Source of the DNA: Burkholderiaceae bacterium
GTDB taxonomy: Bacteria; Pseudomonadota; Gammaproteobacteria; Burkholderiales; Burkholderiaceae_A
DNA length: 44,128 nucleotides
Direction of reading: 5' to 3'
Assembly: GCA_018882795.1 (NCBI GenBank)
Contig: VERJ01000012.1
Location: 1-44,128 of the forward strand
The notes under the pieces were generated by a model. The model made no database searches. It worked only from the letters and a program-made list of their open reading frames with translations, and was not told the DNA's origin. This document shows, in pieces, positions 1 through 44,128 of this stretch. A program made the position numbers and the translations under genes. The number at the start of each line of letters is the position of its first letter. Within the stretch, counting starts at the first letter, position 1.

Positions 1-874
1 ATTCACAGTAGCGCAGATTGTTATCGGTATTGATGCGATCCAGAAACAGGATGCCAGGCTCGGCGAAATCATAGGCTGACCGCATGATCGTGTCCCAGAG
101 TTCGCGGGCAGCGATGGTCTGATAGACCCACTTACTATCGGATTCGCGCAGATAGGCACCATTATCGATCAGCGATTGGGCGGGTTTGGCTTTGTGCACC
201 AGATGCCATTCATCGTCTTTTTCGACCGCTGTGATAAAGGCATCCGACACGGCCACTGAGACATTGAAGTTATTCCATCTGCCCGGCGTGCGCTTGGCGG
301 TGATGAACTCCAGCACATCGGGATGATCAATGCGCAGTACGCCCATCTGGGCGCCACGGCGTGCACCGGCAGATTCCACCGTGCTGCAGGACTGATCAAA
401 GACATTGATATAACTGCAGGGGCCCGAGGCCATGGAGGCCGTGCCTTTTACCTCAGCACCCTTGGGCCGGATGCGGGAAAAATCGTAGCCCACACCACCA
501 CCACGGCGCATGGTCTCGGCGGATTCACGCAGGGCCTCGTAGATGCCGGGAAAGCCCTCATCGTCGGTGCCCTGGATGCAGTCGCCAACCGGCTGAACAA
601 AGCAGTTGATCAGCGTGGCTTTGATGTTGGTGCCGGCGGCACTCATGATCCGACCTGCGCCGATGGCGCCGTTTTTCAGGTTCTCTAAAAAGAGTGCCTC
701 TATGCGTTCACGATCCGCCTCTTTTTCAACAGAGGCCAGCGATCGTGCAACACGGGTATAGAGCTGCTCTGCAGTCTGCTCACCGGCCTTCAGGTATTTT
801 TCTCTCAGTACATCCAGGCTGATGGTCTGGGGTTCCTGGGCAATGCCAGCGGCATGCAGTTCATCTCGTTTCAT
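1..874 (-). CDS. nrdJ: Adenosylcobalamin-dependent (class II) ribonucleotide reductase, N-terminal part, cut by window edge
   Basis: Reading the minus strand from the ATG at 874-872 gives an uninterrupted 291-codon frame that runs off the left edge. The protein starts MKRDELHAAG and contains segments typical of class II RNR: NCFVQPVGDCIQG, RRGGGVGYDFSRIRPKGAEV, CSYINVFDQ and RRGAQMGVLRIDHPD. The family reduces ribonucleotides to deoxyribonucleotides with a radical generated from adenosylcobalamin and works with or without oxygen, which suits denitrifying growth. It begins only 17 bp after the stop of the nitronate monooxygenase gene on the same strand, so it is probably co-transcribed from the FNR-type box at 2204-2217. 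The ribosome-binding site is weak. The C-terminal half is outside the window. Confidence 0.9.
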   Translation of the reverse strand, partial: MKRDELHAAGIAQEPQTISLDVLREKYLKAGEQTAEQLYTRVARSLASVEKEADRERIEALFLENLKNGAIGAGRIMSAAGTNIKATLINCFVQPVGDCIQGTDDEGFPGIYEALRESAETMRRGGGVGYDFSRIRPKGAEVKGTASMASGPCSYINVFDQSCSTVESAGARRGAQMGVLRIDHPDVLEFITAKRTPGRWNNFNVSVAVSDAFITAVEKDDEWHLVHKAKPAQSLIDNGAYLRESDSKWVYQTIAARELWDTIMRSAYDFAEPGILFLDRINTDNNLRYCE

Positions 875-891
875 AAATGCTTTCGTAAAAA

Positions 892-2136
892 TCAGGCGGG
901 CTTCAGACCGCCGAGCAGACAGGACATTAATTCATGGACACTGCGGATCTGATTGCCAAACGGCAGTTTGCCTGCGCCCCTGAAAAACAGCCCGCGATCA
1001 GTATCGCCTGCCAGGGCATGGCCCAGCTGCCGGTCGATGCAGAACTGGCCCATGGTGGCCACGCCGTCCCGTAGTCCGCAGTGGGCCAGGCAATCCAGTG
1101 CCAGATTACAACCCTTTTCTTTCAGATGCGCGACGGATTTCAGCTTGTCCTCAATGCGCAGATATTTTTCCAACCAGGGCGTGCGGACTGCCCGGGCGGG
1201 CAGACCTGCAACACTGGTGAACTCCACCACGTCTTTCGGATCGGCCTGGGCCAGCACCTGCTTGAATTCAGGGGCGGCATCGCTTTCCAGCGTGACGGCA
1301 AAGGCAGTCCCCAGTTGCACAGCACTTGCGCCGAGGCCCTGCAGGCGCTCGATATCTTCTTTGCAGCCGATGCCCCCAGCAGCAATGAGCGGAATCGATT
1401 TATGAATGCCGGCATCTTCCAGAAATTTCAGCACCGCCGGAATCACTTCCTCAAATTCGAATCGCTGATCACCCAGATCGGCAATTTTCGCGGCGCCAAG
1501 ATGGCCACCTGCAAGCCGTGGATGCTCAATCACGATGGCATCGGGCAGTCGGCCCTTGCGCTCCCATTTTTTAATGATGAGTTGCACCCCCCGTGCATCC
1601 GACAGGATGGGAATCAGCGCGGTATCAGGGTGATCGCGGGCCAGGTCCGGCAGATCCAGCGGCAGGCCTGCACCGACCACGATGGCGTCTGCACCGGATT
1701 CGAGTGCCTGCTTCACATAGATCTCGTAGGCCGAGAGCGCCTTCATGATGTTCACGGCAATCAGTCCGTTGCCTTGCGAAATCTCGCGGGCTTTACGGAT
1801 CTCTCGATCCAGGGCCTCAAGATTGGTGCGATCAAGCAGCTCCCGGCCATTGGGCTGGTGTGCCGCGTGGGCGGTGCGTTCCATTAGATCCGGATGAAGT
1901 CGGCGCAGATCCACCGAGGACACGGTGCCCACGGCCCCAAGTCGGGCCACTGCGCCAGCGAGTCCACCAGCGGACACGCCCACGCCCATGCCACCCTGAA
2001 CGATCGGGAGAAGCTCTTTATCGTGTAGCTGCCAGGACCTCAGCCCGGAGTCTCGGGCAAGCAGCAGGAGGGATTCGGTTGGTGAAGGCTGAGCAGGGTC
2101 GTGGTACAGGGGGGGCGAAAAATCCCTGGAATTCAT
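892..2136 (-). CDS. Nitronate monooxygenase / 2-nitropropane dioxygenase family flavoprotein
   Basis: A 414-residue FMN-binding TIM-barrel protein. Family signatures are LPIVQGGMGVGVSAGGLAGAVARLG near the N terminus, a DAIVVGAGLPLDLPDL strand, EHPRLAGGHLG, and the phosphate-binding IPLIAAGGIGCKEDIERL followed by GASAVQLGTAF. The family oxidises alkyl nitronates, although many members have no proven substrate. It is slightly longer than the usual 320-380 residues and carries a Cys-containing C-terminal region (CNLALDCLAHCGLRDG). An AAGGA ribosome-binding site lies 8 nt before the ATG. Upstream (2204-2217) is an FNR/Dnr-type box, so anaerobic or NO-responsive expression is likely. The tight link to nrdJ downstream suggests an operon. 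Detoxification of nitro compounds formed during denitrification is a possible role, but this is inference. Confidence 0.85.
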   Translation of the reverse strand: MNSRDFSPPLYHDPAQPSPTESLLLLARDSGLRSWQLHDKELLPIVQGGMGVGVSAGGLAGAVARLGAVGTVSSVDLRRLHPDLMERTAHAAHQPNGRELLDRTNLEALDREIRKAREISQGNGLIAVNIMKALSAYEIYVKQALESGADAIVVGAGLPLDLPDLARDHPDTALIPILSDARGVQLIIKKWERKGRLPDAIVIEHPRLAGGHLGAAKIADLGDQRFEFEEVIPAVLKFLEDAGIHKSIPLIAAGGIGCKEDIERLQGLGASAVQLGTAFAVTLESDAAPEFKQVLAQADPKDVVEFTSVAGLPARAVRTPWLEKYLRIEDKLKSVAHLKEKGCNLALDCLAHCGLRDGVATMGQFCIDRQLGHALAGDTDRGLFFRGAGKLPFGNQIRSVHELMSCLLGGLKPA

Positions 2137-2166
2137 TAGTTTTTCCTTAAAAAACAGGAGGTTAGG

Positions 2167-2183
2167 GTTAGGGATACCCTAAC
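2167..2183 (-). promoter_or_regulatory. 17-bp palindrome overlapping the predicted -10 of the nitronate monooxygenase promoter
   Basis: The minus strand reads GTTAGGGTATCCCTAAC, two perfect 7-bp arms around TAT. It covers the -10 hexamer (TAGGGT, 2181-2176) placed by its distance from the FNR-type box. That position suits a repressor operator; no cognate regulator can be named. Confidence 0.4.
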
Positions 2184-2203
2184 AAAAGGGGCCGAATCCC
2201 ACT

Positions 2204-2217
2204 TTGATTTTTGTCAA
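2204..2217 (-). promoter_or_regulatory. FNR/Dnr-type box upstream of the nitronate monooxygenase-nrdJ operon
   Basis: The plus strand reads TTGATTTTTGTCAA, one mismatch from the symmetric consensus TTGAT-N4-ATCAA. Its centre (2210.5) is 29.5 bp from the candidate -10 hexamer TAGGGT, the class II activator geometry also seen for norC, nirS and nirE here. It sits just past the stop codon of the chelatase gene, so the downstream pair can be induced separately from nirE-cbiX. Confidence 0.7.
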
Positions 2218-2220
2218 TTT

Positions 2221-2589
2221 TTAGGGGCCTGCACCCACCGCATAGCGGGCAATGCTGCGCTGGATTTCCTCGGTCTCACCAATCGCGGGCAGCACCTGAA
2301 AAGTCAGGCCTGGGAATTCGCTCTGCGCCTCTTCAACCAGTTTGGGTAGATCCTGACGGAGGTGGGCGCCTGCGGCAAGAAACACGGGCACGACCCGAAT
2401 CACTTCAACCGCTTGGCCTGCCAGTTCACGCACGCCTGCGATGAAATCCGGCTGCATAGATTCCAGAAAAGACACAATCACAGGCCCAGAAGCCGCATCG
2501 CGCGTGATTTGTTCGATGGATTCGAACGGCGCCCGCCATTTCGGGTCTCGGGACCCATGGGCTAAAAGAAGAATGCCGGTGCGATGCAT
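2221..2589 (-). CDS. CbiX/SirB-like sirohydrochlorin chelatase, short form
   Basis: A 122-residue protein of the class II chelatase family. It has the N-terminal metal-site motif GILLLAHGSRDP and a second histidine in VPVFLAAGAHLRQDLP, the two positions that bind the metal in CbiX/SirB. The length matches the short single-domain form (about 120-130 residues). The family inserts Co2+ or Fe2+ into sirohydrochlorin. It lies 7 bp after nirE and opposite the heme d1 operon, so iron insertion to make siroheme, the substrate of NirDL/G/H, is the likely role. Cobalt insertion for B12 cannot be excluded, since a B12-dependent RNR lies nearby. AGGAG directly abuts the ATG, an unusually short spacing, so the start could be slightly misplaced. 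Confidence 0.85.
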   Translation of the reverse strand: MHRTGILLLAHGSRDPKWRAPFESIEQITRDAASGPVIVSFLESMQPDFIAGVRELAGQAVEVIRVVPVFLAAGAHLRQDLPKLVEEAQSEFPGLTFQVLPAIGETEEIQRSIARYAVGAGP

Positions 2590-2596
2590 CTCCTGA

Positions 2597-3418
2597 TTAT
2601 GAGGCAGGACCCTGGCTTGAAAGCTCGGCCGCCTGAAGGACTTCTCGCAGGCTGACCACGTGTCCGATCACGATCAGCGCGGGAGGCTGCACCTGCTCTG
2701 AGATCGCCAATTGCGGCAGGGTGCTGATGGTGCCAGTCACGCAACGTTCCCGATCAGTTGTTGCGCGCTCAATAAGTGCCGCTGGAGTATCTGGTGCAAG
2801 GCCGTGGGCCATCAATTGCCTTGCGATGATGGGCAGTGTGCCAATGCCCATGTAGATCACGACGGTCTGCTGTGGTCGTGCCAGCATCTCCCAGTCGAGC
2901 TCCACCTGGTGATTCTCGCGCAGATGGCCCGTGGCGAAAATCAGTGTGCGTGAATGATCCCGATGGGTGAGCGGAATACCGCAAGAGGCCGATGCGCCTT
3001 GTGCTGAGGTGATGCCGGGGATCACTTCAAAAGGGATGTTGGCTGCCGCCAGCGCCTGGGCTTCCTCGCCGCCGCGGCCAAAGATGTAGCCATCACCACC
3101 TTTGAGTCTGAGCACGCGTCGGCCTTGCTGCGCGAGCCCGATCATGACCTCGCTGATTTTCTCCTGGGGCATAGTGTGCCGTGATGACTCTTTGCCGACA
3201 TAGATGCGCTCTGCTGAAGATGGCAGAAACCGCAGTACTTCGTCGCTCACCAAGTGATCGTAGAGCACCACATCGGCGCACTGTAGCGCCCGATAAGCCT
3301 TCAAGGTCAGCAGCTCCCAGTCGCCCGGCCCGGCGCCAACGAGTGTCACCATGCCTTGTGTGGGTTTTATATTCATGGCGTCGAATCCGATTAGCCGATC
3401 AAGGCTGTTATCCCTCAT
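2597..3418 (-). CDS. nirE: Uroporphyrinogen-III C-methyltransferase (SUMT) for heme d1 synthesis
   Basis: The enzyme uses S-adenosylmethionine to methylate uroporphyrinogen III twice, giving precorrin-2, the first committed step to siroheme and heme d1. Family motifs are VTLVGAGPGDWELLT, the VVLYDHLVS segment, RLKGGDGYIFGRGGEE and the PGITSAQG loop. An in-frame ATG exists at 3469, but the DNA around 3456-3461 has the appearance of the promoter -10 element, so that start is unlikely. I chose the ATG at 3418, preceded by GGGGGA at 10-nt spacing. It lies exactly as far from the centre of the divergent palindrome (3490.5) as the start of the opposite cytochrome gene. The ATG at 3376 (MNIKPTQG) is also possible and matches family length best. 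The symbol nirE rather than cobA/cysG rests on context. Confidence 0.88.
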   Translation of the reverse strand: MRDNSLDRLIGFDAMNIKPTQGMVTLVGAGPGDWELLTLKAYRALQCADVVLYDHLVSDEVLRFLPSSAERIYVGKESSRHTMPQEKISEVMIGLAQQGRRVLRLKGGDGYIFGRGGEEAQALAAANIPFEVIPGITSAQGASASCGIPLTHRDHSRTLIFATGHLRENHQVELDWEMLARPQQTVVIYMGIGTLPIIARQLMAHGLAPDTPAALIERATTDRERCVTGTISTLPQLAISEQVQPPALIVIGHVVSLREVLQAAELSSQGPAS

Positions 3419-3455
3419 GTTCACTGCATCCCCCCGTCTGTCTTGGATGGGATGA

Positions 3456-3461
3456 ATTCTG
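3456..3461 (-). promoter_or_regulatory. Predicted -10 hexamer of the nirE promoter
   Basis: The minus strand reads CAGAAT inside the 12-mer ATCGCCAGAATT. The same 12-mer occurs upstream of nirS at 17695-17706, with identical spacing (29.5 bp) from the centre of the FNR-type box. Confidence 0.55.
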
Positions 3462-3474
3462 GCGATCATAAATC

Positions 3475-3506
3475 GCGCTTTCCTTAATCTGGATTAAGGA
3501 AAGCGC
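3475..3506. promoter_or_regulatory. Divergent operator: perfect 14-bp inverted repeat with an FNR-like TTAAT-N4-ATTAA core
   Basis: Arms 3475-3488 and 3493-3506 are perfectly complementary around CTGG. The core at 3484-3497 is TTAATCTGGATTAA, which has the FNR/Dnr half-site spacing but A/T at the usual G/C position of each half-site. It is centred between nirE and the nirC-nirF operon, and candidate -10 elements stand 29.5 bp from its centre on both sides (CAGAAT to the left, CAAGAT to the right). A Dnr-type regulator binding here could activate both operons. As RNA the repeat could also fold into a strong hairpin. Confidence 0.65.
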
Positions 3507-3562
3507 AACTGGCTGGCCCCAAGATAGCGCCGTTGAGAAAGGCAGCGGGGGGCTGAGATCTC

Positions 3563-3958
3563 GTGAATTTGCGTCCGGTGTTGAGTTTGATTGTTGCTGC
3601 GGGTGCCTGTCTGGCCGAAGTATCGATCGGCCTGGCCGCACCGAGTGGCGCGGTTGCGCTGGCAGCACCTTCGGCCTTTGCACCTGCAGTCAGTCGCCAG
3701 CAGGCCCTGGTGCGCATGGTGCGTCAGGATTGCGGTTCTTGCCATGGCATGCGGCTCACGGGCGGCCTAGGCCCGGCACTCACCCCGCAGGCTTTGCGGG
3801 AAAAGCCGGTGGAGTCGCTTGCCGTCACCATTTACTCCGGCCGCCCGGGCACCCCCATGCCGCCTTGGCGCGCCATGCTCTCTTATGAAGAAGCGCAGTG
3901 GATCGTGGAGCAACTGCTCTCCGGTTTTCCAGAGGAACCAATGGGGAGGCCGCATTGA
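3563..3958 (+). CDS. nirC: Periplasmic monoheme cytochrome c, NirC-like
   Basis: A 131-residue protein with an N-terminal export signal (hydrophobic residues about 5-25) and one c-type heme site, CGSCH at 57-61. A probable distal ligand is Met99 in GTPMPPW. NirC-type cytochromes accompany heme d1 operons and can donate electrons to NirS or act in d1 maturation. The start is a GTG with a G-rich Shine-Dalgarno about 7 nt upstream. It is the first gene of the rightward heme d1 operon, and its stop overlaps the TTG start of nirF. The gene symbol rests on position and heme content; it could equally be called a cytochrome c55X. Confidence 0.8.
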   Translation: MNLRPVLSLIVAAGACLAEVSIGLAAPSGAVALAAPSAFAPAVSRQQALVRMVRQDCGSCHGMRLTGGLGPALTPQALREKPVESLAVTIYSGRPGTPMPPWRAMLSYEEAQWIVEQLLSGFPEEPMGRPH

Positions 3959-5142
3959 AACGTAGGACATTTCTTGGTGCCGCAATGGGCAGTGCGTGCC
4001 TATTGGTCGGTTGTGCCACCGGTGGTGCGGGCCCGCTGGTCGGTACTGGGGATCTCGGCGTGGTGATTGCGCGGGCCCGGGGCCGGGTGGTGATTGTGAA
4101 TACCAGCACGCGTCGTGTGGTGGCTCAGATCGATGGCCTGGGGGATCTCTCGCATGCATCGGTCGTGTTCTCCCGCGATGGCAAATACGCCTATGTGTTT
4201 GGCCGCGATGGTGGACTCACCAAGGTCAATCTGCTGTCGCAGTCCATTGAGCATCGCGTGATGCAGGCTGGCAATTCCATTGGTGGTGCTATTTCGGCTG
4301 ACGGAAAGCTGGTGGTGGCGCAGAACTATGTGCCGGGTGGCATCAAGGTGTTTGATGCAGACACACTGGAATTGAAACTCGATCTGCCTGCTAGCTATGG
4401 CAGTGGCCAGCTCTCGCGCGTGGTGGGACTGGTGGATCTGCCCAATCGCCGCTTTGCCTACAGCCTGTTCGATGCCGATGAGATTTGGATTGTTGATTGC
4501 AATGATCTTAAACAGCCAGGCATTCAGAAGTTCAGCAAGATCGGCCGCCAGCCCTACGATGCCCTGGTCACACCGAATGGCCGCCATTACATTGCGGGAT
4601 TATTTGGCCAGGATGGTCTTGCCATGATTGATCTCTGGGAATCTGCACCACGTGTGCAATTGATTCTTGGGGGCTATGGCCGGGGTGATCAGCCTTTACC
4701 GGTCTACAAGATGCCCCATCTGCGGGGATGGGCTGTTGCGGGCCGTCGCGCTTATCTGCCCGCGATTGGACGGCCTGAAGTGCTCGTGGTCGATACCGAG
4801 ACCTGGCAGGAGGTGGGCCGCATTCCCGTTGCGGGCCAGCCGGTGTTCGTGATGGCACGGCCTGATGGCCGCCAGGTCTGGGTGAATTTCTCGGTGCCGG
4901 ATTACGACAAAGTGCAGGTGATCGACACCCAATCACAGCGCATTGTGAAGACTCTGTCACCTGGCAAGGCGGTGCTGCATATGGAATTCACACCGCGCGG
5001 CGAGGCGGTCTGGATCAGCGCACGCGATGCCAATCAGGTCAGCATCGTGAACACGCAGACACTTGTGAAAGAAGCAGAGCTCTCGGTGGATGCACCCTCA
5101 GGCATTTTTTTCACCTCCCGTGCCCATCGGATGGGATTCTGA
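3955..5142 (+). CDS. nirF: Heme d1 biosynthesis protein NirF, predicted periplasmic lipoprotein
   Basis: A 395-residue beta-propeller related to the d1 domain of NirS. NirF acts late in heme d1 formation, after the radical SAM step. I place the start at TTG 3955, preceded by GGGGAGG 5 nt upstream and overlapping the stop of the cytochrome gene. From there the protein begins MKRRTFLGAA and has a lipoprotein signal with lipobox L17-V18-G19-C20. The frame stays open upstream to an ATG at 3898, but that start would bury the signal peptide. Propeller repeats include VFSRDGKYAYVFGRDGGLTKVNL, AISADGKLVVAQNYVPGGIKV and VDTETWQEVGRIPVAGQPV. NirDL starts 3 bp after its stop. Confidence 0.93.
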   Translation: MKRRTFLGAAMGSACLLVGCATGGAGPLVGTGDLGVVIARARGRVVIVNTSTRRVVAQIDGLGDLSHASVVFSRDGKYAYVFGRDGGLTKVNLLSQSIEHRVMQAGNSIGGAISADGKLVVAQNYVPGGIKVFDADTLELKLDLPASYGSGQLSRVVGLVDLPNRRFAYSLFDADEIWIVDCNDLKQPGIQKFSKIGRQPYDALVTPNGRHYIAGLFGQDGLAMIDLWESAPRVQLILGGYGRGDQPLPVYKMPHLRGWAVAGRRAYLPAIGRPEVLVVDTETWQEVGRIPVAGQPVFVMARPDGRQVWVNFSVPDYDKVQVIDTQSQRIVKTLSPGKAVLHMEFTPRGEAVWISARDANQVSIVNTQTLVKEAELSVDAPSGIFFTSRAHRMGF

Positions 5143-5145
5143 GCG

Positions 5146-6141
5146 ATGGAGCTCATCAATCGCTACCAGCGTGACTTTCCTCTCAGCGCGGCGCCCTTTG
5201 CCGATATTGGGCGCATCCAGGGCCTCACTGACCAGCAGGTCATGCAGGCCTATCGGGATGCGCTTGATTCCGGCGCGGTGAGTCGCTTGGGCGGCGTGTT
5301 TCACCAGTCTGCAGGTGGCGCTTCAACATTGGCGGCCATGGCCGTGCCACCGGATCGCCTTCACGCGGTAGCTGCCCAGGTATCTGCAGAACCTGGCGTG
5401 AATCACAACTATGAGCGTGAGCATCATTTCAATCTCTGGTTTGTGCTTACTGCGCAGAACCAGTTGCGCTTACAGCAGACACTGAATCGACTGGAACTGG
5501 CCACCGGCCTGCCGATCATGGTCTTGCCAATGGTGCGTCCCTATCGCATTGACCTAGCCTTTGATTTGAATGGCTCCACCGCATCGCATACACAGGGCGG
5601 CAGCAAGGCACCCGTGCGTGTGATTCGTGAGGATGAAGTCCCCCTTGCCGCATTGGTGGAGGAGGGCCTGACGATTTGCCCCCGGCCTTTTGATGTCTGG
5701 GCCCAAGAGATTGGCTGGCCTGTTGAACAGGTACTCTCAAGTCTTCAAGAATGGTTGGATACGGGACTCTTGCGGCGCTTCGGCACGGTAGTGCGGCATC
5801 ATGAGTTTGGATTTGATGCCAATGCGATGACTGTGTTTGAAGTGCCGGCTGCGCAGGTGGACAGTTTTGGCCTTGCATTGGCCCAGCAGCCCGAGGTCAC
5901 GCTGTCTTATCAGCGCGTGACCGCCAAGAGCTGGTCTTATAACCTGTATTGCATGGTGCATGGCCGGGATCGTGCAACAGTGTGCAACACGATTACCGAC
6001 TTGATTCAGCGCTGTGGGCTCCAGGCCTATCCTCATGCGGTGCTTTTTTCATTGCAGCGCTTTAAGCAGCAAGGGGCAATGCGGTTCCGCACTGCTACCC
6101 CGCAGACGACCGATGCCGGAGTGGATCATGTTCTCGCCTGA
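5146..6141 (+). CDS. nirDL: Siroheme decarboxylase, fused NirD-NirL type
   Basis: A 331-residue protein made of two AsnC/Lrp-like halves. The N-terminal (NirD-type) half has a winged-helix start and the signature NHNYEREHHFNLWFV at 86-100, with the conserved histidines expected near the porphyrin site. The C-terminal (NirL-type) half has a second helix-turn-helix-like region and YQRVTAKSWSYNLYCMVHG. With NirG and NirH it removes two propionate carboxyl groups from siroheme to give 12,18-didecarboxysiroheme. The DNA-binding look of these domains is ancestral and does not indicate a regulator. The fusion is the common form in betaproteobacteria. Its stop overlaps the nirG start by 14 nt, implying translational coupling. 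Confidence 0.93.
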   Translation: MELINRYQRDFPLSAAPFADIGRIQGLTDQQVMQAYRDALDSGAVSRLGGVFHQSAGGASTLAAMAVPPDRLHAVAAQVSAEPGVNHNYEREHHFNLWFVLTAQNQLRLQQTLNRLELATGLPIMVLPMVRPYRIDLAFDLNGSTASHTQGGSKAPVRVIREDEVPLAALVEEGLTICPRPFDVWAQEIGWPVEQVLSSLQEWLDTGLLRRFGTVVRHHEFGFDANAMTVFEVPAAQVDSFGLALAQQPEVTLSYQRVTAKSWSYNLYCMVHGRDRATVCNTITDLIQRCGLQAYPHAVLFSLQRFKQQGAMRFRTATPQTTDAGVDHVLA

Positions 6142-6619
6142 AGATCTTGATCTGATTGATGCGCTGCATGGCGGATTTCCGCTCACTGATCGGCCTTTTG
6201 CAGACATTGCTCGCAGTCTCGGCTCAACCGAGGATGACGTGATTGCTCGATTGCAGCGGCTGCTCGCCGAAGGGGTGATCACGCGCTTTGGTCCCCTGTT
6301 TCAGATTGAGCGTGCTGGTGGCCGGTTTGTGCTTGCAGCGATTGCCGTGCCTGCGCAGGACTTTGATCGGGTCGCGCGCATCGTCAATGGGTTTACAGAG
6401 GTGGCACACAACTATCGGCGTGAGCATCGGCTCAATATGTGGTTTGTGGTGGCCGCCGAGACCGCTATCCTGGCCGATCGGGTGATACAGAAAATTGAGA
6501 AAGCGACCGGTCTGCCGGTGCTGGCGTTTCCTAAGGAAAAAGAGTTTTTTGTTGAATTGCGCCTGCCCCTGAAGTCCGCGGCAGGCACGGCGGCGAGTGC
6601 ACATCATGCAACTGTCTGA
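6128..6619 (+). CDS. nirG: Siroheme decarboxylase subunit NirG
   Basis: A 163-residue AsnC/Lrp-fold protein that begins MFSPEDLDLIDALHGGFPLTDRPF. It contains AHNYRREHRLNMWFVVAAE, the same catalytic-region signature as the NirD half of the preceding gene, so it is a NirD-like paralogue. The ATG at 6128 has GGAGTG just upstream and overlaps the nirDL stop by 14 nt; more upstream in-frame ATGs lie inside nirDL and would give an unlikely N terminus. It works as part of the NirDLGH siroheme decarboxylase. Confidence 0.9.
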   Translation: MFSPEDLDLIDALHGGFPLTDRPFADIARSLGSTEDDVIARLQRLLAEGVITRFGPLFQIERAGGRFVLAAIAVPAQDFDRVARIVNGFTEVAHNYRREHRLNMWFVVAAETAILADRVIQKIEKATGLPVLAFPKEKEFFVELRLPLKSAAGTAASAHHATV

Positions 6620-7088
6620 ACTCGATCGGGCTTTAGTTCGACTCACGCAGTCGGGCCTGCCACTCACCCCCCGGCCCTATGATGCAGTGGGTGAGCAGCT
6701 CGGTGTCTCGGGTCAGGTGGTCCGAGAACGGCTCTCGGAAATGCTGCGCACGAATTTGATTCGTCGTATCGGCGCAGTGCCCAATCATTACCGATTGGGC
6801 TTTACGGTCAATGGCATGACAGTCTGGGATATCGAAGATGCCGAGGTGGATATTGTTGGCGAGAAAATCGGGGCCCTGGAGTTTGTTAGCCATTGTTACC
6901 GTCGGCCGCGCCATTTGCCTGACTGGCCCTATAACCTGTTTGCCATGGTGCATGGCCGCTCACGCATTGATGTGGAGGAGCAGATTGCGCAGATCGCTGA
7001 CTTGCTCGGGCCATCCTGCCGTGGCCATGATGTGTTGTATTCCAGCGAGATCCTTAAAAAAACCGGCTTCAGAATGGGAGAGTCCTGA
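6606..7088 (+). CDS. nirH: Siroheme decarboxylase subunit NirH
   Basis: A 160-residue AsnC/Lrp-fold protein. The motif CYRRPRHLPDWPYNLFAMVHGR marks it as the NirL/NirH type, paralogous to the C-terminal half of nirDL. The start at 6606 (MQLSELDRALVRLTQSG) overlaps nirG by 14 nt, the same overlap as between nirDL and nirG. It pairs with NirG in decarboxylating siroheme. nirJ begins 2 bp after its stop. Confidence 0.9.
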   Translation: MQLSELDRALVRLTQSGLPLTPRPYDAVGEQLGVSGQVVRERLSEMLRTNLIRRIGAVPNHYRLGFTVNGMTVWDIEDAEVDIVGEKIGALEFVSHCYRRPRHLPDWPYNLFAMVHGRSRIDVEEQIAQIADLLGPSCRGHDVLYSSEILKKTGFRMGES

Positions 7089-7090
7089 TC

Positions 7091-8293
7091 ATGTTTCGTG
7101 TGAGTCAATACATGCGGGAGTTGGCCAGTGCCCAGGGCAATGGTGTTTATCCGGCACCGGCAGCCTATGCAGGCCGTGGCGGATCCTCCGGGGGCGCTGG
7201 CATTGGCCCTGTAGTGATCTGGAATCTGATCCGCCGTTGCAATCTCACCTGCAAACACTGTTATGCGCTTTCTGCTGATCATGATTATCCCAATGAATTA
7301 AGTACCCAGGAAGTCTTCACCGTGATGGACGATCTCAAGGCCTATCGTGTGCCGGTGCTGATTCTGTCGGGTGGTGAGCCGCTGATGCGGCCGGATCTGT
7401 TCGAGATCGCTGCACGCGCCAAATCCATGGGGTTTTATGTTGGGCTCTCCACCAATGGCACGCTGATCGATGGCCCAATGGCCGATCGTGTGGCCCAGGC
7501 GGGATTTAACTATGTGGGCATCAGTCTGGATGGTCTAAAGCAGACCCACGACAAATTTCGCAGACTAGAGGGCGCCTTTGACTTGAGTCTGAATGCCGTG
7601 CGTCTGCTGCATGCCCGAGGTGTGAAGGTGGGGCTGCGCTTCACCATGACGGCGCTCAACGCCCATGATTTTCCTGCGCTGCTGGATCTGATGCGTATCG
7701 AGCAGGCAGAGAAGTTTTATTTTTCGCATCTGAACTATGCCGGTCGGGGCAATATCCATCGTGATAAGGATGCCCAATTCATCGCCACACGGCAGGCCCT
7801 AGATCTGCTCTTTGATCGGGCCTGGGATGCAGCGACTCAGGGGCTTGAAGAGGAATACGTCACAGGCAATAACGATGCCGATGGGGTCTGGCTGCTGCAG
7901 TGGGTGGCAGGCCGCATGCCGCAGTGGGTCGATCCCCTGCGTAAGCGCTTGGTGGCCTGGGGCGGGAATTCAAGTGGCGTGAATGTGGCCAATATCGATA
8001 ACCTTGGCCATGTGCATCCCGACACCATGTGGTGGCACTACGACCTTGGTTCGGTACGTAAGCGACCGTTCTCCGAGATCTGGTCGGATACCAGCGATCC
8101 TTTGATGTCGGGCCTCAAGGCCAAGCCCCGGCAAGTGAAGGGCCGCTGCGGCCAGTGCCGATATTTCGATGTCTGCGGCGGCAACACCCGGGTGCGTGCC
8201 CAGCAGATGACGGGAGATTTCTGGGCAGAGGATCCCGGCTGCTATCTCACGGATGAAGAAGTTTCTCGTGATGCTGCGGGTGTTTATGCATAA
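7091..8293 (+). CDS. nirJ: Radical SAM heme d1 biosynthesis protein NirJ
   Basis: A 400-residue radical SAM/SPASM enzyme. The [4Fe-4S]-AdoMet motif is CNLTCKHCY, with cysteines at 50, 54 and 57. It is followed by LSGGEPLMRPDL and the strand VGISLDGL. The C-terminal SPASM-type region carries CGQCRYFDVCGG and a later cysteine in EDPGCYL, for a second iron-sulphur cluster. NirJ replaces the propionate groups on rings A and B of didecarboxysiroheme on the way to the oxo groups of heme d1. A GGGAG ribosome-binding site precedes the ATG. Its end overlaps nirN. Confidence 0.95.
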   Translation: MFRVSQYMRELASAQGNGVYPAPAAYAGRGGSSGGAGIGPVVIWNLIRRCNLTCKHCYALSADHDYPNELSTQEVFTVMDDLKAYRVPVLILSGGEPLMRPDLFEIAARAKSMGFYVGLSTNGTLIDGPMADRVAQAGFNYVGISLDGLKQTHDKFRRLEGAFDLSLNAVRLLHARGVKVGLRFTMTALNAHDFPALLDLMRIEQAEKFYFSHLNYAGRGNIHRDKDAQFIATRQALDLLFDRAWDAATQGLEEEYVTGNNDADGVWLLQWVAGRMPQWVDPLRKRLVAWGGNSSGVNVANIDNLGHVHPDTMWWHYDLGSVRKRPFSEIWSDTSDPLMSGLKAKPRQVKGRCGQCRYFDVCGGNTRVRAQQMTGDFWAEDPGCYLTDEEVSRDAAGVYA

Positions 8294-9917
8294 CGTCTCC
8301 CAGCGTATGGTGCTGCGCTTTGTGTTGACGATCGCCATCTTCTGGATGGCGATGCAGATGCCTCATGTTCGCGCGCAGGCCGTAGATAAAAATCCACCAA
8401 GCGCCGCACCAAATCCCGCCGCGCTTTATCAGACCCATTGTGTCGCCTGCCATGGTGTGCAGCGTGTGGGGGGCATGGGGCCTGCGCTGTTGCCGGAGAG
8501 CTTAGCCCGGGTGCGCAACCCGGAGTTGACCGCGGTGATTGCCCGTGGCCGTGTGGCCACCCAGATGCCAGCCTTTGAGAAGCTCTTGTCTGAGACCGAG
8601 ATTGCTGCCTTGGTGAAATGGGTCCGCACGCCTGTATCACCCGCACCGGCCTGGAGTGATGATGACATCCGGGCTTCGCGCATCGTTGCGCCCGTTGAAC
8701 GCAAGGATTCCAATCGTCCGATCTGGTCTGCCGATCCGATGAATCTCTTTGTGGTGGTGGAGGGCGGTGATCACCATATTTCCTTGCTTGATGGTGATCG
8801 ATTCGAGGTGATTCACCGCTTTGCCTCACGGTTTGCGCTGCATGGTGGTCCGAAATTTTCTCCTGACGGCCGGTTTGTTTACTTTGGTTCCCGCGATGGT
8901 TGGATCACTAAATATGATTTATGGAATTTGCGGGTAGTGGCCGAAGTCCGTGCCGGATTGAATATGCGCAATGTCGCGGTAAGTGCTGATGGCAAGTTTG
9001 TAATGGCTGCGAATTACCTGCCGCATACGGTGGTGCTCTTTGATGAGCAGCTGAACCTGATCCGCTCTTATGCGGCCCAATCGCTTGATGAAAAAACATC
9101 CTCACGCGTATCAGCGGTCTACGATGCCGCGCCACGCAAGAGCTTTGTAGTGGCGCTCAAAGACATTCCGGAGATCTGGGAGATCTCCTATGACCCGAAT
9201 GCAAAACCCATTTTCGATGGCTATGTCCACGATTACCGGATGGGAGAGGCCGTGCCCCGCCCCGGATTTCATGGGGTGCGCAGAACCCGCCTTGATGAGC
9301 CCCTGGATGATTTCTTTTTTGATCAATCCTATGCCTATGTGCTAGGTGCAACGCGGCCAAAAGATGGTGCGGATGAGTCTTCCCGGGCCACGGCCCAGGT
9401 GGTCAATCTGGACATCCGCAGAAAAGTGGCGGATTTGACCATTGCTGGAATGCCGCATCTGGGGTCGGGCATCACGTTTGCCTGGAATAAGGGAACAGTC
9501 CTGGCCAGCCCGAATCTGAAAGACGGATCGATTGATGTGATTGAGATGGGCAGTTGGAAGCCAGTGGCGTCTGTGAAAACTCCAGGGCCCGGATTTTTCA
9601 TGCGCAGTCATGAAAACAGCCGCTATGCCTGGACAGACTCCATGATGAGCCCCTCGACCAAAGACACGCTGAGCATTATTGACAAGCAGACCCTCACCGT
9701 GGTGCGGCAGGTCAAGGAGCCAGGTAAGACGCTGGCGCACATTGAATTCACGCGCGACGGCCGCTATGCCTTGGCCAGTGTCTGGGAGCAGGATGGCGCC
9801 ATAGTGGTGTTTGATGCCAACACCTTTGCCGAAGTGAAGCGTCTGCCCATGAAAAAACCTGTCGGTAAATACAACGTCTGGAACAAGATCACCCGATCTG
9901 AGGGTACATCCCACTGA
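8253..9917 (+). CDS. nirN: Dihydro-heme d1 dehydrogenase NirN, c-type heme plus d1 propeller
   Basis: A 554-residue periplasmic protein: export signal, cytochrome c domain with CVACH (63-67), then an eight-bladed propeller homologous to NirS and NirF. Propeller signatures are KFSPDGRFVYFGSRDGWITKYDLW, AVSADGKFVMAANYLP and HIEFTRDGRYALASVWEQDG. NirN oxidises dihydro-heme d1 to heme d1 and helps deliver it to NirS. The start is uncertain: the listed ATG overlaps nirJ by 41 nt; ATGs at 8286 (weak GCGGGTG site, 8-nt overlap) and 8307 would still give a good signal peptide (FVLTIAIFWMAMQMPHVRAQA). It is distinguished from NirS by sequence and by lying inside the biosynthesis operon. Confidence 0.9.
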   Translation: MKKFLVMLRVFMHNVSQRMVLRFVLTIAIFWMAMQMPHVRAQAVDKNPPSAAPNPAALYQTHCVACHGVQRVGGMGPALLPESLARVRNPELTAVIARGRVATQMPAFEKLLSETEIAALVKWVRTPVSPAPAWSDDDIRASRIVAPVERKDSNRPIWSADPMNLFVVVEGGDHHISLLDGDRFEVIHRFASRFALHGGPKFSPDGRFVYFGSRDGWITKYDLWNLRVVAEVRAGLNMRNVAVSADGKFVMAANYLPHTVVLFDEQLNLIRSYAAQSLDEKTSSRVSAVYDAAPRKSFVVALKDIPEIWEISYDPNAKPIFDGYVHDYRMGEAVPRPGFHGVRRTRLDEPLDDFFFDQSYAYVLGATRPKDGADESSRATAQVVNLDIRRKVADLTIAGMPHLGSGITFAWNKGTVLASPNLKDGSIDVIEMGSWKPVASVKTPGPGFFMRSHENSRYAWTDSMMSPSTKDTLSIIDKQTLTVVRQVKEPGKTLAHIEFTRDGRYALASVWEQDGAIVVFDANTFAEVKRLPMKKPVGKYNVWNKITRSEGTSH

Positions 9918-9918
9918 G

Positions 9919-10833
9919 ATGATGGAGTCGATTGGCGCTGTTATCCGACAGGTCGCACGAAAGCGTGGCACGGCCAAGCCGCTGTCGCGTGAGCAGGCCG
10001 CCGAGGTGATGGGGGCCATTCTGGATGGTCATGTCAGTGATATCGAGATGGGTGCGCTGTGTGTTGCCATGCGACTTAAGGGTGAGACAGCCGAGGAATT
10101 ATTAGGTTTTCTGGATGCAGTCCATGCCCGTGTCCACCGGGTGCGCAGCACCGATGGCCGTCCTGTGATTGTGATTCCCAGCTATAACGGCGCCCGCAGG
10201 CTACCGGTGCTCACGCCTCTGCTGGCTCTGCTCTTGGCCCGCCAGGGCCATGCGGTGCTGGTGCATGGATCAGCTACGGAGACTGTGCGCGTGACCAGTG
10301 AGGTGGTGTTTGCAGGCCTTGGAATTTCTCCGTCGATGCCGCATGCGACGATTGCCGCTGGCACGGTGCATGTTGTGCAGACCCAGGCCCTCTGCCCGGG
10401 TCTGAAGCGCCTGATTGATATCCGGCTGCGCACAGGTCTGCGCAACTCAGGCCACAGCCTTGTCAAACTGATGAATCCCGTGAATGGCGCCGCCTGCTTA
10501 TTGGCCAGTTACACCCATGGTGAGTATGCCGAGGCGATGTCGAATGTGGTGGTCGCGATGCAGGCCACAGGGCTGCTGATGCACGGGGTGGAGGGAGAGC
10601 CCATAGTGGATGGCCGTCGCATTGCCGAGACCGAGGCCTTCATTGGTGGACGCACGCTTCCGATTGCTGAATTGATCGATTTGAGCCAAACAGTCGAAGC
10701 GCTGCCCACTGGGAATATTGACGCGGAGAGCACCGTTACACTGATTCGATCTGTGCTGGAGGGGCGTGAGCCCGTGCCCATGGCCATGCAGCAGGAGATT
10801 AATGCGGTTGATACGCTGCTGCGGATGGCCTGA
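9919..10833 (+). CDS. TrpD2/YbiB-family protein (anthranilate phosphoribosyltransferase-like fold)
   Basis: A 304-residue protein with the nucleoside phosphorylase/TrpD fold: an N-terminal helical domain (LSREQAAEVMGAILDGHVSDIEMGALCVAMRLKGET) and a larger alpha/beta domain. It lacks a clear PRPP-binding glycine loop where true TrpD has one (here PSYNGARRLPVLTPLLA), as in TrpD2/YbiB. E. coli YbiB binds nucleic acids and is linked to the SOS response; its biochemical role is unknown. Its ATG is 1 bp after the nirN stop, so it is the last gene of the heme d1 operon. Whether it serves denitrification or is simply carried along cannot be told. It converges with, and overlaps by 35 bp, the next gene. 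Confidence 0.8.
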   Translation: MMESIGAVIRQVARKRGTAKPLSREQAAEVMGAILDGHVSDIEMGALCVAMRLKGETAEELLGFLDAVHARVHRVRSTDGRPVIVIPSYNGARRLPVLTPLLALLLARQGHAVLVHGSATETVRVTSEVVFAGLGISPSMPHATIAAGTVHVVQTQALCPGLKRLIDIRLRTGLRNSGHSLVKLMNPVNGAACLLASYTHGEYAEAMSNVVVAMQATGLLMHGVEGEPIVDGRRIAETEAFIGGRTLPIAELIDLSQTVEALPTGNIDAESTVTLIRSVLEGREPVPMAMQQEINAVDTLLRMA

Positions 10834-11896
10834 TCAGCATGCGACTGATCAGCACGATTGCAAATGTGAGGAGCGTCAGGCCATTGATGAGGGCGCCGTA
10901 TTGACGAATCAGGAAGTTATCAAAGATCTGCCCCAATACCCGAATGGAGAGCGAGATCCAAAGCAGCACCAGCGGCAGGTACAAGATGCGATGAAAACTG
11001 ATTTTGATTCTGGCAATCGCTGGAAAGATGATCAAGGCATGGCCAAACACCATGGAAAATACAAATCCGATGGCGATGGTGTGCAGGGTCGCGTCGTGCA
11101 GGCGATGGCTAGTTTCAAATCCACCAAACAGCCCGAATAGCCCTGCCAGGGCCAGCCAGATATAGCCGGTGAACAGGCAGATTGCGATGTAACGGGTAGC
11201 CCCTGATTGCGACAGGTTATGCCGGGCGATATCAAAGCGCATCAGCCAGATCGCAAGACCGAAAATGCCCACCGACATCAGTGTAAAGCCGATGCGGGGG
11301 CTCATGCTCGCAAGGCCAGCGCCGCTGAGGGCCGCAGCAATCAGGCCATAAAACACCAGTGTTGCTGATTCCGGAACAGGAACAAACCTGGTCAGCTCTA
11401 GTCGCTCACCCGCGATGGTGATCACCAGAAAAAGAATCCACCAGGGCGTGGCCGTGGCTGGTATTCCAGTGAGCCACCAGGTTAGGCTGGCGATCAGCCA
11501 GCACAGGGTGGCCAGAAACAGTGTGATCGTGAATGGCGCAAGCATCCGGCGCAGTACTTCAATGCTCGCAAAAGCCAGCAGCATACTGGCCAGGATGGCC
11601 AGGCCTGCCGCAAGGGATGCAGGCAGCAGCAAGAGCAGCACCAGGCCGCTGGCCGCGCTGATGATCGGCGCCACAAACGAGAGTTTCGTGTTCAGCGCAA
11701 CGGCCCGTTCCAGACTGATGACGGTGCCAAAAAACGCCGACATCATCAGCGGCCCATGCTGGCCTGCCAAGGCCGATGGCCAGTCTGCAAGTGGCCAGCC
11801 AATGCGGGCTAGGCCCGAGGTCACGCCAAGCGCCATTGATGCCACTGCAGTGAGCAGCAAGCCCATGCGAAGAAACGAGGAGGCTGTAAGGGCCAT
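10799..11896 (-). CDS. Polytopic membrane protein, divergent NnrS-like
   Basis: A 365-residue protein consisting almost wholly of about 12 hydrophobic helices. Two blocks resemble NnrS: GQHGPLMMSAFFGTVISLERA (cf. WHAHEMLWGFVITIAIGF in the nnrS at 19557) and LHTIAIGFVFSMVFGHALIIFPAIARI (cf. VHTMAMGGFSVLIIGMITRTALGHLGR). The histidines in these blocks would suit heme or metal binding. NnrS proteins protect against nitrosative stress and iron-dinitrosyl formation; a similar role here is inferred. It lies 36 bp downstream of the DUF59 gene, presumably in one operon divergent from norCBQD. Homology to NnrS is by eye only. Confidence 0.65.
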   Translation of the reverse strand: MALTASSFLRMGLLLTAVASMALGVTSGLARIGWPLADWPSALAGQHGPLMMSAFFGTVISLERAVALNTKLSFVAPIISAASGLVLLLLLPASLAAGLAILASMLLAFASIEVLRRMLAPFTITLFLATLCWLIASLTWWLTGIPATATPWWILFLVITIAGERLELTRFVPVPESATLVFYGLIAAALSGAGLASMSPRIGFTLMSVGIFGLAIWLMRFDIARHNLSQSGATRYIAICLFTGYIWLALAGLFGLFGGFETSHRLHDATLHTIAIGFVFSMVFGHALIIFPAIARIKISFHRILYLPLVLLWISLSIRVLGQIFDNFLIRQYGALINGLTLLTFAIVLISRMLIRPSAAAYQPH

Positions 11897-11932
11897 TCCA
11901 GGGATGAGTGTGATCAGATTTGTCTGCGCGTT

Positions 11933-12268
11933 CTAGCTGTCAAGATGAAATCGTGCCCTGAGTGTGGCGCTCATCCGGGACGGATCCCAGGGTGGATCCC
12001 AGACCACATTGACTTTGCGCTGTACATCGCTTGGCAGATAACGCTCCAGTGTGGCGTCAATGTCATCCAGGATCATGCCGCCCATGGGACAGGCGGGCGA
12101 TGTCATGGTGATATCAATCTCGACAAGTTCTGGCGAAACACGAATGCCATAGACCAGCCCCATGTCCGTGATGCTGGCTCCGACTTCCGGGTCGATGATC
12201 TGGGAAAGCAGCTGTTGAATGCTGGTCTCATCCAGTGCGATGGGCGTGCTGAAGGCTTCTGATGTCAT
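11933..12268 (-). CDS. MIP18/DUF59 family (SufT/PaaD-like) iron-sulphur assembly-type protein
   Basis: A 111-residue protein with the DUF59 hallmarks: IIDPEVGASITDMGLVYGIRV and the TSPACPMGGMILDDIDATL loop with its single conserved cysteine. Members (SufT, PaaD, the N-domain of ApbC) help assemble or deliver Fe-S clusters. The gene is divergent from norC and precedes the NnrS-like gene. Repair or loading of Fe-S proteins damaged by NO is a reasonable inferred role. The FNR-type box at 12360-12373 lies about 98 bp upstream; no good -10 is seen at class II spacing on this strand, so control by that box is unclear. Confidence 0.8.
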   Translation of the reverse strand: MTSEAFSTPIALDETSIQQLLSQIIDPEVGASITDMGLVYGIRVSPELVEIDITMTSPACPMGGMILDDIDATLERYLPSDVQRKVNVVWDPPWDPSRMSATLRARFHLDS

Positions 12269-12359
12269 GCGAATTTCCTGCGCTTGGGTCGGATGATGGC
12301 CATGATGCCGCGGCCATCACCAAAAGCGACCGCATTCGAAGCATGGACATTTTGATTCC

Positions 12360-12373
12360 TTGATGGCAATCAA
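12360..12373 (+). promoter_or_regulatory. Perfect FNR/Dnr box of the norCBQD promoter
   Basis: TTGATGGCAATCAA is an exact TTGAT-N4-ATCAA site. Its centre (12366.5) lies 29.5 bp before CAGACT (12396-12401), the predicted -10, and about 90 bp before the norC ATG. Dnr, encoded 4.6 kb downstream, is the likely activator. Confidence 0.85.
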
Positions 12374-12395
12374 GGTTGACCCGCGAATGGCCGAT

Positions 12396-12401
12396 CAGAC
12401 T
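12396..12401 (+). promoter_or_regulatory. Predicted -10 hexamer of the norC promoter
   Basis: CAGACT stands at exactly class II distance from the box at 12360-12373 and closely resembles the CAGAAT elements of the nirE and nirS promoters. Confidence 0.5.
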
Positions 12402-12456
12402 GCTCAGCAGCCCCTGCCAGGGCATTGGCAGGGTCCGTATTCAACTGGGAGATCTT

Positions 12457-15093
<2,637 letters not shown>

Positions 15094-15098
15094 CGGCC

Positions 15099-16934
15099 GT
15101 GGAAGAGTGGGTCGGCGAGGCCTGGCACCGCTTTATCACGCGGCGAACCGCCAGAGATTTTCCTGAGCAGGCGGTCACGCTTTCCGAAATTCAGAAAACG
15201 ATTGGCGTGGTGTTTCGAGGACTTGGAGGTGATCCGGGCATCAGCCTGCAGACGGCTGTTGTCCGTCGGCACCATGCGCGACGTCGTTTTATGGAACGGA
15301 TCGCCGGGACTCGTCAACACTGTGATCTCTGCGGGCTGAATGATCAGCATTTCCGGCTGCCCGAGCGCATCGCCATCTTTGATTCACGGTCATTGAATCG
15401 TGATTTGTATATCTGGCTTGCGGCCCTGGGCGCCCAGGCATCGTTGCTTGAACATCAGGACTGGATTGTGCGTAATCAGCAGGCGAGCTGTCGTGTGCTG
15501 AACGCCTACCCAGGCCTGCGCCCCCTCTATGCGCGTCTGCGGGATGCAGTGATCGCCACCCGAATAGCGCCCGAGTCGATGCCGGCCGATGAAGCTGCTC
15601 AAGAGTATGCCGTGCGTCAGGCCTTGGCAGATCCCGGAAGTGTCGCGGCACTGCCTGCATTGCGCTCCATCAGATCCAAACCACCGCAGCCGGTGCCGAT
15701 GTGGCTGTATGCGATTGATGATCGGGCCAGGGCAGGCCGACGTTCCCGACATCAGTCAGCGCAGGCTGGCCAGTCAAAGACCGTCAAGGGAGGGCGCAAG
15801 GCCACGCAACAGACAGACTCTCCTGAGCGACAACATGGTTTGCTGATGATCTTTCGCGCGGAAAGCCTTCTGTCTTGGGCTGAGATGGTGCGTGTCAATC
15901 GCTCAGTCGATGACACCCCCGATGACGATGCGGCACGGGCGGCGGAGGGCATGGAAAGCCTGGACATCACTCAGGATGATGATCGCCTGGCCAGCCGTAT
16001 CCGCGCCGATCTGGATGTGCCCCAATCGCAAGAGGAGACTTCGGTTGAGGCCGCCGGCCTGCCGCTGCCGGAGTGGGACTATCGATCACGCACGTTGCGT
16101 GCCGATTATTGTTGGCTACAGCACGTGCCCATACAGGATGCGGCACCCATCAAGCTGCCCCAGCACCTGCGCCCCCATGCGCGACGAATCCGGGCGCAGC
16201 TCGCATCGCTGGCACCGATCCGACGCTGGACGCGGGCCCAGCCCGATGGCAGCGAGCCTGATCTGGATGCCTGGATCCATGCCGAGGCTGACCGCTGCGC
16301 GGGCATGATGCGCGATGGTGGGCTGTACTTGGCCCATCGTCAACAAGAGCGGGACCTGGCCTGCCTGGTGCTGGCGGATCTGTCTTTATCGACTGATGCC
16401 AGTGTTTCGGATCATGCGAAGGTGATTGACGTGATTCGCGACAGCCTCATGATTTTTGCTGAGGGCCTGAAAGAGACCGGCGATCGGTTCGCGATGTATG
16501 GGTTCTCATCGCTGCGTCGGGCGCAGGTCCACTTTCATGAATTGAAGTCGTTTGCCAGGCCGTTTGATGATGCCGCTCGGGGCCGGGTTCAGGCGATCCG
16601 GCCGGGTGATTACACGCGGCTTGGGGCTGCAGTCCGTTACAGCACGCGTCTTTTGGCGCGGGAGCCAAATCGTCAGAAAGTGCTGCTGATTCTTTCCGAT
16701 GGCAAGCCTCACGATCTGGATCTCTACGAGGGCCGCTATGGCATTGAGGACACGCGACAAAGCATTCTTGAGGCACGTCGGCAAGGAATCAAACCATTCT
16801 GCGTGACGATTGATCACGAGGGGGCGGATTATCTGCCCCATCTCTTCGGTACGCAGGGATTTGCGCTTTTAAGCAAACCCGAACATCTCACTACACGACT
16901 GGCCGCCTTGTATGGCCAGCTGACCCGCGATTGA
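15099..16934 (+). CDS. norD: NO reductase activation protein NorD (von Willebrand A domain)
   Basis: A 611-residue cytoplasmic protein with a C-terminal vWA domain. The MIDAS metal site DLSLS is at 427-431 in LACLVLADLSLSTDASV, followed later by LILSDGKPHDLDLYEGRYG. NorD partners with the NorQ ATPase in maturing NO reductase. The start is GTG, 5 bp after norQ, without a clear ribosome-binding site, so coupling to norQ is likely. The central part (about 240-330) is acidic and low in complexity. It ends 13 bp from the convergent dnr gene. Confidence 0.93.
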   Translation: MEEWVGEAWHRFITRRTARDFPEQAVTLSEIQKTIGVVFRGLGGDPGISLQTAVVRRHHARRRFMERIAGTRQHCDLCGLNDQHFRLPERIAIFDSRSLNRDLYIWLAALGAQASLLEHQDWIVRNQQASCRVLNAYPGLRPLYARLRDAVIATRIAPESMPADEAAQEYAVRQALADPGSVAALPALRSIRSKPPQPVPMWLYAIDDRARAGRRSRHQSAQAGQSKTVKGGRKATQQTDSPERQHGLLMIFRAESLLSWAEMVRVNRSVDDTPDDDAARAAEGMESLDITQDDDRLASRIRADLDVPQSQEETSVEAAGLPLPEWDYRSRTLRADYCWLQHVPIQDAAPIKLPQHLRPHARRIRAQLASLAPIRRWTRAQPDGSEPDLDAWIHAEADRCAGMMRDGGLYLAHRQQERDLACLVLADLSLSTDASVSDHAKVIDVIRDSLMIFAEGLKETGDRFAMYGFSSLRRAQVHFHELKSFARPFDDAARGRVQAIRPGDYTRLGAAVRYSTRLLAREPNRQKVLLILSDGKPHDLDLYEGRYGIEDTRQSILEARRQGIKPFCVTIDHEGADYLPHLFGTQGFALLSKPEHLTTRLAALYGQLTRD

Positions 16935-16947
16935 TTCAGGTGGCGGA

Positions 16948-17634
16948 TTATTCTTCGAATTCTTGAAGTGCCTTCACGCTGGGAATCACTACCGTGCGGC
17001 CCTGTACCTCGATCAGCTTGAGTTGGGCCAGCTTGGCGAAAATCCGTGACAGTGTCTCGGGCGTAATGCTTAGGCGCGAGGCCACCAGCACCTTGGAGGT
17101 GGGTAGATCAATGGTGATGTTTTCTTGGGCTTCATCCGGGCATTGCTGCAGCAGGTAGCCGATCACCCGTTGTGTAGTGGAGCGAATCGAATACGACTCC
17201 ACATCTTTCACCAGTGAGTGGACCCGCGCGGAGAGTCCGGCCAGCAGGCCACGGGCAAAAGAGGGATCTTCTGTGAGAAGACCATCCACCATTTGCTTGG
17301 AGACATGCAATAGCAAGGTGTCGTTCAGGCTCACCGCGGATACGGGATATGGCCTGCCCAGGAACATCACCGCCTCGCCGAAACTCTGCCGCTGGTTGAT
17401 GATCTCGATGACTTTTTCATCGCCCTGGGGCGAGTCGATGACCAGCTTGATCTGGCCAAACAGCACGATAAAAAAGCCGGTGGCCTCAGACCCCCGGGTA
17501 AACAGGCTTGTCCCCTTGGTGAGGCGGATCTCTTTGGTGCCTTGTGCAATGCGATCCAGTTGTGCGGGCGAAAGGGCCTGAAAAAGCGGGAAGCGGGCCA
17601 GCACTTCCGCCGGCCGAAGTATGGGACTGGTCAT
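16948..17634 (-). CDS. dnr: Crp/Fnr-family regulator, Dnr/NnrR type
   Basis: A 228-residue regulator with an N-terminal cyclic-nucleotide-binding-like domain (LFTRGSEATGFFIVLFGQIKLVIDSPQGDEKVIEII), a dimerisation helix and a C-terminal winged helix. The recognition helix, in SRLSITPETLSRIFAKL, carries the E-xx-SR pattern that reads TTGAT half-sites. It lacks the N-terminal cysteines of oxygen-sensing FNR, so it fits the Dnr class, which senses NO through heme. Position between norD and nirS makes it the likely activator of the FNR-type boxes in this window. The site at 17664-17677 lies just upstream but is not at class II spacing for this gene; it might serve autoregulation. Confidence 0.9.
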   Translation of the reverse strand: MTSPILRPAEVLARFPLFQALSPAQLDRIAQGTKEIRLTKGTSLFTRGSEATGFFIVLFGQIKLVIDSPQGDEKVIEIINQRQSFGEAVMFLGRPYPVSAVSLNDTLLLHVSKQMVDGLLTEDPSFARGLLAGLSARVHSLVKDVESYSIRSTTQRVIGYLLQQCPDEAQENITIDLPTSKVLVASRLSITPETLSRIFAKLAQLKLIEVQGRTVVIPSVKALQEFEE

Positions 17635-17663
17635 GGAGAGGCAGGTATAAACCGGCTGATTGC

Positions 17664-17677
17664 TTGAGTCAAATCAA
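17664..17677 (+). promoter_or_regulatory. FNR/Dnr box of the nirS promoter
   Basis: TTGAGTCAAATCAA differs from TTGAT-N4-ATCAA at one base. The centre (17670.5) is 29.5 bp before CAGAAT, giving a predicted start of transcription near 17712. Confidence 0.8.
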
Positions 17678-17682
17678 GGTAG

Positions 17683-19494
<1,812 letters not shown>

Positions 19495-19511
19495 GCGTAA
19501 AACGCTGAACC

Positions 19512-19538
19512 AAAGGCCCTCTCTGGAGGGCCTTTTTT
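19512..19538 (+). terminator. Rho-independent terminator after nirS
   Basis: A 10-bp perfect stem (19512-19521 with 19526-19535), loop TCTG, then a run of T. It lies 18 bp after the nirS stop. Confidence 0.9.
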
Positions 19539-19556
19539 ACTGGTGGCCCAAAGACC

Positions 19557-20792
19557 ATGACCCAATTGTTGAGAATTCAAGAGCCTGACTCCCGAATTGC
19601 TGACCGGCCAAGCCTCAAGGCATTTCTTGAACTCGGATTTCGGCCGCTTTACATGGCAGGGGCGCTGTGGGCCTTGGTCGCCATCTTCATTTGGATATTC
19701 TTCCCTCAGCTGCTGCTGGGTGAGCTGCGTGGCGTGATCTGGCATGCCCACGAGATGCTCTGGGGGTTTGTGATCACGATTGCGATTGGCTTTCTCATGA
19801 CAGCGGGCGCGAATTGGACGGGCATCAATCCGCTTTCCTCTACGATGCTGGGCCTGATCTGTGCGCTATGGCTGGCCGCCCGCTTGGGATTTCTTCTGCC
19901 TGGGCCAACGGCCTTTGGGATCGCTGCTACGGCAGAGATTGCCATGCTGCTGGTGGCCGCGATTGCCATGGGCAGAGTCGTGTGGCTCAGTAAAAGTGTG
20001 CGTAACTATGGTGTTCCTTTTGTGCTCTTGGGGATGGCGGCAGCAGATGTGCTGTTTCTGACTGCGGCGCTCACAGGCCCCTATGAGCAGGTCATGCGCT
20101 ATTTCCATGTCGGACTGATATTGATGGCCATGCTGGTGCTTCTGATTGGCCGCAGGGTGATTCCATTTTTCACCATGCGTGCCACGCCGGGGCTGGAGAT
20201 TCCTAGCCACATGAAGAGTGGCCATTGGCAGCTTGGCGCCTCGGTGTTGGCCGTGCTGGCCCTGATGACTAATTTCTCACTCATCGCTGCATTGCTGCTG
20301 ATGCTGACCGGTGTGATCGGATTGATTCAGGTGATGTCCTGGAGGCCATTGGTGGTCCGTCAGCGGCCCATTCTATGGATTTTGTATTTAGGGTATTTCA
20401 TGACGGCCATTGGTCTGATCGCGGCGGGGTTGCGTTACCTAGACCCAGGCATTCGGGCGGCCTGGTCGGTCCATACCATGGCCATGGGTGGCTTCTCGGT
20501 GCTGATTATCGGCATGATCACGCGCACCGCACTGGGCCATCTGGGACGGGGTCTGGTGCTCTCGAAGATGATGGTCATCAGTTACTGCTTCATGATTGCG
20601 GCAGTCGTGCTGCGACTGATGGCCATGCTGCCGGTGTCCTTGAGCAATGTATTGCTGATGGCCGCAGCGCTGTGCTGGATTGCAGTGTTTGCGCTTTATG
20701 TTTTTGAATTTTTTCCGTGGATGGTTCGCGCCCGGCCCGCGCCGCAGCCCATCATCCCAAAAGTGAGCGTGACCACTAAAACAGGGTCGTGA
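19557..20792 (+). CDS. nnrS: NnrS family membrane protein
   Basis: A 411-residue, 12-helix protein. The NnrS signature is WHAHEMLWGFVITIAIGFLMTAGANWTG near residue 60-90, with FFTMRATPG in the middle and VHTMAMGGFSVLIIGMITRTALGHLGR near the C terminus. NnrS is a heme- and copper-binding membrane protein that eases NO toxicity in denitrifiers. It follows the nirS terminator and no FNR-type box is seen between them, so expression may depend on read-through or a weak promoter. It converges with the SirB-family gene with a 17-bp overlap. Confidence 0.92.
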   Translation: MTQLLRIQEPDSRIADRPSLKAFLELGFRPLYMAGALWALVAIFIWIFFPQLLLGELRGVIWHAHEMLWGFVITIAIGFLMTAGANWTGINPLSSTMLGLICALWLAARLGFLLPGPTAFGIAATAEIAMLLVAAIAMGRVVWLSKSVRNYGVPFVLLGMAAADVLFLTAALTGPYEQVMRYFHVGLILMAMLVLLIGRRVIPFFTMRATPGLEIPSHMKSGHWQLGASVLAVLALMTNFSLIAALLLMLTGVIGLIQVMSWRPLVVRQRPILWILYLGYFMTAIGLIAAGLRYLDPGIRAAWSVHTMAMGGFSVLIIGMITRTALGHLGRGLVLSKMMVISYCFMIAAVVLRLMAMLPVSLSNVLLMAAALCWIAVFALYVFEFFPWMVRARPAPQPIIPKVSVTTKTGS

Positions 20793-21174
20793 AGACGCCT
20801 AAAGGATGCCGGGTGGTGGCGATGCTGATCATGAAGGCCACCACCAGCAGGGCGCTCACCATGCACATTCTTTTACCCGCGAGGGTCTTGGCCCGTTTTA
20901 AGGCATACGAGCCCAGCACGATATAGACCAGAAGCAAGAGCAGCTTTACGCCCAGCCAGGACTCTTTCAGGGGGTTATGTGACATGGTGATCCAGAGTAT
21001 GGACCCAGCCGCAAGCAGCACCACATCCACCACCACGCTCAGGGTGCGCCAGCTTCCTGCCATGGGCCAGCCCTGCTGCAGCACCACGACACCGATGCTA
21101 CGGATGGAAAAGATTGCAATGCTGAGTACCACTGAAGTCAGATGCAGCGTTAGGAGTGCTGGGTACGAGAACAT
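20776..21174 (-). CDS. SirB-family small membrane protein
   Basis: A 132-residue protein with four hydrophobic helices. It opens with ALLTLHLTSVVLSIAIFSIRSIGVV, and has ILWITMSHNPLKESWLGVKLLLLLVYIVLGSYALKRAKT, which resembles the SirB family. Function is not established (SirB was named from an invasion-gene screen in Salmonella, unrelated to the SirB chelatase). It is tail-to-tail with nnrS and 18 bp downstream of the hydrolase gene, so it probably belongs to the latter's operon. Confidence 0.75.
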   Translation of the reverse strand: MFSYPALLTLHLTSVVLSIAIFSIRSIGVVVLQQGWPMAGSWRTLSVVVDVVLLAAGSILWITMSHNPLKESWLGVKLLLLLVYIVLGSYALKRAKTLAGKRMCMVSALLVVAFMISIATTRHPLGVFTTLF

Positions 21175-21192
21175 CGCGGGTTTGCGTTGGCC

Positions 21193-22008
21193 CTAGGCAG
21201 CCTGTTGATTCGAAACAGTTTTTGCATCAATCCACCCGAGCATGGCTTGGGCAATGTTTGCCCATTGCGGATCCAGCATCAACAGATGGCCTGCTTCGGG
21301 TTCGCAGTGGACATCGGCAGACCAGGCCAGGGCAGTGAACCCGAGCATGGAAGCGGGAAACACCTGGTCCTGTCCTCCGCCCACGACAAGGGTCGGTGGC
21401 TTGGGTGTCTGGGTGGGCCAGCCGAATTCCGGCAGCAGCAGTTCCGCAAGGGCACGTGAGGATTCACGGCCGATCATCGGCAGGTAGCGTTCGGCCATCT
21501 GCGGGGTGACTGCAGGTGAGAAATAGATGCGCGTAAGCAGCGCTCCCGAGTGTTCCGAGACATTGCCGCTGAGTACTTCCTGGATCGCCTCATAGAAACC
21601 GGGGTGTCGCAGGGACAGCGTGATCGCACTGGCAGCGGTGCCGCTGGCGGGAACGGGGGCCATGAGAATGGCAGCTGATGCAGTGCCACCCTGGCGCAGA
21701 TGGCGCTCAACAATACGCGCACCCATGGAGTGCCCGATTAGCACGGCAGGGCAGCCGATTTGCGTGGTGGCAGTTTTCAGGTCGTGAACATAGTGATCCA
21801 GCCCGAGTTCATCCAGCTGGTCGTGTCCATCACTCAGGCCGTGGCCCGAGAGGTCCAGGGTAAAGCAGTCATGGCCCTGTTCACAAAAAAATGGAAGAAA
21901 GTGAAATTCCCAGCAACGCGAGTTGACAAATCCCCCATGTACAAAGAGCAGGGGATGTTTGCCCGCCGCGCCCCTTGCGGGATGCTGGCTTAAATGGATC
22001 GTTGCCAT
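21193..22008 (-). CDS. Alpha/beta hydrolase
   Basis: A 271-residue alpha/beta-hydrolase fold protein. The oxyanion strand is PLLFVHGGFVNSRCW, the nucleophile elbow GHSMG has Ser94, the acid is probably in LVVGGGQDQVFP and the base is His in EAGHLLML. No signal peptide is seen, so it is cytoplasmic. The substrate cannot be told; esterase or lipase-like activity is generic for the fold. It lies 33 bp downstream of the antiporter gene. Confidence 0.85.
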   Translation of the reverse strand: MATIHLSQHPARGAAGKHPLLFVHGGFVNSRCWEFHFLPFFCEQGHDCFTLDLSGHGLSDGHDQLDELGLDHYVHDLKTATTQIGCPAVLIGHSMGARIVERHLRQGGTASAAILMAPVPASGTAASAITLSLRHPGFYEAIQEVLSGNVSEHSGALLTRIYFSPAVTPQMAERYLPMIGRESSRALAELLLPEFGWPTQTPKPPTLVVGGGQDQVFPASMLGFTALAWSADVHCEPEAGHLLMLDPQWANIAQAMLGWIDAKTVSNQQAA

Positions 22009-22041
22009 GATGAGAAGCGCCGCTCAGGCCTGATCGATGGA

Positions 22042-23049
22042 TCAGGGCACAATTGTTAGAAATAGATAGGCCAGGAAAATCACGAGGTGGACCGCACCCT
22101 GCAGCACGGTGGTCTTGCCGCTGGCCAGGGTGGTGATGCTGGCGATCAGCGTGAGCACCAGCAGCGTGATTTCCACTGCGTTGATCCCGAGTGACAGTGG
22201 CAGGCCGAAGGCGATCGAGAGAGCCGCCACGGTTGGGATGGTCAGTCCAATGCTGGCCAGCGCGGAACCGAGTGCCAGGTTAAAGCTGGTCTGCAGCCGA
22301 TTGGCAATCGCCGCCCTTATTGCGGCGATGCTCTCCGGTGCCAGGACAAGTGCTGCAATCAACACGCCTACCAGCGCCTGAGGTGCGCCCAAGGCAGCCA
22401 CGGTTTTCTCAATGGTGGGGCTAAGTGCTTTGGCCAGTAACACCACTACGATCAACGCTACGACCAGCAGGAGTCCGCTCCTTAATGCTTTGGCATTGGA
22501 GGGGGGCGGAACATGGACCCGGCGATTGGCCTGGTCTGCGGGCTCAATGGGGAGGAAGTAATCCCGATGCCGAACTGCCTGCACGAAAACAAAGGTGCCA
22601 TACAGGGCAAGTGAGCAGATGCCCGCGAAGATGAGTTGGCTACTGGAATAAGTGGGCCCGGATGAGCTGGTTGTGAAGCCCGGGAGGATCAGGGTCAGGG
22701 TGGCCAGGGCGGTGAGCACTGTGAGTGCTGAATTCGAGCCCTCAATCCGAAAGGCGGGCTCATGGTGCCGGATACCACCCGCAAGGATCGATAGGCCGAC
22801 GACCCCATTGGCGACGATCATGATCGCCGCGAACACTGCATCACGCGCAATGGTCGGTCCGCTCGGGGCACCGGAGAGCATGACGGCCGCAATCAGGGCG
22901 ACCTCGATCACCGTTACGCAGACCGCCAGAATCAGGGTGCCATAGGGTTCCCCCACCCTGAGGGCGACCACTTCGGCATGATGCACGGCCATTGTTACGG
23001 CCAGCACCAGGAGTGCAGTCATTCCGATCAAGAGAAGTGGATTGTCCAT
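22042..23049 (-). CDS. ChaA-like Ca2+(Na+)/H+ antiporter of the CaCA superfamily
   Basis: A 335-residue protein with about 11 membrane helices. Two inverted CaCA repeats show in VGEPYGTLILAVCVTVIEVALIAAVML and ALVGVLIAALVLAPESIAAIRAAIANRLQTSFNLALGSALASIGLTIP, each with the conserved acidic residue (E) and small-residue pattern of the ion site. It is close to ChaA / the y4hA transporter group. It would exchange cytoplasmic Ca2+, Na+ or K+ for protons. It is first in a probable operon with the hydrolase and SirB-like gene. Confidence 0.85.
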   Translation of the reverse strand: MDNPLLLIGMTALLVLAVTMAVHHAEVVALRVGEPYGTLILAVCVTVIEVALIAAVMLSGAPSGPTIARDAVFAAIMIVANGVVGLSILAGGIRHHEPAFRIEGSNSALTVLTALATLTLILPGFTTSSSGPTYSSSQLIFAGICSLALYGTFVFVQAVRHRDYFLPIEPADQANRRVHVPPPSNAKALRSGLLLVVALIVVVLLAKALSPTIEKTVAALGAPQALVGVLIAALVLAPESIAAIRAAIANRLQTSFNLALGSALASIGLTIPTVAALSIAFGLPLSLGINAVEITLLVLTLIASITTLASGKTTVLQGAVHLVIFLAYLFLTIVP

Positions 23050-23242
23050 GGAATTCCTTGGGCCGGGTAGGTTGGGCGCTCAAGCGGAGAGCGTCGATAT
23101 TTATAGCGCTATTGTCGCTGTCTCGTGGCGTCTGTTGGCACAAAGAAAACCCTGGGTTGTTCGGCGGGCTTCCTGCTAGAATTCCGGCACTTTTAGCGCA
23201 ATTTTCGTTTTTCTTTTTTTCTTTCAACCATCAGGAGTCAAC

Positions 23243-23638
23243 ATGGCAACCAAAAAAGCCCGGGCCGTCAAGGCTAAAAAAGCACCCGCCAAGAAGTCTG
23301 CAGCCGCAAAGCCCGCAGCTATCAAACCCATCAAGTCTGCTTTGAACAAGACCGGCCTGGTCGCTCATATCGCCGAGAGTTCCGGTGTCGAGCCTAAGTC
23401 CGTCAAGGCAGTGCTTGCTGCGCTGGAGGGTGTCACATTGGCTTCTGTAAGTAAAAAAGGTGTTGGCGAGTTCACCCTGCCAGGCCTGATGAAAGTGATC
23501 GCCCAGAAGGTTCCCGCCAAGCCCAAGCGTTTCGGCAAGAATCCCTTTACCGGTGAAGAGCAGTGGTTTGCGGCCAAGCCAGCCACCATCAAGGTGAAGG
23601 TACGTCCCCTGAAAAAACTCAAGGACGCTGTTCTCTAA
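23243..23638 (+). CDS. HU/IHF-family nucleoid protein with Lys/Ala-rich N-terminal tail
   Basis: A 131-residue basic protein. Residues 1-30 are a KA-rich tail resembling eukaryotic linker histone tails (ATKKARAVKAKKAPAKKSAAAK). Residues 35-131 match the HU/IHF fold, with a helical dimer core (KTGLVAHIAESSGVEPKSVKAVLAALEGV) and arm region FTLPGLMKVIAQ..NPFTGEEQWFAAKPATIKVKVRPLKKLKDAVL. It would bind DNA without much sequence preference and organise the chromosome. The tail could add contacts with DNA or RNA. AGGAG lies just upstream. It seems to be a single-gene unit. Confidence 0.88.
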   Translation: MATKKARAVKAKKAPAKKSAAAKPAAIKPIKSALNKTGLVAHIAESSGVEPKSVKAVLAALEGVTLASVSKKGVGEFTLPGLMKVIAQKVPAKPKRFGKNPFTGEEQWFAAKPATIKVKVRPLKKLKDAVL

Positions 23639-23710
23639 TCCGTTCCCTGTCCCGCGGGGCCTGGTCGAATCGACTGGGCCCGCTGGACTCTCCGTTCCTC
23701 CCAACGCTTA

Positions 23711-23736
23711 AAAAACCCCCGTCAGGGTTCGTTTTT
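23711..23736 (+). terminator. Possible terminator after the HU-like gene
   Basis: A short stem AACCC/GGGTT (23714-23718 with 23725-23729) is followed by CGTTTTT. A second hairpin without a T-run lies at about 23653-23682. The stem is weak. Confidence 0.4.
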
Positions 23737-23788
23737 ACGACACTTGGCAGTAAAGTATCTCGGTCATTTCCCTAGGCCGGGAGTTGCC

Positions 23789-26700
23789 ATGTACAAATCT
23801 ATCGCCCCCCTCGCCCTCGGATTGCTGGTGCTCGTCCCGAGTGCTCATGCCAACGATCCCTCAGATCAGCAGCTTCTGGCGTCGATCGACCGTGTGCCGC
23901 GCCCCCCCAAAAGCGTCGCCGATCTCGTGAAGCTTCTGGACGCATCCAGTCCCGATCTCGCGACCATGAAAAAAAATCTGCAACTTGCCGATGCAGAGCC
24001 CCCCGCCCAGGCCTCTCCCAAAGAGCTTTGGGCATTCTATAAGTCCCGCGTGAGGGCGGCCGAAGAGCTTGGTCGAACCAAGCAAATGAAGGAGGACTGC
24101 AAAAAAGAGGTTGAGTATGCCGATGCCTCTGATCAAAGCGTTGTGAATGATGCCTATTTGGGCTGCATACAGGCCGAATTCAACGATGGCAATCCTCTGG
24201 CGGCAAGCGAAAAAATTAAGGAACTCCTAAAAAAACAACCTGCCAATCTGTTGGGATGGCACCTATCGCTCAACATGCTGCTCCTCGGTGCGAATCGTTT
24301 CATGGGCGATTTGGACGCAGCGCAGGCTGCCATGCGGGAAGTCGACGCAACAATGGTGCGGCTGCGTCAGTCGAGAGCATGGAGCGAGTTTGGCGATTCA
24401 TGGACATCCCAGGCCGAGCGTGCGCGCGGAGAATTTCAGATGGCAACCGGTCGGCTTGCTGCGGCGGAGCTTTCGTTTGCGCGCGCACTGTCCGCGATTG
24501 ACGCCAAACTTGCGGCAATCGATCGGGGCGCGTTTGCAGGGTCAACAAGAAGCGTACACAGTAAAAACCAGAATATTTTCCTCAAAGCGATCTTGTTGCA
24601 GCGCATGGGAACCTCACTTTTGGCGCAGAGAAAACTACCCGAGTCAGAGTATTACCTGCGTTCTGCACTGAAAAGTTATCTCAGTGTTGGACGAAGAAAT
24701 TCAGCTCACGTTGCGGGCTTGCTGAGCCAGATTGCAAACTGCGTGTCTGAGCAGGGTAGAACTGAAGAGAGTCTGCTACTTGCCCGGTATGCCCTGCAGA
24801 TCGCCGAGGAAAGTGGGCTTTCCCCGACATCCTTGGCCACGATTACTGCCCGACGTGGTCTGGCGACCGCGCTTGTAAATGCGGAAAAGTATCAAGATGC
24901 CACGGAGCAGTTTGTAAAAATCCGTGCCTTGTTGACAGCCGATTCGGGTTCAAAAGAGGGTGTGAAGTGGATCAATGACCTGGATGAGGTGATTGCACGG
25001 GTCTATGGTAACGACGCGTCTACTGCGGAAAAGATCGTCTTTCAGATGTATCAGACAAATACTCGGGTCAATGGGCCAAAGCACCCCAGGACCGCCTGGA
25101 CCCAAGCCTTTCTTGGGGTGAGTTACGGTGCCCAGGGTAGATTCACAGAGGCACGTCAGGCGTTTGATGCGGCTGTACCAGTCTTGATTGATCAGGCAAG
25201 AAATGATTCTGAAAATCAAACGATCAGCCTGAAGGCCCAGAAGCGTTTCAATATGGTGATGGAGTCCTATATCGAAACATTATTTAATGCCGCCAGTGGC
25301 AACCCATCGGCAGCCAGTGACCTCATCGCTCAGGCGTTCCAATATGCAGACATGGCCCGCGGCAGCGCAGTGCAGCGTGCCCTGACACAGAGCACCGCGC
25401 GCTCGAACATCAAGGATAAAAGACTAGAGGTATTAGCGCGAAAAGAACAGGATCTGCAGCGTCGTATCAACTCACTCAATGAACTTCTGGCCTCACTGGC
25501 GGCTGCGCCTCCGGAGCGACAACTTCCTGCTATTCAAAACAAGATGAAGGCGGATGTGGAGTCGCTGAAAATTGAACGTAATACCGTCAAGAAAGAGATT
25601 GAAAATCGCTTTCCGGAGTATTTTGATCTTGTAGAACCGAAACCGATTACCGTGGCACGGACATCGAAAATTCTTGGCCCAAAGGAAGTGCTTGTTACCT
25701 GGTATTTTGGGGAGAGAAAAAGCTATGTCTGGGCGATTCATTCGACTGGCCTGCACGGATATTCGCTGCTGAACCTGACCAAGGCTGAGGTGGGCCGCGA
25801 TGTTGAGCGAATGCGCAAGGCCCTGGATCCTGGGGTGGCAAGTGTTGATGAGATTCCGCCTTTTGATGTAGCGCTTGCAAAGCGGTTTTATTCACAGCTC
25901 ATTCAGCCAGTCGAATCGAGTCTTGCGGGCAAGGAATTGCTGATTTCAATACCTCACGCGTCGCTTGGGCAGCTGCCGATCTCTACATTCCTGACGGATG
26001 CCGTCAAACAGCCGCCCAAGGGGGCAGCGGGTTTTGAAGGCTATCGCCATCTGCCGTGGTTGGTCCGCAAGATCGCGATCTCCCAACTGCCCTCTGTTAA
26101 CGCCTTGGCAGCACTCCGAAGTGACACCAAGCGGTCTGTCGGCGCAAAGACTTTTATTGCATTTGCTGACCCCTATTTCAGCGCCGATCAAATGAAGCAA
26201 AAGGCCTCTAGTCCTGCTGGGCTGGCCACACGTGGAATTCCCCTCAGACTAAGAAATGCCCCGCGCACTTCTGGCGTGAGTTCTGCAGAGCTGGCCCTTC
26301 TGCCGCCGCTCCCTGACACCAGCCTTGAGGTATTGGAAATTGGTCAGGTGCTCGGGGCAAAGAAAGAAGACATTTATCTTCATGAGCAGGCGAGTGTGAA
26401 GAAAGTGATGCTGACAGACTTCAGCAACAAGTCCATTGTCATGTTTTCAACCCATGGCCTTGTCCCCGGCGAATTAGATGGCCTCACCCAACCCGCGCTC
26501 GCACTTTCTTCGCCTGAGGTGACAGGCGAAAAAGATTCCGATGGGCTGCTCACTATGGATCGAATTCTCGAGTTAAAGCTCAATGCTGACTGGGTCGTGC
26601 TCTCGGCCTGTAATACTGCCTCCAGTGACGGCAATTCCGAGGCGGTGTCCGGCCTGGGCAGGGCTTTTTTCTATGCCGGCGCCCGGGCACTGCTGGTTTC

Positions 26701-26917
26701 CAATTGGCCGGTTGACACGGTTGCCTCCCGGCAGCTCATGACTGATTTGTTCCGGCGGCAAACTGAAACCCCTGGAATTTCAAAACCAGATGCTTTGCGT
26801 CAGGCCATGCTGGAGCTTGCGGATAAGGGCGCCCATCGAGATGCCAAGGCAAAGGCAAATGGGTATGCTTATGCCCACCCATTGTTTTGGGCGCCATTTG
26901 TCGTGGTGGGGGATTGA
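23789..26917 (+). CDS. Exported TPR-CHAT domain protein, caspase-like peptidase
   Basis: A 1042-residue protein. It has a signal peptide (MYKSIAPLALGLLVLVPSAHA), a long helical region of tetratricopeptide-like repeats (about 130-550, for example LLARYALQIAEESGLSPTSLATITARRGLATALVNAEKYQDATEQF), a coiled-coil linker (about 560-610) and a C-terminal CHAT domain. The catalytic dyad is visible as His889 in VMFSTHGLV and Cys941 in VVLSACNTASS. CHAT domains are clan CD cysteine peptidases; TPR parts normally sense or hold partners. The start at 23789 has GGGAG and gives the signal peptide; an in-frame ATG at 23744 does not. Two small genes follow closely and may form a functional unit. The export signal sets it apart from cytoplasmic TPR-CHAT effectors. 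Target unknown. Confidence 0.9.
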   Translation: MYKSIAPLALGLLVLVPSAHANDPSDQQLLASIDRVPRPPKSVADLVKLLDASSPDLATMKKNLQLADAEPPAQASPKELWAFYKSRVRAAEELGRTKQMKEDCKKEVEYADASDQSVVNDAYLGCIQAEFNDGNPLAASEKIKELLKKQPANLLGWHLSLNMLLLGANRFMGDLDAAQAAMREVDATMVRLRQSRAWSEFGDSWTSQAERARGEFQMATGRLAAAELSFARALSAIDAKLAAIDRGAFAGSTRSVHSKNQNIFLKAILLQRMGTSLLAQRKLPESEYYLRSALKSYLSVGRRNSAHVAGLLSQIANCVSEQGRTEESLLLARYALQIAEESGLSPTSLATITARRGLATALVNAEKYQDATEQFVKIRALLTADSGSKEGVKWINDLDEVIARVYGNDASTAEKIVFQMYQTNTRVNGPKHPRTAWTQAFLGVSYGAQGRFTEARQAFDAAVPVLIDQARNDSENQTISLKAQKRFNMVMESYIETLFNAASGNPSAASDLIAQAFQYADMARGSAVQRALTQSTARSNIKDKRLEVLARKEQDLQRRINSLNELLASLAAAPPERQLPAIQNKMKADVESLKIERNTVKKEIENRFPEYFDLVEPKPITVARTSKILGPKEVLVTWYFGERKSYVWAIHSTGLHGYSLLNLTKAEVGRDVERMRKALDPGVASVDEIPPFDVALAKRFYSQLIQPVESSLAGKELLISIPHASLGQLPISTFLTDAVKQPPKGAAGFEGYRHLPWLVRKIAISQLPSVNALAALRSDTKRSVGAKTFIAFADPYFSADQMKQKASSPAGLATRGIPLRLRNAPRTSGVSSAELALLPPLPDTSLEVLEIGQVLGAKKEDIYLHEQASVKKVMLTDFSNKSIVMFSTHGLVPGELDGLTQPALALSSPEVTGEKDSDGLLTMDRILELKLNADWVVLSACNTASSDGNSEAVSGLGRAFFYAGARALLVSNWPVDTVASRQLMTDLFRRQTETPGISKPDALRQAMLELADKGAHRDAKAKANGYAYAHPLFWAPFVVVGD

Positions 26918-26939
26918 TTTTCATGAATGGGAGTATCAA

Positions 26940-27386
26940 ATGAATGTCTTCACATGGGTGACAAGAGTGGTAGTGTTGGCCGGGGTTGGTGTAGCCATGG
27001 GGATCCAGGCCGCACCTTTGATTACCGACAAGGAAGCTGCTCTGCCAAGTGCCACGGGCGAACTCAAGACCCGGGGTATCGCGCGCGGTCCGGGTATCAA
27101 GCTGGTCTCGCCTGATCCGGGCCTGGTGGTGAAAGGGCCATTCGATTTGAAGGTCAACTTCGAGTCTCGGGGGGGAAACAAAATCGATCCGAATTCTATT
27201 CGGGTGACTTATCTGAAGGCGCCCGTGGTTGATTTAACCCCCAGGCTTAAGGGCGCAATCACCGAGGGTGGCATTGTGTTTCCAAAGGCGGAAGTCCCAG
27301 CGGGAGAGCATGCCTTGCGGATCACCGTGAAAGACGCTGAAGGCCGGGAGTCGAACTCGGTGATCACCATCAACGTCCAGAAATAA
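26940..27386 (+). CDS. Small exported protein with Ig-like/CopC-type beta fold
   Basis: A 148-residue protein with a signal peptide (cleavage near GIQA-AP). The rest appears all-beta: GIKLVSPDPGLVVKGPFDLKVNFESRGGNKIDPNSIRVTYLK and a final HALRITVKDAEGRESNSVITINV strand pair, as in bacterial Ig-like domains. The ATG at 26940 follows GGGAG, 22 bp after the CHAT gene. Its stop overlaps the next start by one base (TAATG). It may be a binding partner or substrate of the exported CHAT protein; that is inferred from linkage only. Confidence 0.75.
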   Translation: MNVFTWVTRVVVLAGVGVAMGIQAAPLITDKEAALPSATGELKTRGIARGPGIKLVSPDPGLVVKGPFDLKVNFESRGGNKIDPNSIRVTYLKAPVVDLTPRLKGAITEGGIVFPKAEVPAGEHALRITVKDAEGRESNSVITINVQK

Positions 27387-28174
27387 TGCATTGCCCCTAT
27401 TGTCTCAGTGAGGTGCATCCCGAGGTCTCGGTATGTAAGGTCTGCACTCGAGATCTGTATTTATTCAAACCGATGATGGAAAAGGTGGCAGGTCTGGAGG
27501 CCCAGCTTGCTGGCATATCCGACAGAACCGCCCTGGAGGATCGGATCGTCGAGCTTGAGGCAGCGCTGGAGGAGATGGAGCGCCAGCAACGAGAGTCATC
27601 TGCAACGACATCGCATTGGTCACTTCAGATTTTAAAATTCCTGATCATTCCGCTAACCATATTGCTGTTGGGGCATGGACTTATCACGATTGTGTATGAC
27701 TTGCCGCTGCTCGCCCTGCGCCTGCTGTCCATTGTGGTGCCGTTGCCGTTCGCTTATTTCTTGTTTGCGGAGCGCCGCAGACCCCTTGCTCCCTGGTTTC
27801 TTGGAACCATCATCCTTGCGGCGGGCGCTGTCGTCGGAATGAGCGGAATTACGGCCCTGGTCGACAACACGCCTGTTTTCCCCCAGTCTTCAATTGAATG
27901 GAAAGAGTTCATTGAATACGCTGCAAGTATTTCGTTTAGCTTTCTGACCGGCATGCTTCTTGGTAATTTGGCATATCAACGCCGCCATCGGCCCAAGACT
28001 AAAGACGGCGTGAGCCCCTGGGCGGCGCTGCTCGCGGCTGGTTTGGGGGACGGAAAACTCTCACCGGAGACAGTCCAGAAGTTAATGCGGAAAATCAATG
28101 AGTTTGGCGGAACAGCCGTTGCCTTGGGCAGCACGGCAATGTCGATCTATACCGGGTTAAAAGGCGTTCTTTAA
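27386..28174 (+). CDS. Zinc-ribbon, coiled-coil membrane protein
   Basis: A 262-residue protein. Residues 3-20 form a CPYC-x10-CKVC zinc ribbon. Residues about 32-73 are a predicted coiled coil (MEKVAGLEAQLAGISDRTAL...ELEAALEEMERQQ). Then come about four membrane helices (85-190) and a soluble tail (AALLAAGLGDGKLSPETVQKLMRKINEFGG). The ribbon and coiled coil would face the cytoplasm. Start codon overlaps the stop of the upstream gene, so the three genes are coupled. I do not recognise the family. Confidence 0.75.
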   Translation: MHCPYCLSEVHPEVSVCKVCTRDLYLFKPMMEKVAGLEAQLAGISDRTALEDRIVELEAALEEMERQQRESSATTSHWSLQILKFLIIPLTILLLGHGLITIVYDLPLLALRLLSIVVPLPFAYFLFAERRRPLAPWFLGTIILAAGAVVGMSGITALVDNTPVFPQSSIEWKEFIEYAASISFSFLTGMLLGNLAYQRRHRPKTKDGVSPWAALLAAGLGDGKLSPETVQKLMRKINEFGGTAVALGSTAMSIYTGLKGVL

Positions 28175-28277
28175 GTAGCGTAGTGTGAGTACCAGGATTG
28201 TCCCGGCGCCCTATTCGGGGCGGCTAAACAAAAGTCTGGCGGTATCCGTAAAATAGAAGTGCAGGAGCGATGACGCC

Positions 28278-28427
28278 ATGTATTTCGAATCGATCAAAAT
28301 CTCCGGAAATGAGCGCCGCTACGCGGTCTTTAGCGCCCGTGGGCAGCTTCTGTTCTACACCACGAGCGTGTTGGCTGCCCGCATGTTTATGGCGGGCAAG
28401 AGCACCAATATGTGGAGCGGTGTTTAG
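28278..28427 (+). CDS. Small hypothetical protein, 49 residues
   Basis: An ATG with AGGAG 10 nt upstream opens a 49-codon frame (MYFESIKISG...STNMWSGV). Composition is protein-like and its stop lies 5 bp from the stop of the convergent small gene, a common arrangement for real genes. No family recognised. Confidence 0.4.
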   Translation: MYFESIKISGNERRYAVFSARGQLLFYTTSVLAARMFMAGKSTNMWSGV

Positions 28428-28431
28428 GCCG

Positions 28432-28635
28432 CTACATAGACTGAATCTGGGGGATCTGGGACTTGAGATCCCGTGCAAAATTGGCGCAGGATGTGCGCAC
28501 GGTATACCACTCAGAGTTCTGAACCAGTTTTCGTGCCGACTCACAGGCTTGTGGCGTGTCATATGGCACACCAAAATGGTGAATCAACTGGTTGTTTGAG
28601 TTCAAGTGAATAAACACGACCAGCAGGAATTTCAT
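28432..28635 (-). CDS. Small hypothetical protein, 67 residues
   Basis: From the ATG at 28635 the frame gives MKFLLVVFIHLNSNNQLIHH and then a helical segment with two cysteines (PQACESARKLVQ ... RTSCANFARDL). The hydrophobic start may be a short export signal or a beta strand. A purine-rich stretch (AAAGGG) lies upstream. The frame extends to an ATG at 28719, but that extension is rich in R and G and looks spurious. No function can be given. Confidence 0.5.
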   Translation of the reverse strand: MKFLLVVFIHLNSNNQLIHHFGVPYDTPQACESARKLVQNSEWYTVRTSCANFARDLKSQIPQIQSM

Positions 28636-28723
28636 AACCAACCCTTTCCAATAAAATATGACTCGATCTGCTCGCTGCGATTCTTTTGTCCTCCCCCCGC
28701 GCGGCACAGAGAAGGGCACAGTA

Positions 28724-28813
28724 TGGACTACGGCACAAACCCCGTCATCTCTTTAGTCGGGCTGGGTTTTTTCAATAAAGTCATGCGGCGGGTTTATCCT
28801 GGTTCTAAATAAT
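28724..28813 (+). CDS. Possible 29-residue peptide
   Basis: ATG preceded by GAAGGG at 7-nt spacing; the frame MDYGTNPVISLVGLGFFNKV... ends 14 bp before the DUF3429 gene. It could be a leader peptide. The DNA also contains CCCCG...CGGG followed by TTTTTT (about 28740-28770), so this may instead be a terminator region. Confidence 0.2.
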
Positions 28814-28827
28814 TTCTCCAATTAAAT

Positions 28828-29286
28828 ATGACAAATTTCTCTCGATCGGTTCAGAAGCTGCCGGGTCTGGTGGCCGCCTTGGGATATGGCGGTTTGATTC
28901 CTTTTTTGGTCTGTGTTCTTGGACAAATGACAGGTCTTTTTGCAGACCGAGTCAACTGGCTGTATCTGCTGCTTGGCTATGGTGCAGTGATTCTGAGCTT
29001 TGTCGGTGCATTGCATTGGGCGTTTGGAATGACGATTCCCGAACTCGCTGCGGGGCGGCGTCAACAGGCCTATCTCTGGAGTGTGGTACCAGCATTGATT
29101 GGTTTTTTGGCGCTGGCAATTCCTCCTCGCCTGGGGTGCTCGCTACTGATTCTTGGTTTTGCGCTTGCCTATTGGCAGGATATTGACCTGGCAAGTCGGG
29201 TGCCGCTTCCAGCCTGGTATCTAAAACTGCGTGTCCGACTCTCAGTGGTGGCCTGCGGCTGCCTGGTCATCGGCAGTTTTAGTTAA
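28828..29286 (+). CDS. DUF3429 family membrane protein
   Basis: A 152-residue protein with five hydrophobic helices. The pattern ALGYGGLIPFLVC, LLLGYGAVILSFVGALHWAFGM and LLILGFALAYWQDIDL is typical of DUF3429, small inner-membrane proteins of unknown function. It is preceded by an AT-rich stretch and no clear ribosome-binding site. Confidence 0.8.
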   Translation: MTNFSRSVQKLPGLVAALGYGGLIPFLVCVLGQMTGLFADRVNWLYLLLGYGAVILSFVGALHWAFGMTIPELAAGRRQQAYLWSVVPALIGFLALAIPPRLGCSLLILGFALAYWQDIDLASRVPLPAWYLKLRVRLSVVACGCLVIGSFS

Positions 29287-29301
29287 GCGCACCGCTGTAA
29301 A

Positions 29302-29332
29302 GACCGGTGATCTTGCAGATCACTGCTCGGTC
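29302..29332. terminator. Hairpin between convergent genes, possible bidirectional terminator
   Basis: A perfect 7-bp stem (29307-29313 with 29317-29323, loop TGC) is extended by GACCG/CGGTC after a 4-nt bulge. It lies between the stops of the DUF3429 and DUF748 genes. There is no T-run on either strand. Confidence 0.45.
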
Positions 29333-29334
29333 CG

Positions 29335-32217
29335 TTAATGCAAAGAAAATTCTGCGCGACCTGGCGGCAGCGTCGTGGCAGTCCCTGTCTGCCGATCAAG
29401 CTTTGAGCTAAGCACAAAAATTCGCTCTGCCGGGACCCCTTGCTTGATCAGCTGATTGCGAACGGTGCGGCTACGTTGATCAGCCAGGGCCAGCAGTTCG
29501 GTCTCACCCACTTCAATATGCTGAAGTAGAAGTGCCTCCATCTCCGGCACCGGTAGTGTCTTGGTCATCAGCAGTAGATTGCGTTCCTTCTTGAAGGACG
29601 CTTTTTTATAAACTGCTGTCAGGTATTTGGGATATTCCTCAGGACTGACTTGAATTTCTCGTAGTGCGGCTGCGGATTCCCCTTTTTTGGCCAGCTCGGC
29701 CAGTTTTTCAGCCCGGACCTGCCGCTGCAAAATCGCCTGCTTGGCTCCTGTTATGTCAGCCATTGGGTTGGCGGTTCCCGTGATGTCGAGCTTTAGTGCT
29801 GGCCGATCCACCATGGCCTTTGCAATCGCATCAATGGCCTTTGCAGAGGCCCCTTCAGTGGCAGTGCTTCCTGGCGCGAATGTAATCTGTGAGAGATCCG
29901 CTCCGCCGCCAAACAAAGAGGCAATCAGCGTAAAGGGCGCGGTGGCCGCCTTCACAATCAGGTTCATCAAGGCCTTGAATACAATGCTGCCGATTTTGAA
30001 TTCCGGATCATTGATGGACCCGCTGATGGGAAGATTGATGTCGATTTCCCCCCGAGAGTTTTTCAGCAGCGCGATGGCAAGCGATACGGGGGCCGAGATC
30101 GCATCCGGGCTCTCCACTTTTTCCCCAAGAGTGAGCTGATCTAAAAAGAGTTGGTTCTCGGCTTTAAGCTGGCCGTTTTGAATCAGATAGCTGAGATTGA
30201 GTGAGAGCTTGCCCTTCTCAATCGGATAAGCGAGGTATTTGATGGAATAAGGTGACATTGGCGGCATTTCAATGCCCCGACCAATCGCCCTGATGTCTAG
30301 GAACAGCGCTTTGCCGAAGGGGTCAATTCTGCCCTGGACCGACAGGGGGGCGCTGCGATCGATTGTGCCGGTGATATCGATCACTCCGGGTGCTCCAGGC
30401 TTAAGCGGCCCGAGTGTTCCGGCGAGATTGTTCAGGCTGGCGCGAAAGTTTGGTTTGGTGAATTGGTCTGTGAAGATCAGGCTGCTGTCGGTGAGCCGAA
30501 TCTGGCCGATCTCAATCGGCAGCTCTGAATTTCGCGGTGGCTTGGTCTTGGTGTTGGGGTTCACAGCCGATGCGATAGGGCCGGGCTGTGCAGCGGTCGG
30601 CATGACAGTTGTTTGATCTTTGGGTGTTTCAAAGACCTGATAGAAATTGAGCTCGCCACTGGGCAGAATTGTGAGGCGCCCAAAAAGACCATCTGCATCA
30701 ATCTGCTGGATACCTACCTTCAGCGGCTGCGTAGTGAGCTGTAATCCACGCAGCTGCAGCCGCTTCCATCGGGCAATTTCCGCGCTGCTGTTTTGATCCA
30801 GAAGGCTTAAATTATTTAGTGCACCGTCGCCTTGAACGCGGACTGTTAGACCTTCACTGGCAGTGTCTGCAATCCGCGTTGGAGCGGTCTGAATTCGACC
30901 CTCAAAGTTCACTTCGCCCCTTGTGAACAAGGCGTTGTTCATGAGTGTACCCACGAATCGTTGGAATGCGATTGCATCGACCTGCTGGGCAGATACCCCC
31001 AGGTCTGCTTTTAAGCGCTTGGTTGGATCAGTCCATCCCGATAACGAGCCCTTCGCCTGGATTTTTCCGCCTTGATTGATCAAGGCGGAAAGGCTGATTT
31101 CAGATGGTGATTCCGGGGTGAACTCAACGTTGTCCCACGCAAATGTGAAATTTCTTGCCGTGAACGGATTCAGTGTTTTTAAGACTGGATCACTGAGTTT
31201 TATCGTGCCTTTTGGCCCGGTAGACAAACCCAGATGCCTTACTCGGCTCTTCGAGGTGAATTCCGGCGTGATGAGCTCCAATCCTTCAAAATTAAGGTTC
31301 AGGTCATCAATGGCGGCGTGTAAGGTCCCGTTGCTGGGCCGATAGCTCCCCGAGAGTCCCGCAAGACGGATGTCGCCCTGCAGGCGGGTTGTGGCAGGTT
31401 GATTGCCTTGCTGTGAAAAGGAGAGCGTTAACTGTGAGGTGAGTCTCCCCTGATTGATGGCTAACCCAGGCAGAAAATCAGCATAGGTTTCCAGCCCTGC
31501 CAATGGGAGGTCTTGCAGTTCAAGGTCAATGATCGCCTCTTTGTGTTGGCTAAAGGGATGGGTTTTGCCCTTCAGCCCAAAGGGTGCCCCGTTGAATTTC
31601 GCGCTGATGGCTGGCTCAATCCAGATTTCCTCTTTCGCGGGGAAATTAATCACCACTGGAACCCCAATAGAAAGTTCGCTGATCACATGGGTTTTATTTT
31701 TAACCTGATCTTGGAATTCAATCTCCCCCCGATTTAGTCTGATGTTATAAATCGCGAATTGTGGCGTTCCCCCCGACGGGGGTGTTTTTGCGAAGCGCTC
31801 AAGAATATCGGCAATACTGAGCCTGCCGCCTGTATCTCGCGATACCTTGAGTTTCGGCCCCTCAACGGTCAGCGCTTGTATGACGGGGGCTCGATGCAGT
31901 AGCGAGGCGCTGCTGAAATTGACAGAGATCCCCTGTATGTGAAGTAGATGCGCCGGACCATTGGCCTGTGCAATACGCAGATCTTTCAGATCAATCCGAA
32001 ATCGGTAGGGAGAGATCGTGACGTCACCGAGTGTGACCCTTCGCCCCAGGGTGTCCGTTAATACGCTCTCCATCTTGCCTTTGACATAGCCTGGAAGCCA
32101 CAAAGCGCCGATCAGACCAAAGGCCAGGGTAAGACCCACGAACGACAATACGACCACTCGATAGCGGATTAGCCATCGGCGCAGCAAGGTGATGGTGGTG
32201 GAAAGCGTCGGTCTCAC
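29335..32217 (-). CDS. DUF748 (AsmA-like) envelope protein with OmpA-like C-terminal region
   Basis: A 960-residue protein. A single N-terminal membrane anchor (about 20-45, VVVLSFVGLTLAFGLIGALWLPG) is followed by a long beta-rich region that begins GRRVTLGDVTISPYRFRIDLKDLRI, the usual opening of DUF748/AsmA-like proteins. Near 700-760 is YLAYPIEKGKLSLNLSYLIQNGQL and an ISGSINDPEFKIGSIV segment, both family hallmarks. The last 100 residues (MVDRPALKLDITGTANPMAD ... LADQRSRTVRNQLIKQGVPAERIFVLSS) resemble a peptidoglycan-binding OmpA-type module. Members are thought to bridge the periplasm and take part in lipid transport or outer-membrane upkeep. It looks monocistronic. Confidence 0.88.
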   Translation of the reverse strand: MRPTLSTTITLLRRWLIRYRVVVLSFVGLTLAFGLIGALWLPGYVKGKMESVLTDTLGRRVTLGDVTISPYRFRIDLKDLRIAQANGPAHLLHIQGISVNFSSASLLHRAPVIQALTVEGPKLKVSRDTGGRLSIADILERFAKTPPSGGTPQFAIYNIRLNRGEIEFQDQVKNKTHVISELSIGVPVVINFPAKEEIWIEPAISAKFNGAPFGLKGKTHPFSQHKEAIIDLELQDLPLAGLETYADFLPGLAINQGRLTSQLTLSFSQQGNQPATTRLQGDIRLAGLSGSYRPSNGTLHAAIDDLNLNFEGLELITPEFTSKSRVRHLGLSTGPKGTIKLSDPVLKTLNPFTARNFTFAWDNVEFTPESPSEISLSALINQGGKIQAKGSLSGWTDPTKRLKADLGVSAQQVDAIAFQRFVGTLMNNALFTRGEVNFEGRIQTAPTRIADTASEGLTVRVQGDGALNNLSLLDQNSSAEIARWKRLQLRGLQLTTQPLKVGIQQIDADGLFGRLTILPSGELNFYQVFETPKDQTTVMPTAAQPGPIASAVNPNTKTKPPRNSELPIEIGQIRLTDSSLIFTDQFTKPNFRASLNNLAGTLGPLKPGAPGVIDITGTIDRSAPLSVQGRIDPFGKALFLDIRAIGRGIEMPPMSPYSIKYLAYPIEKGKLSLNLSYLIQNGQLKAENQLFLDQLTLGEKVESPDAISAPVSLAIALLKNSRGEIDINLPISGSINDPEFKIGSIVFKALMNLIVKAATAPFTLIASLFGGGADLSQITFAPGSTATEGASAKAIDAIAKAMVDRPALKLDITGTANPMADITGAKQAILQRQVRAEKLAELAKKGESAAALREIQVSPEEYPKYLTAVYKKASFKKERNLLLMTKTLPVPEMEALLLQHIEVGETELLALADQRSRTVRNQLIKQGVPAERIFVLSSKLDRQTGTATTLPPGRAEFSLH

Positions 32218-32286
32218 TGACGTATTATCGTCTCTCTGCTGCGCAGTATTGCTCCACGCGTCAAGAGTATTGTAGTGAGAGGATCG

Positions 32287-32631
32287 CTAATTAGGAAAAA
32301 CAACCTGCATTGTTTCGGGGTTGATGAATGAGCGATAGGGGCATGAACGATTTCGTATATTGGTCGTAAATTCAAAACCATTCAGGGTTTTGTATAAGCA
32401 CTGGTTAATGCTGTAGTCGCCAGTGCGTGACTCTCGGATTAGATCGGCGGAGTCCCACCTGCCGCGATCCAATCCATGGGTTTCTCTCTGGCGTCTTTCG
32501 TTCTCGGATCTTGCAAAGTCGCCCATAAAATCCCGGAAGTTGAGGGCGTAACTACTCGTAGGACAATATCCGATCAATACAAAAATTAGGGAAGTTATCG
32601 CCTTGGCCAAGTTTTTTGGCTGGGACTGCAT
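32287..32631 (-). CDS. Small exported hypothetical protein
   Basis: From the ATG at 32631 the 114-residue product begins MQSQPKNLAKAITSLIFVLIGY and has a signal peptide ending SYA-L. The mature part is charged (FARSENERRQRETHGLDRGRWDSADLIRES) and has two cysteines (NQCLYK, NRSCPYRSF) that could form a disulphide. An ATG at 32646 adds five residues. No family recognised. Confidence 0.6.
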   Translation of the reverse strand: MQSQPKNLAKAITSLIFVLIGYCPTSSYALNFRDFMGDFARSENERRQRETHGLDRGRWDSADLIRESRTGDYSINQCLYKTLNGFEFTTNIRNRSCPYRSFINPETMQVVFPN

Positions 32632-32668
32632 CAGGCAGCTGCGCAAGAGGTTTTAACTTTCAGCATAA

Positions 32669-32700
32669 AAAAAGCGCAGCGATCGTTCGCTGCGCTTTTT
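32669..32700 (-). terminator. Strong terminator after the outer-membrane protein gene
   Basis: A perfect 14-bp stem (32669-32682 with 32687-32700, loop TCGT). On the minus strand, GCGCAGCGA pairs with its complement and ends in a run of T. It lies 13 bp past the stop of the 32713-33321 gene. The A/T runs make it usable in both directions. Confidence 0.88.
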
Positions 32701-32712
32701 CTTGGTCTGCGC

Positions 32713-33321
32713 TTAGAACGAAGCAGTCAGGCTAAGAAATACCACCTGGGGCTTTACCTCGAGGGCTTTGGCCTCGGTGCTAGTGGTTGATCCTGCCTTT
32801 CCATGGGCTTCATACTCCAGACCAAGCCTGACCATGTCGGTAAGCAGCCACTCAATACCGGCGCCGTAAAGACCGTTGGTTTCTGATTCCCTGTATGTGT
32901 AAGCAGCCCCAGCGTTATCGCCGTTTTCTTTGTTGATCAGGTACGTGACACCCAGCTTGAGGAATGGCTTCAGGGGGCCTGAAATTGTGGGATAAAGCTT
33001 CGCTGCAAGGCCGTAGCTGCTCACCTTGTTTTTCGCTGTTCTTCCGGTGGTTGTATTTGCGGTGTCTGCCTCACCAAACTGGCTGTAGCTCAGCTCAGTC
33101 GCGATGTTTTGGTTGTACTGGTACCCAACTGCGACCCGGTATGCTGCATCTGCATCAGTAAATCTTGTAAAGGTGTTGGCAGCGGGTCTGAGACGGTCTA
33201 GGTCTGCGTAGCCCGCTCCGATGGAGGCGTAGAAACCCTCCGCCAGCGTATTTTTAGGGGCTTGCTGCGCCGAGACAGAAAGGGGGATGAGCGTTAGCAA
33301 CGCCAGGGCCAATTTTTTCAC
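32713..33321 (-). CDS. Outer-membrane beta-barrel protein, OmpW/OmpA-like porin fold
   Basis: A 202-residue protein with a signal peptide (MKKLALALLTLIPLSVSA-QQ when started at GTG 33321, preceded by GGAGAA). Mature residues alternate polar/apolar in strands such as FYASIGAGYADLD, AAYRVAVGYQYNQNIATELSYSQF, KPFLKLGVTYLIN and LYGAGIEWLLTDMVRLGLEYEAHG, and end in aromatic F (VFLSLTASF), the BAM signal. It fits a small eight-stranded barrel. A longer frame from 33378 lacks a clean signal. Function unknown. Confidence 0.82.
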   Translation of the reverse strand: MKKLALALLTLIPLSVSAQQAPKNTLAEGFYASIGAGYADLDRLRPAANTFTRFTDADAAYRVAVGYQYNQNIATELSYSQFGEADTANTTTGRTAKNKVSSYGLAAKLYPTISGPLKPFLKLGVTYLINKENGDNAGAAYTYRESETNGLYGAGIEWLLTDMVRLGLEYEAHGKAGSTTSTEAKALEVKPQVVFLSLTASF

Positions 33322-33420
33322 AGCTTGTTCTCCGTATAGTGATAAAAATAATCGAAATCCTAAAACTGCCCTAGACATTTGTCAACGAGCGGCGCCCTGT
33401 CTGTAAATGACTGGCGAATA

Positions 33421-33435
33421 TTCAAACATTTTGAT
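33421..33435 (+). promoter_or_regulatory. Candidate LysR operator upstream of the pirin gene
   Basis: TTCAA-ACATT-TTGAT, one mismatch from the TTCAA-N5-TTGAA motif found upstream of the LysR and cytochrome b561 genes. Centre is 84 bp before the pirin ATG. Confidence 0.45.
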
Positions 33436-33511
33436 CAATTTCATCAAATCTCCCGTCACTGCCTGGCCGTTCTCATCGGCAGACTAAGGTCATCAGATAG
33501 GAGATGCTTTC

Positions 33512-34213
33512 ATGTTGAAGATCAGAAAATCTCAGGATCGGGGCTATGCCGATCACGGTTGGTTAAAGAGCTATCACTCGTTTTCTTTTGCTGAATACTA
33601 TGACCCGGCTCACATGGGCTGGGGGAATCTTTTGGTGATCAACGAGGACCGGATCGATCCGGAAACCGGGTTTGGCAGGCACGGCCATCGCGATATGGAG
33701 ATCATCAGTTATGTGCTCTCTGGCGAACTGCTCCATCAGGACAGCATGAACAATGTGGCCACGATTCCGCCTGGAGACATTCAGCGTATGAGTGCCGGCA
33801 CAGGAGTCATGCACAGCGAATTCAACCATGCCCGCGATCAGGTGACCCATTTCCTGCAGATCTGGATCAAACCGGACCGCAGGGGAATTTCGCCTGGCTA
33901 TGAACAGACGACGATTCCATCGGCACAGAAGCGGGGACGCCTACAGCTGGTGGCCTCCCCAGACGGCGCCGAAGGTGGCGTCAGGATTCATGCCGACGCG
34001 AGTCTTTTCGCTGGTCTTTTTGATGGGGATGAGCAGGCGGCCATGCAGGTGAACCCAAAGCGCAAGGCCTATGTGCATGTGATCCGAGGTCAGCTTGAGG
34101 TCAATGGTGTGGCCATCGGCGGTGGGGATGCTGTGCTGATGGAGGGCGAATCGACGATTATGCTGTCCCGCGGAAAGGATGCTGAAGTCCTGGTTTTTGA
34201 CCTGGCGCCCTGA
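33512..34213 (+). CDS. Pirin-family protein (YhhW-like bicupin)
   Basis: A 233-residue bicupin. The N-terminal cupin has the metal site in FGRHGHRDMEIISYVLSGELLHQDS and later GTGVMHSEFNHA, supplying three His and one Glu. The family includes quercetin 2,3-dioxygenase-type enzymes and redox-linked regulators; substrate uncertain. AGGAG precedes the ATG. The link with a LysR gene is common in proteobacteria and suggests a stress-responsive role. Confidence 0.9.
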   Translation: MLKIRKSQDRGYADHGWLKSYHSFSFAEYYDPAHMGWGNLLVINEDRIDPETGFGRHGHRDMEIISYVLSGELLHQDSMNNVATIPPGDIQRMSAGTGVMHSEFNHARDQVTHFLQIWIKPDRRGISPGYEQTTIPSAQKRGRLQLVASPDGAEGGVRIHADASLFAGLFDGDEQAAMQVNPKRKAYVHVIRGQLEVNGVAIGGGDAVLMEGESTIMLSRGKDAEVLVFDLAP

Positions 34214-34278
34214 ATCTCGGGGTATTGCGGCGGGATAGGCCATGGCCGCCTTGTGGGGTTGGGCTATTCGGTGGCACC

Positions 34279-34295
34279 ATTCAAGAATATTGAAT
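34279..34295 (+). promoter_or_regulatory. LysR-type operator in the regulator's own promoter
   Basis: ATTCAA-GAATA-TTGAAT, a perfect inverted repeat that fits the T-N11-A rule of LysR-family sites. It ends 13 bp before the ATG, a position suited to autorepression. Confidence 0.6.
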
Positions 34296-34308
34296 ATTGG
34301 AGCCCTTT

Positions 34309-35253
34309 ATGCCCAACTATCGCGATGCCTTGACCCCAGTCAGCCTGACGCTTCTGCAGCAGATTGCCGATTCGGGCAGCTTCGCCGCGGCTGCGCGGGC
34401 CTTAAACATGGTACCCAGTGCACTCACCTATCGTGTTCAACAGATTGAAGAGGCTCTGGATGTATTGCTCTTTGATCGCAGTTCTCGCCAGGCAAAACTC
34501 ACTGAAGCGGGTACTGAACTGTTGCGGGAAGGTGCCGGGCTGCTCGCAGAGGTCGATGCAATCGCCAATCGTATCAAGCGGGTGGCGACTGGCTGGGAGG
34601 CTGAGCTGACGATTGCAGTCGACAGCATCATCGACAGGGTGACGGTGATGGAGTTGTGCGCCAATTTCTTTTCCCTCAATCCACCCACGCGTCTAAAGCT
34701 GCGTTCTGAAACGCTCTCTGGGACCTTAGAGGCCCTCACAAGCGGTGAGGCAGATATCGCCTTGGGTGTCGTGATGGACAACAACAGCCACACCGGTTTG
34801 CACCGTGAATCTTTGGGCACAGTGGGTTTTGTGTTTTCTGTTGCACCTCACCATCCTCTGGCAGAAGTGGCTGACCCGCTGCCCGACAGTCTGATTCGGC
34901 AATATCGCGCAGCCGTTATCTCGGACTCCACGCGCAGCGGCCGTAACCTGTCGATTGGCCTGTTGCCGGGCCAGGATGTGTTCACCGTTCCCGATATGCC
35001 GAGTAAGGTGGATGCACAGGTACGGGGGATGGGGATTGGATTTTTACCGACATGCTTGGCGCAGCCCTACATTGATACAGGCAGGCTGATTGTGAAGCGT
35101 GTGGACCGCGCCGAGCACAAAATTCAGTCGAGCTATGCATGGCGTAAAAGTGGTCGGGGCGGTCCGGGCAAGGCCCTGGCATGGTGGCTGGAACAACTCA
35201 AGCGGCCGGTCACCCGAGCGGCGTTGTTGGGCGAACGCTGTCGCATTCAATAA
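34309..35253 (+). CDS. LysR-family transcriptional regulator
   Basis: A 314-residue regulator. The winged helix is at about 10-65 (TLLQQIADSGSFAAAARALNMVPSALTYRVQQIEEALDVLLFDRSSRQAKLTEAG). The effector domain follows, with VDSIIDRVTVMELCANFF and SGEADIALGVVMD. I start at ATG 34309, preceded by GGAG; a TTG at 34297 is inside the Shine-Dalgarno region. It probably controls pirin and the cytochrome b561-YceI-YceI-AzoR operon. The inducer is not known. Relatives next to such genes respond to quinones, aromatics or oxidants. Confidence 0.92.
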   Translation: MPNYRDALTPVSLTLLQQIADSGSFAAAARALNMVPSALTYRVQQIEEALDVLLFDRSSRQAKLTEAGTELLREGAGLLAEVDAIANRIKRVATGWEAELTIAVDSIIDRVTVMELCANFFSLNPPTRLKLRSETLSGTLEALTSGEADIALGVVMDNNSHTGLHRESLGTVGFVFSVAPHHPLAEVADPLPDSLIRQYRAAVISDSTRSGRNLSIGLLPGQDVFTVPDMPSKVDAQVRGMGIGFLPTCLAQPYIDTGRLIVKRVDRAEHKIQSSYAWRKSGRGGPGKALAWWLEQLKRPVTRAALLGERCRIQ

Positions 35254-35280
35254 AAACCGGGGGTTCTTCGGCCGTATTCC

Positions 35281-35295
35281 TTCAATAATTTTGAA
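35281..35295 (+). promoter_or_regulatory. Candidate LysR operator of the cytochrome b561-yceI-azoR operon
   Basis: TTCAA-TAATT-TTGAA, a perfect inverted repeat with the same half-sites and spacing as the one in the lysR promoter. Its centre is 56 bp upstream of the cytochrome gene, a position suited to activation. Confidence 0.6.
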
Positions 35296-35343
35296 TCATG
35301 TCGTGAAATTCAGCGGCTGATTGGCCCCTTAGCCGAGGACACA

Positions 35344-35937
35344 ATGACGTCTCGATCAGGACGCATATTGATGACCTCGACACATAACACCGCCTACACC
35401 TGCACAGCCAAGGCGCTGCACTGGGGCATGGCCATCATGCTCTTTGGCCTGCTGGCACTGGGCTTTTACATGCAGGGTCTGCCGCTCTCGCCCGATAAGC
35501 TAAAGCTTTACTCGTGGCATAAGTGGGCTGGCGTGACCGCATTCCTTCTGGTGTTGGCCCGTCTGGCCTGGCGTATCGCCAATCCGCCGCCGGCCCTACC
35601 GGCAAGCATGTCCAAACATCTGCAGCGTGCAGCGTATGCCGGTCATGCTGCCTTGTATGGCCTGATGCTGCTCATTCCGCTGAGTGGCTGGCTGATGAGT
35701 TCAGCGAAGGGCTTTCAAACGGTGTGGTTTGGTGTGCTTCCGATTCCGGACCTATTGGAGAAAGATCGCGAGCTGGGTGATCTGCTTCAGATCGTGCACA
35801 TGACGCTGAATTGGCTGTTCGCGGCGCTACTTGGCGGACACATTGTTGTGGCCTTGAAGCATCACTTTATTGACAAGGACGACATTCTCACTCGGATGTT
35901 GTCGCGATACTCACCGACAAAGGAAATCAAATCATGA
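35344..35937 (+). CDS. Cytochrome b561 family membrane protein
   Basis: A 197-residue four-helix di-heme b protein. Histidines stand in KALHWGMAIM, YSWHKWAGV, AGHAALYGLML and IVHMTLNWLFAALLGGHIVVALKHHF, which fits the bacterial b561/CybB family. It passes electrons between the quinone pool and a periplasmic partner, and related superoxide:quinone oxidoreductases scavenge superoxide. The ATG at 35344 has GAGG upstream; ATG 35371 is possible. First gene of a four-gene operon with a 4-nt overlap with the next. Confidence 0.9.
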   Translation: MTSRSGRILMTSTHNTAYTCTAKALHWGMAIMLFGLLALGFYMQGLPLSPDKLKLYSWHKWAGVTAFLLVLARLAWRIANPPPALPASMSKHLQRAAYAGHAALYGLMLLIPLSGWLMSSAKGFQTVWFGVLPIPDLLEKDRELGDLLQIVHMTLNWLFAALLGGHIVVALKHHFIDKDDILTRMLSRYSPTKEIKS

Positions 35938-36485
35938 AGCGCTTCATTGCTTGTATGGCCATGCTGACCGCCTTCGCGGCGCACGCAGCTGAGTACAACC
36001 AAGTCCAGCTCGATAAAAGCGCAATCAATTTCACCTATCAGCAGATGGGTGTGAAAATGGATGGCAAGTTCAAGAAGTTTGCTGCGAAATTAAGTTTTGA
36101 TCCAGCTAAACCCTCTGCCGCCAAGGCGGTGTTCGACGTTGATTTGGCGAGCATTGACACTGGTTCTGACGAATCTGACCAGGAGGTTGCTGGCAAGGCA
36201 TGGTTCAACACAAAGGCCTTCCCGGTCGCCCGCTTTGTTTCGGGGGCGGTGAAATCGCTTGGCGGCAATAAATATGAAGTTCTCGGCCAGCTCACGATCA
36301 AAGGCAAGACTCAGGAAGTTGTTGTTCCTGCGACCTTTACGGCGCAGGGCAAAGGTGGTGTGTTTGATGGGGCTTTTGTGATCCGTCGCGGTGATTTCAG
36401 CATCGGCGAAGGTGCCTGGGCCAAGTTCGACATTCTTGCTAATGACATTCAGATCAAGTTTCGTATTAACGCCAGCAGTCATTAA
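35934..36485 (+). CDS. Periplasmic YceI-family protein (copy 1)
   Basis: A 183-residue protein with a signal peptide (MKRFIACMAMLTAFAAHA). The lipocalin-like fold is shown by FTYQQMGVKMDGKFKKFAAKLSFDPAKPSAAKAVFDVDLASIDTGSDESDQEVAGKAWFNTKAFPVARFVS and LTIKGKTQEVVVP. YceI proteins bind polyisoprenoids such as ubiquinone-8 in a barrel. Its start overlaps the cytochrome b561 stop (ATGA), so the two may act on the same quinone-like ligand. The sequence is clearly different from copy 2, so the duplication is old or the pair is ancestral. Confidence 0.9.
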   Translation: MKRFIACMAMLTAFAAHAAEYNQVQLDKSAINFTYQQMGVKMDGKFKKFAAKLSFDPAKPSAAKAVFDVDLASIDTGSDESDQEVAGKAWFNTKAFPVARFVSGAVKSLGGNKYEVLGQLTIKGKTQEVVVPATFTAQGKGGVFDGAFVIRRGDFSIGEGAWAKFDILANDIQIKFRINASSH

Positions 36486-36514
36486 TCCCTCAACCTTTAC
36501 CGGAGAAAACCCTT

Positions 36515-37084
36515 ATGAAAAAGCAATTTGCCACTTTTGTGATTGCACTCGCAGCAGCTACATCGGCTTATGCCGCACCCCAGACTTATGTTGTCGATTC
36601 CACACATACCTTCTCACGCTTCTCTTACAGCCACTTTGGATATTCGACCCAGCTTTCCCGGTTTAACAAGAACACCGGCAAAGTCGTGTTTGATAAGGCT
36701 GCCAAGACAGGTTCGGTCGACATATTGATCGACATGAAATCTGTGGATACTGGCTATGCTACTTTCGATGAGCACATTCAGGGCGAGGATTTCCTGGATA
36801 CTGCAAAATACCCGACAGCCACTTTCAAGTCTACGAAAGTGGTCTTTGAGGGCGACAAGCCGGCCAAGGTGGAAGGCAACCTGACCATCAAAGGGGTGTC
36901 CAAGCCCGTGACCTTGAATGTGACCTCGTTCCACGCCATGCCTCATCCGATGCTCAAGAAAGATGCTATCGGTGCCAATGCCTGGACTGTGATCAAGCGT
37001 TCTGAATTCAATGCAGGCAAGTTTGCTCCCCACGTTGGCGATGAGGTTCGTATTGATGTCGCCATTGAGGCAATCAAGGAATAA
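36515..37084 (+). CDS. Periplasmic YceI-family protein (copy 2)
   Basis: A 189-residue protein with a signal peptide (cleavage near SAYA-AP). Canonical YceI blocks are [59 protein letters not shown] and [16 protein letters not shown]. It would bind a polyisoprenoid quinone or related lipid in the periplasm. It follows copy 1 by 29 bp in the same operon, before azoR. Confidence 0.92.
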
Positions 37085-37112
37085 TCCCGATCAGGAATCG
37101 AAAGGAATCTTC

Positions 37113-37706
37113 ATGAAAATTCTGCAAATCAATAGTGCCGCGCGCACAGCAGGGGCCAACTCTACCCGCATCGCCAACAGCATCACGGCCCAATTGTGTA
37201 CAAAGCATCCCAATGCGGTGGTTGAAGTACGTGACCTGGCAGCCAATCCCCATCCCGCGTTGGATAACGCAGCGCTCGGTGCGCTCTTTACCCCGGCCGA
37301 GCAGCGTACTGCGGAGCAGGCTGCCCGCGTTGCCTTGGATGATGCACTGATCGCCCAGGTGCAGTCGGCCGATACTGTTGTGCTTGGCGTGCCGATGTAC
37401 AACTTTGGTATTTCAAGCCAGCTGAAGAACTGGATTGATGCCATCGCCAAGGCGGGTGTGACTTTTCGCTACACGGAAGCCGGCCCCGAGGGCTTGATCA
37501 AGGGCAAAAAGGTCTACGTTGCGCTCGCCCGTGGCGGCATCTACCGCGACACCCCAGAAGATTCACAAGTCCCATATCTGAAGAAAATCCTGGGATTTGT
37601 TAGCATGACAGACATTCAGTTTATCTATGCCGAGGGCCTGGCGCTGGGACAGGAGAGTGTGGATAAGGCGTTTGCTGACGCGCAGACTGAGATCGACCGA
37701 CTTTAA
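37113..37706 (+). CDS. azoR: FMN-dependent NADH:quinone oxidoreductase / azoreductase
   Basis: A 197-residue flavodoxin-fold protein. It opens [19 protein letters not shown] and has the FMN-binding [51 protein letters not shown], typical of AzoR. The enzyme reduces quinones by two electrons and can cleave azo dyes. AAAGGA precedes the ATG at 37113; the longer frame from 37011 lies within the yceI gene. Last gene of the operon, supporting a role in quinone homeostasis or quinone stress. Confidence 0.93.
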
Positions 37707-37721
37707 ATAAAAGTCTCGAAA

Positions 37722-37730
37722 GGGGGGGGG
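37722..37730 (+). repeat. G9 homopolymer in the azoR-antiporter gap
   Basis: Nine consecutive G residues 16 bp after the azoR stop. Such tracts can slip during replication, but this one is outside any reading frame. Confidence 0.7.
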
Positions 37731-37871
37731 CAACAGCGCAAGGGGAACGCCAATCGCAAGATCAATCAAGCCCATAGAGATTGAGGGTTTTCTCAAAGTA
37801 AGATAGGTCCATTCGATGAGCGCATGCGACTGTCCAGTGGGGTGTTCACGCCTGCGGTAACTCTAGATGTT

Positions 37872-39350
37872 ATGGAATCCACCCTTGAGCTGCTAGGTCT
37901 TTCTACCTTGATCGGGGCCACGCTGGTGGTTCTGAGCATACTGCTCGGGCTTATCACATCTCGGGCAGGAATGCCGCTTCTGCTGGTTTTTTTGGCGGTG
38001 GGAATGCTCGCAGGGGAGGACGGCCCGGGTGGTATTCAGTTTGACAATCACCAGCTGAGTTTCTGGATTGCCAATATCGCATTGGCCGTGATTTTGCTTG
38101 ATGGCGGCTTGAGAACCCCCATGGCCATTTTCCGGGTGGCGCTCAAGCCTGCGATGTGGCTTGCCACGGTTGGAGTCTTCCTCACTTGTGCACTGCTCGC
38201 GATTCTCGCGATCATCTTGTTTGATTTGCCGTTTACCTTAGCTTTGCTTTTTGGTGCGATCGTATCTTCCACGGATGCGGCCGCAGTGTTCAGTCTATTG
38301 AAAAACCTCGGTTTAAAGCTTAACGAGCGGGTTGAGGCAACGCTGGAGATTGAATCTGGCATCAACGATCCGATGGCGATTTTTCTTACTCTGCTTGCGA
38401 TATCACTTCTCAGTAACGGTGTTATGGACTTGCATGAGATCGATTGGTTTGGCATTTTAGGGATGCTTGTACAGCAGGCTGGCATTGGACTTCTTCTTGC
38501 CTATATCTGGGGGCGTGCTTTTGCGAAGATTGTCCAGCACCTGAAAATTGAAAACCATCGCAATCATGGAATCAACGCGCTTTTAGTGCTCAGCGCTGGG
38601 ATAGCGATTTTCGGGCTTGCCACCGTTTTGGGTGGCTCGGGTTTTCTAGCGATCTATGTTTTTGGCCTGATCCTTGGCAATCAAAAAACCCGCTTAGTAA
38701 AAACTATTGTGCCTGCGATGGATGGCCTCGCCTGGCTCTTTCAAGCGTCGATGTTTCTCTTGCTTGGTCTACTCGCTACGCCTTCAGCTGTCTTGCAGTC
38801 TCTTGGCCCGGGCCTAGGCTTGGCCCTCTTGCTGATGTTTGTGGTTCGCCCGCTGGCGGTAATTCCGTGCCTGGTACCGTTTCGATATACGCCCAAAGAG
38901 ATGCTGTTCGTTTCTTGGGTGGGCTTGCGTGGTGCGGTCCCGATTATTTTGGCAATCTTTCCGGTAATCGCCGGTGTCGATCATCCTCGCCTGATGCTGG
39001 ATCTTGCATTGCTTGTGGTGATTCTATCTCTGCTGATGCAGGGCTCGACCATCGGTTGGGTAGCACGGAAACTTGATCTCGTTTTACCTGAGGCATCTGA
39101 TGTCCGTGGGCAGCGGCAGATTTTTGGCAGCTTTACCCTCGATGGCAGGGCACCAATGGCGGAAGTTGTCGCATTCTATGGACTTGATGCAGAGGTAGAT
39201 GACGCTGCAGAGCTGACATTAGACGAATGGCTTAAACAACAGCTTGGTAAGCCACCGGTTGTTGGGGATGTTTATTCGGTGCCGAATGTGTCGTTTGTAG
39301 TCAAAGAGATGTCGGGCGCGAATATTTCAAAGGTGGGTTTTGCCCAGTGA
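37872..39350 (+). CDS. K+/H+ (Na+/H+) antiporter, CPA1 NhaP2/CvrA type
   Basis: A 492-residue transporter with about 12 helices and a cytoplasmic C-terminal domain. CPA1 signatures are FLAVGMLAGEDGPGG, LLDGGLRTPM, GAIVSSTDAAAVFSLLKNLG and ESGINDPMAIFLTL (with the ND ion-site pair). The tail (about 400-492) looks like the RCK_C/CorC_HlyC-type regulatory module of NhaP2. It exchanges cytoplasmic K+ or Na+ for protons. I take ATG 37872 (MESTLELLGLSTLIGATL) as the likely start because it begins next to the first helix; ATG 37824 is in frame. Neither has a strong ribosome-binding site. Confidence 0.87.
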   Translation: MESTLELLGLSTLIGATLVVLSILLGLITSRAGMPLLLVFLAVGMLAGEDGPGGIQFDNHQLSFWIANIALAVILLDGGLRTPMAIFRVALKPAMWLATVGVFLTCALLAILAIILFDLPFTLALLFGAIVSSTDAAAVFSLLKNLGLKLNERVEATLEIESGINDPMAIFLTLLAISLLSNGVMDLHEIDWFGILGMLVQQAGIGLLLAYIWGRAFAKIVQHLKIENHRNHGINALLVLSAGIAIFGLATVLGGSGFLAIYVFGLILGNQKTRLVKTIVPAMDGLAWLFQASMFLLLGLLATPSAVLQSLGPGLGLALLLMFVVRPLAVIPCLVPFRYTPKEMLFVSWVGLRGAVPIILAIFPVIAGVDHPRLMLDLALLVVILSLLMQGSTIGWVARKLDLVLPEASDVRGQRQIFGSFTLDGRAPMAEVVAFYGLDAEVDDAAELTLDEWLKQQLGKPPVVGDVYSVPNVSFVVKEMSGANISKVGFAQ

Positions 39351-39412
39351 TTGTTGGGAATTTTGGATTCGGTGGAGGGGTCAGGAAGGCTTACAGGTAG
39401 TTGTAGGTGTGA

Positions 39413-39429
39413 GACCCGAGTCTCGGGTC
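39413..39429. terminator. Perfect palindrome between convergent genes, possible terminator
   Basis: GACCCGAG-T-CTCGGGTC lies between the stops of the antiporter and the histidine kinase. There is no T-run, so termination is only a guess from position. Confidence 0.35.
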
Positions 39430-39454
39430 AATGACTGAGAATAGGGACTACTAT

Positions 39455-40861
39455 TTAGCTTTGGGCCCGAGACACGTCGCCAAAGGCAGGTAGCCGCAGG
39501 CACACCTTTAGTCCGCCGAGGCTGGATGTATCAAGGCTGATCGATCCCCGATACATGCTCACGAGATCCGAGACAATGCCCAAACCCAAGCCGGTTCCGG
39601 GCTGCAGCTCGTCAGCACGAACACCGTGCTTCATGACATTGTTGCGCAGATGCTCGGCAATGCCAGGGCCGTCGTCTTCGATCAGGATTTCAATCTGATG
39701 GCCAATCTGTGCCGCCCGAACCCGCACGATTTGTTTGGCCCATTTGGATGCGTTATCCATCAGGTTGCCGATAATTTCCTGGAGATCTTGTTTTTCCCCC
39801 GCAAAAATGAGGCTTTGAGGGGCCATCGTAAGATCAAAGCGAAGGTTCTTCTCGGTGTAGGCGCGTTTCATGACATTCACAACCCCGTGAATAACTTCGT
39901 GTAATTGCGTGGTTCGGCCCGGCACAGCGATGGATGCGGATGCGCGTGCACGTGCCAGATGCCAGCTTACCTGGCGATTGAGTGTATCCACCTGGGTCGC
40001 GATGGCGGTGCGAAGTTTTTGCTCGGTCTGGCGTGAATCAGCTGCCGCTGCGGAGAGCACGGCCAATGGCGTCTTGATGGCGTGTGCCAGATTGCCGGAC
40101 TGCCGCCGTGCGCGCTCGATCATCTGCTCATTGCTCTCCAGCACTGCATTAAATTCCTGTACTAGGGGTTGAATCTCCGCAGGGTAGGCGCCTTCAATGC
40201 GGGATTGCTCACCTCGGCGCAGCTGCGTCAGACTTTGCGCCAGATGACGCAAGGGTGCTAGACCAATTCGCAGCTGTACAATCAGCACGATCACTAGCAG
40301 AACACCTAAGAAGCTGAGGTAGATCAGCGTGGTGCGATGAAACTCGGCAGTGGCCTCTTGAACAAAAGAGAGGTCGCCGCCAATTGATACCCGAACCATC
40401 GCCGGCTGTGCGAGTGATGGGTCTTCGATCTGAACAACGCGTTCAACCGCGAGCAGGTGCTGGGAATTTGGGCCGATGATCTCGTGGGTCTGGAGTACCC
40501 CAGGCTGCAAAAAATCCCTTGGTAATGGCATCTCCGAGTCCCATAGCGATCGCGATCGCAGCAGCACGGAGCCGGTTTCATTGGTCTGTACCTGCCAGTA
40601 CCAGCCGGAATACGGCGTGTGCAGCCGTGTATCCGATGGTATGGCGCTCAATTCAATCCGCTGCGTGGCAGGATTGACGGTAAGCCGTGCGGTCAAATGA
40701 TCGAGTCGCATGGTCAGGTCTTCACGAAATTGGGCTCTGACATGGCCATAAAACATGCTGGTGAAGGCCTGGTGGGCCACAGCCAGGATCACCGCCACGG
40801 CGAGAAGGCTCACCACTGTCAGACGTGTCCGCAGGGATGACCAAAGCATCAAGCGCTTCAT
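39455..40861 (-). CDS. Sensor histidine kinase, PhoQ/QseC-like
   Basis: A 468-residue inner-membrane kinase. Two membrane helices (about 14-36 and 177-197) flank a periplasmic domain of about 140 residues. A HAMP-like linker follows, then the dimerisation/phosphoacceptor site His260 in NLAHAIKTPLAVL, and an HATPase domain with NLMDNASKWA, EDDGPGIAE and GTGLGLGIVSDL. It phosphorylates the response regulator encoded 7 bp upstream. The operon lies divergent from the SHP-diheme cytochrome operon, which it probably controls. The signal is unknown. Confidence 0.93.
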   Translation of the reverse strand: MKRLMLWSSLRTRLTVVSLLAVAVILAVAHQAFTSMFYGHVRAQFREDLTMRLDHLTARLTVNPATQRIELSAIPSDTRLHTPYSGWYWQVQTNETGSVLLRSRSLWDSEMPLPRDFLQPGVLQTHEIIGPNSQHLLAVERVVQIEDPSLAQPAMVRVSIGGDLSFVQEATAEFHRTTLIYLSFLGVLLVIVLIVQLRIGLAPLRHLAQSLTQLRRGEQSRIEGAYPAEIQPLVQEFNAVLESNEQMIERARRQSGNLAHAIKTPLAVLSAAAADSRQTEQKLRTAIATQVDTLNRQVSWHLARARASASIAVPGRTTQLHEVIHGVVNVMKRAYTEKNLRFDLTMAPQSLIFAGEKQDLQEIIGNLMDNASKWAKQIVRVRAAQIGHQIEILIEDDGPGIAEHLRNNVMKHGVRADELQPGTGLGLGIVSDLVSMYRGSISLDTSSLGGLKVCLRLPAFGDVSRAQS

Positions 40862-40868
40862 TGCGGCC

Positions 40869-41537
40869 TTATCTTGTGGGTGGGGGCTGCAGGCGATATC
40901 CGAGCCCTCGAACCGTTTCGATCATGCCCTCGGGCAGCTTTTTGCGCAGTCGGGCAATGAAGACCTCGATGGTATTAGAGTCGGGGTCGTCGTTATAGGA
41001 ATAGATATGTTCAGACAGTGTTGTGCGACTGGCCACTTCACCGGGGTGGTGCATCAGCCACGAAAGCAGCTTGAACTCATGGCTGGTGAGTGTGATCGGA
41101 AGATTGTTTACGGTCACTTTTCCCGCAAGTGTATCGAGCGCGACGGCGCCACAACTAAGCACAGGATCAATCTGTCCCGTTGCTCGCCGAATGACACTTC
41201 GTAGACGGGCGAGCAATTCCTGCATGTGAAAAGGTTTGCCCAGATAATCATCAGCGCCGGCATCGATGCCCGTGACCTTTTCGCTCCAGCTATCGCGGGC
41301 GGTAAGGATAATCACCGGCATGGTTTTTCCCACCTTACGCCATCCCTTCAGCACAGATAGCCCATCGAGTTGGGGCAATCCGAGATCCAAGATGGCAGCA
41401 TCAAAGGACTCTTCACAGCCCAGGTGTAAGGCATCTGAGCCATTGGTGACCGCATCGACAACATAGCCTTCATCTTCAAGTGTACTGACCAGCTGCGCGC
41501 TGAGCGCCAGCTCATCTTCGACAAGCAGAATGCGCAT
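40869..41537 (-). CDS. OmpR/PhoB-family response regulator
   Basis: A 222-residue regulator. Receiver domain: phosphoacceptor Asp51 in AAILDLGLPQLDG, acidic pair in LVEDELALS, and the lysine in DYLGKPFHMQELLARL. C-terminal winged helix: LTSHEFKLLSWLMHHPGEVASRTTLSEHIY and NTIEVFIARLRKKL. It belongs with PhoP/QseB-type regulators. It lies 2 bp after the PepSY gene and 7 bp before the kinase gene in one operon. Confidence 0.95.
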   Translation of the reverse strand: MRILLVEDELALSAQLVSTLEDEGYVVDAVTNGSDALHLGCEESFDAAILDLGLPQLDGLSVLKGWRKVGKTMPVIILTARDSWSEKVTGIDAGADDYLGKPFHMQELLARLRSVIRRATGQIDPVLSCGAVALDTLAGKVTVNNLPITLTSHEFKLLSWLMHHPGEVASRTTLSEHIYSYNDDPDSNTIEVFIARLRKKLPEGMIETVRGLGYRLQPPPTR

Positions 41538-41539
41538 GC

Positions 41540-41860
41540 TCAGTTCTTGGTTCGGCTGCGGTGCTCGAGGACTTCACCGGTCTTGGCATCCACCTTCAGC
41601 TTGATCATGGAGCCTTGGGGTGAAAGAATTTTGATTTCATAAATGAGGCCCCGTGAGCGCGATTCCAGCTCTACCTCCAGCACTTGTCCGGGGTGCTGCT
41701 TGGCAACGGCCGCAAGAATTTGATCCAGGGGCTTGACTTCGCCGCTCTGTAAGGCGCGTCTTGCCAGGTCGTGATCGCTTCCAGCGATCACCGGCGGCAC
41801 CAAAAGCCCCAGCGATGCGCCCAATAAAAGTCTTTGAATCGCCATGCGCAGTCTGTTCAT
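41540..41860 (-). CDS. Periplasmic PepSY-domain protein
   Basis: A 106-residue protein with a signal peptide (MNRLRMAIQRLLLGASLGLLVPPVIA-G) and one PepSY domain: LDQILAAVAKQHPGQVLEVELESRSRGLIYEIKILSPQGSMIKLKVDAKTGEVLEHR. PepSY proteins often sit beside two-component systems and may modulate a peptidase or the sensor. It is the first gene of the operon, so it shares the divergent control region with the SHP operon. Confidence 0.9.
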   Translation of the reverse strand: MNRLRMAIQRLLLGASLGLLVPPVIAGSDHDLARRALQSGEVKPLDQILAAVAKQHPGQVLEVELESRSRGLIYEIKILSPQGSMIKLKVDAKTGEVLEHRSRTKN

Positions 41861-41878
41861 GTGTTGTGTGTTGGTTTG

Positions 41879-41902
41879 CAGAATAACCCAGGGTTAATTC
41901 TG
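41879..41902. promoter_or_regulatory. Imperfect dyad between the two-component and SHP operons
   Basis: CAGAATAACCC at 41879-41889 is nearly the reverse complement of GGGTTAATTCTG at 41891-41902 (one bulged base). It lies in the 145-bp gap between the PepSY and SHP starts, a good place for the response regulator to bind and act in both directions. Confidence 0.45.
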
Positions 41903-42005
41903 TTGCGGCGCAGATGAACAGGACATGAACGGCGCCTTCAGGTTCTATCCATCATGCGGTTTCGATAATACCTCCACAAACAAATTTTTGATGGAGGCAC
42001 GTCTG

Positions 42006-42410
42006 ATGAAAAACCTGATCAACATGGCCACAGTTACGTTTTTGACACTCGTGTCTTCTGTGGTGATAGCGGCGCCTGATACGACCCCCGCCCAGCAGCT
42101 GCAGTTCTGGAGCGTGCAGGCAGGCAGCCCGGGTCAGTCTGCGCGCGGCAAGGCTTTTTTCCTTGCGAAGCATGGCAAAGACCTAAGTTGCGCTTCTTGC
42201 CACAGCGAGAGTCCCTTGGGTAGCGGCAAGCACGCATCTACTGGAAAAGCCATTGCACCCCTGGCACCGGCAGCTAACCCAGAGTCCTTGACCGATACGG
42301 CACGCATCAATAAGTGGTTTCGACGCAACTGCAACGATGTACTTGCCAGAGAGTGCACCCCGCAAGAAAAAGCCGATGTGATTGCATTTTTGAGTAGCCT
42401 TAAGCGATAG
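42006..42410 (+). CDS. shp: Sphaeroides-heme-protein-like monoheme cytochrome c (DUF1924)
   Basis: A 134-residue exported cytochrome: signal peptide (to about VVIA-A), one heme c site CASCH (62-66), and the DUF1924 tail RINKWFRRNCNDVLARECTPQEKADVIAFLSSLKR. SHP is an unusual high-spin cytochrome whose sixth ligand is an asparagine that swings away to let O2 or NO bind; the asparagine and cysteine pair near the C terminus (RRNCNDVLARECT) fit that. The ATG at 42006 follows GGAGG; in-frame ATGs upstream (41925, 41991) do not lead directly into the signal peptide. First gene of an shp-dhc-cytb operon. Confidence 0.85.
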   Translation: MKNLINMATVTFLTLVSSVVIAAPDTTPAQQLQFWSVQAGSPGQSARGKAFFLAKHGKDLSCASCHSESPLGSGKHASTGKAIAPLAPAANPESLTDTARINKWFRRNCNDVLARECTPQEKADVIAFLSSLKR

Positions 42411-42422
42411 GAGCCAATTGCT

Positions 42423-42911
42423 ATGATGAACCGACAGCGTTATTTGTGGACCGCAGCGCTGGTTGCGGGTGTTGTGAGTGTTGTCTCTTGGGCGTATCCC
42501 GCACATGCCGATAGCCGGATGTTAAGCAAGGCCCAGATGTTGCCGGCTTACCAGCAAGAATGTGCAAGCTGCCACATGGCGTACTCGCCCGAGTTTCTGT
42601 CCAAGCCGGCTTGGAATCGGATCATGCAAAGACTGGATAAGCATTACGGCACAGATGCCTCGCTCGATGCAGCAACGGTCAAGGAGATCTCCAACTGGCT
42701 TGCACAGCACGGAGGCAGCTACAAGCGCGTGACAGAGTCGTCGCCGGAAGATCGGCTCAGCACTACCCCGTGGTTTGTGCGCAAGCACCGCGAGATAAGC
42801 CCAAGTGTCTTTCAGCGTGCGTCTATCAAAAGTGCCGCCAATTGCACGGCATGTCACATGAAAGCGGAGCAGGGCAATTATGACGAAGACTTTGTGAGGA
42901 TTCCGCGATGA
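42423..42911 (+). CDS. dhc: Periplasmic diheme cytochrome c (DHC)
   Basis: A 162-residue protein with a signal peptide (ending about AHA-D30) and two heme c sites: CASCH (47-51) and CTACH (141-145). The arrangement and length fit DHC, the physiological partner that reduces SHP. It starts 12 bp after shp and overlaps the next gene by 4 nt. Confidence 0.9.
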   Translation: MMNRQRYLWTAALVAGVVSVVSWAYPAHADSRMLSKAQMLPAYQQECASCHMAYSPEFLSKPAWNRIMQRLDKHYGTDASLDAATVKEISNWLAQHGGSYKRVTESSPEDRLSTTPWFVRKHREISPSVFQRASIKSAANCTACHMKAEQGNYDEDFVRIPR

Positions 42912-43465
42912 CAACCAAGCAAATGATCTCGAGGCCGGGTGTGGAAAAAATCATGGTCTGGGATATTGCCGTAAGGCTGTTTCATTGGTTTATGGTGATT
43001 TCCTTCGCAGGGGCCATGATCACGCAGGAAATGGAGAGTCTGCGGCTGATTCACGTTGCGTTTGGCTACACAATGGCTGCACTAGTGGCATTCCGGGTTC
43101 TGTGGGGCTTCATTGGAACTCGGTATGCACGATTTACATCTTTTGTGCCAACCTTTGCGCAGATCAAGGGCTACATCGCCTCGATGTTCACATCACGCCC
43201 GCAGCATTACCTTGGCCACAATCCGCTGGGTGCGCTATCAATCTTGGCGATGCTGATCTTGACTCTCCTGACTGGCGCATCGGGCTATGCAGTGTATGAG
43301 GGCTTCGGCGGAGAATTCCTTGAAGAGGCACACGAGATGTTTGCAAATCTCATGCTAGCGGTAGTCGGTGTCCATGTAGCTGGCGCAGTGTTATCCAACC
43401 TGTTCCATCGTGATCATTCGATCCGCTCCATGATCACGGGTGTCAAGGTGGTGCGATCACGTTAA
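42908..43465 (+). CDS. Cytochrome b561-type membrane electron carrier
   Basis: A 185-residue four-helix cytochrome b. Heme-ligand histidines are in VRLFHWFMVISFAG, RLIHVAFGYTMAALVAFRVLWGFIGTRYARF and VVGVHVAGAVLSNLFHRDHS. It resembles the b subunits of Ni,Fe-hydrogenases and the b561 partner of the SHP-DHC pair. It would move electrons from the quinone pool through DHC to SHP. The ATGA overlap with dhc implies coupled expression. Confidence 0.9.
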   Translation: MTTKQMISRPGVEKIMVWDIAVRLFHWFMVISFAGAMITQEMESLRLIHVAFGYTMAALVAFRVLWGFIGTRYARFTSFVPTFAQIKGYIASMFTSRPQHYLGHNPLGALSILAMLILTLLTGASGYAVYEGFGGEFLEEAHEMFANLMLAVVGVHVAGAVLSNLFHRDHSIRSMITGVKVVRSR

Positions 43466-43495
43466 GTTCGCGCGGGGTGATTTTTCTCCATTGAT

Positions 43496-43528
43496 TTGAC
43501 TATTTTATAAAATATGTTTTAATATAAT
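43496..43528 (+). promoter_or_regulatory. AT-rich promoter with embedded palindrome before the DUF4395 gene
   Basis: TTGACT (43496-43501) is a candidate -35 element. TTTAAT or TTAATA near 43518-43524 gives a spacer of 16-17 bp. TATTTTATAAAATA (43501-43514) is a perfect 14-bp palindrome inside the spacer, so a repressor bound there would block transcription. AT content is far above the neighbourhood. Confidence 0.5.
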
Positions 43529-43552
43529 GAAGTCAACTGAAAGGACCTCATT

Positions 43553-44128
43553 ATGTTGCGATTCGATATCCCCCCGGTGCATGCCAATGTGACACGGTTG
43601 GAAGCACTCATTACGACAACGGTGTGTGCGATAGCCCTGCTTGGCTTTCCATATCTGTTACCGCTGATAGCACTCATGGGGCTGATTCGTGGGTTCTTTG
43701 GCCCTCATCGCTGCCCCTCGCACCGTGTGTTTACAGCGTTAATGACACGCATGGGCATCGCCGGAAGGCGGGAGAACGCAGGTGCCAAGATGTTTGCAAA
43801 TAAGATTCTCTTTTTTGCCGCCGGAGTCGCATCGGTGCTTTACTTTATGGGCGTATCTCTCTGGGTCGTGCCAACGGTTGCACTGTTGATATTTTCTTCG
43901 CTGGAGTGGATCTTTTCCTTCTGTGTGGCTTGTTGGGCCTATGGATTTTGGTACAAAAAATTCCCGCCTAAAAAGAAATTAGATACTACTAAAATTGGCC
44001 CACAACCTACACAACCACAGGTTGCTCAATTTCCAGAATACTGGGATTTAAAGCGGGATGACATAGTTAATAAAGAAAACCCAATATTAAGATCTTATAT
44101 TTTAAACCAAGGAAAAGGTGCGGCGGCA
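43553..44128 (+). CDS. DUF4395-like membrane protein, cut by right window edge
   Basis: An ATG at 43553, preceded by AAAGGA, opens 192 codons with no stop before the edge. The product begins MLRFDIPPVHANVTRLEALITTTVCAIAL and has four hydrophobic helices with the DUF4395 elements GLIRGFFGPHRCPSHRVF and FCVACWAYGFWYKKFP. Function of the family is unknown; members often sit with rhodanese or thioredoxin-like genes. The last 60 codons are unusually A-rich and follow the family domain, so the protein has an extra tail or the reading frame ends soon after the edge. Confidence 0.75.
   Translation, partial: MLRFDIPPVHANVTRLEALITTTVCAIALLGFPYLLPLIALMGLIRGFFGPHRCPSHRVFTALMTRMGIAGRRENAGAKMFANKILFFAAGVASVLYFMGVSLWVVPTVALLIFSSLEWIFSFCVACWAYGFWYKKFPPKKKLDTTKIGPQPTQPQVAQFPEYWDLKRDDIVNKENPILRSYILNQGKGAAA

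Follow-up and report, generated by a model that had tools for sequence, protein, structure and literature searches.

A TrpD2/YbiB gene closes a heme d1 operon and belongs to a family often encoded beside siroheme genes

The heme d1 operon of a Burkholderiaceae bacterium ends in ybiB, a gene of the TrpD2/YbiB family, and members of this family recur across the order beside genes for siroheme synthesis or siroheme enzymes. The link between ybiB and siroheme genes is broad and far from universal. We tentatively propose, with a probability of about 0.4, that YbiB is a polyanion-binding accessory of siroheme supply. The whole stretch of DNA analysed, here called the window, is 44,128 nt long and comes from assembly GCA_018882795.1, contig VERJ01000012.1. 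The original prediction that led to this study was made from the window alone, from which the frequent company of other siroheme genes was not visible; its interpretation as a whole is partly supported.

Results

YbiB identity and fold

The gene at positions 9919 to 10833 on the + strand has an ATG start and encodes 304 aa. Sequence comparison and structure prediction both identify the product as a true TrpD2/YbiB protein, as originally predicted. It scored 303.4 bits against the YbiB model NF006005 (cut-off 185), 136.7 bits against NF006564/PRK09071, below the cut-off of 257, and 42.7 bits against the TrpD model TIGR01245, far below the cut-off of 199. At E 1e-3 the only Pfam match was Glycos_trans_3N, and the only NCBIfam matches were models of the YbiB/TrpD type. 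Neither TIGR01470 nor an NAD-binding domain, the marks sought for a precorrin-2 dehydrogenase, was found in Pfam or NCBIfam at the same E-value. By sequence, the closest solved structures are the YbiB proteins of E. coli and Salmonella, and the predicted model (pLDDT 92.5, pTM 0.92) had as its best PDB match E. coli YbiB (4muo, TM 0.83). The PRPP motif GTGGD is replaced by SYNGA at the aligned place, and owing to this loss the phosphoribosyl-type reaction that the original prediction had raised is unlikely.

The genome (2.03 Mb, 99.8% complete) contains one further, distant match, which is an ordinary trpD on contig C59. This match sits 3′ of anthranilate-synthase-like genes, and the idea that the window ybiB is a copy of the genome's trpD was rejected. 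No viral relatives were confirmed by pattern and tblastn searches of viral_contigs. Within the genus, the window YbiB is 46-47% identical to its counterparts, compared with 75-78% for nirN, so it changes faster than the neighbouring genes. Within its family the gene is ordinary; its location is uncommon.

ybiB is the last cistron of the heme d1 operon

Sequence and gene order place ybiB as the last cistron of nirC-F-DL-G-H-J-N-ybiB. On the + strand, the unit begins with a nirC-like gene for a small cytochrome c (3563-3958) and nirF (3898-5142), which was named from its position and from homologues in other nir clusters and had no specific NCBIfam model above cut-off. These are followed by nirDL (5146-6141), encoding a fused siroheme decarboxylase with AhbA and AhbB halves, and by two genes of the siroheme decarboxylase family, one nirG-like (6014-6619, true start probably more internal) and one nirH-like (6597-7088). 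The heme d1 radical SAM gene nirJ (7091-8293; TIGR04051, 617.8 bits) and nirN (8253-9917), with cytochrome c and cytochrome d1 domains, complete the upstream genes. The nirN stop codon occupies 9915-9917, which confirms that a single base lies between nirN and ybiB. On the opposite strand, a convergent gene for a 365-aa protein (10799-11896) overlaps the end of ybiB by 35 bp and shows where the unit stops. Its product had no Pfam or NCBIfam match above cut-off. Three members of the genus keep this gene next to ybiB (also loci L021 and L022), and since each of them (the window, G017 and G014) has a convergent gene following ybiB, ybiB closes the unit, in agreement with the predicted terminal position.

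The original prediction also held that ybiB must be co-transcribed with nirN. A site scan of 8200-11200 gave no sigma-70-like promoter, nor any terminator-like site on the + strand from 9035 to 10833. This makes co-transcription with the upstream nir genes very likely; the word must was too strong.

The genes for siroheme supply run opposite to the operon from a common intergenic region. These are sumT/nirE (2597-3469, − strand), which encodes a nirE-type uroporphyrinogen-III C-methyltransferase (SUMT) and is divergent from nirC, and a cbiX-type sirohydrochlorin chelatase gene (2221-2589, − strand). The window SUMT was the only one found in the genome, and a single siroheme reductase frame with two domains was found on contig C70. 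Heme d1 synthesis requires siroheme, and the cytochrome cd1 nitrite reductase NirS is the user of heme d1. The window nirS (17725-19494, + strand, true start probably more internal) shares 61-90% identity with the nirS genes of other nir clusters.

Several other features of the window were seen. By eye, a perfect inverted repeat with 14-bp arms and a 4-bp spacer lies at 3475-3506, in the gap from which sumT and nirC diverge. Its core, TTAATCTGGATTAA, has two differences from an FNR/DNR box. A perfect FNR/DNR-type box lies near the norC start (12360-12373), and one with a single mismatch precedes nirS (17664-17677). The gene at 16948-17634 codes for a regulator of the Crp/Fnr type. A flavoprotein resembling nitronate monooxygenase and FabK is encoded 3′ of sumT and cbiX (892-2136, − strand); G014 has no counterpart at that place, and the sole match in G017 was weak and lay on the opposite strand.

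The nirN-ybiB arrangement is limited to one genus

Our sample of the order comprised 399 genomes, with YbiB above cut-off in 142, NirJ in 82 (85 at E 1e-110) and both in 40. A YbiB gene above cut-off lay directly 3′ of nirN in three of the 85 nirJ-positive genomes, all from the genus of the window. In G017 and G014, nirN and ybiB follow each other on one strand; 75 bp separate them in G017, and in G014 the gap is 5-50 bp according to which start codon is taken. Since these two genomes keep the pair, the adjacency is not peculiar to one strain; nor is it general, being limited to one genus in the sample.

Five of the 40 genomes with both YbiB and NirJ, namely G698, G704 and the three members of the genus, have ybiB no more than 6.5 kb from heme d1 genes. 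In G704, nirE, ybiB and cobA stand in a row on one strand, with nirE and ybiB some 250-280 bp apart when the likeliest starts are used; if cobA is read from its nearest start, it shares 4 bp with ybiB. The nirS gene and the remaining nir cluster are divergent from this row. The stretch from nirE to ybiB in G704 was also considered as a possible NasT remnant, a reading dropped when neither the fragment nor its peptide was matched among the loci fetched. G698 carries two nirS copies, and ybiB lies ahead of the first, about 0.5 kb upstream and in the same orientation. Both copies are nirS-like genes in tandem (L238, 10528-12105 and 6837-8471, − strand), with identities of 61% and 74% to the window NirS. 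Linkage of ybiB to d1 genes was seen in 5/16 nirJ-positive YbiB genomes without nirB versus 0/24 with nirB (p 0.007), three of the five being congeners.

ybiB genes recur beside siroheme genes

We examined the neighbourhoods of 148 over-cut-off ybiB loci in 142 genomes, the window included. Contexts were called by tblastn with reference proteins from Rhodoferax (L030) and the window, using 6.5 kb as the general cut-off and 400 bp for adjacency. The assimilatory nitrate genes nasA or nirB accompany ybiB at 51 loci from 18 families. In overlapping categories of the same 148 loci, nasA is directly upstream of ybiB at 39, cobA (SUMT) lies within 400 bp at 27 and cbiX within 6.5 kb at 22. The other loci comprise 5 at d1 genes, 3 with cobA alone, 15 with a PP2C-kinase gene, 2 with a NasT-like gene and 72 elsewhere; of these 72, five lie beside cysI (siroheme sulfite reductase), and in seven cbiX is no farther than 2.3 kb from ybiB. 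Altogether, 74 of the 148 ybiB loci, drawn from 23 of 36 families, have a siroheme-pathway or siroheme-enzyme gene within 6.5 kb; the chance rate of such neighbours is roughly guessed at about 2%. The other 74 loci, some of which stop at contig ends, had no siroheme gene within 6.5 kb. These loci, together with E. coli, where ybiB sits with dinG, count against an accessory role in siroheme supply.

Apart from the window's own locus, a class-wide search returned seven YbiB loci above cut-off, two from the window's order and five from outside it. Six of the seven had nasA, cobA or cbiX within 1.5 kb, including four of the five from outside the order, versus 1 of the 22 loci returned for lower-scoring relatives (Fisher p 1e-4). 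Among the literature matches listed, siroheme, heme d1 or nitrate operons are not connected with YbiB/TrpD2 in any title or abstract opening.

In family f200 (L216, L217 and L218), ybiB is followed by cysI on the same strand about 1 kb away, and in L216 a TauE/SafE-like permease gene, named by eye, lies between them. A PP2C-type kinase gene adjoins ybiB at 15 loci from five families (e.g. L213, L228 and L269) with no nasA or nirB within 6.5 kb, this label having been assigned only to loci of that kind.

At the PP2C-kinase loci, the kinase gene lies within 400 bp of ybiB and is homologous to a kinase gene found close to nas in Rhodoferax. These loci and the two beside a NasT-like gene would fit a YbiB that regulates nas or nir operons by binding their leaders or messages with such partners. 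We consider this improbable: no NasT or PP2C-kinase gene was recognised at the window operon, and E. coli YbiB is described in PMC10123104 as binding without apparent sequence preference.

Conserved groove residues and nucleic-acid binding

PMC10123104 describes E. coli YbiB as having two basic grooves that bind DNA, with the acidic tail of ObgE binding a groove near Arg92 and Arg123. The equivalent residues of the window protein, Arg93 and Arg124, are kept and are invariant in all 29 rows of a YbiB alignment, as are several further basic and histidine residues. In a wider alignment of 162 rows, R93 was present in 138 and R124 in 132, and most of the basic residues invariant in the 29 rows dropped below 85%. 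Comparison of 72 siroheme-linked rows with 90 others gave R14 in 68 versus 48, R93 in 70 versus 68, R124 in 68 versus 64, R169 in 71 versus 71, H200 in 68 versus 58 and E227 in 72 versus 80. Groove and pocket residues are therefore better conserved in the siroheme-linked copies, in a comparison that ignores kinship between rows.

The kept arginines make nucleic-acid binding by the window YbiB possible, as the original prediction had supposed; what such binding leaves unexplained is the siroheme context. YbiB might be a sequence-independent nucleic-acid binder that shields DNA or RNA from NO or from the nitrosating species of nitrite reduction, much as is thought for E. coli. The window protein belongs to the right family, nirS and nor genes lie near its gene, and the E. 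coli ybiB operon is under LexA control according to PMC10123104. A DNA role is also in keeping with the dinG neighbourhood in E. coli and with the helicase domains that PMC5445326 names as neighbours of a 452-sequence YbiB cluster. Nonspecific DNA binding, however, leaves the 27 loci with cobA within 400 bp unexplained; the cysI-linked (five loci) and cobA-linked copies involve no reactive nitrogen, which also weighs against any role in NO stress or DNA damage, and no DNA-repair gene was recognised adjoining the window ybiB. We regard nucleic-acid protection as conceivable and somewhat doubtful. PMC10123104 itself states that the cellular role of YbiB needs further studies.

YbiB and precorrin-2 oxidation

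No match to the CysG-N/SirC precorrin-2 dehydrogenase model TIGR01470 was found in any of the five genomes with a d1-linked ybiB (the window genome G000, G014, G017, G704 and G698). A hidden precorrin-2 dehydrogenase in the window genome was sought and rejected: the three PF13241 matches above cut-off are TrkA-, ketol-acid-reductoisomerase- and MurD-type proteins. Among 210 genomes with nirB or nirJ, 83 had YbiB alone, 70 CysG-N alone, 29 both and 28 neither. YbiB and CysG-N thus tend toward mutual exclusion, partly through descent (by family p 0.009; the Fisher test ignores kinship).

These patterns would be expected if YbiB performed or enabled the oxidation of precorrin-2 to sirohydrochlorin where CysG or SirC is absent, and PMC4063343 reports no obvious precorrin-2 dehydrogenase candidate in Paracoccus denitrificans. 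We think this very improbable. The protein has a TrpD fold and matches no NAD-binding family, and CysG-N is also present in 13 of the 51 nas-linked ybiB genomes. The 28 genomes with neither protein show that YbiB is no general need, and with the 29 that have both they led us not to keep strict replacement of CysG-N as the main reading. PMC4063343 further describes the rescue of an E. coli cysG strain carrying cobA by cbiX alone, so the oxidation step may need no dedicated enzyme there.

Descent of the window ybiB

We built a quick maximum-likelihood tree of 168 proteins, with SH-aLRT as its sole support measure and the window row on a long branch. The window YbiB grouped with its two genus relatives (SH-aLRT 81), and this trio fell inside a set of 18-19 rows (SH-aLRT 98, 97) whose remaining members are nas- or cobA-linked and include Rhodoferax and G704. 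The 19-row set (SH-aLRT 97) consists of 12 nas-, 3 cobA- and 4 d1-linked rows. As the closest relatives lie in nasA-ybiB-cobA operons, the tree points to a nas-type assimilatory nitrate operon as the most likely source from which the d1 operon acquired its ybiB. Arrival of the window SUMT with ybiB from a nas operon was considered and rejected, since this protein is nearest to nirE genes, with 71% identity in the genus and 69% in G704 versus 39-47% for cobA copies.

Across the tree, context labels changed 21 times for nas, 3 times for d1 and 3 times for cysI; well-supported branches force no fewer than 12, 2 and 2 of these changes, respectively. Such separate placements beside siroheme genes argue against ybiB being a hitchhiker that uses the operon's expression and contributes nothing to heme d1 or nitrite chemistry. 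For E. coli ybiB, PMC10123104 raises hitchhiking as a possibility. Hitchhiking would suit the faster change of the window ybiB relative to its neighbours, the confinement of the position directly after nirN to one genus, and the absence of a YbiB-level match from 4/7 genomes of that genus (two of the four being 78-79% complete). On balance we judge it unlikely.

Discussion

The recurrent company of ybiB hints that the YbiB family aids siroheme supply or use, beyond DNA binding. Siroheme and its precursors carry many carboxylates. No YbiB is known to bind tetrapyrroles. In the accessory role that we favour, the basic groove of YbiB would bind polycarboxylate isobacteriochlorins, namely precorrin-2, sirohydrochlorin and siroheme, and would guard them from loss or oxidation. 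YbiB would then pass them from SUMT and CbiX to their users, NirB or CysI, or, in the window, NirDL for heme d1. A polyanion groove together with carboxylate-rich siroheme precursors would explain why ybiB keeps company with SUMT, CbiX and the siroheme users.

The siroheme link points to a gap, the step from precorrin-2 to sirohydrochlorin in CysG-less bacteria such as that of the window. A bolder form of the proposal, which we hold to be a long shot, is that TrpD2/YbiB would be an unrecognised factor completing siroheme formation, through precorrin-2 oxidation or safe transfer, in proteobacteria that have SUMT and CbiX and lack CysG or SirC. DNA binding would then be a side effect of the polyanion groove, and nirN-ybiB would be the heme d1 version of the arrangement. 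In either form, the repeated link to siroheme enzymes gives a definite hypothesis for the role of YbiB/TrpD2, with the d1 operon as a clean test site.

Among known systems, E. coli YbiB (PDB 4muo and 8bfr) shares the NF006005 family, the fold, the loss of the PRPP motif and the two groove arginines with the window protein, at ~30% identity. The operons differ, being dinG-ybiB in E. coli and nirN-ybiB here, where the neighbours of ybiB are nirN and the gene for the convergent protein, with no dinG. TrpD anthranilate phosphoribosyltransferase has the overall fold in common with the window YbiB (TM ~0.7). The window protein lacks the GTGGD motif of that enzyme and misses the TIGR01245 cut-off, and the genome has its own trpD.

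The nasA-ybiB-cobA genes of Rhodoferax (L024, L030) and Curvibacter (L023) are 47-50% identical to the window YbiB, are among its best named matches and fall in the same clade. There ybiB lies between nasA and cobA, with nirB and nirD, whereas in the window it follows nirN and sumT is divergent. Roseobacter-type nir operons offer another likeness: PMC4063343, where the role of a Paracoccus CbiX was demonstrated, describes cbiX after nirN in some of these bacteria, an end gene tied to siroheme, as the window ybiB may be. Their end gene encodes the CbiX chelatase, whereas the window has its own cbiX at 2221-2589 and YbiB is of another family.
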